Shown here: piece by piece, positions 1 to 64,000 of the stretch
Layout of the letters: every line of letters begins with the position of its first letter
Numbering within the stretch: the first letter of the stretch is position 1
Assembly: GCF_958304185.1 (NCBI RefSeq)
Contig: NZ_OY284433.1
Location: 1,612,001-1,676,000, forward strand
DNA: 64,000 nt
Direction of reading: 5' to 3'
Source: an uncultured Erythrobacter sp.
GTDB lineage: Bacteria > Pseudomonadota > Alphaproteobacteria > Sphingomonadales > Sphingomonadaceae
The notes under the pieces: generated by a model
What the model was told of the DNA's origin: nothing
The model's input: only the letters and a program-made list of their open reading frames with translations
Database searches by the model: none
Program-made: the position numbers and the translations under genes

Positions 1-128
1 AGCTTAAGCGCTGGCACCGGCAATGGAAGATCAACCTGATCGAGAGCGAGAATCCCGACTGGCATGATCTGGCGGTGGGGTTGGGGTTTCCGCCGGTAGA
101 TCCGAGCGTAACGCCCAATGGATCCTGA
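1..128 (+). CDS. GIY-YIG nuclease family protein, C-terminal end (partial)
   Basis: The reading frame is open from base 3 and stops with TGA at 126-128, so only about 41 C-terminal residues are in the window. The piece reads KRWHRQWK, then LIESENPDWHDL, which resembles the end of small GIY-YIG endonuclease-like proteins, where a K-W-R-R-x-W-K helix is followed by I-x-x-x-N-P-x-W-x-D-L. The catalytic GIY and YIG segments would lie upstream, outside the window. The stop codon falls inside a hairpin shared with the convergent ruvA. Function in the cell is unknown for most members. Confidence 0.6.
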   Translation, partial: LKRWHRQWKINLIESENPDWHDLAVGLGFPPVDPSVTPNGS

Positions 129-142
129 AACGAGTTCAGGAT
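122..142. terminator. Hairpin between convergent GIY-YIG gene and ruvA
   Basis: An 8-bp perfect stem (ATCCTGAA / TTCAGGAT) with a 5-base loop spans the GIY-YIG stop codon. It is followed by GACGG, the same end as the palindromic repeat at 22543-22633, so it may be a half copy of that repeat doing duty as a bidirectional terminator. There is no T-run. Confidence 0.45.
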
Positions 143-163
143 GACGGAGGGAGGTGCCTTCCA

Positions 164-772
164 TCACCCCGCCGCCTTCTTCAGCGCCACGCGGATCAGG
201 TCACCCTCGCTTGCGCCCTCGCCCAGTTCTTCGAGCGCGCGTGCTACGGCCTGCGCGGCCACCGCAGGCTTGAACCCGAGGTTCTCCAGCGCGCTTGCCG
301 CATCCGCGCCCTTGCTGCCTGCGGGAGCCGCCGCCACGCCAGCCGCAAAGCCGCCGCTTCCGCCCGGCATCGCGCCCGCCTTGTCCTTCAGTTCATTGAC
401 GATCCGCCCCGCCAACTTCGGCCCCACGCCCTGCGCGCGGGCGACCATCGCGGCGTCGCCCTTGCCGCAGGCGTCGCGCAGGTCTCCGGTCGCAAGCGCC
501 GAGAGGATCGCCAAAGCCACCTTGCTCCCCACGCCCTGCACGCCTGTGAGCAGCCGGAACCAGTCACGCTCGGCGCTGTCGGCAAAGCCGAGCAGGCGCA
601 TATCGTTCTCGCTCACCTGCAATTGCGTGTGGACGGTGCAGCCCTCCCCCACCTCGCCCAGCGCGGCGAGCGTGCGGCTGGAGCAGTGGACGAGGTAGCC
701 GACCCCACCGACATCGACCACGGCCCAGTCCTCACCGGTCGCATCGAGCCTGCCTGAGAGCTTTGCAATCAT
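164..772 (-). CDS. ruvA: Holliday junction branch migration protein RuvA
   Basis: 202 residues, the usual RuvA length. The start MIAKLSGRL is the canonical RuvA beginning, although the open frame runs further upstream. The N-terminal OB-fold carries VDVGGVGYLV. Two helix-hairpin-helix motifs follow (LLTGVQGVGSKVALAIL and QGVGPKLAGRIVNEL). After a Gly/Ala-rich linker comes domain III (ENLGFKPAVAAQAVARAL), which contacts RuvB. RuvA tetramers bind the four-way junction and load the RuvB motor. Neither ruvB nor ruvC is in the window; they may lie beyond the left edge or elsewhere. The gene is divergent from aroC. Confidence 0.97.
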   Translation of the reverse strand: MIAKLSGRLDATGEDWAVVDVGGVGYLVHCSSRTLAALGEVGEGCTVHTQLQVSENDMRLLGFADSAERDWFRLLTGVQGVGSKVALAILSALATGDLRDACGKGDAAMVARAQGVGPKLAGRIVNELKDKAGAMPGGSGGFAAGVAAAPAGSKGADAASALENLGFKPAVAAQAVARALEELGEGASEGDLIRVALKKAAG

Positions 773-844
773 GGTTTGTTCTTGCCCGACGCGGAGCGCT
801 TTGACCAGCCACCCTCCTGCCTTGTCCGCAGCAGGATGCAAAGC

Positions 845-982
845 GGGTTCGCGCCAAGCGGCCAAGAAGCCAAGAGGGCATCGCTTGGGGCGCAGTCCCA
901 ATTTCTCAAGGCGCCCGATGATGACAGAGCGGCTCGGCCGCAAGCACGAGATCTTCGCTCCTTGGCCGCTTGGCGCGAACCC
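845..982. repeat. Long inverted repeat in the ruvA-aroC intergenic region
   Basis: Bases 845-866 are an exact 22-nt inverted copy of 961-982. With two mismatches the arms extend inward to 31 nt (845-875 and 952-982), leaving about 76 nt between them. The arms contain GCGCCAAGCGGCCAAG. All reading frames through it look like non-coding repeat translation. It sits in the shared upstream region of two divergent housekeeping genes, so it could be a MITE-like element or a stem that affects expression. Nothing else in the window matches it. Confidence 0.6.
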
Positions 983-1033
983 AAAACGCCGAATGCTCGA
1001 CACGAACGGGACTTTCGGTAAAAGCACGGCCCC

Positions 1034-2104
1034 ATGAGCTGGAACACCTTCGGGCGCGTGCTGCGCTTTACCACTTGGGGCGAAAGTCATGGGCCTGCGC
1101 TGGGCGCGGTCGTTGACGGGTGCCCGCCGGGGCTCGCCATCAGCGAGGACTTCATCCAGCCCTTCATGGACGCCCGCAAGCCGGGCACCAGCCGCTTCAC
1201 CACGCAGCGGCGCGAGGATGATCTGGTGCGGATTCTGTCCGGCGTGTTCGAGGGCAAGACCACCGGCACGCCGATCAGCCTGATGATCGAGAACACCGAT
1301 CAGCGGTCGAAGGACTACAGCGAGATCGCCCAAAGCTACCGCCCGGGCCATGCCGATTACGCCTATGACGCGAAATACGGCATCCGTGATTATCGCGGCG
1401 GCGGGCGCTCGTCCGCGCGTGAGACGGCAGCGCGGGTGGCAGCGGGCGCGGTCGCGCGGCTGGTGATCCCAGAGGTCACCATCACCGCCTATGTCTGCGA
1501 GCTGGGAGGCGACCGGATTGACCCGGCGCGGATCGACTATGCCGAAATCGCGAACAACCCGTTCTTCTGCCCAGACCCCGAAGCCGCCAAGCGCTGGGAA
1601 GCCAAGGTCGATGACGCGCGCAAAGCCGGATCATCCCTCGGCGCCATCGTTGAATGCGTCGCTACCGGTGTCCCCGCAGGCTGGGGCGCGCCGATCTATG
1701 CCAAGCTCGACAGCGATCTCGCCGCAGCAATGATGAGCATCAACGCGGTCAAGGGCGTCGAGATCGGCGACGGCTTCGAAGCCGCGCGCCTGTCAGGCGA
1801 ACAGAACGCCGACCGGATGCGGCCCGGCGCGGATGGGTTGCCCGTCTACGCCAGCAACCACGCAGGCGGGACGGCAGGCGGCATCTCGACAGGGCAGCCG
1901 GTGGTGTGCCGCGTGGCATTCAAGCCGACCTCGTCAATCCTCACCCCGGTGGAGTCGATCAACTCTGCCGGCGAGGCGGTGGACGTCGTCACCAAGGGCC
2001 GCCACGATCCGTGTGTGGGCATCCGCGGCACCCCGGTGGTGGAAGCGATGATGGCGCTGGTCCTCGCCGATCACAAGCTGCTGCACCGCGCTCAGGTGGG
2101 GTAA
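1034..2104 (+). CDS. aroC: Chorismate synthase
   Basis: 356 residues, normal for the bacterial monofunctional enzyme. It converts 5-enolpyruvylshikimate-3-phosphate to chorismate using reduced FMN, the last step of the shikimate pathway. Visible signatures are TWGESHG near the N-terminus, [10 protein letters not shown], the [15 protein letters not shown] segment that lines the FMN/substrate site, and KPTSSILTP toward the C-terminus. The start [20 protein letters not shown] is the family N-terminus. No strong Shine-Dalgarno is visible (GGTA at about -16). The gene stands alone on the plus strand, followed by a GC-rich palindrome. Confidence 0.98.
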
Positions 2105-2125
2105 GCGGTAGCGCCACTTCCCCCG

Positions 2126-2210
2126 CCCCGGGCTTGACCCGGGGCCCCGCTCCAGACTTCGGCTCGCCTGTCATACGGCAAAACAGCTGGGCCCCGGGTC
2201 AAGCCCGGGG
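2126..2210. repeat. GC-rich palindromic repeat, family A
   Basis: Perfect 22-nt inverted arms at 2126-2147 and 2189-2210 (core CCCGGGCTTGACCCGGG) are separated by 41 nt. A second, less perfect copy of the same sequence lies at 48565-48649. The position just after aroC suggests it may also act as a terminator. This is a REP-like intergenic palindrome and has no reading frame of interest. Confidence 0.8.
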
Positions 2211-2256
2211 TGGGGAGCCGTCGTTTCGCCAAATCCGATTGGTTCCCGCCCCCACG

Positions 2257-2293
2257 ATTGAGAAAAGCGATTTGTGCAATCGCAACAATCCAC
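2257..2293 (+). promoter_or_regulatory. Possible OxyR-type operator upstream of ahpC
   Basis: Four 4-base blocks spaced by exactly 7 bases read ATTG-N7-CGAT-N7-ATCG-N7-CCAC. The OxyR consensus is ATAG-N7-CTAT-N7-ATAG-N7-CTAT. Three of the blocks match at 3 of 4 positions and the last at 2 of 4. The site ends 82 bp before the ahpC start, a usual place for activation. No oxyR gene is in the window, so assignment to OxyR is an inference from the spacing and the target gene. Confidence 0.35.
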
Positions 2294-2375
2294 TTTTGTG
2301 CAGCGCAATAATCCCTATTTGGGCAGCATCAGTTTCAACCCCTACCTCTCAACCCCATCAAAAGGACAAACTCCC

Positions 2376-2942
2376 ATGGGTATCATCGGTTCGACCCTTC
2401 AGCCGTTCAAGGCGACCGCATTCCAGGCCGGCAAGGACTTCTTCGACGTCACCGACGCCGATCTCGCCGGCAAGTGGTCGGTGTTCTTCTTCTACCCGGC
2501 CGATTGGACATTCGTCTGCCCGACCGAGCTGGAAGACATGGGCGAAAAGTACGGCCAGCTTCAGGCGATGGGCGTTGAAGTCTATGCCGTCAGCACCGAC
2601 ACGCATTTCAGCCACAAGGCCTGGCACGATTTCTCGGACAAGATCAGCAAGCTGACCTTCCCGTTCCTCGGCGACCAGAACCACGTGCTGTCGAACAACT
2701 TCGGCGTGCTGCGTGAAGGCGTTGGCCTTGCTGATCGTGCGACCTTCGTGGTCGATCCGGACGGCGTGATCCAGATCATGGAAATCACCTGCGAAGGCGT
2801 CGGCCGCAATGCCAACGAACTGACCCGCAAGATCAAGGCCGCCCAGTACGTGCGCGCCAATCCCGGTCAGGTCTGCCCGGCAGCTTGGGAAGAAGGCGGC
2901 GACACGCTGGCCCCCTCGCTCGACCTCGTCGGCAAGATCTAA
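2376..2942 (+). CDS. ahpC: Alkyl hydroperoxide reductase, peroxiredoxin subunit AhpC
   Basis: 188 residues, typical 2-Cys peroxiredoxin length. It reduces H2O2, organic peroxides and peroxynitrite in the cytoplasm and is recycled by AhpF. The peroxidatic cysteine is C48 in [13 protein letters not shown], and the resolving cysteine is C167 in [10 protein letters not shown] near the C-terminus. The open frame starts earlier (2274), but [11 protein letters not shown] is the family start and has AAAGGA ten bases upstream. ahpF follows after 214 bp containing two hairpins, which could lower ahpF relative to ahpC expression. katG lies just downstream of ahpF. Confidence 0.97.
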
Positions 2943-2955
2943 GCCTACCCTTTCG

Positions 2956-2998
2956 GTCAGCGCGGGGCTTCCCCCCTCCCCCACGCCTTCGCGCTGAC
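2956..2998 (+). terminator. Hairpin after ahpC
   Basis: A 9-bp perfect stem (GTCAGCGCG / CGCGCTGAC) with a C-rich loop starts 13 bases past the ahpC stop. It has no T-run, so it is more likely a partial terminator or mRNA-stabilising hairpin between ahpC and ahpF. Confidence 0.45.
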
Positions 2999-3038
2999 TG
3001 ACAAATCCCGAGCGGCTTGATGCCCTCGGGTCGTGACC

Positions 3039-3094
3039 GGGACCGGATGTACCCGCCCCTTCCCCCTTACTGGGGCAGGCGATCATCCGGTCCC
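3039..3094. repeat. Inverted repeat in the ahpC-ahpF spacer
   Basis: An 11-bp perfect inverted repeat (GGGACCGGATG at 3039-3049, CATCCGGTCCC at 3084-3094) encloses 34 bases. It lies 62 bp before the ahpF start and could act as a second attenuating hairpin. Confidence 0.4.
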
Positions 3095-3156
3095 GCGTTA
3101 CCTGAACACAGATCACACCATTTCTCGCGCGATCATCCGCGCCCGGAGGAAACACC

Positions 3157-4746
3157 ATGCTCGACGCCGCCATGCAGGCCCAGCTCAAGACTTATCTCGG
3201 CAATCTTCGCGAGGGCATCGAACTGGTCGCCTCGCTCGATGACAGCGAGAAGTCGCGCCAGACGCGCCAGCTGATCGAGCAGATCGCCGCGCAGCACGAT
3301 CTCGTCACCGCGCGGTTCGACGGCACCGATGATCGCAAGCCGAGCTTCGTGATCCGCCGCGCGAGCGACGCGGAAAAGTGGGTGCGGTTTGCCGGCCTGC
3401 CGATGGGCCATGAGTTCACCAGCCTCGTGCTCGCCTTGCTGTGGGCCGGCGGCCACCCGCCCAAAGTTGACGCCGACCTGATCGAGCAGGTCCGCGCGCT
3501 GGAAGGCGATTATCACTTCGAGATGTTCTTCTCGCTGAGCTGCCACAACTGCCCCGACGTGGTGCAGGCGCTCACGCTGATGGCGCTCGAGAACCCGCGC
3601 ATCACCGCGACCCTCATCGAGGGCGGCACCTTCCAGCAGGAAGTCGAAGCGCGCGACATCATGGCCGTGCCGGCGACCTTCCTGAACGGTCAGCCGTTCT
3701 ACAACGGCAAGATGGAGCTGGCCGAAATCCTGTCGAAGCTCGACGTCAATGCGGATGCCAAGCAGGCCGAGAAGCTGGCCGCCAAGGCACCCTTCGAGGT
3801 GCTGGTGGTCGGCGGCGGCCCCGCCGGTGCGGCTGCGGCGGTCTACACCGCGCGCAAGGGCTTCAGCACCGGGATCGCGGCGGAACGCTTCGGCGGACAG
3901 CTGATGGACACGCTCGGGATCGAGAACCTCCCCGGCACGTCCTACACCGAAGGGCCGAAGCTGACCGACAGCCTCAAGAAGCACGTCGGCGAATATGAAA
4001 TCGACCTGATGGACTTGGCCCGCGCGGTGGAGCTGCGCGCGGCCAAGGACGTGGGCGGCTATCACGAGGTGGTGATGGCCAACGGCGCGTCCCTGCGCGC
4101 TCGCTCGCTGATCCTCTCGACCGGCGCGCGCTGGCGCAACCTCGGCGTGCCGGGTGAGGCGGAATATCGCAACAAGGGCGTGGCCTATTGCCCGCACTGC
4201 GATGGCCCGCTGTTCAAGGGCAAGCGCATCGCGGTGATCGGCGGCGGCAACTCCGGCGTCGAAGCGGCGATCGACTTGGCCGGGATCGTCGGCCACGTGA
4301 CGCTGATCGAATTCGACGTGAAACTGCGCGCCGACGAAGTGCTTCAGCGCAAGCTGCGCTCGATGCCGAATGTCGAGATCATCACCAATGGCCAGACCAC
4401 CGAAGTGCTGGGCGATGGCACGCGCGTGAACGGGCTGGTGGTGAAGAACCGCGCCAATGGCGAGGAACGCCGCATCACGCTGGAAGGCGTGTTCGTGCAG
4501 ATCGGCCTCGTGCCGAACACCGAATGGCTGCGCGAAACCGGCCTTGAACTGTCGAAGCACGGCGAGATCGTGATCGACGATCACGGCGCAACCAACATCC
4601 CCGGCATCTACGCCGCGGGCGATTGCACCACCGTGCCGCACAAGCAGATCGTGGTGGCGATGGGCGAAGGCGCGAAGGCAGGCCTTGGCGCATTCGACTT
4701 CCTGATCCGGAACGAGCCGGTGGAAGAGGTCGCGCAGGCGGCGTAA
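3157..4746 (+). CDS. ahpF: Alkyl hydroperoxide reductase subunit F (NADH/NADPH-dependent flavoprotein)
   Basis: 529 residues, close to the usual 520-530. It passes electrons from NAD(P)H through FAD and two disulfide centres to AhpC. Residues 1-200 form the tandem thioredoxin-like N-terminal domain with C129-H-N-C132. The FAD Rossmann motif GGGPAG lies near 218, the thioredoxin-reductase active site C345-P-H-C348 follows, the NAD(P)H motif GGGNSG lies near 362, and the second FAD motif is [14 protein letters not shown] sits 7 bases before the chosen ATG; an in-frame Met at position 6 is a weaker alternative. It is paired with ahpC just upstream. Confidence 0.97.
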
Positions 4747-4769
4747 CAGCGTTCAAAATTGTCTCAATA

Positions 4770-4805
4770 AGAGGGGCAGGTTCTCACGTGGGAACCTGCC
4801 CCTCT
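4770..4805 (+). terminator. Strong hairpin terminator after ahpF
   Basis: A 14-bp perfect stem (4770-4783 with 4792-4805, AGAGGGGCAGGTTC) encloses an 8-base loop, 23 bases after the ahpF stop. The downstream bases are CGTCATT, with no long T-run. Confidence 0.65.
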
Positions 4806-4905
4806 CGTCATTGCGAGCGCAGCGAAGCAATCCATGATCCGCCGCCGCACCAATTGCGACAGTCTGTTCATGGATTGCCGCGCCGTTTTGCGGCTCGCAA
4901 TGACG
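4806..4905. repeat. Palindromic repeat with CGTCATTGCGAGC ends
   Basis: The outer arms CGTCATTGCGAGC (4806-4818) and GCTCGCAATGACG (4893-4905) are exact inverted copies, and inner arms CAATCCATGA and TCATGGATTG add a second pairing. The whole element could fold into one long interrupted hairpin. It sits between ahpF and katG. Its CGTCA/TGACG ends are shared with other palindromes in this window. Confidence 0.75.
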
Positions 4906-5035
4906 AGGGCCACTAATCGCCTCACTCAATCAAAAACCGCGTATTAATCGATTGGACGCGCCATCCTGAAAGCGTAATCTTCTCTCCATAGACCCCCGCA
5001 AGGGACGAGTCTGGGATTTGAGAGGAGAGACGATC

Positions 5036-7252
5036 ATGGATGCAAAAACCGGAGATATCAGCGGCGGTTGCCCCTTCCACGGCAGCATGGACACGCGCAA
5101 TCTGCTGGGCCGCACCAACCGCGATTGGTGGCCGCAGGCGATGCAGCTCGATATCCTGACCGAACAGGGCAAGAGCGCCAATCCCTATGGCGAGGATTTC
5201 GACTACGCCGAGGCGTTCAACGCGCTCGATTACAATGCCCTCAAGGCCGATCTCACCGCGCTGATGACCGACAGCCAGCCGTGGTGGCCGGCGGATTACG
5301 GCCACTACGGACCGTTCTTTATCCGCATGGCCTGGCACGCAGCGGGCACCTATCGCACCGGTGACGGGCGCGGCGGTGCAGGCTCCGGTCAGCAGCGCTT
5401 TGCTCCGCTCAATTCCTGGCCCGACAATGGCAACCTCGACAAGGCGCGCCGCCTGCTGTGGCCGATCAAGCAGAAATACGGGAAGAACATCAGCTGGGCT
5501 GACCTGTTCATCCTCACCGGCAATGTCGCCATCGAGAGCATGGGCGGCCCGGTGTTCGGCTTCGGCGGCGGACGTGCCGACGTGTTCGAGCCTGAGAGCG
5601 TCTACTGGGGCACCGAAGAACAGTGGGTCAATGAAGGCGTTGCCACCCGCATCAACGCGCAGGAAGGCAAGGCGCTCGAAAACCCGCTCGCCGCGATCCA
5701 GATGGGCCTGATCTACGTCAACCCCGAAGGGCCGCAGGGCAATCCGCATGACCCCGAAGGCATGGCCCGCGATATGCGCGAAACCTTCGCCCGCATGGCA
5801 ATGAACGACGAGGAAACCGTGGCGCTTACCGCTGGCGGTCACGCCTTCGGCAAAGCCCACGGCGCAGAACCGTCCGATACCTTCGGCGGGGCGCCGGAAA
5901 GCGAAGACCTGCACCTGATGGGCTTCGGCTGGCTCAACGACGCGGACGACATCGCCCGTGGCAACATCACCACCTCGGGCATTGAAGGCAGCTGGTCGAA
6001 CAACCCGACGGCGTGGAGCCACGATTACTTCCGCCTGCTGTTCAAGTATGACTTTGAGCTGGTGAAGTCGCCCGCCGGTGCCAACCAGTGGACGCCGATC
6101 AACCCCGATCCGGAAGATCTCGCCCCCGACGCGCGCGACCCCAACAAGCGCGTGCCGACGATGATGACCTCAGCGGACATGGCGCTAAAGAACGATCCGG
6201 AATATCGCAAGATTTCCGAGCGTTTTCTTGCGCACCCGGAACAGCTGGATGATGCCTTCGCGCGCGCTTGGTTCAAGCTGTGCCACCGCGATATGGGGCC
6301 CAAAGTGCGTTACCTCGGCCCGGAAGTACCGCAAGAAACGCTGATCTGGATGGACCCGGTTCCGGCCGGGACCACTCCGTCGGAGGCCGAAGTGGCGCGC
6401 TTCAAGGAAGCGATCCTCAGCAGCGGCCTCAGCGTGCGCGAGCTCGTCAAGGCGGCATGGGCCTCGGCCTCGACCTACCGCAATTCGGACCACCGCGGCG
6501 GTGCCAACGGCGCGCGCGTGCGGCTGGAACCGCAGCGCAACTGGGCGGTCAACGATCCGGCGGAGCTCGCCAAGGTGCTCGACACCATCGACGCACATCG
6601 CGGACAGCTGAGCATGGCCGACGCGATCGTGCTGGCAGGCTCGGCAGCGGTCGAGAAGGCGGCGCGCGATGCCGGGCATGATGTGACCGTGCCGTTCATG
6701 GGCGGGCGCGGCGATGCCACGGAGGAGCACACCGATGCGGCCAGCTTTGAGCCGATGGAGCCGTTTGCCGATGGCTTCCGCAACTACCTCAAGACCAAGG
6801 CGCAGGTCCGCACCGAGGAAATGTTGATCGACCGGGCGCATCTGATGGGCCTGTCGATCCCCGAACTGACCGTGCTGGTCGGCGGGATGCGGGCGCTGGG
6901 CGCGGTGAGCGATCATGCCCACCACGGCCACCGCATCGGCGTGCTGACCGAAACCCCGGGCAAGCTCACGCCCGACTTCTTCCGCAACCTGCTCGACATG
7001 GGGACCAAGTGGTCGCCGGTCGATGAATCCGGTGACGAGGAATATGTCGGCGTCGACCGTGCAACGGGGCAGGAGAAGTGGCGCGCGACCCGCACCGATC
7101 TCGTCTTCGGCTCAAACTCGATGCTGCGTGCGCAGGCCGAGGTCTATGCCGAGAGCGGGAACGAGGGCAAGTTCGTGTGCGACTTCATCTCGGCCTGGAA
7201 CAAAGTGATGAACGCGGACCGCTTCGACGTGAGCTACGCCAAGTATCACTGA
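5036..7252 (+). CDS. katG: Catalase-peroxidase KatG
   Basis: 738 residues, full length, with two homologous haem-peroxidase-type halves, only the first of which binds haem. The distal site is R97, W100 and H101 ([10 protein letters not shown]). Y227 ([10 protein letters not shown]) and M254 (FARMAMND) would complete the Trp-Tyr-Met crosslink required for catalase activity. The proximal haem ligand is H269 in [10 protein letters not shown]. The open frame begins at 5018, but MDAKTGD at 5036 has GAGGAGAG 6-13 bases upstream and fits the family N-terminus. With ahpCF it forms a peroxide-detoxification cluster. A rho-independent terminator follows. Confidence 0.98.
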
Positions 7253-7272
7253 GCAAGCTGACCCATGACAAG

Positions 7273-7304
7273 AAGGCCTCCGGTAGCAATGCCGGGGGCC
7301 TTTT
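7273..7304 (+). terminator. Rho-independent terminator of katG
   Basis: An 11-bp stem (AAGGCCTCCGG / CCGGGGGCCTT, one G-U pair) with an 8-base loop is followed by TTTTGTGTT. It starts 20 bases after the katG stop. Confidence 0.8.
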
Positions 7305-7335
7305 GTGTTATACGGCCGCAAAACAGGACACCCCC

Positions 7336-7956
7336 ATGACTGGCGAACGCGAGCGCCACTGGCGCACCGTCTACACTGACAAGCAACCCGATGCCGTCAG
7401 CTGGTATCAGCCCACGCCCGAACAATCGCTGCTGGCGCTGGATCGCTTTGGGGCCAGACCGGGACAGTCGCTGATCGACATCGGCGGCGGCGCCTCCACG
7501 CTGGTCGATGCCTTGCTGGCACGCGGGTGGGGCGATGTGACCGTTCTGGATATTGCAGCACCGGCGCTGGCCGCAGCACAAGCGCGGCTGGGTGCGGCCA
7601 GCGCGAATGTTGCATGGGAGGTCGCCGATATCACCGACTGGCAGCCGCCCCGGCGGTATGGTGTGTGGCACGACCGTGCGGTGTTCCACTTCCTCACCAC
7701 GCCTGAACAGCGCGCCGCCTATGTCCGGGCGCTAGGCGAAGGGCTGGCGGCGGATGGACTGGTGATCATCGCCACCTTTGCGCTCGACGGGCCGGAGAAA
7801 TGCAGCGGGCTGGCGGTGGAACGCTATGACGCAGACAGGCTGGCCGCGACGCTGGGGCCGGGCTTCACCCTGGCGGCGGACTGGCGCGACGAACACATCA
7901 CCCCGTGGGGGGCACGCCAAGCGTTCACGTGGTGTGTGTTCAGGCGCACGGACTGA
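7336..7956 (+). CDS. Class I SAM-dependent methyltransferase
   Basis: 206 residues. The SAM-binding motif I is LIDIGGGAST, followed by an acidic loop end (VTVLDIAAPAL), motif II-like VADITDWQPPRRYGVWHDRAVFHFL and a strand near LVIIATFA. The N-terminus (HWRTVYTDKQPDAVSWYQ) is shared with a small family of bacterial methyltransferases of unknown substrate. The start at 7336 is the first Met after the katG terminator; the open frame upstream is the overlap with katG. It could act on a small molecule, but the sequence gives no substrate. It is the last gene before the convergent LytTR regulator. Confidence 0.8.
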   Translation: MTGERERHWRTVYTDKQPDAVSWYQPTPEQSLLALDRFGARPGQSLIDIGGGASTLVDALLARGWGDVTVLDIAAPALAAAQARLGAASANVAWEVADITDWQPPRRYGVWHDRAVFHFLTTPEQRAAYVRALGEGLAADGLVIIATFALDGPEKCSGLAVERYDADRLAATLGPGFTLAADWRDEHITPWGARQAFTWCVFRRTD

Positions 7957-7959
7957 CCG

Positions 7960-8799
7960 TCAGATCCAGCGCGCGTCCCGCAGGGCGGTGACATTGGCGC
8001 GGGCGACCGGGGCTTCCAGCCCGCGCGGCAGTTTCAGGCGGATGTTGCGCCCGTCGCGCACCACCTCTTCAACCGCCTCGCGCGCCACCCACCAGCTGCG
8101 GTGCACTTGCATCCCCTGAAGGTCGCCCAGCAAGGCAATCCCGTCACGCAGCCGCATCAGCACCAGCGCCGATCCCAGCATTGTGTGCACACGCAGGTAG
8201 TGATCTTCCATCTCCAGCGCGATGATGGCGCTGCCGAGTTCGGCGGGGAGCTGGTCGAGCAGGGGGTTGGGGGACGGTGGGGCTGGTGGCGCTGGCACAG
8301 GCCCGGAGGCGCTTTCCGGAACAAAAGGCGCGGTGGGCGCAGCCGCCGGCCCAGCAACAGGCATCACCGCGCGCGCGCCGCCCTGCACCACATTGAACAG
8401 CAGCGTCACCGCGCCGCCGATCACCAGCACCGAGAAATAGGTGCCCATCGCAATCTCGAGACCGGGCCACCGCAGACTGCCCAAGGGAACCGTGTTGATC
8501 GCCACAACCGCCACTGTCATCGGCACTGTCCCCACCAGCACCGCCGCCGTCAGCACGCCCCAGCGCGGCAGGTCCAGCGCACGCTCGCCCCACGCCGCCA
8601 CGCTCTGCATCGGGCGGTAGCAGGCATAGCCGAGCCACGCGAAGCCGATCCATGTGACGAACCGCTCAGGCAGCGGCGCGGCGATGCTGCCGAACGGGCC
8701 GATCACCGCCAGGAACACCCCAATGGCGGTCATCACCGCCAGATCAATGATGATGCGGCGGGCAAGTGCGTGACGTTGCGAGGCCGGTTGGCGGGTCAT
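7960..8799 (-). CDS. Membrane-anchored LytTR-family transcriptional regulator
   Basis: 279 residues. Four hydrophobic segments occupy roughly 15-145 (including IIIDLAVMTAIGVFLAVIG, VLTAAVLVGTVPMTVAVVAI and YFSVLVIGGAVTLLFNVV). A Pro/Ala linker (about 148-182) follows, then a C-terminal LytTR DNA-binding domain with ALEMEDHYLRVHT, the HRSWWVARE segment and a closing VARANVTALRDAR. LytTR domains usually bind short direct repeats near promoters. It has no receiver domain, so the signal is presumably sensed in the membrane part. It is divergent from the DUF2306 protein, and such pairs recur in sphingomonads, suggesting it controls that gene. Confidence 0.85.
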   Translation of the reverse strand: MTRQPASQRHALARRIIIDLAVMTAIGVFLAVIGPFGSIAAPLPERFVTWIGFAWLGYACYRPMQSVAAWGERALDLPRWGVLTAAVLVGTVPMTVAVVAINTVPLGSLRWPGLEIAMGTYFSVLVIGGAVTLLFNVVQGGARAVMPVAGPAAAPTAPFVPESASGPVPAPPAPPSPNPLLDQLPAELGSAIIALEMEDHYLRVHTMLGSALVLMRLRDGIALLGDLQGMQVHRSWWVAREAVEEVVRDGRNIRLKLPRGLEAPVARANVTALRDARWI

Positions 8800-8964
8800 G
8801 GCCCTCTACCTGACTGCCCATTCGCGCTTCGTAAAGTGGCAAAGCACCGGCTTCCCGGCCATTTCGCGCAAAGCCCGCCCCATTGCCGCAAGGGCGGTTG
8901 CCCGCGAACGGCCCGGCGGCATCCTGACCTCAGCAACCAACTTGAGCCCTTCAGGAGACCCGCC

Positions 8965-9510
8965 ATGACCACCATCACCCTGCCCTTCGCCGCCGCCGCC
9001 GCCACCGCCAAGCCCGCCGCCAGCTTCGACATCGGCCCGGTCGCCCGCACCGCCATCAGCCTGTCTTGCTTCACCATGTGCTTTGCCGTGGCAGTGTCAC
9101 TGGGGAAGGCGGCGCTCGGCATGGTCGAGGGGATCGAGGCCTATGCCAAGCTGCCGATCATCCTCCACGTCGCCGCAGTGATCCCGGCGATCCCGCTCGG
9201 CGGTTGGCTGATGCTGGCGAAGAAGGGCACGCCGATGCACAAGCAGCTCGGCAAGGTCTGGCTGGTGTTGATGCTGATCACCGCCACCACCGCGATCTTC
9301 ATCCAGTCAAGCGGCACCTTCAGCTGGATTCACCTGTTCGTACCGCTGACCTTCCATGCCGCCTGGAAGGTGATGTCGACGGCGCGCAAAGGAGACATCA
9401 AGGCGCACAAAGCCCACCTGGTGCGCACCTATCTCACCGCGCTGATGATCCCCGGCATTGCCGCCTTCGCAGTGCCCGGGCGGCTGATGAACGTGATGCT
9501 GCTGGGTTGA
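8965..9510 (+). CDS. DUF2306-like small multi-pass membrane protein
   Basis: 181 residues with about four membrane segments. Features include LPIILHVAAVIPAIPLGGWLML, then the charged signature KKGTPMHKQLGKVWL, a second pair of spans (MLITATTAIFIQ, IHLFVPLTFHAAW) and HKAHLVRTYLTALMIPGI. The conserved His residues in the spans (LH near 68, IH, FH) are typical of DUF2306 proteins and could bind a metal or haem, but no function is established. AGGAGA sits 7 bases upstream of the start. The 165-bp gap to the divergent LytTR gene is the likely shared control region. Confidence 0.75.
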   Translation: MTTITLPFAAAAATAKPAASFDIGPVARTAISLSCFTMCFAVAVSLGKAALGMVEGIEAYAKLPIILHVAAVIPAIPLGGWLMLAKKGTPMHKQLGKVWLVLMLITATTAIFIQSSGTFSWIHLFVPLTFHAAWKVMSTARKGDIKAHKAHLVRTYLTALMIPGIAAFAVPGRLMNVMLLG

Positions 9511-9557
9511 GCCGAGCAGCCTTGCGCAGAGCGACGAGCGGCTTAGGGTGCGGCCCC

Positions 9558-11393
9558 ATGATCAAACTCGCCCCCCTGCTGCTCGCCGCAACCCCCCTTC
9601 TCGCTGCCCCCGTTTTGGCCGAGGACGCTCCCGCCAACCCCGCCACCAGCACCCCGGACGCCACCGCCGGGATCGGCCCCGGTGCGCGGCCCGTGGGAGC
9701 GCAATGGAGCCGCAGTCCGGTGATCGCCCCCAACGGCATGGCCGCGACCGCTCACCCGCTGGCCACCCAGATCGCGCTCGATATCCTGAAAGCGGGCGGA
9801 TCGGCGGTCGATGCAGCGATTGCCGCCAACGCAGCCCTCGGGTTGATGGAGCCCACCGGCAACGGCATCGGCGGCGATCTGTTCGCGATTGTCCATGATC
9901 CCAAGACCGGTCAGCTTGTCGGCATCAACGGATCGGGCCGCTCGCCCAGTGGCCAGACGCTCGATCAGCTCAAGGCCAAGCTGCCCGACGGCGCGACCAG
10001 TCTGCCCCCCGTCGGCGTGCTGCCCGTCACCATCCCCGGCACGGTGGATGCGTGGTTCGATCTCCATGCGCGTTACGGCAAGCTGCCGATGGCCGACGTC
10101 CTCGCCCCCACCATCCGCTATGCCCGCGAAGGCCACCCGGTCGCCCCGGTGATCGCGATGTATATGGAGCGCGGGCTCAAGAACTACGAACGCCAGCGCG
10201 CCACCACTCCGTTTGATTTCACCAATGCCCGCGCGACCTATTTCAAGGAAGACCGCGCGCTGCGCCCCGGCGAGATGTTCCGCAACCCCGATCTTGCGAA
10301 CACGCTGGAGCGGATCGCCAAGAATGGCCGCGACGAATTCTACGCGGGAGCAACCGCGCGCACGATGGTCGATTATCTGCGGCGGCAGGGCAGCGCCTAC
10401 ACCGTTGAAGACTTCGCCGCGCATGACAGCACGTGGGTCGATGTCGCCTGCGTGGAATACCGCAAGGGGTATGAGCTGTGCGAGCTGCCGCCGAACTCGC
10501 AAGGCTTCGCGGCGCTCCAGATGGTCAACATCCTGAAGAATGTCGACCTCAGCCAGTGGGAGCGCGGCAGCTCCGAGGTCATCCACTACATCACCGAAGC
10601 CAAGCGGCTCGCCTTTGAAGATGCCGCGCGCTTCTACGCCGATCCGGCCTTCGCCCGCGCGCCCGCAGAACTGCTGAGCGACGCATACGGCAAGCAGCGT
10701 TTCGCCCTGATCGACCCGGCAAAAGCCACCCCCGCCTTCACCCCCGGCGCGCTGATCGCGCCCAAGCTGGAGGGGCCGGGCGACACCACCTACCTCACCG
10801 TCGCCGACAAGGACGGGATGATGGTGAGCCTCATCCAGTCGAATTATCGCGGCATGGGCGGCGGGCTGGTGGCCGATGGGCTCGGCTACATGTTCCAGGA
10901 TCGGGGGGAACTTTACAGCCTCGATCCCGCGCACCCCAATGCCTATGCGCCCGCTAAGCGTCCGTTCCAGACGATCATCCCGGCCTTCATCCGCAAGGAC
11001 GGCAAGCCGTGGATGAGCTTCGGGCTGATGGGCGGCGGGATGCAGCCGCAGGGCCATGTGCAGGTGCTGATCAACCTCGTCGATTACGGGATGAATCTGC
11101 AAGAGGCAGGCGACGCGGCGCGCCTGCACCACGATGGCGGGCGCCAGCCGACCGACGCGCTCGCGGGCAGCCCCGCCGACACCGCGCCGGTCGATATGCT
11201 CGGCGTGCTCCAGCTCGAACCCGGCATTCCGGCGGCGACAGTCGAAGCCTTGCGGGCGATGGGCCACAATGTCGAGGTGGAGGGCACCGGCATACCCTTC
11301 GGCGGTTATCAGGCGATCGTGCGCGATCCGGTGAGCGGCGTCTACACCGGCGCGACCGAGATGCGGAAGGACGGGCAAGCCAGCGGCTACTGA
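9558..11393 (+). CDS. ggt: Gamma-glutamyltransferase (glutathione hydrolase proenzyme)
   Basis: 611 residues with a cleaved signal peptide (about 1-21, ending PVLAE), so it is periplasmic. The proenzyme autocleaves before the nucleophile, predicted here as T410 in GDTTYLTVAD; the more common form is TTHxSVVD. Other family marks are MAATAHPLATQIALDILKAGGSAVDAAIAA, EPTGNGIGGDLFAI, LPPNSQGFAALQMVNIL and the small-subunit NYRGMGGG. It splits glutathione and gamma-glutamyl peptides. The start is set by the signal peptide. The neighbours give no further hint about its role. Confidence 0.93.
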   Translation: MIKLAPLLLAATPLLAAPVLAEDAPANPATSTPDATAGIGPGARPVGAQWSRSPVIAPNGMAATAHPLATQIALDILKAGGSAVDAAIAANAALGLMEPTGNGIGGDLFAIVHDPKTGQLVGINGSGRSPSGQTLDQLKAKLPDGATSLPPVGVLPVTIPGTVDAWFDLHARYGKLPMADVLAPTIRYAREGHPVAPVIAMYMERGLKNYERQRATTPFDFTNARATYFKEDRALRPGEMFRNPDLANTLERIAKNGRDEFYAGATARTMVDYLRRQGSAYTVEDFAAHDSTWVDVACVEYRKGYELCELPPNSQGFAALQMVNILKNVDLSQWERGSSEVIHYITEAKRLAFEDAARFYADPAFARAPAELLSDAYGKQRFALIDPAKATPAFTPGALIAPKLEGPGDTTYLTVADKDGMMVSLIQSNYRGMGGGLVADGLGYMFQDRGELYSLDPAHPNAYAPAKRPFQTIIPAFIRKDGKPWMSFGLMGGGMQPQGHVQVLINLVDYGMNLQEAGDAARLHHDGGRQPTDALAGSPADTAPVDMLGVLQLEPGIPAATVEALRAMGHNVEVEGTGIPFGGYQAIVRDPVSGVYTGATEMRKDGQASGY

Positions 11394-11503
11394 TCCGTCC
11401 GCCTGCCCGTGCCGCGGGGCGGTGTTTTGCGTTAACGAGGCCTTCATCGAATCTACGTAAACCCCTGTTATAAATCCGGGATTTCTCTGACAGGGCCGCA
11501 TTC

Positions 11504-12337
11504 ATGTCGCTGATTGACCCCACCTCCTTGCCCCATCTGGGCGAGCGTTATCCGTGCAGTCCAGGGCGATTGCGCCACCATCTCGCTGCCGAGGGACTGC
11601 TCGGCTTTGACGCGCTGGCCACCGCCGCGCGCGCGCTGCCGCGCAAGCATGTCGTACGGCGCGTCCACAATGCCAGCAATGGCGAGGCTTTTCGTGTGCT
11701 GGACAGTGGCGCGCACCTCGCTAACGCAATTGCCGCAGGCGGCGCGGGCTCGGGCTGGATCATGCTCAGTCATATCCAGCAATTGCCCGCCTACCGCGCG
11801 CTGATCGAACGCCTGCTGGGAGAGATTGCCCCCGTCATCGGCTCAGCGGCCGAGGCGGTGCGCGACATCAACGGCTTCGTCTTCATTTCCGCGCCCGGCA
11901 CCCACACCCCGTTCCACTTCGATGCCGAGTATAGCATCCTGTTCCAGATTGCCGGAGACAAGGTGTTGGCCGCCTATCCGCCCGCCCCGCCTTTCCTCGA
12001 TCTGGCACGGCGCGAAGCCTATCACCGCACGGGTGAGAACTTGCTCGAATGGAAGCATGATTACGCCGCGCGGGGCGAACAGCATCTGCTGGCGCGGGGC
12101 GATGCGCTGTTCCTGCCCTATGCCGCGCCGCATTGGATCCATGCCGGTTACAAGCCCTCGATCTCGCTGTCGGTGACGTGGCAATGCCGCAAGAGCCGCG
12201 CGATTGCCGATGCCTTGAGCCTCAACCCGTTGCTGCGCCGCGTCGGCCTGCCCGCCTATGATCCGGTCGCGCGGCCCAGCGCGCCCCGGCTGCGCGCCGC
12301 GGCGAGCCGGATCGGCCAGAGGATCGGGCTGGTATGA
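11504..12337 (+). CDS. JmjC/cupin-like Fe(II)/2-oxoglutarate-type protein
   Basis: 277 residues. The core reads FVFISAPGTHTPFHFDAEYSIL, with the metal-binding H138-x-D140, and later LFLPYAAPHWIHAGYK with the second His (H213, or H210). This layout, plus VLAAYPPAP between the metal ligands, matches cupin-like JmjC hydroxylases found near TonB receptors and regulators in alphaproteobacteria. No DNA-binding domain is visible. It may hydroxylate a protein or small molecule, but the substrate is unknown. The start at 11504 follows a 110-bp gap after ggt that includes AT-rich promoter-like sequence (TTATAAAT). Confidence 0.75.
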   Translation: MSLIDPTSLPHLGERYPCSPGRLRHHLAAEGLLGFDALATAARALPRKHVVRRVHNASNGEAFRVLDSGAHLANAIAAGGAGSGWIMLSHIQQLPAYRALIERLLGEIAPVIGSAAEAVRDINGFVFISAPGTHTPFHFDAEYSILFQIAGDKVLAAYPPAPPFLDLARREAYHRTGENLLEWKHDYAARGEQHLLARGDALFLPYAAPHWIHAGYKPSISLSVTWQCRKSRAIADALSLNPLLRRVGLPAYDPVARPSAPRLRAAASRIGQRIGLV

Positions 12338-12357
12338 AGCCGTTCGGCGAGGCGCGC

Positions 12358-14319
12358 CTAGGCCGGTAGCGTCAGGTGCTTGGCGCCGAACACCGATTGC
12401 CAGCTAGAGATTTCCTCGACCACGGCTTCATCCAGCGCGTGGATCAGATCGGCGGTCGCGCCATAGGTCAGTGCGGCGGGTGCGCCTGACAGCAGCAGAC
12501 CGATCCGCGCCTCGATCTCGCGCAGCTTCTCCGCCGCCACCTGCGAGATCGCAGCGAAGCGTTCGAAATCGCCGAAGTAGCGGATCCCGGCAAGGTTCGC
12601 GCCCAGCGTCGGGAAGGCCACGCCGCAGAAGGTGAAGAACGGCGACCAATCGGCCGCAAGATGCTTGGGCACGATCCCGGCAAGGCCTGCGCCCTTCAGC
12701 GCCAGATAGGCCATGACCGATGCGACCGCGAGCGCGAAGCAGGTCTCCGCCGCCTTGTCCAACCGGTGGTGCACCCGCTCCAGCCGGTGGGCCTTGGCCT
12801 CGTGATAGCCGGCCTGCGCGGTGACATGCGGCAAAACAACGCCGGTCAGCCCCGCGCGCAGATAGTCGCGCGTCACCTGAACCTGCGGCAGGCCAACATC
12901 GCGCAGGGCATGGCGGGCGAAGTGTTCGGGCCACTCGGCACCGTCACCGCTGCGCGCCCAGCGCCCCGTCGGCCGCGCGACGCCCAGCAGCAACAGCGCG
13001 GGCGCATGGCGCAGATATTCGGCCACGCGCCGCATCGCGAACCAGCGCCGGTGCCAGCCCAGCCGTGATCCCGCCGCCGTCATCACCAGAATCCCGCCCA
13101 GCAGCAGCAGCTCAACCAGCGCGAAGGCCCATTTGATATCGCCCATCCCGGTGGGCAGGAAAGCGATCCCGATCATCACCGCCAGCGCGGCGAGCACGAA
13201 ATTGACCGTCATCCCGCTGCGATAGGCATCGGCGAGGCGGCTCGCGATACCATCGGCCCAGGCGAACAGTGGCAGCACATCCTCGGCCAGCTGGCGCTTC
13301 ACTTGCGCATCGCCGCCCGGCATGGCCTGCGCCGCCGCCATCACGCCTGCACCGCTGCCGGTAGCGATTGCGCCGGGCGCTTCATAGGTGGTCTTGAGCG
13401 AGGCGAACGGGCTGCCTCCGCCGCCGAACATCCGCTCGACCCGGCGATAGAGGCCGAATGCGCGCGAGCTGTGCGGGCGCCATTGTTCCTTGGTGAGGGT
13501 GGCAGGGCTCCAGTCCTCCACCACCACAGCAGCGCGGATGATCGCTTCTAGCCGCGCACAATCGGGCTCCCCGTCGCAATCGGGCTGGGCCAGTTCCTCG
13601 GGCCGGGTGAGGATGCGCCAGGCTTCGGGCGCGGCGGGATCGATCAGCAGCACCGGCGTTCCCATCTGGAGCGCGGCGACGACGGTGTGGCCGGTTCCGC
13701 CGGGTAGATTGGCGACCTTGCCGTCCCACACGGCGATGACGAGATCGGTGCGCTCGATCATCACGCGCCCCGCCAGCGCGACATTGTCCGACGCCAGCGC
13801 TTCGAAAGCGCGCGCGGCGGCGCGGTCCTCCGGGTCGGCGATGACGGCGCGCCACAGCGTTTCCACCTCGGCATCGCGGTCAGCGAGTTCGAACAGGCAG
13901 GCGCGCGCAGTGACCGCGCGGATCGCGGCGGCCTTGGCCTCGACCGCAGGATCGCTCGCCATGCCGCCCGCGAGCAGTGCATCTGCATCGGCCAGCGTTT
14001 CAGGGTGGGCGTTGATCGCGCAATTGAGCCCCGCGCCGAACGGCATCGGCACCGCCAGTTCCCAGCCCTGCGCCAGTGCGAGCTCGGCAGCGACCTGGTC
14101 CGTCCCGTCGACCATCAGGCTGTGCAGCCGCACCGCCCCGTGCGTCCCGGGCAAGCTTGCCGCAATCGCCTCAATCCGGGCGAACAACGCGGCGAGCGCA
14201 GCCGCAATCGCCGCCGCATGGGCGCGGTACGAGGGATTGGAGGCGCGGTGCCCCGTAATGCCCAGCGCCAGATGCGGTTGCCAGCTGTCATGAATCCGGG
14301 CGGGCAGATGGGAAGGCAT
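12358..14319 (-). CDS. SLOG-like nucleotide-sensor domain fused to four membrane segments
   Basis: 653 residues. The N-terminal half looks like a SLOG (LOG/DprA-type Rossmannoid) domain. Residues 19-25 read LGITGHR, 67-74 SLMVDGTD, 190-200 RTDLVIAVWDG, and 207-227 contain the hallmark GGTGHTVVAALQMGTPVLLID. SLOG domains bind nucleotide-derived signals or cleave nucleosides. Predicted spans are 371-388, 397-416, 524-545 and 558-580. After span 2 comes WHRRWFAMRRVAEYLRHAP and after span 4 a helix with ERFAAISQVAAEKLREIEARI; both resemble SLATT/DUF4231-type 2TM modules that accompany SLOG proteins. The start is set at MPSHLPAR: the earlier Met at 14475 would overlap the divergent gene. Function not established. 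Confidence 0.65.
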   Translation of the reverse strand: MPSHLPARIHDSWQPHLALGITGHRASNPSYRAHAAAIAAALAALFARIEAIAASLPGTHGAVRLHSLMVDGTDQVAAELALAQGWELAVPMPFGAGLNCAINAHPETLADADALLAGGMASDPAVEAKAAAIRAVTARACLFELADRDAEVETLWRAVIADPEDRAAARAFEALASDNVALAGRVMIERTDLVIAVWDGKVANLPGGTGHTVVAALQMGTPVLLIDPAAPEAWRILTRPEELAQPDCDGEPDCARLEAIIRAAVVVEDWSPATLTKEQWRPHSSRAFGLYRRVERMFGGGGSPFASLKTTYEAPGAIATGSGAGVMAAAQAMPGGDAQVKRQLAEDVLPLFAWADGIASRLADAYRSGMTVNFVLAALAVMIGIAFLPTGMGDIKWAFALVELLLLGGILVMTAAGSRLGWHRRWFAMRRVAEYLRHAPALLLLGVARPTGRWARSGDGAEWPEHFARHALRDVGLPQVQVTRDYLRAGLTGVVLPHVTAQAGYHEAKAHRLERVHHRLDKAAETCFALAVASVMAYLALKGAGLAGIVPKHLAADWSPFFTFCGVAFPTLGANLAGIRYFGDFERFAAISQVAAEKLREIEARIGLLLSGAPAALTYGATADLIHALDEAVVEEISSWQSVFGAKHLTLPA

Positions 14320-14467
14320 GAGGCGCGGCGTCTCCCGCCCGCGCGCAGCCGCAGGCTTGGCAACGTGCTTAATCGCACGCCCCGCCCGCTTACAAGCGCC
14401 GATACGGAAGGTTTGACGATCCTTCGGGAAAAGCGCAGTATTTGCACAAGCTTGGGGGAGCTTTTCG

Positions 14468-16777
14468 ATGCGCAAATCTCTCGCGGCGCTGTGGGGCGCG
14501 ATATTGACCGGATTGCTGGCAGCGGCCTCGCCCGTTGCGGCCGAAGATGCGCCGATCCCGCGCGTCTATCCGCCCACCGGTTTCGAACGCGCCTATACCG
14601 GCAAGTCGCCCGAAACCCTCACCCGCGAGGCCCAGGAGACCGACAGTTTTGCCGCCGCTTGCGATGCCGGAGACCTGACCGGCTGCACCGCACTGGGCAC
14701 CGCTTTCGAGACGGGCAAGGGCCGTCCGCAAAGCCGCCCCGTGGCGGAATTGCTCTACCGTCAGGCGTGCGAGGGCGAGGCAGCGGAAGGCTGCTACCGG
14801 CTGGGCAAGCTGCTGCGCTTTGCCGACGATCGCGGCGACTGGGGCCAAAGCGCGCCGCTATTCGTGCGCGCTTGCGATCTGGGTTCAGCTTCCGGGTGCG
14901 ATGCGCAGGCGAATGATCTGGAAGCGGGCGTTACCGGCGTCTCCGATCCCGACGCCGCACTCGCGCTGCGCCGCGCAACCTGCGCGGGCGGGAGCGCGCC
15001 GAGCTGCTCTACCCTCGCCGCCGAACTCATGCGCACCGATCGCAGCGCCGAGGAACAGGCCGAGGGCTTGGCCCTGCTCGACCGGCAATGCCGTGCGGGC
15101 GAGAGCCGGGATTGCAGCGATGCCACGCGGCATTGGATCGGCGCCGAGGGCCGCTTCGGGCCGCGCGCCCGCGAATATCAGTCGCTCGGATGCCGGGCAG
15201 GCGATGCATGGGTCTGCGCCGAGATCGGCAAACGGGCTTTGCGCAACGGCATCGGGCCGGAGGCACGCGAAGCAGGCGTTGCGTTCTATCAGCGCGCCTG
15301 CGAGCTCAGCCCCTATCATTGCGACGACGCCAAGGCCGTCCGCGACGAGCCTGACCAGCGCGCCGCTTGCGACCTTGGGGAACGCTCCGCCTGCATCGTG
15401 ATCGCCAAGCAATACGCCCGGCAGGGCGGCCCGCTGGAGGATTTGCCACGCGGGATTGAGCTGCTCAGCGCGGCGTGCCTGACCGCCGGGAGCGGGGACG
15501 AGGCGCAGGAGCTGTGCGAGACCGCGGGCAATCTGGCGCTGGATCAGGCTGTCAATGGCACCGACGAAGCCCGGGCCGCCGCCGATCCGGCGCGGATCGA
15601 TGGGCTCTACACCGCGGCCTGCGCGGCGGGATCGAACAGCGCCTGCATGAACCTGGCCGACGCGCTCTGGTCCGGCGCGATCCTGCCCGCTGATCAGCCG
15701 CGCGCGCTCGCCCTGTATGAAGCCCTGTGCGACGCGGACTATTCGAGTGGCTGCACGGGCCTTCGCAAGGCGATCCGCACCGATCCCGGCGCGCCGCTGC
15801 TGGTGGCAGGCGGCGACCTGTCTCCGCCCGAATTCAGCGCCGAGGAGATCGCCGAACAGCAGCGGGCCGCCGAGGAAGAACGCCTGCGCAAGGAAGCGGA
15901 AGAAAACGCGCGCGCCTGCACCACCACGACGGTCGAATTTCGCGGCGTGATCTATACCGATACCATCTGCGTTCAGGTGGCGGCGGTGATCGATGGGTTT
16001 GCGGTCAACATCGGCGACGCGCCGTGGCAAGCGCTGCTGTGGCGGCCCGAGAAACTGGGCCGCAAGCGCCTGACCCCGGCCCAGCGGGTGCTATGCGGCG
16101 GGGCGGTGATCCGCACCGGCTGGGTGCTGACCGCAGCGCATTGCCTGACCGATGAGGGCGGGGTCCCGGTGCTGACCGGCGGACATCGTATCCGCCTCGG
16201 GCTCTACAATCCGCTCGATGATGAGGGCTACACCTACCGCATCCTGCGCGTGATCCCGCATCCCGATTTCCAGCCATCGACCTTCGCCTTCGATATCGCG
16301 CTGGTGCAATATGATCCCAAAGGCGAGAAATTGGGCGGCCAAGTCTATCCGATTGCGCGCATCCGGCTCGATCCGCAGCCGATCACCGCTCGCACGATCC
16401 GGGCGCGGATGCCGGCCTATACCTTCGGCTGGGGCCGCACTGCGCTGGAAGGCGGCGCCCCGCCCGAAGAACTACGCGGCGCGCGGCTGGAATTGCGCGA
16501 TCTGGACAGCTGCACCCGCCTCACCAGCTTCCGCGACAAGCGCCGCGACGCAGTGCTCTGCGCTGCCGGAGCGCGCGGCGAACAGGCGTGCTTTGGTGAC
16601 AGCGGCGGGCCGCTGATCACCTATGGCGACGCGGGCGGCGTGCCGACTTTGCTGGGTGTGGTGAGCGCCGGGGTGAAGTGCGGGCGGACCAGCGTGCCGA
16701 GCCGCTTCACCCGGATTGCCCATCCACTGGTGCAGCGCTGGCTCAATTCGGTCCTGCCGGGTCCCAGCAGGCGTTAG
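14468..16777 (+). CDS. Secreted Sel1-like-repeat protein fused to a trypsin-type serine protease
   Basis: 769 residues. A signal peptide (1-25, ending SPVAAE) is followed by Cys-rich Sel1/Hcp-like repeats (about 60-435, such as GDLTGCTALGTAFETG and EGCYRLGKLL). A coiled-coil-like charged stretch (AEEIAEQQRAAEEERLRKEAEE) comes next, then an S1 protease domain (about 500-765). The triad is complete: H558 (LTAAHC), D609 (FDIALVQYD) and S712 (GDSGGP). The Cys pairs point to an oxidising periplasm. GGGGGAG lies 8 bases before the ATG. It is divergent from the SLOG-membrane gene across 148 bp. The fusion order is unusual; the repeats may bind the substrate or partner. Confidence 0.85.
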   Translation: MRKSLAALWGAILTGLLAAASPVAAEDAPIPRVYPPTGFERAYTGKSPETLTREAQETDSFAAACDAGDLTGCTALGTAFETGKGRPQSRPVAELLYRQACEGEAAEGCYRLGKLLRFADDRGDWGQSAPLFVRACDLGSASGCDAQANDLEAGVTGVSDPDAALALRRATCAGGSAPSCSTLAAELMRTDRSAEEQAEGLALLDRQCRAGESRDCSDATRHWIGAEGRFGPRAREYQSLGCRAGDAWVCAEIGKRALRNGIGPEAREAGVAFYQRACELSPYHCDDAKAVRDEPDQRAACDLGERSACIVIAKQYARQGGPLEDLPRGIELLSAACLTAGSGDEAQELCETAGNLALDQAVNGTDEARAAADPARIDGLYTAACAAGSNSACMNLADALWSGAILPADQPRALALYEALCDADYSSGCTGLRKAIRTDPGAPLLVAGGDLSPPEFSAEEIAEQQRAAEEERLRKEAEENARACTTTTVEFRGVIYTDTICVQVAAVIDGFAVNIGDAPWQALLWRPEKLGRKRLTPAQRVLCGGAVIRTGWVLTAAHCLTDEGGVPVLTGGHRIRLGLYNPLDDEGYTYRILRVIPHPDFQPSTFAFDIALVQYDPKGEKLGGQVYPIARIRLDPQPITARTIRARMPAYTFGWGRTALEGGAPPEELRGARLELRDLDSCTRLTSFRDKRRDAVLCAAGARGEQACFGDSGGPLITYGDAGGVPTLLGVVSAGVKCGRTSVPSRFTRIAHPLVQRWLNSVLPGPSRR

Positions 16778-16782
16778 GGTCG

Positions 16783-16821
16783 CCCTTGCGCGCTGTTTCA
16801 AGGGAAACATTCGCGCAAGGG
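16783..16821. terminator. Bidirectional hairpin between protease gene and lipoprotein gene
   Basis: A 10-bp stem (CCCTTGCGCG / CGCGCAAGGG) with a 19-base loop lies between two convergent stop codons, 6 bases after the protease gene stop. Confidence 0.6.
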
Positions 16822-16833
16822 GACGCCTTTCAA

Positions 16834-17079
16834 TTACTCAGTGGCGGTTTCCGCTTCGCCGGCGGCTGCTGCCGGGGCGCCCGGGCCGATCGGGTTACCG
16901 GTCGGGTCGAGCCCTTCGGCAGCCGCGGCCGCATCGTCAGCTGCCGGGGTTTCGGTGGCCGGTGCCATCATTTCCTCGGCAGTCGGCTCAGCCACAGGTG
17001 CTTCTTCCTTCTTGGCGCCGCACGCCGACAGCGCCAGCGCGCCAGCGGCCAACGCCGCTACAGTCATGATTTTCTTCAT
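16834..17079 (-). CDS. Small Ala/Glu/Pro-rich lipoprotein
   Basis: 81 residues. The start is MKKIMTVAALAAGALALSAC, a lipoprotein signal with lipobox LSAC and the lipidated cysteine at 20. The mature part is low complexity, rich in Ala, Glu, Pro and Thr, with no recognisable fold. An upstream Met in the same frame (17136) is unlikely because it would precede the signal peptide. It lies 46 bp downstream of the TIR-domain gene on the same strand and may be co-transcribed. It is probably a periplasmic-facing lipoprotein; no function can be assigned. Confidence 0.7.
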   Translation of the reverse strand: MKKIMTVAALAAGALALSACGAKKEEAPVAEPTAEEMMAPATETPAADDAAAAAEGLDPTGNPIGPGAPAAAAGEAETATE

Positions 17080-17125
17080 ACAATTTCCCCTCTTGCCGCC
17101 CCCATGTGGGCCGGGTGGGAAGCTA

Positions 17126-19114
17126 TCATGACCCAAGGCGGATTAGCAAATCCTTGAACGCCGGCTCGCCGCGCAAGGGATCAAGCAGCGGATCGCGCGG
17201 GGCCCATAGGAGGCCCGGATCGCCCTCGGCAATCGCGCGGCCCAGCAGCGCCAGCGCCGCCGCCTTGTCGCCCTGCTGCGCCTTGATCTGCGCAAGCTGG
17301 TAGAGCGCGGCATCGCCATATTCGGCGAGGGTCTGATCGAAGGCCTTGGCCGATCCCGCCGCATCGCCCAGCCTGGCGGCGGCGACGGCGGTGGCAGCAA
17401 GGCGAAAAATCGGCGTGCGTTCCTTGCCCGCCAGCGCCAAAGCGCCCGCCGCATCGCCCTGCATCAGCCGCGCGACCGCCATCGCGTAATAGACACTGGC
17501 GAGGGTCGGGTTCAGCTCCAGCGCGCGCTCCATCCGGGTGATGACCTTGGGATAATCATGCGCCAGAAGGGCCACGAAACCCGCCGACCGGAACGCGCGG
17601 GCGTTGAGCGGATCAAGCTCCAGCGCGGTCTCGATGATCTGCCCGGCGCGTTGGTGTTCGGCGCCATAGGAATAGAAGGTCGCGACCTGCCGCAACAGGT
17701 CGCCATCGCCCGCCCCCAGCCGCTCGGCGATCTGGTAGGATGGCAAGGCCGCGGCCCGATTGAGCTGCCCATTGTTGAGCGCAAAGCCGAGCGCGAGGTG
17801 CCCCTGCGCTAGCCGCTTCTCCAGTGCGATGGCCCGCTCGGCGGCGGTGATCGCTTCGGCAAACAGCCGCCGCGTCTCGCCCGCATTGCTGCTTTCGACC
17901 GCCAGGTTGAGCAACATCGTCGCGCGCATCGCATGGGCGGCTGCGTAATCGGGGTCGGCGGCGATGGCGGCGTCGAACTGGGCAAGCCCGCTGCGGTTGG
18001 AATCCCCGCCTGCGCCCAGATCATACAGCGCCATGCCGCGCAGGAATGCCTCATAGGCCTCGACGTTCTGCGTGCCGCCAATCTCGCTTTGTGCGCCAAG
18101 CGATTGCTTGGCCTCGGCGCTGCCAGCGATCTCGGCGACCAGCTCGACGGCCACCGCCTCGGCGATTTCGGATTGCACCGCGAAGACATCTTTCAGCGCG
18201 CTGTCAAAGGATTTGGCCCAGAGCACCTCACCGTCTTCGATCGCGACCAGCTCGGTCGAGACCCGCACCCGATCGGTGTCGCGCTGGACGCCGCCGCGCA
18301 GGATATTGCTCACACCGAGCTTGCGGCCGATGGCGAAGTCATCCTCACCCTCGATCGCGTTGGAGGAGGCGGGGGCGGCCACCTTGAGCCTCGGATTGCG
18401 GGCAAGCACCGCACGCAGTTCGCGCGACAGCCCGTCAGAGAAATACTTCTTGTCCGGATCGCCAGTCTCGTTGCCGAAGGGCAGCACCACCATCGAAATC
18501 GCGGCCGAGGCGGGCGAGCCGAACAACCCGAATTGCCATGCGCCGAGCAGCCCGGCGCCCCCCGCAGCAGCCGCGCCGCCGATCATCAGCGTGCGCCGCG
18601 AGAGCGCCACACCGCCCGCCGGGGACGCTGGCGGCGCTGGGGTTCTTGGGGCTGAAGCAGGGACAGGCGCGGGCGTGGGCGCGGGTGAGGCTGCACCGGC
18701 CTTGGCCCGAACTGCCACCAGAATCCGCGCCGCTTCAGGGCTTTCGGGCGACCCGTCCCAACCGCTGATATCGAGCAGCTGGAACTGCCGGAAGCCGAGC
18801 GGCGCCATCGTCCCGTCAATCGTCAGCGGAACGAGGCATCCCCGCTCGCGTCCGCGCTGCGCCTCGTCCCGCACCCAGTGCGAATTGACCGAGGTTGCCG
18901 ACCACAGCACCACCACGCAGTCGGACGTCTCAAGCGCATTTTCGGTGGTCTGGAGATAGTTCTCCCCGCCCTCCAGCCGCCCGTCCCACCAGGCGTCAAA
19001 TCCGGCCTGTTCCAGCAGGTCGATCACCGGGCGGGCATGGACGAGGTCCGTGCGCGAATAGCTGACGAACAGCACGGGGCGCGGCGGGGCCGGAATGTCG
19101 TCGCCGCTTTCCAC
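17126..19114 (-). CDS. TIR domain - membrane span - TolB-like - TPR protein
   Basis: 662 residues, GTG start with GGGGAGG upstream. Residues 13-135 are a TIR domain: VLFVSYSRTD, GFDAWWDGRLEGG, ALETSDCVVVLWSATSVNSHW and then VRDEAQRG. E84 in W80-V-R-D-E corresponds to the catalytic Glu of NAD-cleaving bacterial TIRs. A Pro/Ala linker (142-168) leads to one membrane span (about 176-197). A TolB-N/FlgO-like domain (207-335; MVVLPFGNETGDPDKKYFSDGL) and TPR-type helices (350-660) follow. The predicted topology puts TIR in the cytoplasm and the rest in the periplasm. Related TolB-TPR proteins often carry a CadC-like winged helix instead. Enzyme activity is not proven. Confidence 0.85.
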   Translation of the reverse strand: MESGDDIPAPPRPVLFVSYSRTDLVHARPVIDLLEQAGFDAWWDGRLEGGENYLQTTENALETSDCVVVLWSATSVNSHWVRDEAQRGRERGCLVPLTIDGTMAPLGFRQFQLLDISGWDGSPESPEAARILVAVRAKAGAASPAPTPAPVPASAPRTPAPPASPAGGVALSRRTLMIGGAAAAGGAGLLGAWQFGLFGSPASAAISMVVLPFGNETGDPDKKYFSDGLSRELRAVLARNPRLKVAAPASSNAIEGEDDFAIGRKLGVSNILRGGVQRDTDRVRVSTELVAIEDGEVLWAKSFDSALKDVFAVQSEIAEAVAVELVAEIAGSAEAKQSLGAQSEIGGTQNVEAYEAFLRGMALYDLGAGGDSNRSGLAQFDAAIAADPDYAAAHAMRATMLLNLAVESSNAGETRRLFAEAITAAERAIALEKRLAQGHLALGFALNNGQLNRAAALPSYQIAERLGAGDGDLLRQVATFYSYGAEHQRAGQIIETALELDPLNARAFRSAGFVALLAHDYPKVITRMERALELNPTLASVYYAMAVARLMQGDAAGALALAGKERTPIFRLAATAVAAARLGDAAGSAKAFDQTLAEYGDAALYQLAQIKAQQGDKAAALALLGRAIAEGDPGLLWAPRDPLLDPLRGEPAFKDLLIRLGS

Positions 19115-19214
19115 TGCCGCTTGCCTCCCCGTTCCGTAAATGCCCAGAGCGCCTTGCTACAGCCAAACAGGGCGTTCCGCCAAGTGATCATGGCGCGGCG
19201 CGCACCAAATCGGC

Positions 19215-19220
19215 TTGACG
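19215..19220 (+). promoter_or_regulatory. Candidate -35 box of the SPFH operon
   Basis: TTGACG is a near-consensus -35 hexamer. Candidate -10 hexamers (TATAAA at 19235-19240, TATGAT at 19241-19246) lie inside the 34-bp dyad downstream, with non-ideal spacers of 14 or 20 bases. Any protein bound to the dyad would block this promoter. Confidence 0.45.
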
Positions 19221-19229
19221 GCCCCAACA

Positions 19230-19263
19230 TATGATATAAATATGATATCGTAATTATATCGTA
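19230..19263 (+). promoter_or_regulatory. AT-rich tandem/dyad operator before the SPFH-RHH operon
   Basis: TATGATAT occurs at 19230-19237 and 19241-19248, 11 bases apart. Its near inverse ATATCGTA occurs at 19245-19252 and 19256-19263, also 11 apart. Together they make a 34-bp imperfect dyad (14 of 17 positions match) centred on GATATC. Short subsites repeated at one helical turn are how ribbon-helix-helix repressors bind, and the second gene of this operon encodes an RHH-like protein. The site ends 14 bases before the first start codon. Autorepression is the natural inference. Confidence 0.6.
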
Positions 19264-19277
19264 CTTGGAGATTCGTC

Positions 19278-20180
19278 ATGTCCTCTGCTGAACCCTATGC
19301 GCTCAATCGCAGCCGCGAATTCGCGGCCCTGACCCAGAGCGGCTATGTCATGTTGCTGGTCAGCCTGGTGCTGGTCGCTGCGGCGGTGTTGCTGTTCATC
19401 AGCGCCGTGGCCCCGGAACAGGTCAGCGGGCTGCGGATGATCGGGGCGATCATCACCGGCTTTATCGGCCTGCTGATCCTTTGTGGCTTCTACATGGTCA
19501 ACCCCAATGAAGCCGCAGCGATCCAACTGTTCGGCGCCTACAAGGGCACCGACCGCAACGAAGGCTTGCGCTGGGTGCTGCCGTGGCTGACCCGCAGCAA
19601 GATCGCGGTGCGCGCAAACAACGTCATCTCGCAGACCATCAAGGTCAATGATGCGCGCGGCAACCCGATCGAGATGGGCGCGCAGGTCGTCTGGCGCGTC
19701 ACCGACACGGCGCAGGCGCTGTTCGACGTCGATGACTACCGCGAATTCGTCAACGCCCAGATCGAAGCTGCGGTGCGCTCCATCGGCTCGCGCTACCCCT
19801 ATGACGATATCGAGCACCTTGAGATCACCCTGCGCGGCAATCACGAGGAAGTCGGCATCGAACTGCGCGCTGCCTTGATCGAGCGGCTGACGGTTGCCGG
19901 GATCACGGTGGACGAATGCGGCCTGACCCACCTCGCCTATGCCCCCGAGATTGCGGGTGCGATGCTGCGCCGTCAGCAGGCCGAAGCGGTGATCTCTGCG
20001 CGCAAGAAGCTGGTCGAAGGCGCGGTGACGATGGTCGAGATGGCGCTCGCCCAGCTGAGCGAACGCGGCGTCGTGAACCTTGATGACGAACGCAAAGCGG
20101 CGATGGTGTCGAACCTGATGGTGGTTTTGTGCGGGGAGCGGGATACGCAGCCGGTGGTGAACGCAGGCAGCCTCTACTGA
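19278..20180 (+). CDS. SPFH (band 7/stomatin-like) membrane protein
   Basis: 300 residues. Two spans at about 23-44 and 52-74 are followed by an SPFH domain: MVNPNEAAAIQLFGAYKGTD, EGLRWVLPW, KIAVRANNVISQTIKVNDARGNPIEMGAQVVWRVTDTAQAL and the C-terminal helical part AGAMLRRQQAEAVISARKKLVEGAV. SPFH proteins form large membrane-associated oligomers and often scaffold proteases or lipid domains. No NfeD partner is present. The next gene begins 7 bases after the stop, so the three small genes here read as one operon under the AT-rich operator. The start ATG has TTGGAG upstream. Confidence 0.9.
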   Translation: MSSAEPYALNRSREFAALTQSGYVMLLVSLVLVAAAVLLFISAVAPEQVSGLRMIGAIITGFIGLLILCGFYMVNPNEAAAIQLFGAYKGTDRNEGLRWVLPWLTRSKIAVRANNVISQTIKVNDARGNPIEMGAQVVWRVTDTAQALFDVDDYREFVNAQIEAAVRSIGSRYPYDDIEHLEITLRGNHEEVGIELRAALIERLTVAGITVDECGLTHLAYAPEIAGAMLRRQQAEAVISARKKLVEGAVTMVEMALAQLSERGVVNLDDERKAAMVSNLMVVLCGERDTQPVVNAGSLY

Positions 20181-20187
20181 CCCTGCC

Positions 20188-20403
20188 ATGCCCGCCAAGA
20201 AAGCCTTTCCCCTGCGCCTCGATCCGGCGCTGCACGATGCGGTCCAGCGGCTCGCCGATGCCGAGCTGCGCAGCGTGAACGCCGAGATCGAGGTGCTGTT
20301 GCGCGAGGCGCTGGGCCGGCGCGGGGTGAAGGTGGCGCGCAGCGAAGCGCCGCGGCGCGGACGGCCGCCGGGCACCGCCCCAGAAGGAGATAGCGATGCG
20401 TGA
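20188..20403 (+). CDS. Small ribbon-helix-helix (Arc/CopG-like) protein
   Basis: 71 residues. KAFPLRLDPALHDAVQRLAD gives the beta-strand followed by helix A, then AELRSVNAEIEVLLREAL gives helix B with the SxN/S-E-I-E-x-L-L-R-E-A pattern of Arc-type and FitA-type RHH proteins. The basic tail (RRGVKVARS and RRGRPPG) resembles an AT-hook and could add minor-groove contact with AT-rich DNA. It is a probable autorepressor acting at 19230-19263. No toxin partner is recognisable, although Arc-like proteins can be antitoxins. Its last 8 bases overlap the next gene. Confidence 0.75.
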   Translation: MPAKKAFPLRLDPALHDAVQRLADAELRSVNAEIEVLLREALGRRGVKVARSEAPRRGRPPGTAPEGDSDA

Positions 20404-20719
20404 ACAGGACAAGCCCTTCGTGATGTATCGGCGCGGGCCGTGGAATTTCACCATCATGCCGCGCGGGAAAGCCGGGTGGACACAGTTCGGCGTGTGGATG
20501 GCCGTGTTCGCGGTGCCGACCATTGCCTTCGCCATCTATGGGGAAAGCCTCAAAGGTCGCCCGGAATTCTGGGCCGCACTGGCGCTCTATCTCGCGGCAA
20601 CGCTGGTCTGGAGCCTTGCGAGCATCCGCTGGATGAAGGCCCGCGCCGAGGTGATCGATGTCGAAAAGCTGCTCCGCCAGCAGCGCGAGGCCGAGCGCAA
20701 GCAGCGGCGCGGCGGCTAG
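20396..20719 (+). CDS. Small two-span membrane protein, unknown function
   Basis: 107 residues with two predicted spans (about 29-49, FGVWMAVFAVPTIAFAIYG, and 58-77, FWAALALYLAATLVWSLASI) and a basic, coiled C-terminus (VEKLLRQQREAERKQRRGG). I do not recognise a family. The ATG overlaps the end of the RHH gene by 8 bases, so translation is probably coupled. As third gene of the SPFH operon it may associate with the SPFH oligomer. Confidence 0.65.
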   Translation: MREQDKPFVMYRRGPWNFTIMPRGKAGWTQFGVWMAVFAVPTIAFAIYGESLKGRPEFWAALALYLAATLVWSLASIRWMKARAEVIDVEKLLRQQREAERKQRRGG

Positions 20720-20751
20720 GAACGCTGTCCAGCCAGCCGCGTTGGTCACAC

Positions 20752-21726
20752 ATGGTCGCTCGCCCGCTGATTGTGTCATTGCTGCCGCTCGTGCTTGCGG
20801 GCCCGGCCTATGCCGTGGCCGCGCAGGAGCCTGTGCCGGTTCAGACAGCCCCGCCCACAGTCCCACTACCGGAAGAGCTGGTGCTGGAAGGCGACAACAT
20901 CATCACCGTCATGGTCAACGGCACGCCGCTGCGGCTTGAGGTTGATGCCGACAGCTTCGGGCCGCCGGTGATCAACAGCGAAGTCGCCGCGCGGCTGGGA
21001 CTCGTTGCCGAGACGCGGCGCGGCTGGCGCTTTGGCAATGTTGTGGTCGAAGGGGTGAGCGCGTTGCAGCTGGTCGATTTCGGCAGCGGCCCGCTCGCCA
21101 AGACGATCAGCTGGGCCGAACGCTTCGCCTCGCGCAAGGCGGACGGCGTGATCGGCGTCCACCAGCTGCCCTATGCCCGCGTGACCTTCAGGCTCGCCCC
21201 GCCGGTGGAAGGGGAAACCGTGCAGCGCTTCCCGTTGAAGCGCAGCGGGAGCGAGGCCGAGGCGCGGCTTGGCACCGAAGTGGTGGTCGGCGAGAAGACG
21301 CTGATGATGATCTTCGCGCTCAAGCGGGCCGAAAACCTGATCACCGCGCCCACCGCCAATTTCATCGCCACCCATCAGGACGGCGGGTTCGAGCCTGGAT
21401 CGGACGGGACAGCGATCATGAACTTCGCGGTCGAGCGCCCAACCCGGATGATGCGCATCGCCGAACCGATCATGCTGGGCGATCTGGTGGTCGATCGCTT
21501 TGCGGTGCGGGTGGAGGATTATGGCGATCCCAAACGGGTCGGCGAGATCGGCGAGAATGACCCGCGCTTCGACAAAAGCCAGATCCTCGTCAGCCGCCGC
21601 AAGGGACGGGGGAGGCCTGACCTCCTCACCCGGCTGGGCCGCGACCAGATCAGCCATTGTTCGCGCATCACCTACGACATTGCGGCCAGCGAAATCAGCC
21701 TGAGCTGCGGCCCGGCGCCTGAGTAA
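20752..21726 (+). CDS. Secreted protein with degenerate retropepsin-like domains
   Basis: 324 residues with a signal peptide (1-24, LVLAGPAYAVAAQ). The segment IITVMVNGTPLRLEVDADSFGPPVINSEVAARLGL has the strand-loop-strand layout of retropepsin-like aspartic proteases (V-x-V-N-G-x-P-x-x-F-x-V-D-T-G-A), but the catalytic D-T-G is replaced by D-A-D. A second half (RPTRMMRIAEPIMLGDLVVDRFAVRVEDYG) resembles the paired lobe. It is therefore likely inactive as a protease, or a binding protein with that fold. No clear ribosome-binding site is seen. It is 32 bp from the SPFH operon and may be its fourth gene. Confidence 0.55.
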   Translation: MVARPLIVSLLPLVLAGPAYAVAAQEPVPVQTAPPTVPLPEELVLEGDNIITVMVNGTPLRLEVDADSFGPPVINSEVAARLGLVAETRRGWRFGNVVVEGVSALQLVDFGSGPLAKTISWAERFASRKADGVIGVHQLPYARVTFRLAPPVEGETVQRFPLKRSGSEAEARLGTEVVVGEKTLMMIFALKRAENLITAPTANFIATHQDGGFEPGSDGTAIMNFAVERPTRMMRIAEPIMLGDLVVDRFAVRVEDYGDPKRVGEIGENDPRFDKSQILVSRRKGRGRPDLLTRLGRDQISHCSRITYDIAASEISLSCGPAPE

Positions 21727-21840
21727 TCTGCGGCCCGCGTGACAGAGTGGACGTAACGGCTAGGCGAGTGAGCATGGCAGCTTTCGCTAGATCGCTGAAG
21801 AAGCCTGTCGGTCGGCTAGCGATCCCATTGCTGCAATCAC

Positions 21841-21922
21841 CGTCACCCCAGCGAAAGCTGGGGCCTAGGGCCACAAAATGCAGTGCTTGGCGCCCTAGGT
21901 CCCAGCTTTCGCTGGGATGACG
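21841..21922. repeat. Palindromic repeat, family B
   Basis: CGTCACCCCAGCGAAAGCTG at the left edge is mirrored by CAGCTTTCGCTGGGATGACG at the right, with inner CCTAGGG and CCCTAGG. A second copy lies at 48677-48758. The 234-bp gap between the neighbouring genes holds nothing else I can recognise. Confidence 0.8.
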
Positions 21923-21961
21923 AACGCGGACATCACGCAGATCTGAAGCACCCTAAAGTGG

Positions 21962-22522
21962 TCAGACCTTCGCGTGTTCCGCGCGCGCCAACTCATGCAG
22001 CCAGTCAGCGTGGCGCGGGGCCTTTTTGGTCTGCGACCATTCCTCCAGCATCACCGGCGCGACGCGGGCGAGTTCTGCATATTGCTCCTTCGTGCCGATA
22101 TCCGCGGCCAGTTCCACGCGGTGGCCGTTAGGATCAAAGAAGTAGATCGACTTGAAGATGCCGTGATGCGTCGGGCCGAGCACGGCGATCCCCTCAGCCT
22201 CGATATGCGCCTTGGCGGCGAGCAGCGCGGCCTCCGAAGGCACCTTCAGCGCGAGGTGTTGCACCCATGCAGGCGTGTTCGGGTCCTTACCCATCTCCGG
22301 CTGGTTCGGCAGCTCGAAGAAGGCGAGGATGTTGCCGTTCCCCGCATCGAGGAAGATGTGCATGTAGGGATCATATTCGCCCGTGGAGGGCACGTGATCC
22401 TCGGCAAAGGCGGTGGTGTAGGTCATGCCGAGCACGCGGGCATACCACTCCACGGTCTCTGCCGCGTCCTTGCAGCGGTAGGCGGCGTGGTGGATGCCTG
22501 ACAGGGCAACGGGGTGGGTCAT
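21962..22522 (-). CDS. VOC (glyoxalase/dioxygenase superfamily) protein
   Basis: 186 residues. Two beta-alpha-beta-beta-beta modules are visible: SGIHHAAYRCKDAAETVEWYARVLGM, then WVQHLALKVPS and FFDPNGHRVELAAD. Putative metal ligands are H11 or H12, the His of QHLAL and the Glu of RVEL, so a metal site is plausible. The start at MTHPVALSG follows the end of the repeat in the longer frame. It is downstream of hppD on the same strand with a palindromic repeat between them, and could serve aromatic catabolism, but the substrate is unknown. Confidence 0.8.
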   Translation of the reverse strand: MTHPVALSGIHHAAYRCKDAAETVEWYARVLGMTYTTAFAEDHVPSTGEYDPYMHIFLDAGNGNILAFFELPNQPEMGKDPNTPAWVQHLALKVPSEAALLAAKAHIEAEGIAVLGPTHHGIFKSIYFFDPNGHRVELAADIGTKEQYAELARVAPVMLEEWSQTKKAPRHADWLHELARAEHAKV

Positions 22523-22542
22523 GATCCTGCACTCCAAATATT

Positions 22543-22633
22543 CGTCATGCTGAACTTGTTTCAGCATCCATCGAGCCGCCGTGAGCCCTGCTCGATGCCG
22601 AGGGATGGACCCTGAAAAAAGTTCAGCATGACG
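22543..22633. repeat. Palindromic repeat, family C
   Basis: CGTCATGCTGAAC (22543-22555) pairs with GTTCAGCATGACG (22621-22633); inner parts CATCCATCG and GGGATGG partly pair. A related half copy (TTCAGGATGACGG) lies at 135-147. It lies between hppD and the VOC gene. Confidence 0.75.
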
Positions 22634-22644
22634 GAGAGGCGAAC

Positions 22645-23769
<1,125 letters not shown>

Positions 23770-23790
23770 CGGTTCCGTCCTCGCTGGCGA

Positions 23791-23812
23791 GATAGTTTCA
23801 ATTGAAACCATC
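23791..23812 (-). promoter_or_regulatory. Palindromic operator upstream of hppD
   Basis: A perfect 14-bp palindrome GTTTCAATTGAAAC is extended to 22 bp with only one further mismatched pair (GAT..ATC flanks). It lies 22-43 bases before the hppD start codon, over the expected promoter or start of transcription. The size and symmetry fit a MarR-type dimer. No MarR gene is in the window, so the regulator is unknown. Confidence 0.55.
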
Positions 23813-23844
23813 TACCGCAAATGGGCGATTCGCGCAAGCAATTG

Positions 23845-23932
23845 CCCTTCCCCTTGGGGAAGGGTTGGGATGGGGGTTCGACTTCTCGTCGGGCAGAGCC
23901 CCCACCCCGAGCCCCTCCCCGCGGGGAGGGGA
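23845..23932. repeat. C/G-run palindromic repeat, family D
   Basis: Local hairpins CCCTTCCCCTTGGGGAAGGG and CCCCTCCCCGCGGGGAGGGG lie at the two ends, with GGATGGGGG and CCCCCACCCC between them as outer pairing arms. A related element lies at 48829-48952. It fills most of the gap between hppD and the thiolase-like gene. Confidence 0.7.
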
Positions 23933-23951
23933 GTCTGGTTGGCGCGGACGG

Positions 23952-25490
23952 CTAACCTGGGATCACGCCGACGTTCCGCCCGCGCTCGTCCTGCGTCAGG
24001 GTGAGGCGCTTGCCGAACGGTTCGCCGCTCTCAAAGGCCGCTGCGGTGGCGGCGTTCGACAGGTCGGCATTCCCCACCACTCGCTCGCCCGCGTCCGAGC
24101 GGCCAATGAAGATCGCCTCGGCACCCTTGGGGCTGCGGTTGATCGTGTAGGTCTCGACCCTCGCGGCATCGACCGGCCCGCGCGCGACTGGCACCTTATC
24201 GGTCGCCTTGGGGAGCACGGCGAAGCGGTCTTTGGCGCTCCAATCGGCGGGCGTCGTGGAGTAAATGCCGGTGGCATATTTGCTCATCCACCCGCCATTC
24301 GCGCCCACCAGTGCGAAGCTGCCCCGGTCGCCGCGCACGCGCTGCACCGCTTCGGCGATGGCGTGGGCCGAGTAGTTGTTCCCCGCCCCGCCGAAGAACG
24401 GCAAGCCGCCCGTCAGCGTCAGCCCACGCGGGTCATCGACGCTGAGGCCAAAGTGGTCGCACTGGTTGAACACCGGGATCGCGAAGCAGGAATAGAAGTC
24501 GATGTAGCGCATCTCTGCCATGCCCTTCCCCGCCCGCGCCAGCGCCGCATCGACACTGGCGAGCGAAGCCGGGTTGCCCGCCAGATCGGGCCGCTGCGAC
24601 AGCTTCAGCTCGGTCGCGGCGGTGACGGCGTGGATGTGCACCCACTTGTCCTCGGGCACGCCCAAGGCGCGGGCGAGACCAGCGCTGGCGACGATGATCG
24701 CGGCGGCCTGGTTCACCTGATCGCGGGCGACGGTCATGCGCGGATAGGGTTCCGCGACGATGCGGTTGCGATCGGTGACGGTCGCCAGCTCCTCCGCGCT
24801 GCGCTCAACCGGAGCGGCGGAATGCGGATTAGCCGCCGCGACCTTGGTGAAAGGCGCAAACAGCTTGCCGATTTCGCGGCGGTAGTCCTCAAGCCCCAGC
24901 CCGAGCTTATGCCGCCGGGCATTCTCCGCCAGCGCATAGAGCGGAATCGCCCCGCTTGCGCCATGCGCGAACAGCACCGGTTCCATCAGTTCCTCGACCC
25001 CGAAGCCCTGATCCTCGAACTCGCCGCCGATCGCTTCCGACCAGTCGGGGATGTCGCCCTTCGCGGTCAGCGCGAGCACGGTCGAGATTGCCTCACTGCC
25101 GACGATCACCGCGCACTGGCTCTCCCCCGCCGCGATGGCAGAAGCAAACTCGCCCACCAGCTGCTGGTTGGTTTGCCCGCCCGTGGTGGTGAGGATCGCC
25201 CGCGCCGGGTTCGCCCCAACCCGCTTGGCAATCGCGCGCGGCACATTGTCCGCCGCACCGAACGGCGGCTTGCGATCAGGCCGCGACATCTCGAACGCGC
25301 GGATCGCGGCGAGGGTGTCGATGGCCTGCGCCACATCACCACTCGCGCCGCTATCCGCAATCGCCGCCGCCAGCGCCTTGCCGCCCAAGTCCATATAGGA
25401 GAGGGCGGCATAGCCGGGCTCGCCCACCCTCTCCGAATATTGGCCCACCCCGATGATGACCGGGGTGTTGTCCGGGACGTTAGTCGACAA
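23952..25490 (-). CDS. Thiolase-fold acetyl-CoA acetyltransferase-like protein (SCP2-type)
   Basis: 512 residues, longer than standard thiolases because of a C-terminal add-on domain (about 420-512). It has thiolase-fold marks such as VIIGVGQYSERV, IDFYSCFAIPVFNQ and TGGLPFFGGAGNNYSAHAI. Where ordinary thiolases have the nucleophilic Cys, this reads ARAILTTTGGQTNQQLV, so Cys is replaced by Thr; this is a known feature of the subfamily, whose reaction is not settled. It overlaps the upstream thiolase by 11 bp, so the two are translationally linked. A role in beta-oxidation or sterol/acyl-CoA breakdown is inferred from the neighbours. Confidence 0.8.
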   Translation of the reverse strand: MSTNVPDNTPVIIGVGQYSERVGEPGYAALSYMDLGGKALAAAIADSGASGDVAQAIDTLAAIRAFEMSRPDRKPPFGAADNVPRAIAKRVGANPARAILTTTGGQTNQQLVGEFASAIAAGESQCAVIVGSEAISTVLALTAKGDIPDWSEAIGGEFEDQGFGVEELMEPVLFAHGASGAIPLYALAENARRHKLGLGLEDYRREIGKLFAPFTKVAAANPHSAAPVERSAEELATVTDRNRIVAEPYPRMTVARDQVNQAAAIIVASAGLARALGVPEDKWVHIHAVTAATELKLSQRPDLAGNPASLASVDAALARAGKGMAEMRYIDFYSCFAIPVFNQCDHFGLSVDDPRGLTLTGGLPFFGGAGNNYSAHAIAEAVQRVRGDRGSFALVGANGGWMSKYATGIYSTTPADWSAKDRFAVLPKATDKVPVARGPVDAARVETYTINRSPKGAEAIFIGRSDAGERVVGNADLSNAATAAAFESGEPFGKRLTLTQDERGRNVGVIPG

Positions 25491-26748
25491 AGCCGTCGAC
25501 CCGCTCGACGATGATCGCCGGGGCCATGCCGCCCGCCGCGCACATGGTGACGAGGCCGTAGCGACCGCCGCGGCGTTCCAGCTCGTCGATCACCGTGCCG
25601 ATCAGGATCGATCCGGTCGCGCCGATCGGGTGGCCCAGCGCAATCGAGCCGCCGTTGACATTGACCTTGTCCCAATCAAGCTCGAGATCGCGCACGAACT
25701 TGGCAGCGACAACCGCGAAGGCCTCGTTGATTTCGAACAGGTCGATATCGTCCGTGGTGAGGCCAGCCTTCGCCAGCACCTTTTTCGCCGCAGGCACAGG
25801 CGCATTGAGCATCAGCGTCGGATCATCGCCCATGTTGCAGGTGGCGACGATGCGCGCGCGGGGCTTCAGCCCATGCTTCTGCGCATAGTCCTTCGAGGTG
25901 ATCAGCACCGCCGCCGCACCGTCCACCACGCCCGACGAATTGCCCGCGTGGTGGAAGTGCTTGATCTCCAGATCGGGATACTTCTGGTTGATCAGCTTGC
26001 GGAAGGTCGTGCCGTTCGCGTCCAGCGGAACGTCCGCGATCTTGGGGAAGGCGGGTTCCAGCTTGGCAAGGTCTTCGCGGGTGGTCTGCGGGCGCGGATA
26101 TTCGTCATGATCGAGCAGCACGGTGCCATCATCCGCCACCACCGGCACCACCGACTTGGCGAACCGGCCCGCCGCCATCGCCTCGGCGGCGCGTTGCTGC
26201 GAGCGGTAGCCGACTTCGTCCAGATCCTCGCGGGTGAAGCCTTCCATCGAGGCAATCGCATCGCCGCAAATGCCCTGATGCGACTGCGGGTGCACCTTCT
26301 GGAGACGCTCGTTGTAGCTGCCCATCATCGGCGGCTTGATCCCGGCGCGCATCTTTTCCTGGCTCATCGCGGCGGTGAGGCTCATCATCTCGGTCCCGCC
26401 AGCGATGACGCAATCTTCCATCCCGCTCATCACCTGCGCCGAAGCCAGCGCCACGCTGGTGATCCCGCCGCCGCAGAAGCGGTCGAGCGTGGTGCCGGAC
26501 GAGGTGATGTCATAGCCCGCATCAAGCGCGGCCATGCGGCCCATGTCGCCCGCCTGCATCCCGTCCTGCGTGCTGACCGACCAGATCACGTCATCGACCG
26601 TCTTGGTGTCGAGATTGTTGCGCTCCTTGATCGCCTTCAGCACGGTCGCGGCCAGATGCTGCGGATGCTCGGCCGCCAGCGCTCCCTTGCCCTGCTTGCC
26701 GATCCCGCGCGGGGTGCGCACTGCGTCGATGATGTAAGCCTCGGCCAT
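25480..26748 (-). CDS. Acetyl-CoA C-acyltransferase (thiolase)
   Basis: 422 residues. All thiolase catalytic blocks are present: C92 in LDRFCGGGITS (nucleophile), NEAFAVVAAK, H373 in GHPIGATGSIL and C403 in CAAGGMAPA (acid/base). It cleaves 3-ketoacyl-CoA to acetyl-CoA and a shortened acyl-CoA, or runs in reverse. It is the first gene of a two-gene unit with the Cys-less thiolase-fold protein. A crotonase gene is divergent across 116 bp, which contains an inverted repeat. Chain length cannot be told from the sequence, so no fad symbol is given. Confidence 0.93.
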   Translation of the reverse strand: MAEAYIIDAVRTPRGIGKQGKGALAAEHPQHLAATVLKAIKERNNLDTKTVDDVIWSVSTQDGMQAGDMGRMAALDAGYDITSSGTTLDRFCGGGITSVALASAQVMSGMEDCVIAGGTEMMSLTAAMSQEKMRAGIKPPMMGSYNERLQKVHPQSHQGICGDAIASMEGFTREDLDEVGYRSQQRAAEAMAAGRFAKSVVPVVADDGTVLLDHDEYPRPQTTREDLAKLEPAFPKIADVPLDANGTTFRKLINQKYPDLEIKHFHHAGNSSGVVDGAAAVLITSKDYAQKHGLKPRARIVATCNMGDDPTLMLNAPVPAAKKVLAKAGLTTDDIDLFEINEAFAVVAAKFVRDLELDWDKVNVNGGSIALGHPIGATGSILIGTVIDELERRGGRYGLVTMCAAGGMAPAIIVERVDGFVD

Positions 26749-26819
26749 GATAATCCTCTTCCGTCATATTGAAATTGCGGTTGACGCGTCCGTAAACCCA
26801 CTGCACCAGTCGCACAAGA

Positions 26820-26839
26820 ATTGCGTTTCAAATCGCAAT
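26820..26839 (+). promoter_or_regulatory. Inverted repeat in thiolase-crotonase divergent promoter region
   Basis: ATTGCG-N8-CGCAAT forms a 20-bp dyad, 25 bases before the GTG start of the crotonase gene. Size and place fit a TetR-family (FadR/PsrA-like) operator, but this is inferred from symmetry alone. Confidence 0.35.
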
Positions 26840-26864
26840 CACATTTTCGATAGGGAGAGAACCT

Positions 26865-27638
26865 GTGAGCGAAGCCACCGCACCCGAAGTGCTGACCGAA
26901 GTCGAGGACGGCGTCCTCATCGTCACCATCAACCGTCCCGAAGCCAAGAACGCTATGACCAAGGCGGCGGCCGAGGGAATCGCGGCCGCGATGGAGCGGT
27001 TGGACGCAGAGGATGATCTGCGGGTCGGCATCATCACCGGAGCGGGCGGCACGTTCTGTTCGGGCATGGACCTCAAGGGCTTCCTGCGCGGTGAGAGCCC
27101 CAGCGTCGAAGGCAAGGGCTTTGGCGGCGTGGTGCAGGCCCCTCCGGCCAAGCCGCTGATCGCGGCGGTGGAAGGCTATGCGCTGGCTGGCGGGCTTGAG
27201 CTGATGATCGCCTGCGATCTCGTGGTGGCGAACGCGAACGCCAAGTTCGGCATCCCCGAAGTGAAGCGCGGCCTTGTGGCGGCGGCGGGCGGCGTGATGA
27301 TGCTGCCCGACCAGATCCCCGAGCGGATCGCGCTGGAACTTGCGCTGACCGGCGAATTCATCGGGGCGGAGCGGGCCTATCAGCTCGGTCTGATCAACGA
27401 AGTGACCGAAGGTTCGGCGCTGGAGGGTGCCAAGGCGCTCGCTGCGAAGATTGCGGCCAACGGCCCGCTCGCGGTCAAGGTCTCCAAGCAGGTGATGAAG
27501 CAATCGCGCGGCTGGGCGATGGAAGATCGCTACGCCAATCAGGGCAAGCTGATCGGCCCGGTGTTCGTCAGCCATGACGCCCGCGAAGGCGCCGCCGCCT
27601 TCGCCGAAAAGCGCAAGCCCAACTGGACGGGCAAGTAA
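26865..27638 (+). CDS. Crotonase family enoyl-CoA hydratase/isomerase
   Basis: 257 residues, GTG start with GGGAGAG upstream. The oxyanion-hole segments are FCSGMDLK and YALAGGLEL. The two catalytic glutamates of hydratases are present as E112 (GGLELMIACD) and E132 (FGIPEVKRGL), so hydratase activity is likely. It hydrates 2-enoyl-CoA in fatty acid or other acyl-CoA oxidation. It is followed in the same direction by an acyl-CoA dehydrogenase after 117 bp containing a palindromic repeat, and is divergent from the thiolase pair. Together they give all but the 3-hydroxyacyl-CoA dehydrogenase step. Confidence 0.92.
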   Translation: MSEATAPEVLTEVEDGVLIVTINRPEAKNAMTKAAAEGIAAAMERLDAEDDLRVGIITGAGGTFCSGMDLKGFLRGESPSVEGKGFGGVVQAPPAKPLIAAVEGYALAGGLELMIACDLVVANANAKFGIPEVKRGLVAAAGGVMMLPDQIPERIALELALTGEFIGAERAYQLGLINEVTEGSALEGAKALAAKIAANGPLAVKVSKQVMKQSRGWAMEDRYANQGKLIGPVFVSHDAREGAAAFAEKRKPNWTGK

Positions 27639-27644
27639 TCAGCG

Positions 27645-27719
27645 CGAGTCCCCGCGAAAGCGGGGACCTCAGGCCGTAAGCACCCTGCATATTGCCTGAG
27701 ACCCCCGCCTGCGCGAGGG
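27645..27719. repeat. Palindromic repeat, family E
   Basis: GAGTCCCCGC..GCGGGGAC is a local hairpin (about 27646-27667), and CCTCAGGC pairs with GCCTGAG further on, followed by ACCCCCGCCTGCGCGAGG. A related element is at 35800-35883. It lies between the crotonase and acyl-CoA dehydrogenase genes. Confidence 0.65.
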
Positions 27720-27755
27720 AGCACAGAGATAGAGAATTGAGAGAGAGGATCCAAA

Positions 27756-28919
27756 ATGCCCGTCATCGATGTGCCGCCGCCGGCCTTCATGGAAGAAGAA
27801 GAAATCGCCATTTTCGCCGACGCGGTCGGCAAGTTCTACGCCCAGCACGCGCCGCAAAAGCGGGTCGAGAAGTGGCGCGAGGACGGGATGGTCGAGCGCG
27901 AGTTCTGGCGCGAGGCGGGCGCAGCGGGCCTGCTCGGCGTGTCGGTGCCGACCGAATATGGCGGCCACGGCGGCGATTTCCGGCATGACATGGTGGTGAT
28001 CGATCAGCAGGGCAAGCACGGCGTCGATGGCTTTGGCGCGTCGCTGCACAACACCATCATCCTGCCCTATCTGGTGCGCCACGGCACCGAGGAGCAGAAG
28101 CTCAAGTATCTCCCCCGTCTCGTCAGCGGCGACCTTGTCAGCGCGATCGCGATGAGCGAGCCGGATGCCGGGTCTGACCTCCAGTCGATCAAGACCACCG
28201 CCCTGAAGGACGGCAACGGCTATCGGCTGAACGGCTCGAAGACCTGGATCTCCAACGGCCAGCTCGCCGACTTCATCATCGTCGTCGCCAAGACCGATCC
28301 GGCTGAGGGCGCCAAGGGCATCTCACTGCTGCTGCTCGAAACCGACGGCGCCGAAGGCTTCGCGCGTGGCAAGAAGCTCGACAAGATCGGGCTCGATGCG
28401 CAGGACACCTCTGAACTGTTCTTCGACAATGTCTTCATCCCGGCCGACAATCTGCTCGGCGGCGTGGAAGGGCGCGGGTTCTACCAGCTGATGGGCGAGC
28501 TGCCGCAGGAACGCTTGGTGATCGCGATGAACGCAATCGCCGGGATCGAAAAGGCGCTCGATGTGACGGTCGAATACGTCAAGAACCGCAAGGCGTTCGG
28601 CAAGACGATCTGGGATTTCCAGAACACGCAGTTCGTGCTGGCCGACCTCAAGGCACGCGGCACAGCAGCGCGGGTGTTCGTCAACGACTGCATCGCCAAG
28701 TTGCTCGAAGGCAAGCTCGACGTGTCGACTGCCAGCATGGCGAAGTATTGGGTGACCGAGCTGCAATCGGAAGTGGTCGACAAGTGCCTCCAGTTCCACG
28801 GCGGCGCGGGCTACATCAATGATTATGCCATCGCCCGGATGTACCGCGACACCCGCATCGCCCGCATCTACGGCGGGTCGAACGAGATCATGAAGATGCT
28901 GATCGCGCGCGGGATGTAA
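27756..28919 (+). CDS. Acyl-CoA dehydrogenase
   Basis: 387 residues, normal size. FAD and substrate motifs are visible: AIAMSEPDAGSDLQSIKTTA, GSKTWISNGQLADFIIVVAKT, RKAFGKTIWDFQ, QFHGGAGYINDYAIARMYRD and RIYGGSNEIMK. The C-terminal IYEGT Glu used by medium- and short-chain enzymes is Gly here (IYGGS), so the catalytic base must lie in the helix near 268-280, as in long-chain and isovaleryl-CoA enzymes; I cannot fix the residue. It introduces the trans-2 double bond using an electron-transferring flavoprotein as acceptor. RBS: GAGAGAGGATCC. Confidence 0.93.
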   Translation: MPVIDVPPPAFMEEEEIAIFADAVGKFYAQHAPQKRVEKWREDGMVEREFWREAGAAGLLGVSVPTEYGGHGGDFRHDMVVIDQQGKHGVDGFGASLHNTIILPYLVRHGTEEQKLKYLPRLVSGDLVSAIAMSEPDAGSDLQSIKTTALKDGNGYRLNGSKTWISNGQLADFIIVVAKTDPAEGAKGISLLLLETDGAEGFARGKKLDKIGLDAQDTSELFFDNVFIPADNLLGGVEGRGFYQLMGELPQERLVIAMNAIAGIEKALDVTVEYVKNRKAFGKTIWDFQNTQFVLADLKARGTAARVFVNDCIAKLLEGKLDVSTASMAKYWVTELQSEVVDKCLQFHGGAGYINDYAIARMYRDTRIARIYGGSNEIMKMLIARGM

Positions 28920-28927
28920 GATTGGTG

Positions 28928-28952
28928 CGCCCCCGCCGCACCGGCGGGGGCG
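28928..28952 (+). terminator. Hairpin terminator of the acyl-CoA dehydrogenase gene
   Basis: An 11-bp GC stem (CGCCCCCGCCG / CGGCGGGGGCG) with a 3-base loop starts 9 bases after the stop. There is no T-run after it. Confidence 0.65.
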
Positions 28953-29237
28953 TCAATCAGGCAGCGCATTCGGCTGGATGGTCAGGATCGCACCTGATTT
29001 TCCTACACGCGCGGCGCAGGCTATGGATCGGGCTGATCTTTCCCATCGTCCGCTCCCCCCCAATTCCATTGCGTCGGCAAGCGGAATTGCACCCCCTCCC
29101 CCCCCCCGCGGCGAGCAAAGTGTCAACTTTGTTTTTCGCGCTCAAAATACTGATTTATCGTGATTATTGGGCCAAATCGGCGCTTGACACGGTGTCAACT
29201 TTGTCAACTTCGGCGCTAGGCTCGCCCACAGGGCACA
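28953..29237. other. Gene-free stretch with 13-bp direct repeats and a TTGACAC palindrome
   Basis: No credible reading frame is present. GTGTCAACTTTGT occurs twice (29120-29132 and 29192-29204). The second copy overlaps a 15-bp palindrome TTGACACGGTGTCAA (29184-29198), whose left half is a perfect -35-like TTGACA. A C-run lies near 29093-29107. The stretch is more AT-rich than its surroundings and ends at a strong terminator (29238-29272), so a short untranslated RNA is possible, though no good -10 box is seen. Confidence 0.4.
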
Positions 29238-29272
29238 AAAAAGGCGGCCCGGTTTCCCGAGCCGCCCTTTTC
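29238..29272 (-). terminator. Rho-independent terminator (both strands)
   Basis: A stem of AAAAGGGCGGCTCGGG on the minus strand pairs with CCGGGCCGCCTTTT, followed by TT. On the plus strand the same hairpin ends in CCCTTTTCT. It lies 20 bases after the receptor stop codon on the minus strand. Confidence 0.8.
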
Positions 29273-29291
29273 TGGCCGAAGCCCTTAGTGC

Positions 29292-31847
29292 TTAGAACTT
29301 GGCGCGCAGTGTCACGCCGTATTGGCGCGGCGGCAGGGTGAAGGCCGAACGCGAGTTGGCCGCGCCCGAACCGCGCAGGGTGGTGTTGAAAGTCACCCCG
29401 CGCACCACTTCGTCGGTCAAGTTATTGACCCAGCCTTCGATCGCAAAAGCGCCATCATTGAACTTCAGACCGGCCCGCAGGTTCACGAAAGCCTTGCCGT
29501 CCTGAATGTCAGCAATGATCGGCGGAGCCGCGTCGATCGCCTGCTGCAACCCGCCATTGGCCGCGATTTCGGCGGCACCCGGAAGGATGATCGCCTGAGT
29601 CGACGTGCGCTGGTCGCTTTCCATACGAACCTGACCGGAGAAGAAGAACTCGGTCGAGTCAGTGATCGGCTTTTCCCACAAGGCACCGATCAGGCCGACA
29701 AAGTTCGGCGCATTGGTCAGTTCGTTGCCGCACAGCGACAGCACCTGCACCGAAGTCTGCGTGCCTGCGCAATCATCCGGGTAGCTCGCTTCGAGCAAGG
29801 TTGCGCCGAAATTCAGGGTCAGCTCGTCGCTGGGACGCACCAGACCTTCGATTTCGATCCCCTTGGTTTCGGCCAAAGGCACGTTGAAGGTGGCAAACGC
29901 CGTCCCAGTGAATTCCAGCACCTGGAAGTTGCTGAACTCCTCAAGGAACGCCGCCACGTTCAGCGTCAGCGCGCCATTCGCAGTGCGCGCCTTCACGCCC
30001 ACTTCGTAGGCATCGACTTCTTCCGAAAGGAAGGTCGGGTCCGCCCCGGCAACCGCTGCGGTGGTATCAAGGTTGATACCGCCTGCCTTGTAGCCGTGGG
30101 TGAAGCTGGCGTAGCTGTTCACATAGGGGCTGAATTCATAGCCGAGCTTGACGGTGTAGATCAGTTCCTCGTCATCGAAGTCCGACTGGAAGGTGCGCAC
30201 CAGCGGCAAGACCGCAGACTGCGGAAGATCCGCCGGGGCGGTGAACCCGAAGCAGCCCAGGCCAATGAACGAAGGCCGAAGCGCCGCCGGGATGTTCCCG
30301 AGCGCCGCCAAGGTGGACGGGCAGATCTGGTTGTTGGTCGCGGTTTGCGTGAACCCGCCCGACTTTTCTTCCCACGAGTAACGCGCGCCCAATGTCAGTT
30401 CGAGCCCGTCAGTGATCTCCAGCGAATTGTGCGTGAAGATCGCGTAGCTCTTGGCGTCCTGCTGGAAGCGGTTGGTGGTGCGGGTGCCAGCCGGATCGCG
30501 GCCGGTGAACACCGTCAGCGGATTGGCGCCGAGCGCGCCGCCGGTCGGCACGAACAGCAACGCGCCGACGTTCTCGCCGTAATCCGCGCCAAGCGAGAAG
30601 GTCTGCGACTGGTCGATGGTTTCATCCGAGAAGAACCCGCCGACCATGTAGTTGAGCGCGCCGCCCATGCCTTCGCCCTGAAGCCGCAATTCCGCGGTCC
30701 AGCTGTCGATTTCCAGGTTCAGCGCATCGACGTTGAAGATGTCGAGACCGGAGAAGTCGGTGTCGTACTTTTCGAAGCTCTCGTACTTGCGGTAGGAACC
30801 GATGAAGATCAGATCAGCGTTGTCGGACAGCGGGAATTCCAGCTCGCCAGTGACACCGTAGTTGTCGATGTCCGCCTGCGGGACTTCATTGGCTGACACG
30901 GTGCGGTTGTCCATCGCCTGCTCGAACGCGCCCTGATCGTCGCGATTGGTGGCGACCGAAGGCTGGCCATTGCCGCCATTGGCACCCAGACCGACCGCAG
31001 CATAGGCACCGCCCGTCACCAGTGGCGACTGGTAAAGTTCGATGGCACCGCAGCAGCTCGACTTGCTCTTGGAATAGTCGGCGATGATGCGGCCGCGCAG
31101 ACCGCTTTCCGTGTCCCAGCCCAGCTGGCCGCGCATCAGCCACTGATCGACATCATTGGTCTCGCCGATCTTCGCGCCGGTCCGGTTGACGACATCGAGG
31201 AACCCGTCGCGCTGGCGGTAAGCGCCCGTGACGCGCATCGCCAGCGTGTCCTGCACGATCGGCACGTTGACCGCACCTTGCACGCTGACTTCATTGAAGT
31301 TGCCGTAGCCCGCGTTCACGAAGCCGCCGAACTCGGTTACGTCAGGGCGCACATTGGTGACGTTGAGCGCGCCTGCCGAGGTGTTGCGGCCGAACAGCGT
31401 ACCCTGCGGCCCGCGCAGCACTTCCACGCGCTCCACGTCGACGAATTCGCCGAGCGCAACGCCGGGGCGCGACTGGTAGGCGCCATCAATGAAAATGCCG
31501 ACCGCGCTTTCAAAGCCGATATTGTTCGAAGTCGTCCCGACGCCGCGAACGCGCAGCACCACGGAACCCGATGCAAGCTGCGCCTGCGAGCTGCTGAAGC
31601 TCGGGGCGAGCGCCGTGACCTGTTGGATGTTGACCACGCCCTGATTGTCGAGCTGCTGCGGCGAAATGGCCGTCACCGCCAGCGGAATGTCCTGCACGTC
31701 CTGCGCGCGGCGGGTGGCCGTCACGATGATGACGTTGTCGTCCCGGACCGGTTGGGCTTCGGCCTCAGTATCCTGCGCAAAGGCAGGGGTGGTCAGCGCG
31801 CTGCAGGCCAACAGGCCGCAGGCGATATGTGCGAACTTGCGCGTCAT
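29292..31847 (-). CDS. TonB-dependent outer membrane receptor
   Basis: 851 residues. A signal peptide (1-24, ending TPAFA) is followed by the plug domain: NVIIVTATRRAQDVQDIPLAVTAI, VRGVGTTSNNIGFESAVGIFIDGAY and VEVLRGPQGTLFGRNTSAGAL. A 22-strand-type barrel ends in PPRQYGVTLRAKF with the terminal Phe. RBS GAGAGGAAAG precedes the chosen start; the longer frame adds non-signal residues. This plug type is expanded in sphingomonads and often handles hydrophobic substrates, plant compounds or siderophores. Ligand unknown. It is the downstream of two receptors on this strand, with a 205-bp gap between them. Confidence 0.93.
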   Translation of the reverse strand: MTRKFAHIACGLLACSALTTPAFAQDTEAEAQPVRDDNVIIVTATRRAQDVQDIPLAVTAISPQQLDNQGVVNIQQVTALAPSFSSSQAQLASGSVVLRVRGVGTTSNNIGFESAVGIFIDGAYQSRPGVALGEFVDVERVEVLRGPQGTLFGRNTSAGALNVTNVRPDVTEFGGFVNAGYGNFNEVSVQGAVNVPIVQDTLAMRVTGAYRQRDGFLDVVNRTGAKIGETNDVDQWLMRGQLGWDTESGLRGRIIADYSKSKSSCCGAIELYQSPLVTGGAYAAVGLGANGGNGQPSVATNRDDQGAFEQAMDNRTVSANEVPQADIDNYGVTGELEFPLSDNADLIFIGSYRKYESFEKYDTDFSGLDIFNVDALNLEIDSWTAELRLQGEGMGGALNYMVGGFFSDETIDQSQTFSLGADYGENVGALLFVPTGGALGANPLTVFTGRDPAGTRTTNRFQQDAKSYAIFTHNSLEITDGLELTLGARYSWEEKSGGFTQTATNNQICPSTLAALGNIPAALRPSFIGLGCFGFTAPADLPQSAVLPLVRTFQSDFDDEELIYTVKLGYEFSPYVNSYASFTHGYKAGGINLDTTAAVAGADPTFLSEEVDAYEVGVKARTANGALTLNVAAFLEEFSNFQVLEFTGTAFATFNVPLAETKGIEIEGLVRPSDELTLNFGATLLEASYPDDCAGTQTSVQVLSLCGNELTNAPNFVGLIGALWEKPITDSTEFFFSGQVRMESDQRTSTQAIILPGAAEIAANGGLQQAIDAAPPIIADIQDGKAFVNLRAGLKFNDGAFAIEGWVNNLTDEVVRGVTFNTTLRGSGAANSRSAFTLPPRQYGVTLRAKF

Positions 31848-32052
31848 GGCTTTCCTCTCTCCACAAAACCGTCCGGTCTTGATGCCGGTCATGGGTTGTG
31901 GGGCGGAACCTATCAGTGTCGCACGCCCTAACAAGAGTCATAGTCAACTTATAGCAAACAGTAGCAAAAATGCCACATCTTGTGTTGCGGCGCAGCATGA
32001 CTTCGCGCCAGCCCTAATGGCCGCAAGATTATTACAGGCTATTGTCGGGATG

Positions 32053-34122
32053 TCAGAAGCCGTAACGTAAACCCACCCACAATGTGCGCGGGACGCCGAG
32101 ATCGATTGATCCGCCTTGGTTGCGGGTGACGATATCCTCGTCAATCAGGTTTTCGCCGCGCACAATCAGCGACACGCCTTTACCGAGCGGAGCGGCCATA
32201 AAAGCGTCAATTGTGGTGGCTGGCGCGAGTCGGTCGGTCTCGCGATCATCCTCGAATTGCGCGCTGACATGGCGCAGCGTGCCAGCGATCCGCCAGCCCG
32301 CAGCCGGCTCCCAGCCGAGCGTCAGGCTGCCAGCCAATTCAGGGGTCTGCGCCGGACGATTGCCGTTGAGGTCGAGCGAAGCGCCCTCGCCGCGCACTGC
32401 GGCATCGGTCCAGGCAAGCGCGCCTTCAAGGCTGACCGCGCCGACCCGCGCCGCCACGTTCGCCTCGATCCCGCGCGCGGCAATCGCGGGCAGGTTTTCG
32501 CGGCGGCGCAGATTTGGGGCGATGGTGACATTGGCGATGGCGTTCTCGACCTTATTGTCGAAGGCCGTAACCGAAATCACCAGCGCATTGACCGGCTGCC
32601 AGTCGAACCCGACCTCGAAGCCTTCCAGCCGCTCGTTCTCTAGCGCCGCATTGGCCTCGGTCACGACCGGGAAGACCACAAAGGGGCGATAGAGCTCGTT
32701 AAGGGTCGGCAGCCGCAGACCGGTATAGGCCGCCGCGCGCAGATCGAGCCGGCGGGTGGCGTTGAACGATGCGCCCGCGCGCCAGCTGACCGTCCAGTCG
32801 CTGCGGTCAGGCGCGTTGAGGGTGCTGACCGGCAAGCCATTAGCGCTGACCGCGCGGTAGAAGCCATCGGTGATGCTGCTCCGGTCGGCGCGCAGACCGC
32901 CGTTGATCAGCAACGGGCCGATCTGCCAATCATCCTCAAGGAAAATGCCGAGATTGCTGGTCGCCCCGCCAGCACGGCGGCGTTCGGTGATCGCGCCCGA
33001 GACGGCGTTGATCGCCTCCTCCTGCAACTCCCCATCAGCGCGGCGGTAATCCGCGCCGATGCGGATGTCGTGGCCTTCAAGCAGCGGCGGTCGCAGTTCG
33101 AACTTGCCGCCGATGCCGGTGGAAGGCGTGCGGCGCTGGTCGAGCGTCGGGGTGAAGCGGGTCGAGGAGATAACGATGTTCGAAAAGTCACGCGTCTGGA
33201 CATAGGCGAGCGCATCGAAGGCCCAATCGCCTCGCCCGACAAAGCGGATCGAGGCGTCCTCACCTTCACTGGTGGAATCCGCGCCTGCAAATCGCAGCGT
33301 GCGCGCATCGCGGAAGGTGGCGATGCGGGCTTGCACCTCGACTGTGTCGGTCAGCGGCGCGGCGGCGCGCAGGGCGGCGTTCCAGCTATCGAACCCGGCG
33401 CGCGCGGTGGCAGGGACGCGCTGGTCGGCAGGCGTGGTGAAGAACCCCTGACCGCGGTCCCAGCGCCCGCTCGCGGTGGCAAAGCCGCGTCCGAGGCTTT
33501 GGGTCAGCACGCCGGAAAGCTCCGTTTCGCCCCGGTTGTTAATGGCGGCGCTGCCGAGCACCGCCGCGATGGTATCCGGTCCGGCGCTTTCCAGCTCGAT
33601 CGTGCCAGCCAGCGCGCCTGCGCCAAACGGCCCCGACCCGCCCCCGCGCGTCACCCGCACTTGCCCCAGCGTCTCGGGCGCAATCGCGGAGAGCGGGATG
33701 TAGCCGAAGAACGGATCGGCCAGCGGCACGCCGTCGAGCAGCACCAGCGCGCGGCTCGTGGCATTGCCGCCCAACGCCCGCAGAGTCACGCCTTGCGCGC
33801 TCGGGTTCGACGAGCGACTGTCCGAGCGGCGGAACTGCTGGAACCCCGCAACACCGCGCAGCACATCCTCGATCCGGCCAGACGGGCTGGAGACGATCAC
33901 GTCGCGTTCCAGCGTGGTGGTCGCGTAGATCCCGGTCGATAGCGCGGCATCAAGCCCGCGCCCGGTGACGATGATCTCCTCGGGGATTTCTTCGGGGAAC
34001 TCTTCCACCATCGAGTCCGCCTCAAGCGCCTCATCAGGCAACGGCACCTCGTCCTGTGCGGCGAGTGGCGCGGCGGCGGGGAGAAGCAGAGCGGAGGCGA
34101 GCAGGCGGTGGCGGATCATCAT
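32053..34122 (-). CDS. TonB-dependent receptor, BtuB/CirA-like
   Basis: 689 residues. A signal peptide (1-22, PLAAQ) is followed by an acidic segment and the TonB-box region EEIIVTGRG. The plug carries GRIEDVLRGVAGFQQFRRSDSRSS, GVTLRALGGNATSRALVLLDGVPLADPFFGYIPLSAI and VRVTRGGGSGPFGAGALAGTIEL. The barrel ends VPRTLWVGLRYGF. The shape resembles vitamin B12/siderophore receptors (COG4206/4771 type). The start has two adjacent Mets. No cobalamin riboswitch or Fur box was recognised upstream, so the ligand cannot be set. Confidence 0.92.
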   Translation of the reverse strand: MMIRHRLLASALLLPAAAPLAAQDEVPLPDEALEADSMVEEFPEEIPEEIIVTGRGLDAALSTGIYATTTLERDVIVSSPSGRIEDVLRGVAGFQQFRRSDSRSSNPSAQGVTLRALGGNATSRALVLLDGVPLADPFFGYIPLSAIAPETLGQVRVTRGGGSGPFGAGALAGTIELESAGPDTIAAVLGSAAINNRGETELSGVLTQSLGRGFATASGRWDRGQGFFTTPADQRVPATARAGFDSWNAALRAAAPLTDTVEVQARIATFRDARTLRFAGADSTSEGEDASIRFVGRGDWAFDALAYVQTRDFSNIVISSTRFTPTLDQRRTPSTGIGGKFELRPPLLEGHDIRIGADYRRADGELQEEAINAVSGAITERRRAGGATSNLGIFLEDDWQIGPLLINGGLRADRSSITDGFYRAVSANGLPVSTLNAPDRSDWTVSWRAGASFNATRRLDLRAAAYTGLRLPTLNELYRPFVVFPVVTEANAALENERLEGFEVGFDWQPVNALVISVTAFDNKVENAIANVTIAPNLRRRENLPAIAARGIEANVAARVGAVSLEGALAWTDAAVRGEGASLDLNGNRPAQTPELAGSLTLGWEPAAGWRIAGTLRHVSAQFEDDRETDRLAPATTIDAFMAAPLGKGVSLIVRGENLIDEDIVTRNQGGSIDLGVPRTLWVGLRYGF

Positions 34123-34266
34123 GGCGCGTCGCCTATACGCTCGCGCTCACCACGTCACCCCTAAGTCCGTGATGGCCAAACTCAGTTGCAGATTGCCATT
34201 CAAGACTCGCTTTTGCAGGCACGCTGTGGTTACATCCGTGTCAACAAGGGAGAGAGAGGGCCCGTC

Positions 34267-35790
34267 ATGCTTGCCACACCGCCAAAGTCAGACTTGGCAG
34301 ATTTCGACGTGCTGATCGTCGGTGCCGGGATTTCCGGGATCGGGATGGCCGCGCATATGGGGATGAAGGCTCCGCACCATTCCTATTGCATCGTCGAACG
34401 CCGCGACAATCTCGGCGGCACGTGGGATCTGTTCCGCTACCCCGGCATCCGCTCGGACAGCGACATGCACACGCTCGGCTTCGATTTCGAACCGTGGCGC
34501 CATGAAAAGAGCATCGCCGATGCGCCCGCGATCCTCGATTATCTCGACCGGATCGTCGATGAACGCGGCATTCGCCAGCACATCCGCTTCGGCCACAAGG
34601 TGATCAGCGCCGATTTCCGCCATGATGACGCGCGCTGGCATATCGAGCTGGAAAAGGCCGATGGCTCGCGCACGCATATGACGGCGAACTTCGTCTACCT
34701 TGGCGCAGGCTATTACGATTACGACGAGCCCTATGACCCCGGCTTCGACTTCGGCGAGTTCGAAGGGCAGGTGCTCCACCCGCAGTTCTGGCCCGAAAAC
34801 CTCGATTACAAAGGCAAGAATGTCGTTGTGATCGGATCGGGCGCGACTGCGGTGACAATCGTCCCGTCGATGGCGCGCGAGGCGGCGCATGTGACCATGC
34901 TCCAGCGCACGCCCACATGGATGTTCTCGCGCCCGGCCAAGGATGCGATCGCCAATTTCCTGCGCAAGATCCTGCCGGAAAAGCTCGCTTATCGGCTGAC
35001 CCGATTCAAGAACATCAAGATGCAGGACTTCAGCTTCAAGCTGGCGCGCGACAATCCGCAGAAGGTGAAAGACGCGCTCTACAAGAAGATCGAGGAAGCG
35101 CTCGGCCCGGATTACGACAAGGCGAGCTTCACCCCGCCTTACAACCCGTGGGAACAGCGGCTGTGCCTGGTGCCGGATCAGGACCTCTTCACGGCGATGA
35201 AGGCGGGCAAGGCCGACGTCATCACCGGCCATATCGCCAAGTTCGAAAAGGGCGGCGTGCTGCTGACCGATGGCCAGTTCATCCCGGCCGATGTCGTCGT
35301 CACCGCGACGGGTCTGAAGCTGGCGGTCGCGGGCAAGATCGCGATTTCGGTTGATGGCGAGCCGGTCGAATTCAGCCAGCGGTTCTATTACAAGGGCTGC
35401 ATGTTCTCGAACCTGCCCAACCTTGCGGTGGTGTTCGGCTATTTGAACGCGAGCTGGACTCTGCGGGCGGACATCAACTCGGATTACGTCTGCCGGGTGC
35501 TCGAACATATGCGCAAGACCGGCACGACCATCGCCACCCCGGTGTTGACGCCTGCGGGTGAAGCGGCAATCACCGAGGATGACGTGTTCGATTTCTCGTC
35601 CGGCTACATCCAGCGCGGTAAGCACATCATGCCGCGCAATTCGGTCAGCTACCCCTGGCGGCTCAATCAGGAATATGTCGTCGACCGCAAGCGGATGAAG
35701 GATGATCCGCTGACTGACGGCATCCTGACCTTCACCAAGCCGGGCGCGAATGCGCAGCGCGGCGAGGAACAGCTGGAAGCGGCGGAATAA
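34267..35790 (+). CDS. Flavin-containing Baeyer-Villiger-type monooxygenase
   Basis: 507 residues. The first Rossmann motif is GAGISG (19-24) and the second GSGATA (190-195), for FAD and NADPH. Between them lies the Baeyer-Villiger fingerprint FxGxxxHxxxWP, seen exactly as FEGQVLHPQFWP (165-176). It would insert oxygen next to a ketone using NADPH and O2. Substrate is unknown; related enzymes oxidise cyclic or steroid ketones. The start MLATPPKSD has GGGAGAGAGAGGG upstream, so the longer frame (34186) is rejected. It stands alone between a divergent receptor and a palindromic repeat. Confidence 0.93.
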   Translation: MLATPPKSDLADFDVLIVGAGISGIGMAAHMGMKAPHHSYCIVERRDNLGGTWDLFRYPGIRSDSDMHTLGFDFEPWRHEKSIADAPAILDYLDRIVDERGIRQHIRFGHKVISADFRHDDARWHIELEKADGSRTHMTANFVYLGAGYYDYDEPYDPGFDFGEFEGQVLHPQFWPENLDYKGKNVVVIGSGATAVTIVPSMAREAAHVTMLQRTPTWMFSRPAKDAIANFLRKILPEKLAYRLTRFKNIKMQDFSFKLARDNPQKVKDALYKKIEEALGPDYDKASFTPPYNPWEQRLCLVPDQDLFTAMKAGKADVITGHIAKFEKGGVLLTDGQFIPADVVVTATGLKLAVAGKIAISVDGEPVEFSQRFYYKGCMFSNLPNLAVVFGYLNASWTLRADINSDYVCRVLEHMRKTGTTIATPVLTPAGEAAITEDDVFDFSSGYIQRGKHIMPRNSVSYPWRLNQEYVVDRKRMKDDPLTDGILTFTKPGANAQRGEEQLEAAE

Positions 35791-35799
35791 CGCCACCCT

Positions 35800-35883
35800 C
35801 GTCACCCCTGCGCAGGCAGGGGCCCATCCACCCTCTCGCGAGATCGCAAGGGCAGATGGATCCCCGCCTGCGCGGGGATGACG
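35800..35883. repeat. Palindromic repeat, family E-like
   Basis: CGTCACCCCTGCGCAGGCAG at the left pairs with CCCCGCCTGCGCGGGGATGACG-type sequence at the right; inner CCATC and GATGG also pair. It begins 10 bases after the monooxygenase stop. Confidence 0.75.
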
Positions 35884-35927
35884 AAAGGGGCTTGGGATCG
35901 GCCCCAATCTCTTTTACTCCACACCCC

Positions 35928-36689
35928 ATGACCTCTCCCGAAAAGATCTGGACCGCCGGACTCATCGTCATCGGTGACGAAATCCTCTCCGGCCGCACGC
36001 AGGACAAGAATATCGCGCAGGTCGCGACCTGGTTGCAAGTGCAGGGCATCCGCCTTGCCGAGGTGCGGGTGGTGCCGGATGTCGAGGCGCGGATTGTCGA
36101 AGCGGTCAATGCGCTCACCCTCGCCTATGATTACCTCTTCACCACCGGCGGGATCGGGCCGACGCATGACGACATCACCGTCGATGCGGTCGCCGCCGCG
36201 CTGGGCGTGCCGGTGGTCATACACCCCGAGGCGCGCGCGCTGCTGGAGCGCTATTACGAAACCCGCGGGGGCCTCAACGAGGGCCGCTTGCGCATGGCGC
36301 GGGTGCCGGAAGGGTCGGAACTGATCCCCAACCGCATGTCGGGCGCGCCCGGTATCCGGCGCGGCAACCTGTTCCTGATGGCGGGCGTGCCGCACATCAC
36401 TGCCGGGATGCTTGACGCGCTCACCGGCCAGCTCGAAGGCGGCGCGCCGCTCTTGTCCGAAACGCTCGGCTGCTGGGTCGCCGAAAGCGAGGTCGCCGAG
36501 CTGCTGCGCCAGACCGAAGCCGCGCACGCCACTTGCCAGATCGGTTCCTATCCCTTCTTCCGCGAAGGCCGGGTCGGGGCCAATTTCGTAATCCGCTCGG
36601 TCAGCGCCGAAGACCTCAAAGCCTGCTCCGACAGCCTGACGGACGGCCTTACCGGCAACGGCCACGCGGTGACGCCCGGCGGGATCTAG
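35928..36689 (+). CDS. CinA-like molybdopterin-binding (MoaB/MogA-fold) domain protein
   Basis: 253 residues. It starts TAGLIVIGDEILSGRTQDKN, the MoaB/CinA signature, followed by FTTGGIGPTHDDITVDAVA, which is the GGxGPTxDD nucleotide/MPT-binding loop. It lacks the C-terminal deamidase domain of full CinA (about 400 aa), so it is the stand-alone form often named competence/damage-inducible protein A. The cellular role of this short form is unclear; the fold could hydrolyse a nucleotide-linked metabolite. Start at the first Met after the repeat. Confidence 0.88.
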   Translation: MTSPEKIWTAGLIVIGDEILSGRTQDKNIAQVATWLQVQGIRLAEVRVVPDVEARIVEAVNALTLAYDYLFTTGGIGPTHDDITVDAVAAALGVPVVIHPEARALLERYYETRGGLNEGRLRMARVPEGSELIPNRMSGAPGIRRGNLFLMAGVPHITAGMLDALTGQLEGGAPLLSETLGCWVAESEVAELLRQTEAAHATCQIGSYPFFREGRVGANFVIRSVSAEDLKACSDSLTDGLTGNGHAVTPGGI

Positions 36690-36746
36690 CGCGCCAAGGG
36701 ACACCATCACCTGCTCTTAACCCTCTTGCGCTACACAGCCCGGGTC

Positions 36747-37727
36747 ATGACGCGGGTCTTCATCACGATTGATACCGAGTATTCCTCGGGGCTTTACACC
36801 GGGCCGGGCGCGGCGGACCGGGCGGATAACTTCGCCCGCTCGATCGCCTGCAACACCCCGCAAGGCCCGGCGGGCGTCGCGCACAAGCTCGATCTGCTCG
36901 CCCGCCACGGCCAGAAAGCGGTGTTCTTCGTCGATCCCATGCCCGCGCTGGTGTGGGGCGTGGCCGCGATTGAAGACATTATCGCACCCATCATCGCCGC
37001 CGGGCAGGACGTGCAGTTGCATTGCCACACGGAATGGCTCCGCCTCGCCGGAGACGCCAACCCGCTCGCGTCAAAGCACAGCGGGCAGAACCTCGCCGAC
37101 TTCCCGTTCGAGGAGCAATGCCAGATCCTCGACTATGCCCGCACCACGTTGAAGGCCGCAGGCGCCCCCGCACCGGTCGCGTTCCGGGCGGGCAATTACG
37201 GCGCCAATGATGATACCCTGCGCGCGCTCGCCAGCCTCGGCATCACCTATGATACGAGCCATTGCCCGGCGATGGTCGGCCAGAGCGCGTGCCGGATCAG
37301 TCTTGGCCCTGACGTGCACGACCCGCTGCAGCATATGGGCGTGATCGAAGTCCCCATCGGCAGTATCGGGGCGATGGGCGGGGGGCAGCGTCATGCCCAG
37401 ATCACCGCGCTCTCCTTGGCCGAGATGCTCGCCGCCATCCGCCATGCGGCGGCGAGTGGGCAGGAGACCTTCACGCTCGTCAGCCACTCCTTCGAACTGA
37501 TCAACCGCCGCAAGCTGGCCGCCAACCGCGTGGTGCGCCATCGCTTCACCGGGCTGGTCAAGGCGCTTGAGGCCATGCCAGGGGTGACGACCGGCACCTA
37601 TGCGGACACCCCGCCCAGCGTGCGCTCGCCGATCCGGGCCAGCCAGCCGCTCCCCCCTAGCGCGATACGAACCGGACGGCGGATGGCCGAACAATTCGTG
37701 TCCAACGCGCTCTACGGCGCGCTCTAG
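36747..37727 (+). CDS. Polysaccharide deacetylase-like protein
   Basis: 326 residues. VFITIDTEYSSG places the catalytic/metal Asp at the N-terminus, DVQLHCHTEWL gives the H-x-H-type metal motif, and APVAFRAGNYGANDDTLRALASLGITYDTSH matches motif 3 of NodB-type deacetylases. There is no signal peptide, so it acts in the cytoplasm or the family role differs. It is followed after 9 bp by a GNAT/FemAB-like gene, a pair seen in exopolysaccharide and capsule regions. The start at ATG 36747 is preferred over an upstream TTG. Confidence 0.8.
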   Translation: MTRVFITIDTEYSSGLYTGPGAADRADNFARSIACNTPQGPAGVAHKLDLLARHGQKAVFFVDPMPALVWGVAAIEDIIAPIIAAGQDVQLHCHTEWLRLAGDANPLASKHSGQNLADFPFEEQCQILDYARTTLKAAGAPAPVAFRAGNYGANDDTLRALASLGITYDTSHCPAMVGQSACRISLGPDVHDPLQHMGVIEVPIGSIGAMGGGQRHAQITALSLAEMLAAIRHAAASGQETFTLVSHSFELINRRKLAANRVVRHRFTGLVKALEAMPGVTTGTYADTPPSVRSPIRASQPLPPSAIRTGRRMAEQFVSNALYGAL

Positions 37728-37736
37728 GGACGCGCC

Positions 37737-38636
37737 GTGGGCACCGCCGCCATCGACTTTACCGTGGGATCGCGCCGCCTGCTGAGCGTGCCGCGCCAGC
37801 TTGCCACTTGGGCCTTCAGCCTTGAAGACGTGCTCGCCGGTGCCCTGCCAACCGTGCCGCCGAGCGGGCGAGACGGAGTGCGCGTGCTCTCCGCCCCGAC
37901 CGCGCGCCTCACCGAGATCACCGCACGCTACCCCGGTCTCATCGCTGGCGGGCGGCAGGATTACCGCCGTCACTACATCGACATGAGCCAGAGCTTCGAT
38001 GACTACATGGCGCAGTTCTCAGGCAAGACCCGCTCAACTTTGCGGCGCAAGGCGCGCAAGCTGGCGGACGAAGCGGGTGGCTACACCGTCACCGAACACC
38101 GCACCCCGGCGGAGATCGAAGCCTTCCTCGCCGCCGCCCTGCCGCTGTCGGCGAGCACCTATCAGGCGCGGCTGCTCGATGCCGGATTGCCCGAAAGCCC
38201 TGAGGCGCGCCGCGCGATGCTGGAGGCGGCCGAGGCTGACCGGATGCGCGCCTTCCTGCTCCACACGGGCGGTCAGCCGGTCGCCTACCTGTCGCTGCCG
38301 CTTGCCGGGCAGACACTGGTCTATGCGTTTCTGGGCTATGATCCCGATTGGGCGCGGCTATCGGTCGGCACGGTGCTCCAGATGGACGCGCTGGAGCGCC
38401 TGTTTGCCGAGGAGCGCTACCGCTGGTTCGATTTCACCGAGGGCGACGGCGCGCACAAGGAGATGTTCGGCACCGATGCGGCGGCGTGTTCAAGCCTCGT
38501 GCTGCTGGAGCCGACGCTGGCCAATCGCACGCTACTAGGCGCGCGGGCGGGGTTTGATGCGAGCGTGCTCGGCGCCAAGGCGCTGGCGGAACGCTCAGGG
38601 GCGCTGGGACGGATCCGCGCCCTGCTGCGGGCCTGA
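37737..38636 (+). CDS. GNAT-fold (FemAB/CelD-like) acyltransferase
   Basis: 299 residues, GTG start 9 bases after the deacetylase stop. MSQSFDDYMAQFSGKTRSTLRRKARKLADEAG is the hallmark of CelD/FemAB-type acetyltransferases, followed by LLHTGGQPVAYLSLPLAGQTLVYAFLGYDPDWARLSVGTVLQMDALERLF, the GNAT core. It probably transfers an acyl group to a glycan or lipid carrier, in line with the neighbouring deacetylase. Its last 42 bases overlap the convergent small membrane-protein gene. Confidence 0.78.
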   Translation: MGTAAIDFTVGSRRLLSVPRQLATWAFSLEDVLAGALPTVPPSGRDGVRVLSAPTARLTEITARYPGLIAGGRQDYRRHYIDMSQSFDDYMAQFSGKTRSTLRRKARKLADEAGGYTVTEHRTPAEIEAFLAAALPLSASTYQARLLDAGLPESPEARRAMLEAAEADRMRAFLLHTGGQPVAYLSLPLAGQTLVYAFLGYDPDWARLSVGTVLQMDALERLFAEERYRWFDFTEGDGAHKEMFGTDAAACSSLVLLEPTLANRTLLGARAGFDASVLGAKALAERSGALGRIRALLRA

Positions 38637-38912
38637 TTTGCCGCGCATGGTCGCGGCCGCACGGCGGCGGTTGCTCTCCTGCACGCGCACCTGCGCCACC
38701 AGCGCAGAACGGCCCGACGGCGCACCGCTGAGCGATCCGTAACGCAACGCCAGATAGAGCCACATGGCCGCAATCACGCCGAGCAGCACGCTCGCCGCGA
38801 TGCCGAGGCGCAGGTCGTAGCTCATCAGCAACCCATCGGCAGCCAGCGCAACGCCAGCCACCAGCCACTTGGGCGAGAGCCAACCGGCAAGCCGTTCGGA
38901 AGCAAAGGGCAT
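38595..38912 (-). CDS. Small membrane protein, unknown function
   Basis: 105 residues. Two hydrophobic segments (WLVAGVALAADGLLM and LGIAASVLLGVIAAMWLYLAL) are followed by a basic, disordered tail (NRRRAAATMRGKSG). The start MPFASERL has AAAGAGGTTA upstream. No family recognised. The C-terminal 14 codons overlap the GNAT gene on the other strand, so one of the two ends could be mis-set, but both frames look coding. Confidence 0.6.
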   Translation of the reverse strand: MPFASERLAGWLSPKWLVAGVALAADGLLMSYDLRLGIAASVLLGVIAAMWLYLALRYGSLSGAPSGRSALVAQVRVQESNRRRAAATMRGKSGPQQGADPSQRP

Positions 38913-39091
38913 CGGGTAACCTCTTTCATGCAACGCGGCCGGGGGAGGAGAGAGCACCCGCGTCGTCATCCAGAAGATGGGCGGACACAGACCAAAGACA
39001 AGTAGGGAGAATGACTTATCCCGCCCAAGCGAAAGGGCCGGAAAGCAACCGCCTTCCGACCCTTCCGATAATCAACTCACCACCGCAAACC

Positions 39092-39186
39092 GATCCCACA
39101 GGGATCGCAAGGCCGACCGGCCGCCCGCAGCGACGCGACCGTTAGGTCGCATGAGCGAGGAAAGGCGAGCGCGGACGCGCTCGCCT
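39092..39186 (-). repeat. Structured covarying element, copy a (3' of rplA)
   Basis: On the plus strand the order is: hairpin GATCCC-ACA-GGGATC, GCAA, stem-loop GGCC-GACC-GGCC, GCCCGCAGCGAC, hairpin GCGACC-GTTA-GGTCGC, ATGAGCGAGGA, then an 11-bp hairpin (39163-39186). Read with rplA on the minus strand, the 11-bp hairpin comes first, 9 bases after the rplA stop and followed by TTTCC, so it probably terminates rplKA. Four more copies occur at 41777-41882, 43238-43329, 43340-43445 and 45380-45480, with different stems but the same loops and linkers. Confidence 0.75.
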
Positions 39187-39194
39187 CCCGCAAA

Positions 39195-39887
39195 TTACGC
39201 CCCTTCGACTTCCGAAAGGTCGACCTTCAGGCCCGGGCCCATGCTCGAGGTCATGGTGACCTTGCGCACATACTTGCCCTTGGCGCCCGACGGCTTGGAC
39301 TTCACCACGGCTTCGGTCAGCGCCTTGAAGTTCGCCTTCAGCGCGTCATCGGTGAAGCTCAGCTTGCCGATGCCCGAGTGGATGATGCCCTGCTTTTCGA
39401 CGCGGTATTCGACCTGGCCGCTCTTGGCGTCCTTGACCGCTTGCGCGACGTTGGGGGTGACGGTGCCGAGCTTGGGGTTCGGCATCAGGCCCTTGGGGCC
39501 CAGCGTCTTACCCAGACGGCCGACAACGGCCATCATGTCGGGCGAGGCGATCACGCGGTCGTAATCGAGGTTGCCCGCCAGCATGTCTTCCATCAGGTCT
39601 TCGGCGCCGACCTTGTCAGCCCCGGCAGCCAGCGCCTTTTCAGCGTTGTCGCCGCGCGCGAACACGGCAACCTTGACGTCCTTGCCGGTGCCCGAGGGCA
39701 GCGACACCATGCCGCGGACCATCTGGTCAGCGTGACGCGGATCGACGCCGAGGTTCATGGCCACTTCGACGGTTTCGTCGAACTTGGTCTTGTGCTCGCG
39801 CAGCAGAGCCAGCGCTTCATCGACGCTGTAGAGCTTTTCGCGGTCGAGACCGGCCAGTGCCTTGGCCTTTTTGGTGATCTTGGTCAT
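39195..39887 (-). CDS. rplA: 50S ribosomal protein L1
   Basis: 230 residues, standard. It starts [26 protein letters not shown] and contains the L1 marks [51 protein letters not shown] and the C-terminal [12 protein letters not shown]. It binds 23S rRNA at the stalk and in many bacteria represses its own operon through an rRNA-like site near rplK. It lies 4 bases after rplK. A hairpin of the structured element ends the transcript. Confidence 0.99.
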
Positions 39888-39891
39888 GTGC

Positions 39892-40323
39892 TTAGCCCTC
39901 CACCACTTCGAGGCCCATCGAGCGGGCGCTGCCTTCGATGATCTTCATGGCCTGATCAATGTCGTTTGCGTTCAGGTCAGCCATCTTGGCTTCCGCGATT
40001 TCCTTGATCTGCGACTGCTTGATGGTGCCGGCCGAGATCTTGCTGGGCTCCTTCGAACCCGACTTCAGACCAGCGGCCTTCTTGAGGAAGTACGACGCGG
40101 GCGGGGTCTTGGTGATGAAGGTGAACGAGCGATCGCCGTAGACCGTGATGACGGTCGGGATCGGCATGCCCTTTTCCATTTCCTGCGTGGCGGCGTTGAA
40201 CGCCTTGCAGAATTCCATGATGTTCACGCCGCGCTGACCCAGCGCCGGGCCGATCGGCGGCGACGGCGTGGCAGAGCCCGCGGGCACCTGCAGCTTGATA
40301 TAGCCTTCAATTTTCTTGGCCAT
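39892..40323 (-). CDS. rplK: 50S ribosomal protein L11
   Basis: 143 residues, standard. It has [34 protein letters not shown] (N-terminal domain that binds the GTPase-centre rRNA) and the C-terminal domain with [24 protein letters not shown]. In most bacteria it follows nusG directly; here about 1.5 kb with an opposite-strand pspA-like gene and a tiny gene intervene, so it needs its own promoter in the 462-bp leader region. Confidence 0.99.
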
Positions 40324-40785
40324 GTGGCCTTACTCCTGTCGCACTGTTGCCCGGCTGTTTCCATCCAGGCTCATGTTAAGCGGTCCAGCGCCTCTGCTTC
40401 GTGCATTGCAGAGGCTCCCGCACGGAATCACCGGCCTCAGGGGCCAGCGAAGGCGGGCGCATAGCGGTTCTGCCGCGCAATGCAAGCCCGCGCGCCCGTT
40501 GGGCCGTTCAGCTTCGTGCCTGTTGGAGACACATGAGACACTGTCCAAGAACCAAAAAACCAACCCCTCGCAGAATGCCTCCCCGCCGCAGATCGGGCGC
40601 AGGCGCGGCAGGGGAAGGTGCGGAAAGCGGGGCATCGCGGGGTTGGTAACACCGGCTGGCCGAGTAGGAAAATCCCCAAAGACCCGGCCCGGCGTGTCAG
40701 AAGGTCTTCACATTCTTCAGCAATTAGAACAATGTTTACAGGCTGACGGGTAGGTTGCCCGGCCTCAGAGTTTCAAGGGAACGAC
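40324..40785. other. rplK leader / divergent upstream region
   Basis: No convincing gene is present; the reading frames here have unusual composition and no ribosome-binding sites. An 8-bp perfect inverted repeat (GCCTCTGC at 40390-40397, GCAGAGGC at 40408-40415) lies about 70 bases upstream of rplK and would be in its leader mRNA. On the other side, the last 60 bases before the pspA-like gene are AT-rich (CAATTAGAACAATGTTTACAG). The region must hold the rplKA promoter and that of the pspA-like gene, but I cannot place their boxes with confidence. Confidence 0.4.
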
Positions 40786-41454
40786 ATGATCACTATCGCC
40801 ATCCGTGCGCGCGAAATCGTTTCGAGCAATGTCGACAGCCTCGTCAGCAAAGCGGGCGAGCCGCGCAAGATGCTGCGGCTGCTCCAGTCCGAAATCGAAG
40901 AAACGCTGATCGCGCTTCACGGCGATGCCGCGCGGGCCAAGCGCCAGCGGGAGCGGCTCAGTGATACCGCTGACCGGCTGGCTGCGGGCGCCGAGGAATG
41001 GACCGGCAAGGCGAAGATCGCGATCGATCACGGCCGCGAAGACCTCGCCCGCGCCGCCCTGCTGACCCGCGAGGCCGAGCGTGCCACGGCCGCAGACGCC
41101 GTCGCGAGCGCCGCTGCGCTGGGTGATCAAATCGCCGAGGCCACCGCTGTCATCGCCGACCTTGAAGCCAAGCGCACCGCCATCACCGCGCGCATCGCCG
41201 AACTGGTGAAGGCTGAAGCCGCGACACAACCCGCTGCGGCTGCCGCCGACACCCATGTCGACCGCCGCATCGACCGGATCGAAGCTCTGGAACGTCGCGC
41301 CGGTTTTGTGGATGCGCCCGGAGAAGCCCCCTCGCCCGCCTCGCTCGATGACGAGATTGCGGGCCTGCAACAGGCCAGCGCGATCGAGGCGGAACTGGCG
41401 GCACTGAAGGCCACGGCTGCACCGGCGAAGAAGGCGGCGGGCAAGAAGCGCTGA
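40786..41454 (+). CDS. PspA/IM30 family protein
   Basis: 222 residues, almost all helical. ITIAIRAREIVSSNVDSLVSKAGEPRKMLRLLQSEIEETL matches the PspA N-terminus, where an amphipathic helix precedes a long coiled coil. A long charged coil (about 45-145) and a shorter C-terminal coil follow, ending in a Lys/Ala tail. PspA proteins form ESCRT-III-like coats that protect the inner membrane. No pspF, pspB or pspC is near, and no clear sigma-54 promoter is seen. It is inserted, in opposite orientation, between nusG and rplK. Confidence 0.82.
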   Translation: MITIAIRAREIVSSNVDSLVSKAGEPRKMLRLLQSEIEETLIALHGDAARAKRQRERLSDTADRLAAGAEEWTGKAKIAIDHGREDLARAALLTREAERATAADAVASAAALGDQIAEATAVIADLEAKRTAITARIAELVKAEAATQPAAAAADTHVDRRIDRIEALERRAGFVDAPGEAPSPASLDDEIAGLQQASAIEAELAALKATAAPAKKAAGKKR

Positions 41455-41467
41455 TCTCACCAATTGC

Positions 41468-41561
41468 CGTCGCCCCGTGCGTCACACGGGGCTTGGCTGT
41501 CTTGTGCTGACCACATTGCGCCGAAAGAAAATCCAAGCCCCGTGTCAAGCACGGGGCGACG
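41468..41561. repeat. Palindromic repeat with CGTCGCCCCGTGC ends
   Basis: CGTCGCCCCGTGC (41468-41480) pairs with GCACGGGGCGACG (41549-41561). Inner ACACGGGGCTTGG pairs with CCAAGCCCCGTGT. Only about 35 bases lie between the inner arms. It ends 7 bases before the stop codon of the tiny Cys-rich gene on the minus strand. Confidence 0.75.
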
Positions 41562-41567
41562 GGTGAA

Positions 41568-41741
41568 TTATGTCGGGCGCGGCACCCTCAACCCCTTGGT
41601 GCGGCTGGTGAGGTGGAACTTGTGGCACAGCGCGCACTTGTAGGTGCGCAAGGTCACATCGGCGCTCAACGCCGCGGCATCCGCTTCCTCGCGAGTCTCA
41701 TAGCGGCGCTTGCGCTGGCAGATACCGGGCGAGGTCTTCAC
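41568..41741 (-). CDS. Tiny Cys-containing, zinc-ribbon-like protein
   Basis: 57 residues, GTG start with GAAGGG 3-8 bases upstream. It reads TSPGICQRKRRYETREEADAAA, then LRTYKCALCHKFHLTS. The single Cys near 9 plus C-x-x-C and a following His could bind zinc. The pattern of an RY-x-T-x-E-A-D-A stretch followed by Y-x-C-x-x-C-x-x-x-H-L-T is that of small uncharacterised bacterial proteins that look like a one-sided zinc ribbon. It is downstream of nusG on the same strand, after the structured element. Too short for many gene callers. Confidence 0.65.
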   Translation of the reverse strand: MKTSPGICQRKRRYETREEADAAALSADVTLRTYKCALCHKFHLTSRTKGLRVPRPT

Positions 41742-41776
41742 GACCCTTCTACACCCAGACAGTTTCGCACTGGATC

Positions 41777-41882
41777 GGCCTCATAGAGGCCGCAAGGGCG
41801 ACCGCCCGCCCGCAGGCGCCCCGCATGGAGCGAAGCGACAGAAGGGAACAGCGCCGAGGACGCACCCGCGGAGGCGGGTGCG
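41777..41882 (-). repeat. Structured covarying element, copy d (3' of nusG)
   Basis: Plus-strand order: hairpin GGCCTC-ATA-GAGGCC, GCAA, stem-loop GGGC-GACC-GCCC, GCCCGCA, long-range arms GGCGC and GCGCC enclosing about 31 bases, GAGGA, and hairpin CGCACCCGC-GGAG-GCGGGTGCG. On the nusG strand the last hairpin comes first, 6 bases after the nusG stop, so it probably ends the secE-nusG transcript. Confidence 0.75.
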
Positions 41883-41888
41883 CAACCA

Positions 41889-42425
41889 CTATTTCGCCAG
41901 TTCGACGTGCTCGAAATCGAGCTCCACCGGGGTTGCGCGGCCGAAGATCGACACCGAAACCTTGACCTTCGCCTTGTCGAAATCGAGCTCTTCCACGATC
42001 CCGTTGAAGCTGGCGAACGGGCCGTCGAGCACCTTGACCGAATCGCCGATCTCGTAATCGACGCTGATCTCGCGCTTCGGCGCGGCCTGCGCATCGGCGA
42101 CGCCGCCGAAATAGCGCGAGGCTTCTTTTTCCGAGATCGCCTGCGGCTTGTTCATCGAACCAAGAAAGCCCGTCACCTTGGGGGTGTTCTTGACCAAGTG
42201 GTAGACATCGTCGGTCAGGTTGAGCTTGGCCAGCACGTAGCCGGGCATGAACTTGCGTTCGACCTGCACCTTCTTGCCGCGCTTTACTTCGGTGATGGTT
42301 TCGGTGGGAACCTGCACTTCCTCGACGCCTTCGGACAGGCCGAGACGTTCAGCTTCCGAAATGATCGCGTCGCGAACCTTGTTCTCGAAACCGGAGTAAG
42401 CGTGGATGATGTACCAGCGAGCCAT
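41889..42425 (-). CDS. nusG: Transcription termination/antitermination factor NusG
   Basis: 178 residues. The start is MARWYIIHAYSGFENKV, the family N-terminus; the longer frame upstream overlaps secE's spacer. The NGN domain includes FMPGYVLAKLNLTDDVYHLVKNTPKVTGFLG, and the C-terminal KOW domain has GDSVKVLDGPFASFNGIVEELD. It binds RNA polymerase and links it to Rho or ribosomes. It sits 58 bp after secE, as in most bacteria, but rplK does not follow directly. Confidence 0.99.
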   Translation of the reverse strand: MARWYIIHAYSGFENKVRDAIISEAERLGLSEGVEEVQVPTETITEVKRGKKVQVERKFMPGYVLAKLNLTDDVYHLVKNTPKVTGFLGSMNKPQAISEKEASRYFGGVADAQAAPKREISVDYEIGDSVKVLDGPFASFNGIVEELDFDKAKVKVSVSIFGRATPVELDFEHVELAK

Positions 42426-42483
42426 GGAGAGTCCTTGGAAATAGAGATCTGACGGGCAGAGATAATCGGGCGCGCCGTGCGCC

Positions 42484-42726
42484 TTATTGCAGCAGGCTGA
42501 TCGCGCCGCGCACGACCGCACCGAAGAGGGAATCGACGCCGAGGAAGAAGATCGAGAGAATCACCATGAAGATGAACACGAAGATCGCCGTGCGCACGGT
42601 TTCCTCACGGGTCGGCCAGACGATCTTGTTCGTCTCGGCCTTGACCTGACTGAAGAACTCGCCGGGCGAGGTCTTGCGCTTTTTCTCTTCAACCTTGCCG
42701 AGTTCGGCGTTCTTCTGATCGGCCAT
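42484..42726 (-). CDS. secE: Preprotein translocase subunit SecE
   Basis: 80 residues. PGEFFSQVKAETNKIVWPTREETVRTAIFVFIFMVILSIFFLGVD contains the conserved cytoplasmic amphipathic helix with KIVWPTREET, followed by the single membrane span. The acidic and basic N-terminal extension is typical of alphaproteobacteria. It clamps SecY in the SecYEG channel. It lies between tRNA-Trp and nusG, the standard order. Confidence 0.97.
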   Translation of the reverse strand: MADQKNAELGKVEEKKRKTSPGEFFSQVKAETNKIVWPTREETVRTAIFVFIFMVILSIFFLGVDSLFGAVVRGAISLLQ

Positions 42727-42923
42727 GATAGCCCGTTCCTTCGCGTAATGCCTGCTCGTCCTGTCCGAGGCGGCTTTCAGGTAGGGGGCCGCGCCGCCCG
42801 GGACAAGGTCGCCGGAGGGGCTGGAAAACTACCGATGTCGGATAAGACGCAGAGGCTCTTACGCGCGGGACAGCGCAAATGCAAGAATGCTTGGGGCACG
42901 GATGCGTGCGCGGGCGGCGCGCC

Positions 42924-43076
42924 TCAGCGCGTCCCGAACAGGCGTGCGATCAGGCCGCCGCTGGGCTGCATCGGCAGGATCGGGCCGTGGATCGCCCGCC
43001 CCCGCGCCGGATCGCGGGTGGGACGCGGGCTGACCCACTGATCGGGCCGCGAGGAACGGAAGGTATAGGCGCTCAT
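42924..43076 (-). CDS. Small hypothetical protein between tRNA-Trp and secE
   Basis: 50 residues: it starts MSAYTFRSSRPDQWVSPRPT and ends PSGGLIARLFGTR. AGGAGA lies 7 bases before the ATG, which is the main reason to call it. It is Arg- and Pro-rich, with no span, signal peptide or known motif. Below the size cut-off of most gene finders. It could be co-transcribed with secE-nusG. Confidence 0.5.
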   Translation of the reverse strand: MSAYTFRSSRPDQWVSPRPTRDPARGRAIHGPILPMQPSGGLIARLFGTR

Positions 43077-43237
43077 CCTGTGTCTCCTGCGCGAGGGCGG
43101 TCAATCGGTTCGTCGACAGGAATACACGGCTCGCCTTGCGGGAGGATGAACGGTGGGGTGCGCTGAGCGGCACTCGAAGTGAGCGCGCCAAGGCCAACAC
43201 AATTTTTGGAACAAGCCTTCAAGAAGGCGGAGGATTC

Positions 43238-43329
43238 GGCGCCAGAGGCGCCGCAAGGCCGACCGGCCGCCCGCAGCGACGCTGGCGCAGCCAGCATGAG
43301 CGAGGATTTCGCATCGCGGAGGCGATGCG
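43238..43329 (-). repeat. Structured covarying element, copy b (3' of tRNA-Trp, distal)
   Basis: Plus-strand order: hairpin GGCGCC-AGA-GGCGCC, GCAA, stem-loop GGCC-GACC-GGCC, GCCCGCAGCGAC, hairpin GCTGGC-GCA-GCCAGC, ATGAGCGAGGA, hairpin CGCATCGC-GGAG-GCGATGCG. Linkers are identical to copy a (3' of rplA), yet all three variable stems differ on both sides. It lies in tandem with copy c. Confidence 0.75.
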
Positions 43330-43339
43330 GAACACAAAC

Positions 43340-43445
43340 GACGCCAAAGGCGTCGCAAGCGCGACCGCGCGCCCGGACCGGCCCGGAATGCAGCGTAGCG
43401 AAATGGAGGATCAGCCGGGAGGACGAACCGGCGGAGGCCGGTTCG
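43340..43445 (-). repeat. Structured covarying element, copy c (3' of tRNA-Trp, proximal)
   Basis: Plus-strand order: hairpin GACGCC-AAA-GGCGTC, GCAA, stem-loop GCGC-GACC-GCGC, GCCCGG, long-range arms CCGGC and GCCGG, GAGGA, and a perfect 9-bp hairpin CGAACCGGC-GGAG-GCCGGTTCG. On the minus strand it begins 13 bases after the tRNA-Trp CCA end, with GTTTT just before the first hairpin. The GACC-loop stem is a third compensated version. Confidence 0.75.
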
Positions 43446-43457
43446 AAAACACACGAA

Positions 43458-43533
43458 TGGCAGGGGTGTGCGGACTCGAACCGCAGGCCCTCGGTTTTGG
43501 AGACCGATGCTCTACCAACTGAGCTACACCCCT
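43458..43533 (-). tRNA. tRNA-Trp (anticodon CCA)
   Basis: 76 nt including an encoded 3' CCA. The acceptor stem AGGGGTG pairs with CACCCCT, discriminator G. D arm GCTCAGTTGGTAGAGC, anticodon stem-loop CGGTCTCCAAAACCG with CCA, and T arm GCGGTTCGAGTCCGC are all intact. Placed upstream of secE-nusG-rplKA as in many proteobacteria. Two structured elements follow it directly. Confidence 0.98.
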
Positions 43534-43627
43534 GCAGCGCGTTGGAGCGGTGCCTTTATCGAAGGCTTATCCGATAGGCAATGCTCTTTGCCTCATCGCG
43601 CGCGGCCATGTATTGTGCGCTGCAACC

Positions 43628-44428
43628 ATGCACGCGCCGATCCGCCCTCCCATCCCTGTCGAGACCCTGCTGCTGGCCTACCGCAGCGGGATTTTTCCGA
43701 TGGCGGACAATCGCGAAGATGCCGAGGTGTTCTGGGTCGAGCCGCGTGAACGGGCGATCATACCGCTGGACGGGCTGCATATCTCCAAGAGCTTGCGCAA
43801 GGTGCTGCGCGCGGATCGGTTCGCCGTGACGGTCGATCGCGCGTTCGAACAGGTGATCCGCGCCTGCGCCGAGCCGCGCGATGATCATCCCGAAACCTGG
43901 ATCAGCGAACGGATCGTGCAGAGCTATATCGGCCTCCACCGCGCCGGGCACGCCCATTCGGTCGAATGCTGGCTAGCGGGCGAAGATGGCGCGCCGCAGC
44001 TGGTGGGCGGGCTCTACGGGGTCAGCTTTGACAGGGTGTTCTGCGGGGAGAGTATGTTCAGCCGGGTGCCGGATGCGAGCAAGGTTTCGCTGGCGTGGCT
44101 GGTGGCGCTGATGCGGCGCGCCGGGTTCGCCCTGCTCGACTGCCAGTTCATGACCGAGCACCTGCGCGCAATGGGTGCGACCGAGCTGGCGCAGGCGGAT
44201 TACCGGCGGCTGGTGGAGCGGGCGCAGGGCCAGCCGCATGACAGCCTCGGCACCGCGTGGCGCCACTTCAGCGGGGGCTATGCGTCGGGAGTCGGAGCCG
44301 CGCTGGGTGCCGCCGTAGGCGTGGCCGACGGGCGCGCGGCAGGCTTGCCCGAAGCCTCGGGCGATGGCGCGGCCGAACCTTCCTCGCCCGGGAAGCGCAT
44401 CGTGCAATCCTTGACCCAGACATCATAG
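43628..44428 (+). CDS. aat: Leucyl/phenylalanyl-tRNA--protein transferase
   Basis: 266 residues against the usual 200-240. The core is clear: LLLAYRSGIFPMADNREDAEVFWVEPRERAIIPLDGLHISKSLRK, ETWISERIVQSYIGLHRAGHAHSVECWL, LVGGLYGVSFDRVFCGESMFSRVPDASKVSLAWLV and LLDCQFMTEHLRAMGA. It adds Leu or Phe to Lys/Arg N-termini for ClpS/ClpAP degradation. The last 50 or so residues are Ala/Gly-rich and lie in a 151-bp antisense overlap with the convergent DUF2155 gene. Start MHAPIRPP is the first Met fitting the family. Confidence 0.96.
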   Translation: MHAPIRPPIPVETLLLAYRSGIFPMADNREDAEVFWVEPRERAIIPLDGLHISKSLRKVLRADRFAVTVDRAFEQVIRACAEPRDDHPETWISERIVQSYIGLHRAGHAHSVECWLAGEDGAPQLVGGLYGVSFDRVFCGESMFSRVPDASKVSLAWLVALMRRAGFALLDCQFMTEHLRAMGATELAQADYRRLVERAQGQPHDSLGTAWRHFSGGYASGVGAALGAAVGVADGRAAGLPEASGDGAAEPSSPGKRIVQSLTQTS

Positions 44429-44901
44429 ACCGGGTGTTCGACCACGTTGAGACTGGGCGATTCGAGGAACAGCCAGCCTGAGAACACGCGCTTGTGCTGC
44501 GCTTCGCCCCGGCCCTTAATGTCGACCTGCACGAAGGCCGCGGTCTGCTGCGGCATTTCCCACGGCGCGGTGCGCTCGCAAGCGGAGACGCGGACGATCA
44601 CCGGGCCGGTCTCGCGGCTTTCGCCGGGCTTCAGCTTGATCTCTTCGGAGACATTATTGCGTTTGTTGAGGAGGCCGAGCACCGCGATGCGCTCGTTCAT
44701 GGGGGTCGCGCCGTAATCATTGACCGGCGCGGCCGGGCTGGCAGCAGCTACGGGGCTTGCTTCACCCAGCGGCACCACCACCGCTTCGTTCTGGGAGGCG
44801 CTCATGTCGCAAGCGGCAAGCATCAGCACGCTCGCCAGCGGGAGGGCTAGGCCGAACTGCCGCACCGCGCGCCTCAGCTGTCCGCGCTGCCGGGGGTCCA
44901 C
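44278..44901 (-). CDS. DUF2155-domain lipoprotein
   Basis: 207 residues. The lipoprotein signal ends LMLAAC with lipidated C31. The DUF2155 core runs about 75-170: AVLGLLNKRNNVSEEIKLKPGES, VIVRVSACERTAPWE, AFVQVDIKGRG and RVFSGWLFLESPSLNVVEHPVYDVWVKDC. After this comes a 38-residue Pro/Ala/Ser tail encoded antisense to the aat tail. Function unknown; the family sits beside aat and NDUFA12 genes across alphaproteobacteria. Its start overlaps the upstream NDUFA12 gene by 28 bp. Confidence 0.88.
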   Translation of the reverse strand: MDPRQRGQLRRAVRQFGLALPLASVLMLAACDMSASQNEAVVVPLGEASPVAAASPAAPVNDYGATPMNERIAVLGLLNKRNNVSEEIKLKPGESRETGPVIVRVSACERTAPWEMPQQTAAFVQVDIKGRGEAQHKRVFSGWLFLESPSLNVVEHPVYDVWVKDCTMRFPGEEGSAAPSPEASGKPAARPSATPTAAPSAAPTPDA

Positions 44902-45305
44902 GCTTCGTAATCGCCCACAGCGCGGGCGCGCTGGCCGCCGCGCTCAAGGGCGCCTTGCGGGCGATAGGCCTGAACGGTGCCAGTGGCGTTGGGCGTGTAA
45001 TCCGCCTCCCAGATCCGCGGCGGCGGCAGGTGGCTTTCGGGCACGTCATCATAGGTGCCGTGCAGCCAACCGTGCCATTCGGCCGGCACGCGGCTGGCAT
45101 CATTGGCGCCGTTGTAGATCACCCAGCGCTTTTCGCGGCTGGTGTAGGAGCCGGTGTTGAGCGCGGCCGCCTTCGGCTTTTCGCGGTAGTATGCGTTGCC
45201 CGCGCCATCGGTGCCGACATGCTCACCGCCCGCGCGGCTCGCCCAGAGCTGTGTGCCGAGCGTGGCACCGTCCCACCAGGTGAAGATTTTTCCGAGGATA
45301 CCCAT
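44874..45305 (-). CDS. NADH:ubiquinone oxidoreductase subunit NDUFA12 family protein
   Basis: 143 residues. Visible family blocks are FTWWDGATLGTQLWASRAGGEHVGTDGAGNAYYRE, KRWVIYNGANDASRVPAEWHGWLHGTYD and a basic/Pro C-terminus. It is an accessory subunit of alphaproteobacterial and mitochondrial complex I, on the matrix/cytoplasmic arm. It supports the alphaproteobacterial origin of the window. Upstream is the reversed structured element, and downstream DUF2155 overlaps by 28 bp. Confidence 0.93.
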   Translation of the reverse strand: MGILGKIFTWWDGATLGTQLWASRAGGEHVGTDGAGNAYYREKPKAAALNTGSYTSREKRWVIYNGANDASRVPAEWHGWLHGTYDDVPESHLPPPRIWEADYTPNATGTVQAYRPQGALERGGQRARAVGDYEAWTPGSADS

Positions 45306-45379
45306 AGGCCGTGCGCCTAGCGGAATTGGTCGCCCACGCCAATAATGATTGTCACGGCGGCGGGCGGGATGTTTGTTCG

Positions 45380-45480
45380 CGTGCCCGCCTCCGCGGGCAC
45401 GTCCTCGGCGCTATTCCTTCGCTACGCTACGGGCGCCTGCGGGCGGGCGGTCGCCCTTGCGGCCCGTCCGTTGGCGGGCC
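45380..45480 (+). repeat. Structured covarying element, copy e (reversed)
   Basis: On the plus strand the order is reversed: hairpin CGTGCCCGC-CTCC-GCGGGCACG first, then TCCTC, long-range arms GGCGC and GCGCC, TGCGGGC, stem-loop GGGC-GGTC-GCCC, TTGC and a GGCCCG/CGGGCC hairpin. It is thus opposite to the other four copies and opposite to both flanking genes (DUF192 and NDUFA12 on the minus strand). It fills half of the 204-bp gap between them. Confidence 0.7.
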
Positions 45481-45509
45481 GGGATCGCGCTCCCCATCCC
45501 GGTCAACGC

Positions 45510-46016
45510 TTAGCGCGGCACCTTCCACATCACCTTGTCACCCGGCACGATCCCCAGCTCTTTCGCCCGGCCCGCGCGCAATTCCAGCACCGCGCTTGTC
45601 AGCCCGCTCGATCGCACCGAATCGAGTGAATAGGGCACGGTGTTCGCCGCGATGTTGCTGATCCGCCCGTCCGGCCCGATGAAGATGATGTCGAGCGAGA
45701 GCGGGGTGTTCTTCATCCAGAAGCTTCGTGCTTCGGGCACGGCGGAGGGGAAGATCATGCCCTCGTTATCGCCCAGCTGGGTGCGGAACATCAGGCCCTT
45801 GGCCTGCGCTTCGGGGCTGGCGGCGACTTCGACCTTGAAGGCGAGCTTCTGGGTCCCGCGCTCGACCACAAGGTCGATCACCTCAAGGCCCGAGACCGGG
45901 TGGCGCGCCGCTGTGGCGGGGGCAGGCGTCTGCGCGCTGGCGGTAGTTGTCCCGGGCGAACAGGCCGCAAGCAACCCCGCCGCCATCACCGCGCTTGCCA
46001 AGAGGTGCCTCACCAT
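45510..46016 (-). CDS. DUF192 family lipoprotein
   Basis: 168 residues. The lipoprotein signal is AGLLAAC with C19 lipidated, then a short linker. The DUF192 core is FKVEVAASPEAQAKGLMFRTQLGDNEGMIFPS, ARSFWMKNTPLSLDIIFIGPDGRISNIAANTVPYS, AVLELRAGRAKELGIVPGDKV. Structure is a small beta barrel; function is not known. Its ATG overlaps the end of recX by 7 bp, so the two are likely co-translated. Confidence 0.9.
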   Translation of the reverse strand: MVRHLLASAVMAAGLLAACSPGTTTASAQTPAPATAARHPVSGLEVIDLVVERGTQKLAFKVEVAASPEAQAKGLMFRTQLGDNEGMIFPSAVPEARSFWMKNTPLSLDIIFIGPDGRISNIAANTVPYSLDSVRSSGLTSAVLELRAGRAKELGIVPGDKVMWKVPR

Positions 46017-46675
46017 TGGTCGTCGATCCCTTCATCGTCGGCAGCTTCACCGACCCATTCTTCCACATCCTCAAGGCTCCGCGCCGCGAGGATGAAGCGT
46101 GCGTGCTCGTACTGGTGGCCTGCGCGCAGCATTGCTGCAACGGCTTTTTCGCGGGACTTGCGCGCGGCCAGCGAATCGCCGCCTTCCTCGGCAGACGCAC
46201 CATAGGGGCCGAGCCGCCGCTTCCGTGCCATGAGCGCGGCAGCACGGCGGCTTGCAGCCTCTCCGGGTGCGTGGGCCTGACGCAGCCCCTCGCCCACGCC
46301 GGCATGGCGCAAGCTTTCCTCGACCCGGCGCGCGCCATAGCCTCTTGCGCCAAGATCGCGGGCGCGGCCCCGGGCATAGGCATCGTCATCGACATAGCCC
46401 AGTTCCACCAGCCGGGCGACGAGCGCGGGAATATCGACCTCGACCGTCCGCCCATCCGCATCCTCGGCCAGCCCGCGCTCCCGGATCTTGCGCACAAGAT
46501 AGCCTTCCAGCCGCGCGCCGGTGGTGGCAAACCGCGCCGCATAGTGCAGCGCCAGATCGCGCAAAGTGGCCTCTCCCAGCGGAGGTTTCACCCGCTTCGC
46601 CGTCCGGCGTTCCTGCCTGGAATCCTCCCCGGTTCGGCGACCGAGTGATGACGAATTCGCTTTACGTGAAACCAT
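46010..46675 (-). CDS. recX: Regulatory protein RecX
   Basis: 221 residues, longer than the usual 150-180 because of a basic N-terminal extension. The three-helix repeats are visible: LRDLALHYAARFATTGARLEGYLVRKIRERG, DIPALVARLVELGYVDDDAYARGRARDLGARGYGARRVEESLRHAGV and SREKAVAAMLRAGHQYEHARFILAARS. RecX blocks or caps RecA filaments. recA is not in the window. It is followed by DUF192 with a 7-bp overlap. Confidence 0.85.
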   Translation of the reverse strand: MVSRKANSSSLGRRTGEDSRQERRTAKRVKPPLGEATLRDLALHYAARFATTGARLEGYLVRKIRERGLAEDADGRTVEVDIPALVARLVELGYVDDDAYARGRARDLGARGYGARRVEESLRHAGVGEGLRQAHAPGEAASRRAAALMARKRRLGPYGASAEEGGDSLAARKSREKAVAAMLRAGHQYEHARFILAARSLEDVEEWVGEAADDEGIDDQW

Positions 46676-46818
46676 TTCGCCTTATTCGTGCCACTTTCCT
46701 TGCCATATGCCTGAGACTGGACGCTGCCGGACTATGCCCGGCGACACGGGGTTATGCCAGAGCGCGTACGTGATGCCATCATGAAACGCGCCGCAACTGA
46801 CGGGTATCGTTGAAAAAT

Positions 46819-48552
46819 ATGACCGAGGCCGTTTTGACGCCGACGCCGAATGACTGCGATCTGCCGCGGGTCCGTGCGCAATTTGCAACCTTCAATGAAG
46901 CGATCGACTATGCTGCGCAGAGCCTGAAGGGGCTCAACTTCCATGACATGCGCGGCGAACTCGCGCGGGTCTATCCCTATTCCGAACTGCGCGAAGATGC
47001 GCTGGTGATGGCGCGCCGCCTGATCGCGGCGGGGATCGGCAAGGAAGACCGCGTCGCCCTGATCGCCGAAACCGGCGCAGACTTCGCCGCTTTGTTCTGC
47101 GCCTGCGTCTATGCCGGTGCCTGGCCGGTGCCGCTGCCGCTGCCGACCACCTTCGGCGGCAAGGACAATTTCATCGACCAGCTGGCGATCCAGCTGCAAA
47201 GTTCGGACCCGAAGATCCTCCTCTACCCCGAGGAAATCGCCGAGATGGCGTCCGCTGCCGCCGCCCGTCAGGACTGCGAGGCGCAAAGCTGGCAGGATTT
47301 CGCCCACCGCCCCGCGCCCGATTGCGTGCTGCCCGAAGCCAGCCCGGACGATATCTGCTACCTGCAATACTCCTCCGGCTCGACCCGCTTCCCGACCGGC
47401 GTCGCCGTCACCCACCGCGCGCTGCTGCACAACCTTTATGGCCATTCCACCACGATGGAGCTGGGCGAAAATGACCGCTGCGTCAGCTGGCTGCCGTGGT
47501 ACCACGACATGGGGCTGGTCGGCTGCCTGCTGTCGCTGATCGCCAATCAGGTGTCCGGCGATTATCTCAAGCCCGATGCCTTCGCCCGCCGTCCGCTCGC
47601 ATGGCTCGACATGATCAGCCGCAATCCGGGCAACACGCTCTCCTATTCGCCGACCTTCGGCTATGACATCTGCGCGCGCCGCATCTCCAGCCAGTCGAGC
47701 GTCGCGGAACGCTTCGACCTGTCGCGCTGGCGGATTGCGGGCAATGGCGCGGACATGATCCGCCCGGACGTGATGCAGAACTTCGTCAACGCCTTTGCAT
47801 CGGCGGGCTTCCGGGCATCGTCCTTCACCCCGTCCTACGGCCTAGCCGAAGCGGTGCTGGCAGTGACGGTGATGCCACCCGGTGAGGGCATCCGCGTCGA
47901 ACTGGTCGAGGAAGAGCGCCTGTCGGGCGCTCCGCGCGATCTATCGCGCCCGGCCCGCTACCGCGCAATCGTCAATTGCGGCAAGGCACTGCCCGACATG
48001 GACGTCGCCATCAAGGGCGAGGACGGCTCGCACAAGACCGATCACCAGATCGGCAAGGTCTGGTGCCGCGGCCCCAGCGTGATGCACTCCTATTTCCGCA
48101 ACGAGGAGGCGACCAGCGACTGTTTGGTCGACGGCTGGCTCGACACCGGAGACATGGGCTACACCGCCAACGGCTATCTGTTCATCGTCGGCCGGGCGAA
48201 GGACATGATCATCATCAACGGCAAGAACCACTGGCCGCAAGATATCGAATGGGCGGTGGAACAGCTCCCTGGCTTCAACCACGGCGATATCGCCGCGTTC
48301 TCGATCGAGATGGAAAACGGCGAGGAAGCGCCCGCGGTGCTGGTGCATTGCAAGGTCTCCGACCCCGAGGAACGCGTGAAACTGCGTGACCAGATCGCCG
48401 ACAAGGTGCGCTCGGTCACCGGGATGAGCTGCATCGTCGAACTGGTCCCGCCCCGCACCCTGCCGCGCACGTCATCGGGCAAGCTCAGCCGTGCCAAGGC
48501 GAAGAAGCTGTATCTGGCGGGCGAGATCGTCCCGATCGATCTGGCGGCTTAA
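46819..48552 (+). CDS. Fatty acyl-AMP ligase (AMP-dependent synthetase family)
   Basis: 577 residues. Adenylation motifs: YLQYSSGSTRFPTGVAVTH (A3), SYGLAEAVLAVTV (A5), DGWLDTGDMGY (A7) and GRAKDMIIINGKNHWPQDIEW (A8), and a C-terminal Lys in RTSSGKLSRAKAK. The pattern WLPWYHDMGLVGCLLSLIANQVSGDYLKPDAFARRPLAWLDMISRNPGNTLSYSP is that of fatty acyl-AMP ligases, which load fatty acids onto carrier proteins rather than CoA. No carrier protein, PKS or NRPS lies nearby, so its partner is elsewhere. ATG 46819 is chosen over TTG 46810; neither has a strong ribosome-binding site. Confidence 0.88.
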   Translation: MTEAVLTPTPNDCDLPRVRAQFATFNEAIDYAAQSLKGLNFHDMRGELARVYPYSELREDALVMARRLIAAGIGKEDRVALIAETGADFAALFCACVYAGAWPVPLPLPTTFGGKDNFIDQLAIQLQSSDPKILLYPEEIAEMASAAAARQDCEAQSWQDFAHRPAPDCVLPEASPDDICYLQYSSGSTRFPTGVAVTHRALLHNLYGHSTTMELGENDRCVSWLPWYHDMGLVGCLLSLIANQVSGDYLKPDAFARRPLAWLDMISRNPGNTLSYSPTFGYDICARRISSQSSVAERFDLSRWRIAGNGADMIRPDVMQNFVNAFASAGFRASSFTPSYGLAEAVLAVTVMPPGEGIRVELVEEERLSGAPRDLSRPARYRAIVNCGKALPDMDVAIKGEDGSHKTDHQIGKVWCRGPSVMHSYFRNEEATSDCLVDGWLDTGDMGYTANGYLFIVGRAKDMIIINGKNHWPQDIEWAVEQLPGFNHGDIAAFSIEMENGEEAPAVLVHCKVSDPEERVKLRDQIADKVRSVTGMSCIVELVPPRTLPRTSSGKLSRAKAKKLYLAGEIVPIDLAA

Positions 48553-48564
48553 GCCCTACCTCCG

Positions 48565-48649
48565 CCCCGGGCTTGACCCGGGGGCCCGCTCGCTCTTGTC
48601 GTTCGCACGCCCCGGAAGAAGATAGCTGGACCCCGGATCAAGTCCGGGG
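48565..48649. repeat. GC-rich palindromic repeat, family A (second copy)
   Basis: CCCCGGGCTTGACCCGGGG at 48565 onward pairs, with two mismatches, with CCCCGGATCAAGTCCGGGG (48631-48649). Same sequence family as 2126-2210. It begins 13 bases after the acyl-AMP ligase stop. Confidence 0.75.
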
Positions 48650-48676
48650 CGGGGAGGTGTCTAATGCGCCACCCAT

Positions 48677-48758
48677 CGTCACCCCAGCGAAAGCTGGGGC
48701 CTAGGGCAATCGAGCCCCGAGCGTGCCGCTCTAGGTCCCAGCTTACGTTGGGATGACG
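48677..48758. repeat. Palindromic repeat, family B (second copy)
   Basis: Begins CGTCACCCCAGCGAAAGCTG and ends CTTACGTTGGGATGACG. It matches the element at 21841-21922 at its left arm exactly and at its right arm with changes. Confidence 0.75.
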
Positions 48759-48828
48759 GGTAGCGGCGGGTTTCGGCGTTGCGCTGAACTGCCGGAAATG
48801 ACCGCGATTGGGTGGATTGCAGTCTTAG

Positions 48829-48952
48829 CCCTCTCCCCTTGCGGGAGAGGGTTGGGAGAGGGGTCCGGAGCAAAGCTCCGGCCTTGCCCCCTCTCAACTG
48901 CGACTAGGCAGCAAGCTGCCAAGTCTTCGTGTCTCTCCCGCAAGGGGAGAGA
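48829..48952. repeat. Palindromic repeat, family D (second copy)
   Basis: CCCTCTCCCCTTGCGGGAGAG at the left pairs with TCTCTCCCGCAAGGGGAGAG at the right. Inside are small hairpins CCGGAG-CAAAG-CTCCGG and GGCAGC-AA-GCTGCC. With the two repeats before it, three different palindrome families fill most of the 470-bp gap between the acyl-AMP ligase and the DUF389 gene; nothing else was recognised there. Confidence 0.7.
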
Positions 48953-49023
48953 TACGCTTGGCTGCAAGGGGGCCGCTTCCTGATCGGAGACATTGGTCCC
49001 GCTGACCAGAAAAGTGGACTCGC

Positions 49024-50607
49024 CTACTCTTCCTCGCTAGCCCACACCGGACGCAGAGGGCCGCCGCCGCTGCGGACGCTGACCGCAACACCCTCGCCGC
49101 GCAGCGCTTCGGCCACCGCTTCGCCTTCGCCCGTGGGGCCGACCAGCACCACGCCGCGGCCAAGCCTCTGCGCCGCCCAGCCGGTGACATTGAGCGCGGC
49201 TTGGCCCGCCTCGGTCAGTTCGCCGCCGTCGAAGGGTATCGCGGCGGGAAGCGTGCCGGAAGGCGGGATCAGTTCGATCGTCCAATCCGGCTCTCCCGCT
49301 GCGATCCGCGCTTCGAGCGCGCGGTAGGTCGCAAGGCTTGCGCCGTCCAAACGCTTGGCCCGCACCAGCGCGCGGCGGCGGGCTTCGTCGATCAGCACTT
49401 CGCGCGTCGGCACGCCCGCTGCCAGCGACAGCCGCACCGCCAGCGCCTCGGCCCGGGCGGACGCCTCGCGCTCCTCACGCGCACGGGCGGCGGAAAGCTG
49501 CGCGCGCTCTGCCGCTGAATCGTTCGTGCCGACTTCGTATTGCACCAGATCGAGCGTGACCGTCTCCCCCAGCCGCTCGGCAAGCGAGGCGGACAGCGCC
49601 TGCTCGATTTCGGGCCGCAGCACCGGGGTGAACACCACCGCATGAATGCCGACCGGCGCGGCGGCGAAGTCGATCTCCAGCAGGTCGAGCTGCGAGCGCC
49701 CGTCGAACTGTTCGCGTATCTCGCTGCGCACGATGCGCTGGGCGTTGGTTTCCCACGCGATCCGGTTGAGCGAGAAGGCGAGCGGGATCGCCAGCGCGAC
49801 AAACACCACCAGCACCGCAAAGCTCTGCGCCTGCGACTGGCCCTTGGTCAGCTTCGCGCGGAAGCCATACAGCTTGGCCATGCCGAAAGCGGTCAGCGCG
49901 ATGGTGATGAAGTTGGTCACGAACAGCAACAGCGCGCCGGAAAACACGGTCGAATTCCATGTCGCCAGCCCGAAGCCGACCACGGCGAGCGGCGGCATCA
50001 GCGCGGTTGCAATCGCCACGCCGACGATGGCACCCTCCCGCCCGCGGATCATCGCATAGGCCCCGGCCATCGCCGAAAACAGCGCCACAAACAGGTCGAA
50101 CAGATTGGGCCGGGTGCGCGCGGCAATCTCAGACGTGATGGTCTGGATCGGCGAGACAAACACCAGCACCGCGCACAGCAGCACCGCCAGCACGCTGCCG
50201 ATCACTAGCGTCAGCACCGATTGCTTGAGCCACGCCCAGTCGCCGATCGCCAGCGCAAAGCCCAGCCCCATGATCGGCCCCATCAGCGGCGACAGCAGCA
50301 TCGCGCCGATCACCACGGCAGGCGAGGACAAGAGCAGGCCGAGGATCGCGATCCCGCCGCTCATCGCAGTCATGAACAGATAGTGCTCGGACAGCTTCCC
50401 GTCCTCGCGGCGCCGCTCGGTCACTTCGGCCTGATCGACCTGACCGATGACATGCACCGTCCACCATTCGCGCAGATTGTCGATGATGGCGCGCAGATTT
50501 GCGACCGGCTCGGCCCGCGCTTCGGCGGATGCAGGCGGGTTCTCGGTCCCGACCTCCGCGGCGCTGGCAGCTTCGGGCGAGACGCCAGATCCGGAAGTGT
50601 CGTTCAT
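49024..50607 (-). CDS. DUF389 family membrane protein
   Basis: 527 residues. The DUF389 core with about five to six spans runs about 80-290: HYLFMTAMSGGIAILGLLLSSPAVVIGAMLLSPLMGPIMGLGFALAIGD, LTLVIGSVLAVLLCAVLVFVSP, REGAIVGVAIATALMPPLAVVGFGLA and GALLLFVTNFITIALTAFGMAKLY. A long C-terminal soluble part (about 320-527) follows, with an OmpA-like or BON-like look but no fixed family. Function unknown. MNDTSGSG is the first Met not overlapping the upstream promoter zone. Confidence 0.85.
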   Translation of the reverse strand: MNDTSGSGVSPEAASAAEVGTENPPASAEARAEPVANLRAIIDNLREWWTVHVIGQVDQAEVTERRREDGKLSEHYLFMTAMSGGIAILGLLLSSPAVVIGAMLLSPLMGPIMGLGFALAIGDWAWLKQSVLTLVIGSVLAVLLCAVLVFVSPIQTITSEIAARTRPNLFDLFVALFSAMAGAYAMIRGREGAIVGVAIATALMPPLAVVGFGLATWNSTVFSGALLLFVTNFITIALTAFGMAKLYGFRAKLTKGQSQAQSFAVLVVFVALAIPLAFSLNRIAWETNAQRIVRSEIREQFDGRSQLDLLEIDFAAAPVGIHAVVFTPVLRPEIEQALSASLAERLGETVTLDLVQYEVGTNDSAAERAQLSAARAREEREASARAEALAVRLSLAAGVPTREVLIDEARRRALVRAKRLDGASLATYRALEARIAAGEPDWTIELIPPSGTLPAAIPFDGGELTEAGQAALNVTGWAAQRLGRGVVLVGPTGEGEAVAEALRGEGVAVSVRSGGGPLRPVWASEEE

Positions 50608-50824
50608 AGTGAAGCCCTTGGCCGTGTGTCCTGTATCCAGCGATAGCTTGCAGCATCCGCGATTGCCAAGCAAACCCTGACGCGGGAGGCCCTCAGCGCG
50701 ATGGACGTGGGGGGCCATTCCGGCTTACGGTCATCAAGCCCGCTTGAAAGGCGTGTTTTAGATCACTAATACAGTAGCGATTGCCCTGACGCTGCGGCGC
50801 GGGTTTGAGGGAGCACGAATTGGC

Positions 50825-52036
50825 ATGAGCACCGAAACGCAGACGGCAACCGCGACCCCCTTCTCGCTCACCCCGCCCGATCCGGTGCCGCAAGTTGCGC
50901 CCGAACAGGCGGCGGGCCTTGTGCCGGTCAGCACCGAGCAGAAGTCCAAGCTCGACACCAAGGTCGATGCCTTCGTCAATGAACTGGTGACGATCGACGC
51001 CAATTCGCCCGCTTTTGGCGAGAAGGTCGATCAGATCACCCGCATGGGTCAGGAACAGATCCGCTCGGCCGCGGCCATGTCGAACCGCTTCCTGGATCGC
51101 CCGGTGCGCGCGATGGACGGCGATGGCACGGTGGGCAAGGACTTGGCCGAACTGCGCCGCACGGTCGAAGATCTCGATCCCGGCCGCAAAGGCAAGCTGT
51201 CCGGCCCGCGCAAGATCCTCGGGATCATTCCGTTCGGCAACAAGCTGAAGAATTATTTCGATAGCTACACATCCGCGCAGGGACATATCTCGTCGATCCT
51301 CCAGCGGCTGGAAAGCGGCAAGAAGGAACTGCACCTCGATAACGCCGCCATCGATACCGAACGGCAGAAGCTGTGGGCGGCGATGGGCGAGCTGGAGCAG
51401 ATGATCCACATCGCCAAGACGCTCGATGCGCGGCTGGAGGCGAAGGCGCTGGAACTCGATAGCTCCGATCCGGCCAAGGCCAAGGCGTTGCGGGAAAGCG
51501 CGCTGTTCTATGTCCGCCAGCGCACGCAGGATCTGCTGACCCAGATGGCGGTGAGCGTACAGGGCTACCTCGCGCTCGATCTGGTCAAGAAGAACAATGT
51601 CGAACTGGTCAAGGGCGTCGACCGCGCCAGCACCACCACCGTGGGCGCGCTGCGCACTGCGGTGACCGTGGCGCAGGCGATGACCAACCAGCGCCTCGTG
51701 CTCGGCCAGATCACGGCGCTGAACAAGACCACCAGCGACATCATCGATTCGACCAGCACGCTGCTGCGCGAACAGACCGCGCAGATCCACGAGCAGGCGG
51801 CATCCTCCACGATCCCGCTCGAGACGCTGCAACGCGCGTTCCAGAACATCTATGACACGATGGACGAGGTCGACAATTTCAAGGTCCGCGCGCTCGATTC
51901 GATGAAGCAGACTGTCACCGTGCTAACCGCCGAGGTCGAGAAGTCGAAGGGCTATATCGCGCGCGCCGAAGGGCAATCGCAGGCGCAGGCCAAGGTTGCT
52001 TCGCAGACGCCCTCGCTGCTGGCACTGGATAAATAA
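50825..52036 (+). CDS. TelA-like toxic anion resistance family protein
   Basis: 403 residues, no membrane span, highly helical. Blocks such as FGNKLKNYFDSYTSAQGHISSILQRLESGKKELHLDNAAIDTERQKLW, YVRQRTQDLLTQMAVSVQGYLALDLVKKNNVELVKGVDRASTTTVGALRTAVTVAQAMTNQRLVL and VDNFKVRALDSMKQTVTVL are typical of TelA/YaaN. Family members are linked to tellurite and antimicrobial tolerance, but the activity is unknown. The stop overlaps the next ATG by one base (TAATG), so it is coupled to a membrane partner as in the Bacillus yaaN-xpaC pair. Confidence 0.9.
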   Translation: MSTETQTATATPFSLTPPDPVPQVAPEQAAGLVPVSTEQKSKLDTKVDAFVNELVTIDANSPAFGEKVDQITRMGQEQIRSAAAMSNRFLDRPVRAMDGDGTVGKDLAELRRTVEDLDPGRKGKLSGPRKILGIIPFGNKLKNYFDSYTSAQGHISSILQRLESGKKELHLDNAAIDTERQKLWAAMGELEQMIHIAKTLDARLEAKALELDSSDPAKAKALRESALFYVRQRTQDLLTQMAVSVQGYLALDLVKKNNVELVKGVDRASTTTVGALRTAVTVAQAMTNQRLVLGQITALNKTTSDIIDSTSTLLREQTAQIHEQAASSTIPLETLQRAFQNIYDTMDEVDNFKVRALDSMKQTVTVLTAEVEKSKGYIARAEGQSQAQAKVASQTPSLLALDK

Positions 52037-52863
52037 TGCCCGACACCACCCGCGAGAGTGACCGCATTCTGCGCGAGGCGAAAACCAGCCTCGCGGTGCA
52101 GCGCGATGGCGGGACGCATCGGCCTGGCCTGCGCGGGGCAAGCATCGGCAAGGCCTCGGCCGAGCTGAAGATGAAGAGCCTGCTCACCAAGGTGCGCAAT
52201 GTCGCGCTGGCTATCTTTGCGATCTGGCTGGGCGCGGGGATTGCGGGCGCGTTCCTTAACGGCATCGGGTTCTGGGGCGTCATGGCGGTGGTCATCGCCA
52301 CGGCTATTGCTGTCGCCGTGTTTTCGAGCTTTCCCAAGGTCAAGGTGCCCAAGCGTGCCGAGCTGAAGCAGGGCAACCCGAGCCAAATGGTCGCGCGCAC
52401 CGAGCTGTGGCTTGAGGCGCAGCGCCCGGCACTTCCCCCGCCGGCACAGGCGCTGGTCGATCAGCTGGGGGTGCAGCTCGATGCGCTCGGGCTGCAATTG
52501 AAGGGCCTCGGCGACAACGAACCGGCGATGGCCGAAGTGCGCGAGCTGGTGGGCGAGTATATCCCCGAGACGATCGACAACTACCGCAAGGTTCCGGTGC
52601 ATCTGCGCGCCGAGGAATATGCCGGCAAGACCGCCGACGAGCGCCTCACCGAAAGCCTCACCAAGCTTTCGGGCGAGGTTGACCGCGTCACCCGGCGGCT
52701 GGCCGAAGGCGCGCTGGATGATCTGGCGATCAAGAGCCGTTATCTCGAATACCGCTATGGCGGGGCCGAGGCGCTGGAGGATCTGACCGGCGGCGGCGGG
52801 ATGCCCGATACCGGCGTGCCGCTCCCCGATTTCTCGGCCGTTCCCAGCAAGCAGGCCAAATAG
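52036..52863 (+). CDS. XpaC-like membrane partner of TelA
   Basis: 275 residues. A basic N-terminus, then two spans (about 51-72, VRNVALAIFAIWLGAGIAGAF, and 77-95, FWGVMAVVIATAIAVAVFSSF), then a helical cytoplasmic part with ELWLEAQRPALPPPAQALVDQL, VPVHLRAEEYAGKTADERLTESLTKLSGEVDRV. The layout (2TM plus 5-bromo-4-chloroindolyl phosphate hydrolysis-type helical domain) and the gene order after telA suggest the XpaC role. Family assignment rests on context more than on motifs. Confidence 0.6.
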   Translation: MPDTTRESDRILREAKTSLAVQRDGGTHRPGLRGASIGKASAELKMKSLLTKVRNVALAIFAIWLGAGIAGAFLNGIGFWGVMAVVIATAIAVAVFSSFPKVKVPKRAELKQGNPSQMVARTELWLEAQRPALPPPAQALVDQLGVQLDALGLQLKGLGDNEPAMAEVRELVGEYIPETIDNYRKVPVHLRAEEYAGKTADERLTESLTKLSGEVDRVTRRLAEGALDDLAIKSRYLEYRYGGAEALEDLTGGGGMPDTGVPLPDFSAVPSKQAK

Positions 52864-52878
52864 CAGGAGCGCTGAGCC

Positions 52879-53178
52879 ATGCGCGTGACCCTTCCCCACG
52901 ATCTCACCAAGGATGAAGTGCGCCGCCGGATGCGCGCCCATGCGGACGAGATCGGCAGCTTCTTTCCGCCGGGCCTCGCCAAGGTGACGACCGACTGGCC
53001 GACTGAAGACCGGATGACGATCACCGCACAGGTGGTCGGCCAGACCATTCCCGGCGGGGTCGAAGTGCGCGATCACGACGTGGTGATCGAAATGGAGCTG
53101 CCGCTGCTGCTCAGCGTGATGAAGGGGCCGTTGGAAGCGGCGGTGAAGAAGGAAGGCGGGCGGCTACTCGCGCCCTGA
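52879..53178 (+). CDS. Polyhydroxyalkanoic acid system-like small protein
   Basis: 99 residues. It starts VTLPHDLTKDEVRRRMRAHADEI and ends ELPLLLSVMKGPLEAAVKKEGGRLL, matching the short alpha/beta protein of the PHA_gran_rgn family seen in many proteobacteria. Despite the name, there are no phaC or phasin genes nearby, and members occur in genomes without PHA synthesis. CAGGAGCG lies before the ATG. It is 15 bp after the XpaC-like gene and likely in the same operon. Confidence 0.6.
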   Translation: MRVTLPHDLTKDEVRRRMRAHADEIGSFFPPGLAKVTTDWPTEDRMTITAQVVGQTIPGGVEVRDHDVVIEMELPLLLSVMKGPLEAAVKKEGGRLLAP

Positions 53179-53237
53179 CCATCCGGCCTCGACCACCCAG
53201 TTTCCCCACCCGCTTTTGATTGCCAAGCCACAACCCA

Positions 53238-53259
53238 TGTGTCATAAATATTGGACACA
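53238..53259 (+). promoter_or_regulatory. TGT-N12-ACA dyad upstream of the phytochrome operon
   Basis: TGT (53240-53242) is followed by 12 bases and ACA (53255-53257). Symmetry extends outward: TGTGTC at 53238-53243 and GACACA at 53254-53259 are exact inverse copies. TGT-N12-ACA is the recognition pattern of PpsR/CrtJ, the redox- and light-linked repressor of photosynthesis genes. The site lies 95 bp before the heme oxygenase start. No ppsR or photosynthesis gene is in the window. Confidence 0.4.
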
Positions 53260-53353
53260 AATAACTGCCTAGTTTGCCTTACACTCGGGTCAGATGCCGA
53301 GGATAATGGGCAATTCGGCTGCGGGGCCGATTCGGGCGGAAAGGACGGGTGGT

Positions 53354-53944
53354 ATGGCACCGGTCAAGGATAGTGCAGCGGCAGACGACAGCCTGAGAAC
53401 GCACCTGCGCGCTGCCACCATGGCCGCGCATGACCTGCTCGATCACGCCATGCAGGCCGCGAGCGGCTGGCAGACCCGCTCTGATTATGCCCGCTTCCTC
53501 GCGCTCCAGCACGCCGCGCGTGTGCCGCTGGAAGCATGGCTAGCGGACCATGCGCCCGGTGATCTTTCGCCCCCGCCGCAGACCCCGCTGCTCGCCCGCG
53601 ATCTCGCCGCGCTCGGGCTGGACTTGCCTGCGGCCGCGCCGGGTCTGACACCTGCCATACCCGCCCCCGGTGAGGCGCTGGGCACGGCCTGGGTGCTGGC
53701 CGGATCGGCGCTCGGCAATCGGGCGATTGCCAAGCAGGTCGTCCGGATCGGCGGCGGGGAATGGCCCACCGCCTTTCTCGGCGACGACACGATGATGGCC
53801 TTCTGGCAAGGGCTTCGCGCCCGGATCGAACGGCCTGCCGAACCGGACGAGGCCGAGGGTGCGACCCGCGCCGCCGAAGCAGTGTTCGCACATTTCCTCG
53901 GCGTTGCAGAGCAAAGTCAGGCACCTGAAGGCCTGCCCGCATGA
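53354..53944 (+). CDS. Biliverdin-producing heme oxygenase (BphO-like)
   Basis: 196 residues. LRTHLRAATMAAHDLLDHAMQ holds the proximal haem His (AAHDLLD), and ALGTAWVLAGSALGNRAIAKQV is the distal helix segment with the GSxLG kink found in bacterial heme oxygenases. It opens haem to biliverdin, the chromophore of the phytochrome encoded next. The two genes overlap by 4 bases (ATGA), so they are co-translated. MAPVKDS is chosen as start because AAGGA lies 9 bases upstream; Mets at 53294 and 53306 would add about 16-20 residues unlike the family. Confidence 0.85.
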   Translation: MAPVKDSAAADDSLRTHLRAATMAAHDLLDHAMQAASGWQTRSDYARFLALQHAARVPLEAWLADHAPGDLSPPPQTPLLARDLAALGLDLPAAAPGLTPAIPAPGEALGTAWVLAGSALGNRAIAKQVVRIGGGEWPTAFLGDDTMMAFWQGLRARIERPAEPDEAEGATRAAEAVFAHFLGVAEQSQAPEGLPA

Positions 53945-56490
53945 ACCTGCACCAGCGCAACGACACGCTCTCTGAGTGTGACCGCGAGGCGATCCACCAT
54001 ATCGCTGCGGTGCAGACCTTCGGCGGGTTAATCGCCGCCGATCCGCAGGGCCGGGTGGTGCAGGCGTCCGCCAATATCGCCGAACTGCTCGGGCTGGCAG
54101 ACCGGCCCGCCCCGGGCACACCGCTGGCCGCCATTATCGCCCCTGACGCCCTGACAGCGCTCAACCAGGCAATCGCCGGGCTCACCGGGGTCGACACCCT
54201 CGAACGCCGCTTCGGGCTTGATCTGAGCGGCAAGGGCCAGCAGTTCGACTGCGCGGTGCACGTCAGCGGCGGGCTGCGGGTGATCGAGTTCGAACGCCAC
54301 GCCCGCAATGATTTTGCTGACCATGTCAGTATGATCGTCCCCGTGATCGCGCAGCTGGAACAGGCCACAAGCGTCGCCGCCCTGTGCGACACCGCCGCGC
54401 GGCTGGTGCGGCAGATGACCGGCTATGACCGGGTGATGATCTACCGCTTCCACCCCGACGAAAGCGGCGAGGCGATCGCCGAAGATCGTGACGACGCGCT
54501 CGAACCCTTCAAGGGCCTGCGCTATCCAGCTGCCGACATCCCTCAACAGGCGCGCGAACTGTTCCGCCGTAACCGCTTCCGGATCATCGCCGACATGGAT
54601 TCGGAGCCCGTCCCGATCCTACCCGCGACCGGCCCGGACGGCACACCGCTCGACCTGTCGATGTCGATGCTGCGCTCGCACTCGAAAATGCACCTCGCCT
54701 ATATGCGCAACATGGGCGTGGGTGCGTCACTGGCGATTGCGATCGTCCGGCATGACCGGCTGTGGGGCATGATCTCGTGCCACCACCGCGAAGCGCGCCT
54801 GCCGCCCTACTCGCTGCGCACTGTGGCCGAATTGCTGAGCCAGACCTTCTCGCTGATGCTCGACCGTATTCTGGTGGCGCAGGCCGAGGCTTTGCGGGAA
54901 CGCGCGCGGCAGTTGAACGACCGGCTGCTGCTGCGGCTGGCAGGCGGCGTCACGCTGGCGGACAGTCTGCCGATGATCGAGGAGCTGCTGCGCGGCACGA
55001 TCCAGCACGACGGCATCTCGTTGTTCGCAGACGGTGAATATCGCGCCAGCGGCGAAGCGCCCAGTGAAGCCGAATTCCGCGCCATCGCCCCGCTGCTCGC
55101 CAGCACACTGGGCGGGGCGACGCATTCCAGCACTCGGCTGGCCGATCAGATCACCGAAGCGGCCGGTTTCGCGCACCGGGCGGCGGGCGCGCTGGTGCTG
55201 CCGCTGTCGCGCGGCACACGCGATTCGCTGGTGCTGTGGCGCCGGCCGCTCGACCGTGTGGTAACATGGGCCGGTGATCCGACGAAGGCAGCGGCGGCTC
55301 CGGGCGAGTTGCTCCAGCCGCGTTCCAGCTTTGCCGCTTGGGCCGAAACTGTGCGCGGCCACAGCGCCGACTGGAGCGCCGACGAATGCGAGATCGCCGC
55401 ACGGCTGCGCCGGACGTTGATCGAAGTGATCCTGCGCATGAGCGAGGATCTGACCCGCGAACGCGCCCGCGCCGCCGAGCAGCAGGACCTGCTGATCGCC
55501 GAGCTCAATCACCGGGTGCGCAACATCCTCGGCCTGATCCGCGCGCTGGTGGCGCAATCGCAAGCCGAGGCGCTGAGCGTGCCCGGCTTTGCCGCCATCA
55601 TCGGCGGCAGGATTGCTGCGCTGGCGGCGGCGCATGACAACATCACCGCAAGAAACTGGGGCCCGGCCAGCCTGATGCGCCTGATCGAGGCGGAGCTCGC
55701 CCCCTATTGCGGCGCGGACCGCGCGCGGGTCCGGCTGGTGGGTGACGACGTGCTGGTCGCGCCCGAAGCCTACACCATCCTCGCGCTGGTGGTGCATGAA
55801 CTCGCCACCAATTCGGCCAAGTACGGCAGCCTGTCGGCCCGCGCCGGATCGGTCGAGGTGGCCCTCGCGCGCACCGCCTTTGGCGATCTGTCGCTACGCT
55901 GGCGCGAGGCGGGCGGCCCGCCGGTGACCGCGCCGACCCGGTCGGGTTTCGGATCGACCATCATCAATCGCTCAGTCCCGCATGACCTCGGCGGAGAGGC
56001 CGATGTGCGTTACAAGCTGGCCGGATTCGAAGCGGATTTCCTGGTGCCCGCGCGCTATCTCACCGCGCCGGACAGCACCGCCCGCACCCTCGCGCCGTGC
56101 CCGCCCGAGCCGCAGCGCATTCCCGCCTCCCAGTCCCCCGCCGGCCAGCCGGGGCGCGTGCTGGTGGTTGAGGACAGCATCATCATCGCGCTCGACACCG
56201 AGGAGAACCTCAAGCGTCTGGGCGTGGGCAATGTGCAACTCGAAAGTTCGGTCACCGGCGCATTGGCGGCGATCGCTGACAGCCCGCCCGATTTTGCGAT
56301 CATCGACTTCAACCTCGGCGGCGAATCCTCCGAGCCGATTGCCGATGCCTTGCGGGCAGCCGGTGTGCGCTTCGTGCTGGCGACCGGCTATGCCGAAGGC
56401 GCGGGCAGTTTCGAGCGGCTGGGCGCGGCAGCCGTGCTGCGCAAGCCCTATGGCATGACCGAGATCGAACGCTTGCTGGCCGACGCCTGA
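53941..56490 (+). CDS. Bacteriophytochrome histidine kinase (PAS-GAF-PHY-HWE) with C-terminal receiver
   Basis: 849 residues. C13 in SECDREAIH is the biliverdin-binding Cys. PAS (20-125), GAF (145-310; YPAADIPQQARELFRRNRFRII and MHLAYMRNMGVGASLAIA, with the conserved Asp and His) and PHY (320-490) follow. The kinase is of the HWE/HisKA_2 type: H524 in ELNHRVRNILGLIRAL, VVHELATNSAKYGSLS and WREAGGP. The receiver (735-845) carries D789 in IIDFNLGG and Lys in LRKPYGM. It is a red/far-red light sensor. The downstream partner is not in the window; HWE kinases often feed the PhyR general stress pathway. Confidence 0.95.
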   Translation: MNLHQRNDTLSECDREAIHHIAAVQTFGGLIAADPQGRVVQASANIAELLGLADRPAPGTPLAAIIAPDALTALNQAIAGLTGVDTLERRFGLDLSGKGQQFDCAVHVSGGLRVIEFERHARNDFADHVSMIVPVIAQLEQATSVAALCDTAARLVRQMTGYDRVMIYRFHPDESGEAIAEDRDDALEPFKGLRYPAADIPQQARELFRRNRFRIIADMDSEPVPILPATGPDGTPLDLSMSMLRSHSKMHLAYMRNMGVGASLAIAIVRHDRLWGMISCHHREARLPPYSLRTVAELLSQTFSLMLDRILVAQAEALRERARQLNDRLLLRLAGGVTLADSLPMIEELLRGTIQHDGISLFADGEYRASGEAPSEAEFRAIAPLLASTLGGATHSSTRLADQITEAAGFAHRAAGALVLPLSRGTRDSLVLWRRPLDRVVTWAGDPTKAAAAPGELLQPRSSFAAWAETVRGHSADWSADECEIAARLRRTLIEVILRMSEDLTRERARAAEQQDLLIAELNHRVRNILGLIRALVAQSQAEALSVPGFAAIIGGRIAALAAAHDNITARNWGPASLMRLIEAELAPYCGADRARVRLVGDDVLVAPEAYTILALVVHELATNSAKYGSLSARAGSVEVALARTAFGDLSLRWREAGGPPVTAPTRSGFGSTIINRSVPHDLGGEADVRYKLAGFEADFLVPARYLTAPDSTARTLAPCPPEPQRIPASQSPAGQPGRVLVVEDSIIIALDTEENLKRLGVGNVQLESSVTGALAAIADSPPDFAIIDFNLGGESSEPIADALRAAGVRFVLATGYAEGAGSFERLGAAAVLRKPYGMTEIERLLADA

Positions 56491-56493
56491 CGA

Positions 56494-57294
56494 TTAGGCC
56501 GCGCGGGTCAGCAACGTCACTTCGGCCCGGCTGAAGTCCAAACTGGCGAGCCCTTGGGCCACCAGACACTCCCCCGCCCCGGCCCGCGCTGACCCATCGC
56601 GCGCGGCAACCTCGCCTGCGAGCGGCAGCACCAGCAGCGCGCCGGTATAGGCATCAAGCGTGGCGGCATCGGGTGCGCCTTCGATCCGGTCCAGCCGGAA
56701 ATGCGGGCCATCAACGAGCGCGGGGCCGCTGGCAATCGAGCGGCGATGCTCGGCGGCATAGGGCACGCCCTCAGCCACCGCTAAAGCACGCTCCAGATGC
56801 AATTCGCGCGGGCGGCCATAGTCGTAGAGGCGGAAAGTGGTCTCGCTCGTCTGCTGGACTTCGACCAGCGACAGGCCGGGGCCGATGGCGTGGACGGTGC
56901 CGGCGGGCAGGTAGAACAGATCGCCCGCCCGCGCCGGGTGCCAGGTGAGCAGCGCCTCGATCGTGCCATCAAGCGCGGCGGCTGCGATTTCCTCAGGGGT
57001 CACGTCCCGCTCGAACCCGATGGCGAGACGCGCGTCAGGCTCGGCATCGAGCACCAGCCAGCACTCCTCCTTGCCCGCTTCGCCTGCCAGCGCGGTGTCA
57101 TCGGAGGGATGGACCTGCACCGATAGCTTCTCGGAGGTGAAGAGGTACTTCACCAGCACCTGCGGCACTTCGGGCGGCGGTTCGAACCAGATCTCGCCGA
57201 TCCGCTCCCCGGCCGGGGCCACGAAGGGCGCGGGCAGGACGTCGCGGCCCCAGACCTTGTCAACCATGCGGGTGGGAAGCTGGCGGGCGGTCAC
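56494..57294 (-). CDS. manA: Class I mannose-6-phosphate isomerase
   Basis: 266 residues, the short bacterial cupin form. Metal ligands appear in LSVQVHPSDD (Gln and His), AGKEECWLVLD (Glu) and LPAGTVHAIGPG (His). It interconverts fructose-6-phosphate and mannose-6-phosphate, the entry to GDP-mannose. Its start overlaps the end of the GDP-mannose pyrophosphorylase gene by 4 bases, so the two are coupled. The stop lies 3 bases from the convergent phytochrome gene stop. Confidence 0.88.
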   Translation of the reverse strand: MTARQLPTRMVDKVWGRDVLPAPFVAPAGERIGEIWFEPPPEVPQVLVKYLFTSEKLSVQVHPSDDTALAGEAGKEECWLVLDAEPDARLAIGFERDVTPEEIAAAALDGTIEALLTWHPARAGDLFYLPAGTVHAIGPGLSLVEVQQTSETTFRLYDYGRPRELHLERALAVAEGVPYAAEHRRSIASGPALVDGPHFRLDRIEGAPDAATLDAYTGALLVLPLAGEVAARDGSARAGAGECLVAQGLASLDFSRAEVTLLTRAA

Positions 57295-58331
57295 TGGTTG
57301 ACGGCTCCGGGCAGCTTGCCGACCGCCTGCGCGCCGTCGCGCGTGGTGACCAGCACCTCGCCGCCGGAGACGATGATGCAGACATCCGTCAGGCCCACCG
57401 CCGAAATGCGCGGGCCGTCACTCATGGCAAAGACTCCGCTGCATTGGGCAAGATCGGCGCGGCCGCGCACCACATTGCCGGCCGCGTCGGCCTCGCCTTC
57501 GAGCGCTTCACCCAGCGCGGCCCAGTTGCCGATATCCGACCAACCCATGCTGGCAGGCACCATTGCGGCGCGCGCGGTGTTCTCCATGACGGCGTAGTCG
57601 ATCGAATCCCCCTCAATCGCGGCGAAGGGCTCAGCCGCCGGGTGGAAGCGCGCGCCGTCTTCGCTGCCGCCTTCGACCGCTGCGCGGACAAGCCGCGCCA
57701 TCTCCGGGCGGTGCGCGGCGAGTTCGGCCAGCAGGTGTCCGGCGCGGAAGGCGAAGATGCCGCCGTTCCAGCTATACTCCCCGCTGGCGAGATAGGCCTC
57801 GGCCCGCGCCAGATCGGGCTTTTCGACGAATTCGCGGATCGCAAAGCCGCCCGCCAGCGGCTCCCCGCGCCGCAGGTAGCCATAGCCGGTCTCGGGCCGA
57901 TCAGCCGCAATGCCGAAGCTGACGAGATAGTCTTCGCGGGCCAGTGCCGCTGCGGCCAGCGCGGCGGCGCGGAAGGCGGCGCTGTCAGCGATATGGTGAT
58001 CGCTCGGGCAGACCAGCATCACCGCATCTTCAGGCAGCAACGCCGCGGCGAGCGCGATGGCAGGGGCGGTGTTCTTGGCCGCCGGTTCGATCACCAGCCG
58101 CGCGCCGGGCGTATCGCCCAACTGCGCGAGAATGAGATCGGCGTGGGCCGCACCTGCCACCACCATCGGGGCCGCAAAGCGATCATCGCCTGCTACGCGG
58201 CGCACGGCCTGTTCGAACAGCGTCTCATCACTCACCAGCGGCAAGAACGGCTTGGGGCAAGCCTTGCGGCTGACCGGCCACAGCCGCGTGCCGCTGCCGC
58301 CGCACAAGATCACAGGATGGATCGCAGTCAC
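57291..58331 (-). CDS. manC: Mannose-1-phosphate guanylyltransferase
   Basis: 346 residues. It has the nucleotidyltransferase signature PVILCGGSGTRLWPVSRKACPKPF, then VIEPAAKNTAPAIALAA, VCPSDHHI, ETGYGYLRRGEPL, FVEKPDLARAEAYLASGEYSWNGGIFAFRA and VPASMGWSDIGNW. It lacks the C-terminal isomerase domain found in bifunctional enzymes, which fits the separate manA next to it. It makes GDP-mannose for polysaccharides. Phosphomannomutase is not in the window. Confidence 0.93.
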   Translation of the reverse strand: MTAIHPVILCGGSGTRLWPVSRKACPKPFLPLVSDETLFEQAVRRVAGDDRFAAPMVVAGAAHADLILAQLGDTPGARLVIEPAAKNTAPAIALAAALLPEDAVMLVCPSDHHIADSAAFRAAALAAAALAREDYLVSFGIAADRPETGYGYLRRGEPLAGGFAIREFVEKPDLARAEAYLASGEYSWNGGIFAFRAGHLLAELAAHRPEMARLVRAAVEGGSEDGARFHPAAEPFAAIEGDSIDYAVMENTARAAMVPASMGWSDIGNWAALGEALEGEADAAGNVVRGRADLAQCSGVFAMSDGPRISAVGLTDVCIIVSGGEVLVTTRDGAQAVGKLPGAVNQ

Positions 58332-58364
58332 TCGAATACCCCTCGTTTGGGCAAATCTATAGCA

Positions 58365-58385
58365 ACTCGTTGTTCAGAAACGAGT
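58365..58385 (-). terminator. Hairpin between tonB and manC
   Basis: A 7-bp perfect stem (ACTCGTT / AACGAGT) with a 7-base loop lies 33 bases after the tonB stop and 34 before the manC start. It could end the tonB transcript or be an operator for manC; no T-run follows. Confidence 0.4.
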
Positions 58386-58417
58386 CTGATCTGCAAATAA
58401 TTCCGCCACTTGTCCGA

Positions 58418-59143
58418 TTAGAACCACTGCTGGCGCCAATAGAAGGGTGCGGCGACCGGATTGCCGTTGGCATCTTTCGCCGGACGGAAACCGAGCCGCG
58501 CTTCGACCAGCTGGCAGGTGATGCGATCCGCTTCGGCATCGGGGCTGGCGCGATAGACCGAACATCCCCGCGCGCGGCCATCGGTGCCGACGGTTACCCG
58601 GACGATGACCTGCGTACCGCGCCGCGCCGCGCGGCCACCGGGCGGCACGGGATAATCGCGCGCATTATCGATGCTGCCGCTGATATGGACGGGCTTGGAA
58701 ACCGCAATCCCGCCGCGCCCGCTACCGCTATTGCCGCTGCCCGTGCCGGTTCCGCTGCCGGCGGCGCCCGTGCCGTCGCCCGCTGCTGCCGCGCCGGATT
58801 GATTCGCGGTCCCGGTCGATGCGGCGCGGGGCAGCGGCCTATCCTGTTTCACCCGCACGCGCGGCGGCGGACTGGTCACCGGCTGGGCGACCGCGTCGCG
58901 CCCCGGATCGCCCTGCGCGCCCTCATCCGGTTCGGGCTGATTGTCCGGCGGCGGGGGATCGGGCGGCGCGGTGATGGTGACGGTAAAGGTCGACAACACC
59001 TCACGCTCAACCGAGGCGGTAAAATCGGGGGCGAGCGCGCGGGCGAGGCCATAGAGCGCTGCCAGATGCAGCAGCACGATCCCGGCAATCAGCGGCCAGC
59101 TCAGCCGCCGCGGACGGGTCTGGAAGGTGCGGTTGTCGGGCAT
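58418..59143 (-). CDS. TonB-family energy transducer
   Basis: 241 residues. One N-terminal span (about 16-37, PLIAGIVLLHLAALYGLARAL) is followed by a Pro-rich periplasmic linker (DPPPPDNQPEPDEG) and a Gly/Ser/Thr-rich stretch, then the TonB C-terminal domain (about 155-241): YPVPPGGRAARRGTQVIVRVTVGTDGRARGCSVYRASPDAEADRITCQLVEARLGFRPAKD. It couples the proton-motive force (with ExbB/D, not here) to outer-membrane receptors. It lies just downstream of the Oar-like receptor on the same strand. The start MPDNRTFQ gives a normal cytoplasmic tail. Confidence 0.88.
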   Translation of the reverse strand: MPDNRTFQTRPRRLSWPLIAGIVLLHLAALYGLARALAPDFTASVEREVLSTFTVTITAPPDPPPPDNQPEPDEGAQGDPGRDAVAQPVTSPPPRVRVKQDRPLPRAASTGTANQSGAAAAGDGTGAAGSGTGTGSGNSGSGRGGIAVSKPVHISGSIDNARDYPVPPGGRAARRGTQVIVRVTVGTDGRARGCSVYRASPDAEADRITCQLVEARLGFRPAKDANGNPVAAPFYWRQQWF

Positions 59144-59256
59144 GGGCTGTGGCCTGTCCTCGCGTTCGGTCCATTCCGGTTGCGGTTGTCCCAGCAAGCC
59201 GCAGGTTCGGACTATAGCAGACTGGTAGCAATAGGCGATGGAGGCGCTCCAACGCA

Positions 59257-59286
59257 AAAGGGCGGCCCGTTGCCGGACCGCCCTTT
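59257..59286 (-). terminator. Rho-independent terminator of the Oar-like receptor gene
   Basis: A 9-bp stem (AAAGGGCGG / CCGCCCTTT) with a 12-base loop; on the minus strand it is followed by TTTTGCG. It is 25 bases after the receptor stop. Confidence 0.75.
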
Positions 59287-59311
59287 CGTGTTTCAGCAAT
59301 CGCTCAGGCGA

Positions 59312-62300
59312 TCAGAAGCGGACGCGAACCCCGAAGCGGACGCCCCACAGCGAACCATTGATGTTGGTCGCTTCGTTCGGCGCGCGGAAGCTCGAGTAAC
59401 GGTACTGCGCGCACGGCTGGCCCGGAGTGGTGGCAGCCGCCCCGCCTACAGTCTGGAGGCAGGTCACGTTGACCAGCGACGCGGTGTAGGGGAAGCCGAC
59501 CTGCTGGATCGTGCCCCAGTCCTTGTCGATCATGTTCAGCACGTTCTCGACATCGGCCATCAGTTCCAGCTTGCCGCCGAAGACGAACGGCACTTCCTGA
59601 CGCACCGAGAAGTCCAGCTTGTGCACCCAGGGGGTCTTGCCGATGTTCTTGTCAGCGATCTGGCCCTGGTAGCCGTTGAGCTCCGAGTTCTGCACGAAGC
59701 TCTGGAACGCTGCGAAAGTCGCCTGCGAATCGTAGGTGACCAGCGCGTCGGCCGTGATGCTGCTCACATCGGGGACGTAGAGCAGGCCGCGGCTGCCGCG
59801 ACCATTCACACCGAACACCGCCGAACGCCCGTTGGTGGGATCGTTGAAGGTGTGGCTGTAACGCTGGCCCGAACGCAGGTTGTAGAAGAACTCGATGCGG
59901 GTGTTGTTGTCACCGAACAGCTCGGCGTCATAGCCCGCGACCAAGCGGAACTGGTGATCGCGCTGGTAGTTGGCGATGCCCTGAGCCGCAAAGTTCGGAT
60001 CGGTGAAGGCGGTGTTCTGGTAGTTCGAGAACGCCACCGACGAGGTGCCCGGGTTCTGATCGGTCACGTCCTGGAAGGTGTACGAACCGCTCACGAAGAA
60101 GCCCGAGTCGAAGTCCTTGTCGAAGCGAGCAACGATGTTCCAGCTTTCGCCGAAGCCCGTGTTGGTGAGCAGCATGTCGGTGTTTTCACCGGCCGTACCA
60201 GCCAGCACGTCGTAGCGCGGGCGGCCATCGGGGAGGGTGCCGGTCTGCTCGACCGAGCGCAGGTCAACCCACTCGAGCGCGTCGTTGGTCTTCGAATAGA
60301 TCACGTCGGTGCCAAAGCGCCAGCCGTCACCCAGGAAGCCGAGATCGGCTTCATAGTCGACCGACCCCGAGAAGCGCCACTGCGAGGGAACCTTGAAGTT
60401 CGGATCGAGCGCGTTGGTCGGGGCGCCCTGGAAACCGGCCCGACGCACGGCGTCGATCAGCTCCTGGGGCACGCCTTCGCCGCCCGAAACGTTGTTCAGG
60501 GTCGCCGCGCCGAGGGTCTGCACCTGGGCGTTGGTGAGGCCGAGAACCGACTGTTCGGGGATCGAGAAGGTGCCGTTGGCGTTACGACGCACGCGCACGC
60601 GCTGGAGCGTCGGTCCCGGGTTCGAGAAGTTGTTCGAGATCCACACGAGCGGGTTGCCGCCGCCGAACAGACCCGCCGAACCGCGGACCTGAAGACGATC
60701 GGTCGGCTGCCAGTTGAGGCCGAAGCGCGGCTGGAACAGGTCACGCCCGTTAAGGGTGGCGGTGTTGGCGAAGCCGAAGCGCTGGAGGAAGAACTCGTTG
60801 AAGAACGGACGATCCGGCGAATCGAACAAGTCGTAACGCACGCCCGCCACAACCGTGAGGTTGTCGGTCACGTCGATCGTGTCCATCAGGCCAAAGGTCC
60901 AGCTGTTGTTCTGGAATTCGGCGGTGACGGTGTCGAGGCCGCCCAGCAACGGCACAGCGTAGTCGAGTTCGTTGGCACGACGCGCCTCGAAATCGGCGAC
61001 GCTGTCAAACAGCCATGCTCCCGAAACGCGCTGGGCGAACAGGTTGCGCACGTCCTGACGACGACGCTCGGCGATCAGCTTGAGGGTGTGGCTTTCCACC
61101 TTCAACGTGGCGGCAAATTCGACTGCGAGCGACTGGCTGTCGAGCTCGTTCGCCTGACGGCTGATGTCCGGACCGAACTGGATGCGCTCCTGACCGGCCG
61201 AGCACACTGCGGGAGCCGCACCGACGCCAGTCGCCGGGTTGACCGGGTCAAGACAGACCTGGAACTGGCCGAAGGTCGTGCCGCCAATCGGCTGCTGGAG
61301 ACGCACGTAGTCCGCATAGGACACGCGCAGCTGAGTCGAGAAGTCGTCCGACCATTGGTTGCTCGACTGAATGATCCCGAAGTGGTTGATCGCACCCTGC
61401 GTGTAGTTGTTCGACAGCAGGTTGTAGGTCGGGTTGCCGTTACCGATGGCAGAGAGCTGGCCGGTGCCGGTCTGGCCGGCGAGCAGCGCCGAATCGTTCC
61501 AGATGTAGGTGGCGGTCAGACGGTGACCATCAGCGACGTTCCAGTCGAGCTTGGTGATCAGCTTGTCGTCCTTCTCCACGATGTCGCTGGCAACACCGAG
61601 CGTGTCGTAGTTGTAGACGCTTTGCGCCGTGGCGCTGATCGAGCTGATTTCGGCATCGGTGATGCCGAGCTGCGAGGGATCAACATCGGCCGGGACCGTG
61701 TCACGGGTGCGTTCATAGGTAACCGCGAAGAACAGCTTGTCCTTGATGATCGGGCCAGTGACCTGCGCCACATATACCTGCGAGTCGAAGGCGCCGAGGC
61801 GGGTCAGGTTATCCGCGCGGCTGCCGCGCAGATCGTCGTTCTGGTAGAACGCCGCGCCCATGAAGGTGAAATTGTTGCCACCCGACTTGAGCTGGGTGTT
61901 GATCGCACCGCCCTGGAAGAAGCCCTGCTGGATATCAACCGGTGCGGTTTCGACCGAGAATTCGCCGATCGCATCAAGCGGCACCGGGCCGCGCGTCGAC
62001 ACGAGGCCGCCCGATTCCAGACCGAAGGGATCGCCGAAGGCCACGCCGTCAACGGTGAAGCGGTTGAAGCGGTTGTTCTGTCCGGCGATGCTAATCGCGC
62101 CGTTGTTGGTGGCGTCGAGCGTCACCAACGGATCGCGCGCCGCAAGGTTACGGATGTCGCGGTTGACGTTGGCCACGCCGGCAATGTCGTTCGCGCTCAG
62201 CACGGTGGCGGCGCCGGTGCCCAGCGAGATCGACGAACGGGTGCGCGAGCCGGTGACCACGATAGTCTGGCCCACTTCGGCCAGCGCAACACTGATACGC

Positions 62301-62620
62301 TGAGCCTGACCGGCATTGAGGAAGCCGATTTCCTGCGAAGCGGTTTCGAAGCCGTCCGCGATCACTTCGACAGTGACGGGGCCGCCAATACGCAGACCGG
62401 CAGCGTTGAATCCGCCCGAAGCATCGGTGGTCTGGGTCGACTTGGTGCCCGAGGGAACGTGAGTCACGACCACGGTGGCGCCGACAATCGGGTTGCCATT
62501 CTGGTCAACGACATCGCCGCGAACGGACGAGGTGGTTTCCTGCGCAAACGCCGGAGTGGCGATGGTGGTGGTCGCAGCAAGGCTGACGATGCTCGCCGCA
62601 AGGAGATACTTAAGCTTCAT
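59312..62620 (-). CDS. Oar-like TonB-dependent receptor with carboxypeptidase-regulatory-like domain
   Basis: 1102 residues. A signal peptide (1-26, ending TPAFA) is followed by an Ig-like CarboxypepD_reg domain (30-115: SVRGDVVDQNGNPIVGATVVVTHVPSGTKSTQTTDASGGF), then the plug (QTIVVTGSRTRSSISLGTGAATVLSANDIAGV, RFTVDGVAFGDPF, DIQQGFFQGGAINTQLKSGGNNF) and a very large barrel ending GVRFGVRVRF. Oar-type receptors are linked to protein or peptide uptake and outer-membrane adhesion in other bacteria. No SusD partner is present. tonB lies downstream. Confidence 0.92.
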   Translation of the reverse strand: MKLKYLLAASIVSLAATTTIATPAFAQETTSSVRGDVVDQNGNPIVGATVVVTHVPSGTKSTQTTDASGGFNAAGLRIGGPVTVEVIADGFETASQEIGFLNAGQAQRISVALAEVGQTIVVTGSRTRSSISLGTGAATVLSANDIAGVANVNRDIRNLAARDPLVTLDATNNGAISIAGQNNRFNRFTVDGVAFGDPFGLESGGLVSTRGPVPLDAIGEFSVETAPVDIQQGFFQGGAINTQLKSGGNNFTFMGAAFYQNDDLRGSRADNLTRLGAFDSQVYVAQVTGPIIKDKLFFAVTYERTRDTVPADVDPSQLGITDAEISSISATAQSVYNYDTLGVASDIVEKDDKLITKLDWNVADGHRLTATYIWNDSALLAGQTGTGQLSAIGNGNPTYNLLSNNYTQGAINHFGIIQSSNQWSDDFSTQLRVSYADYVRLQQPIGGTTFGQFQVCLDPVNPATGVGAAPAVCSAGQERIQFGPDISRQANELDSQSLAVEFAATLKVESHTLKLIAERRRQDVRNLFAQRVSGAWLFDSVADFEARRANELDYAVPLLGGLDTVTAEFQNNSWTFGLMDTIDVTDNLTVVAGVRYDLFDSPDRPFFNEFFLQRFGFANTATLNGRDLFQPRFGLNWQPTDRLQVRGSAGLFGGGNPLVWISNNFSNPGPTLQRVRVRRNANGTFSIPEQSVLGLTNAQVQTLGAATLNNVSGGEGVPQELIDAVRRAGFQGAPTNALDPNFKVPSQWRFSGSVDYEADLGFLGDGWRFGTDVIYSKTNDALEWVDLRSVEQTGTLPDGRPRYDVLAGTAGENTDMLLTNTGFGESWNIVARFDKDFDSGFFVSGSYTFQDVTDQNPGTSSVAFSNYQNTAFTDPNFAAQGIANYQRDHQFRLVAGYDAELFGDNNTRIEFFYNLRSGQRYSHTFNDPTNGRSAVFGVNGRGSRGLLYVPDVSSITADALVTYDSQATFAAFQSFVQNSELNGYQGQIADKNIGKTPWVHKLDFSVRQEVPFVFGGKLELMADVENVLNMIDKDWGTIQQVGFPYTASLVNVTCLQTVGGAAATTPGQPCAQYRYSSFRAPNEATNINGSLWGVRFGVRVRF

Positions 62621-62896
62621 GGGTAAAAGCCCCTGTTAACGGTGGAGATGAAGAGGTGATCGAAACGTGATGCGACCTGCCCTAGGCCTGAACGCTTGCG
62701 GCAAAGCGACTGTTCTGTGACAGTTTGATGAAACGCCTCACCCCGGCGCGGCGATTCCATAAGGCGAGTCGCGACGAACGCCAGAAAAGTGTAGGTTTAG
62801 CGCGAGTTCCATACCTAAGTGTTGCATCGCAGCAACGCCCGCAGGGAATTTCTTGAGGCCAATCAATGGGACGAAAAATCGCCCCTTCAGCCGCGA

Positions 62897-63826
62897 TCAG
62901 GCGAGGTTGATCTCGCGCAGGCGCTGCATGAGGTAATCATGCGCCGTGATCGGCTCCGGCGGGGGATTCGCCGCATCGGCCGCGATGCATTCTGGAAGCG
63001 GCTCAATCAGGAAATCTGGCCGGAAATGCAGGAAAAACGGCATCGAATACCGTGCCCGCCGCGAGGCCTCACCGCGCGGGTTGACGACGCGGTGCGTGGT
63101 TGAGCGCAGCTTGCCGTTGGTCTGGCGCTGCAACATGTCGCCGATATTGATCACCAGCGCGCCCTCAGCCGCCGGGATCGGTAGCCATTCGCCCGACTTG
63201 GTCAACAACTCCAGCCCCGCTTCCTCGGCACCGAGCAGCAGAGTGATGGTGTTGATGTCTTCATGCCCGGCGGCGCGGATCGCACCTTCGGGCGCGCCTT
63301 CGCCCAGCGGCGGATAGTGCAGCAGCCGCATCACCGAATTGCCATCCTCGACGCTGGCCGCAAAGAAATTGCGCGGGCAGCCAAGGTGGAGCGCAATCGC
63401 TTCCAGCACGCGGCCACCGGCCACTTCAAACGCGGCGAAGAGCGCGCTCATCGTCTCGCGGAAGCCCTCGACCTCGGTCGGCCAGACATTGGGGGCCATG
63501 AATTCAGCGAGCGGGTGCCCTTCGGGCAGATCACGGCCGACGTGCCAGAATTCCTTGAGGTCGAACACCTCGGCGTCCTTGGCCTTTTCGGTGCCGAACG
63601 GGGTGTAGCCCCGCGCCCCGCCGCCGCCTTCGATCTTGTAGGCGCGCTTGACCGCATCGGGCAGCGCGAAGAACGCCTTCGAGACGGCCTCGGCCTCTGC
63701 GATCAGAGTCTGGGGGATGCCGTGATCGCGCACCACAGCAAAGCCATATTCGCCAAAGCTGCGCCCCAACTCATCAGCGATGGTTTCGAGCGGCTGGGTC
63801 AGCGAGACGGAAGCAATATTGATCAT
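62897..63826 (-). CDS. Isopenicillin N synthase-family 2OG-Fe(II) oxygenase
   Basis: 309 residues. The non-haem iron site is clear: H-x-D in AAGHEDINTITLLL and the distal His in STTHRVVNP, with the 2-oxoglutarate-binding R-x-S in ARYSMPFFLHF. The N-terminal DIOX_N-like region has GFAVVRDHGIP and FFALPDAVKRAY. Similar proteins in proteobacteria are of unknown substrate; some oxidise nucleosides, purines or plant hormones. The downstream end of a nucleoside transporter gene (63880 onward) is on the same strand and would be transcribed first, so a nucleoside substrate is possible. Start MINIASVSL is preferred to the longer frame. Confidence 0.85.
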   Translation of the reverse strand: MINIASVSLTQPLETIADELGRSFGEYGFAVVRDHGIPQTLIAEAEAVSKAFFALPDAVKRAYKIEGGGGARGYTPFGTEKAKDAEVFDLKEFWHVGRDLPEGHPLAEFMAPNVWPTEVEGFRETMSALFAAFEVAGGRVLEAIALHLGCPRNFFAASVEDGNSVMRLLHYPPLGEGAPEGAIRAAGHEDINTITLLLGAEEAGLELLTKSGEWLPIPAAEGALVINIGDMLQRQTNGKLRSTTHRVVNPRGEASRRARYSMPFFLHFRPDFLIEPLPECIAADAANPPPEPITAHDYLMQRLREINLA

Positions 63827-63879
63827 GCCCGGCCCCTTACACGCGGCGCACCGCGCCTGCCAAGCCCTTCGCGCAGCGC

Positions 63880-64000
63880 TCAATAAGGCAGAAACAAGCT
63901 CGCCAGCGCCGCGCTCATCAGGTTGGCGAGGCTCCCCGCGGCGAGCGCCCGCAGCCCCAGCCGCGCAATCACCGGGCGTTGGTTGGGGGCGAGGCCGCCG
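63880..64000 (-). CDS. CNT-family nucleoside transporter, C-terminal end (partial)
   Basis: The open frame enters from the right edge and stops at 63880-63882, giving about 39 residues that end PVIARLGLRALAAGSLANLM then SAALASLFLPY. This matches the last span of NupC-type concentrative nucleoside transporters, where A-x-x-A-G-x-L-A-N-L-M-S-A is typical. The rest lies outside the window. The 2OG-Fe(II) oxygenase gene begins 53 bp downstream on the same strand. Confidence 0.6.
   Translation of the reverse strand, partial: GGLAPNQRPVIARLGLRALAAGSLANLMSAALASLFLPY

Follow-up and report, generated by a model that had tools for sequence, protein, structure and literature searches.

The repeats closest to the element described here are the REP, BIME and REPIN families, among which CGTC-tagged REPs are common in alphaproteobacteria. 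Integron attC sites offer a second point of reference: their folded strand lies opposite to the gene, behind its stop codon, and their structure is conserved over their sequence. In the available part of one study of DNA REP families, alternative complementary stems and head-to-head dimers are described and CGTC REPs are said to be without a dedicated transposase; the authors nonetheless regard the many GT pairs as hinting at a function in RNA (PMC3733652). In E. coli, part of the REPs lie close to stop codons, and ribosomes reportedly stall at those no more than 15 nt away (PMC12306157, excerpts). Br-REP1 of Bradyrhizobium is a fast-evolving 3'-UTR repeat situated in a three-stem-loop element (PMC5082802, excerpts), and the CIR repeats of Caulobacter and Brucella are intergenic, ~110 bp long and equipped with two inverted-repeat arms (PMC2229807, excerpts).

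The window analysed here, a 64,000-nucleotide stretch of DNA from an uncultured Erythrobacter sp., contains five copies (c1 to c5) of an element of ~95-110 bp (Table 1). All five were read at the places and in the order of parts given by a first-pass annotation. The plan comprises hairpin H1, CAA, hairpin H2, GCCCG, a variable hairpin H3, GAGGA, hairpin H4 and an AAACAAA-like tail. H1, H2 and H4 vary from copy to copy, with the arms complementary within each copy, and the family loops are GACC, GAAC or GACT in H2 and GGAB in H4. The proposed order of linkers stands, with GCAA refined to CAA, its G being paired with the outer C of CGG. When c1 and c3 are folded as DNA, the predicted minimum-energy structures contain an extra CCCGC/GCGAGG stem that closes H3; this stem is invariant and therefore lies outside the reach of a covariation test. 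In copies with GAGGACG, the GACG continues into the H4 stem. In agreement with the first-pass annotation, we take the genes that adjoin c1 and c2 to be rplA and nusG.

Table 1. Positions within the window of the five copies, the parts of c1 and the adjoining genes (names of protein-coding genes presumed).
Feature	Position	Strand	Composition	Remark
Copy c1	39091..39185	+		9 nt from its end to the rplA stop codon (39195-39197)
c1 H1	39091-39107		CGATCCC-ACA-GGGATCG	followed by CAA
c1 H2	39111-39122		GGCC-GACC-GGCC	followed by GCCCG
c1 H3	39135-39150		GCGACC-GTTA-GGTCGC	
c1 GAGGA	39157-39161			
c1 H4	39164-39185		GGCGAGCGC-GGAC-GCGCTCGCC	
Copy c2	41776..41882	+	H3 type CAGGCGC...GCGCC	H4 end 6 nt from the nusG stop (41889-41891)
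Copy c3	43237..43332	+		tandem with c4, same orientation
Copy c4	43339..43445	+		H4 end 12 nt from the tRNA-Trp 3' end
Copy c5	45380..45481	-		opposite orientation; H1 side ~30 nt from the stop of gene 45510-45881 (-); no stop codon adjoins the H4 side
rplA	39195..39887	-		3' end adjoins c1
nusG	41889..42425	-		3' end adjoins c2
tRNA-Trp	43458..43533	-		3' end adjoins c4

The core GCAAGNNCGACCGNNCGCCCG occurs exactly at five places in the window (39107, 41792, 43253 and 43355 on the plus strand, 45440-45460 on the minus strand) and 27 times in the whole genome (13 plus, 14 minus), where the reversed-pattern control gives 0. With up to three mismatches the window holds seven places against a shuffle mean of 1.79, and since seven were also reached in 1 of 100 shuffles, the weight rests on the exact matches. 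When one mismatch is allowed, at least one core is present in 138 of 199 genomes of the family and at least five in 50 (tallied by eye), a count of five being reached by one genome with the reversed pattern. A covariance-model census of alphaproteobacteria matched 7 of 289 genomes, with 22 candidates scored per genome, so that these counts are ceilings. From 197 core copies collected, 156 passed both the H1 and GAGG filters, and the remainder includes chance coding hits (e.g. L065, L067 and L127). Twelve of 190 copies lie inside called genes, some of them plainly chance coding hits; genes were called with our own hexamer script, which missed some small genes. Related genomes are non-independent in all copy, position, wobble and loop counts reported here.

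The element shares with REP, BIME and REPIN families the features of a REP-like palindrome in the broad sense, namely dispersed extragenic palindromes with alternative complementary stems and head-to-head dimers, but it differs from them in having three to four hairpins and invariant linkers over ~100 bp. Among 25 copies aligned by reading, the stems are bordered by CAA, GCCCG, GAGGA and varied tails, and no tetranucleotide tag of the kind seen in GTAG/RAYT or CGTC REPs was recognised beside them. Br-REP1 and Br-REP2 resemble it as alphaproteobacterial 3'-UTR repeats, Br-REP1 also through its three stem-loops, yet the Br-REP core as printed in the available part of the source, CCGGAATCTCGAGATTCCGG, resembles no part of the element. 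CIRs have a similar length, intergenic placement, inverted-repeat arms and alphaproteobacterial hosts, but they carry GANTC, which is not enriched here (41 of 257 copies versus 63.8 expected at random), and membership in that family was rejected. Like attC sites, the element folds on the strand that is not the gene's own, directly after the stop codon, and keeps structure more than sequence; unlike them, it has several hairpins in dispersed copies, and no attC core sites were recognised by eye. The first-pass annotation knew of no named RNA family with this plan. Rfam gave no match on the element at gathering or loose thresholds, and on eight further loci it gave tRNA, SRP and ffh matches only. 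The element was not described in the open-licence papers found on repeats or structured RNAs in Erythrobacter, Sphingomonadales, Sphingomonadaceae or alphaproteobacteria.

The claim that stems change on both sides while the complement is kept was borne out, as pairing covariation exceeds shuffled, slid and tree-based controls. The set used for this purpose comprises 25 type-A copies of 28 found (L021, L043 and L148 being excluded), chosen by their linkers and a GGANG word rather than by pairing. In this set 89.1% of cells are paired, compared with 73.3% after shuffling, and 21 of 26 pairs show a double change. Pairing of H1 amounts to 62%, because its loop length varies while the register was fixed. 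With our own tree-based null, 4 of 26 pairs reach E<0.05 (two in H2, one each in H3 and H4, none in H1); in the A4 set, which was selected for pairing H1, 6 of 11 do so. No column pair outside the structure reaches this threshold.

The further conclusion of the first-pass annotation, that this pattern reflects RNA structure and not a simple DNA repeat, is left unsupported because the copies are polymorphic between species, amplified, dimeric and composed of reassorted hairpins. The element is present in 7 of 18 orthologous rows at the c1 site and not in 11, in 2 of 16 at the c2 site, and in 5 of 13 rows read on the trpT side (c4), one of these copies being without its 5' half. Such presence or absence of a unit at an orthologous site, as in MITEs, is also seen when G462 is compared with G381 and G520. 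The G381 lineage carries 19 copies with up to 83 identical bases in common, among which two H1 and two H4 stems occur in all four combinations. At eight G381 loci the element forms a head-to-head dimer of ~245 bp with the H4 ends outermost. At one of them the sister genome G462 has 68 unalignable bp where G381 has 263, and the left G381 gene ends inside the unit, on a stop apparently supplied by it. The G462 site has no clean junction, and the direction of the change, gain or loss, is not proven; no target-site duplication was seen at the G381 locus, where the flanks (89% and 83% identical) are too diverged to define one. Across the family, 42 of 181 copies (out of 199, both members counted) have a head-to-head partner, versus 5 of 192 background windows.

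A REP or MITE family with a RAYT source had been named as the alternative to an RNA; REP-like and MITE-like features are found, and the RAYT is not. RAYT-type Y1_Tnp (PF01797) has no match in this genome, with matches in 9 of 37 genomes searched, and RAYT was rejected as the source, although a source gene may have been lost since. Reverse transcriptase (PF00078) matches 7 of 20 genomes, 6 of 10 with high copy numbers and 1 of 10 with none. It has no match in this genome, G303, G362 or G381 and was rejected as a required mobilizer; it may have a role in those high-copy genomes that match.

These findings suggest, with a probability of roughly two in three, that the element is a non-autonomous REP-like mobile palindromic repeat that folds as single-stranded DNA. 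The family appears to spread through genomes of Erythrobacter-type bacteria and resembles a classical RNA gene less than it does a mobile palindrome of REP-like character and a new kind. Presence at a site would then reflect insertion rather than loss, the state that matters would be a folded single DNA strand antisense to the adjacent gene, and an enzyme acting in trans would move it. Complementarity could be kept if hairpins are traded as complete units or if one arm serves as the template for the other, whether or not folding itself is under selection. A more radical version, in which pairing is kept purely by a mutational process such as template switching that perfects near-palindromes, appears doubtful. 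It would account for the few intermediates in the G381 set, where 302 of 306 stem cells are Watson-Crick when each stem is delimited by its best pairing (the H4 of L257 being unrecognisable), though stems diverge far beyond the linker (0.30 per site in the H4 5' arm versus 0.08), and for the GC-to-CG flips that are common in stems. However, invariant linkers and loops need some other keeper, H4 has a GT bias, and some of the pattern is accounted for by intact hairpins being reassorted, with no new mutation needed.

Wobble pairs and loops bear on which nucleic acid folds. Counted per distinct hairpin, H1 has 16 GT and 11 AC pairs and H2 has 7 and 5, giving no G-U excess, whereas H4 has 21 GT versus 5 AC (p=0.0025) when anchored on the GGAN loop and 41 versus 17 without this anchor, GGAN making up 105 of 150 H4 loops. 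The tRNAs of these loci, as a reference, have 19 GT and 2 AC. Stable d(cGNABg) DNA loops are a recognised class, of which no description was found in the literature searched. The H1 triloops are GNA in 68 of 99 cases, and GNA or GNNA DNA mini-hairpins are exceptionally stable (PMC4686876, excerpts). Two observations on loops speak against the DNA reading. Intergenic hairpins other than the element are also rich in GNA/TNC (65 of 194), and H4 avoids the loop GGAA (1 of 132, in a scan anchored on GGAN), although in DNA this loop, too, would be stable. Folding z-scores with RNA and DNA parameters on both strands did not separate the readings; 8 of the 20 folds were of c2 and c4 cut within H1, and the ViennaRNA DNA parameters give no bonus to GNA-type loops and so are blind to loop stability. 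It is conceivable, if rather unlikely, that the element represents a new class of multiply folded single-stranded DNA mover, with GNA-type mini-hairpins, a single-strand-specific recombinase, targeting of gene 3' ends and stems recoded on copying.

The expected 3' location was confirmed. Of 199 copies, 125 have called neighbours on both sides and an H4 with an evident GGAN loop; in 56 of these the H4 end lies no more than 20 nt from a stop codon, versus 18.7 expected, and in 10 the H1 end does, versus the same expectation. Copies thus tend to lie 0-20 nt behind stop codons in a fixed polarity, H4 being the hairpin nearest to the stop. The strand as read is mostly antisense to the abutted gene (122 of 171 copies). 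Where a tRNA lies up to 300 nt away on the side of H4, its 3' end faces the element in 12 of 12 element-tRNA pairs, drawn from the 199 copies and with the same tRNA entering once for c3 and once for c4. In a few copies without H4, such as L002 and L004, GAGGA stands just before a start codon.

This polarity, together with the ribosome stalling reported for E. coli REPs, could indicate a 3'-UTR element whose hairpin, as minus-strand RNA directly after the stop codon, shields the 3' ends of mRNAs, influences termination or delays ribosomes at termination; copies would be retained for this effect. We consider this unlikely, as it is the strand opposite to the mRNA that carries the GNA loops and shows the GT bias of H4, copies also lie behind tRNAs, the element is absent from most orthologous rows read, and dimers with H4 outermost may explain part of the polarity. 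Such a role can be a secondary use of mobile DNA. As a REP-like mobile palindrome, the element would survive mainly behind gene ends, where its copies would be carried in the 3' UTR and might, in the manner of REPs, influence the ends of mRNAs.

A functional structured RNA, either transcribed from the plus strand antisense to the neighbour or cis-acting and with changes compensated by selection, is decidedly improbable: strong covariation, the GT excess in H4 (which would be expected from RNA on the plus strand), the GAGGA of the H4-less copies and the compensated H4 changes at the orthologous c1 site (GGCGAGCGC, AGTGAGCGC and AGTGATCGC), which would fit RNA selection equally well, are opposed by differences in presence between close species, amplification and reassortment, H1 and H2 without GU excess, a folded strand mostly antisense to the adjacent gene and no matching Rfam family.

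Strong base-pair covariation, the usual mark of a functional RNA, here accompanies what is apparently mobile DNA with hairpins reassorted from copy to copy, a point of relevance to RNA discovery based on covariation. With an amplified lineage, sister genomes and dozens of copies, the family offers a tractable system for REP-like mobilization without RAYT, and for the question of how an element comes to lie no further than ~15 nt from stop codons and the 3' ends of tRNAs.

All five copies of the element reported in the first-pass annotation were found as described when the sequence was re-read and searched with the conserved core. Each follows one plan: hairpin H1 (CGGNNN...NNNCCG), CAA, H2, GCCCG, a variable H3, GAGGA, H4 and then an A-rich tail. 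DNA minimum-energy folds predict this plan for copies c1 and c3. The annotation also knew of no named RNA family with this plan, and an Rfam search returned no family match.

Repeat features in the window
Feature	Coordinates	Strand	Setting
Copy c1	39091..39185	+	ends 9 nt from the stop codon of a gene we take to be rplA
Copy c2	41776..41882	+	ends 6 nt from the stop codon of the presumed nusG
Copy c3	43237..43332	+	in tandem with c4
Copy c4	43339..43445	+	in tandem with c3; ends 12 nt from tRNA-Trp
Copy c5	45380..45481	-	inverted relative to the other copies
Inverted palindrome pair, CGTC-GCCCCGTG-CGTCA-CACGGGGC-TTGG ... CCAA-GCCCCGTG-TCAAG-CACGGGGC-GACG	41468-41561		between two genes
Recurrent motif TTTTCCTAC / GTAGGAAAA	40664-40672		near gene starts; also at loci L034, L047, L091 and L134

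To assess covariation, 25 type-A copies were used whose selection was independent of pairing. Their pairing cells reach 89.1%, compared with 73.3% after shuffling and 29-47% in slid versions, and 21 of 26 pairs carry double changes; H1 in fixed register pairs at 62%. In 43 copies picked for a pairing H1, the value is 98.5%. The significant covariation anticipated by the annotation was borne out under a tree-based null model purpose-written for this analysis: E<0.05 was obtained for 4/26 type-A pairs and for 6/11 pairs of the A4 set, itself picked for pairing H1, and for no pair outside the structure.

Wobble pairs were counted in distinct hairpin sequences against their opposite-strand equivalents. 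Because the GT/AC counts are 16/11 for H1, 7/5 for H2 and 21/5 for H4, versus 19/2 for tRNAs of the element loci, an RNA signature is missing in H1 and H2, and H4 has a bias towards the + strand. GNA triloops occur in 68/99 H1 and 38/58 H3 hairpins, and GCGNAGC is present in the H3 region of 61/199 copies (its complement in 8). According to an excerpt of one report, G-C stems closed by GNA or GNNA loops make DNA mini-hairpins of extraordinary stability, with a melting temperature of 78 C for GCGAAGC (PMC4686876). Background hairpins at these loci are also GNA/TNC-rich (65/194). Loops of class d(cGNABg) are stable in DNA, and the H4 spectrum in a scan anchored on GGAN (GGAT 73, GGAG 45, GGAC 13, GGAA 1) is only suggestive of this class, because GGAA too would form a stable DNA loop.

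In some copies H3 looks, from its sequence, as though other repeats had inserted there. Three foreign-palindrome patterns were tried against 257 copies, with a match to one of them in 5, and an apparent foreign palindrome, CCCCGGACTTGATCCGGGG, lies in H3 of L009 and L156 (similarly L044 and L159). L020 and L216, the latter the c1 orthologue in genome G016, carry extra nested GNA-loop mini-hairpins inside H3 (AGCGTAGCT, CCGCC-GAA-GGCGG).

The expected 3' location also held, with the H4 side facing a gene 3' end in 122 of the 171 copies having two called neighbour genes. Among 125 copies with a clear H4 and two called neighbours, a stop codon lies within 20 nt on the H4 side in 56 and on the H1 side in 10, against 18.7 expected for each under uniform placement; in the window's own genome, 12/21 copies have such an H4-side stop. 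On the H4 side there are 12 element-tRNA pairs at distances up to 300 nt, and in every one the tRNA 3' end faces the element (8 within 40 nt); H1-side pairs comprise five 5' ends and two 3' ends. A few copies, including L002 and L004, lack H4 and have GAGGA ahead of the next start codon, spaced as a Shine-Dalgarno sequence would be.

Exact cores number 27 in the window's own 3.29-Mb genome and occur in 39 of 61 genomes in a search of relatives. With one mismatch allowed, the core is found in 138 of 199 family genomes, at least 5 copies being present in 50 of them (counted by eye); the reversed-pattern control mostly yields 0-2 matches, with a maximum of 5. H2 loop variants (GACC, GAAC, GACT) are lineage-specific across these 199 genomes. 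All 15 core matches in genome G355 lie on one strand, with 0 on the other. A covariance-model census, scoring at most 22 candidates per genome, matched 7/289 alphaproteobacteria, 3 of the 7 inside the family. In a separate scan of contigs, the named matches listed from outside the family include Asticcacaulis, Woodsholea and Glycocaulis; some matches, e.g. Collinsella, look like chance coding matches. Near-identical copies occur in the MAG Porphyrobacter sp. UBA7686 (L085 and L111 versus L008 and L001).

Orthologous sites, read by eye over 20 compared regions, carry the element in 7/18 rows at the rplA 3' end (11 are without it), 2/16 at nusG and 5/13 at trpT (one of the 5 partial). In the amplified lineage G381, up to 83 identical bases are common to 19 copies, two H1 and two H4 types are seen in all four combinations, and 302/306 stem cells are Watson-Crick with stem extents picked by best pairing. 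The unit there takes the form of a head-to-head dimer of ~245 bp, present at 8 loci; the core in the left half has diverged and was missed by the core pattern. One dimer locus measures 263 bp in G381 versus 68 bp in the sister species G462, a change whose direction we infer. The left gene ends differently in the two, and by its sequence the G381 gene looks to have its last codons and stop inside the unit's end. Head-to-head partners lie upstream of 42/181 copies (4/26 own genome, 38/155 others) versus 5/192 control windows.

No Y1_Tnp match was found in the window's own genome; G001, of the same genus, has 6, some of them fragments. Reverse-transcriptase matches were likewise absent from the window's own genome, G303, G362 and G381, and were present in 6/10 high-copy and 1/10 zero-copy genomes among 20 family genomes. 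The palindrome pair in the window resembles a CGTC-tagged REP dimer, although the published consensus differs in stem and tail, and this pair is the likely cause of weak Rfam miRNA matches.

Excerpts of the literature searched on repeats and structured RNAs of Erythrobacter, Sphingomonadales and alphaproteobacteria hold no description of the element. REP families are described, in the portions consulted, as having stems in alternative complementary versions and as forming head-to-head dimers (PMC3733652), with part of the E. coli REPs near stop codons (PMC12306157). In contrast to these families, the element has a multi-hairpin plan and invariant linkers, without REP tags. We conclude that it is a true composite palindromic repeat that appears to be mobile; it behaves like a REP or MITE and is a candidate member of either class.
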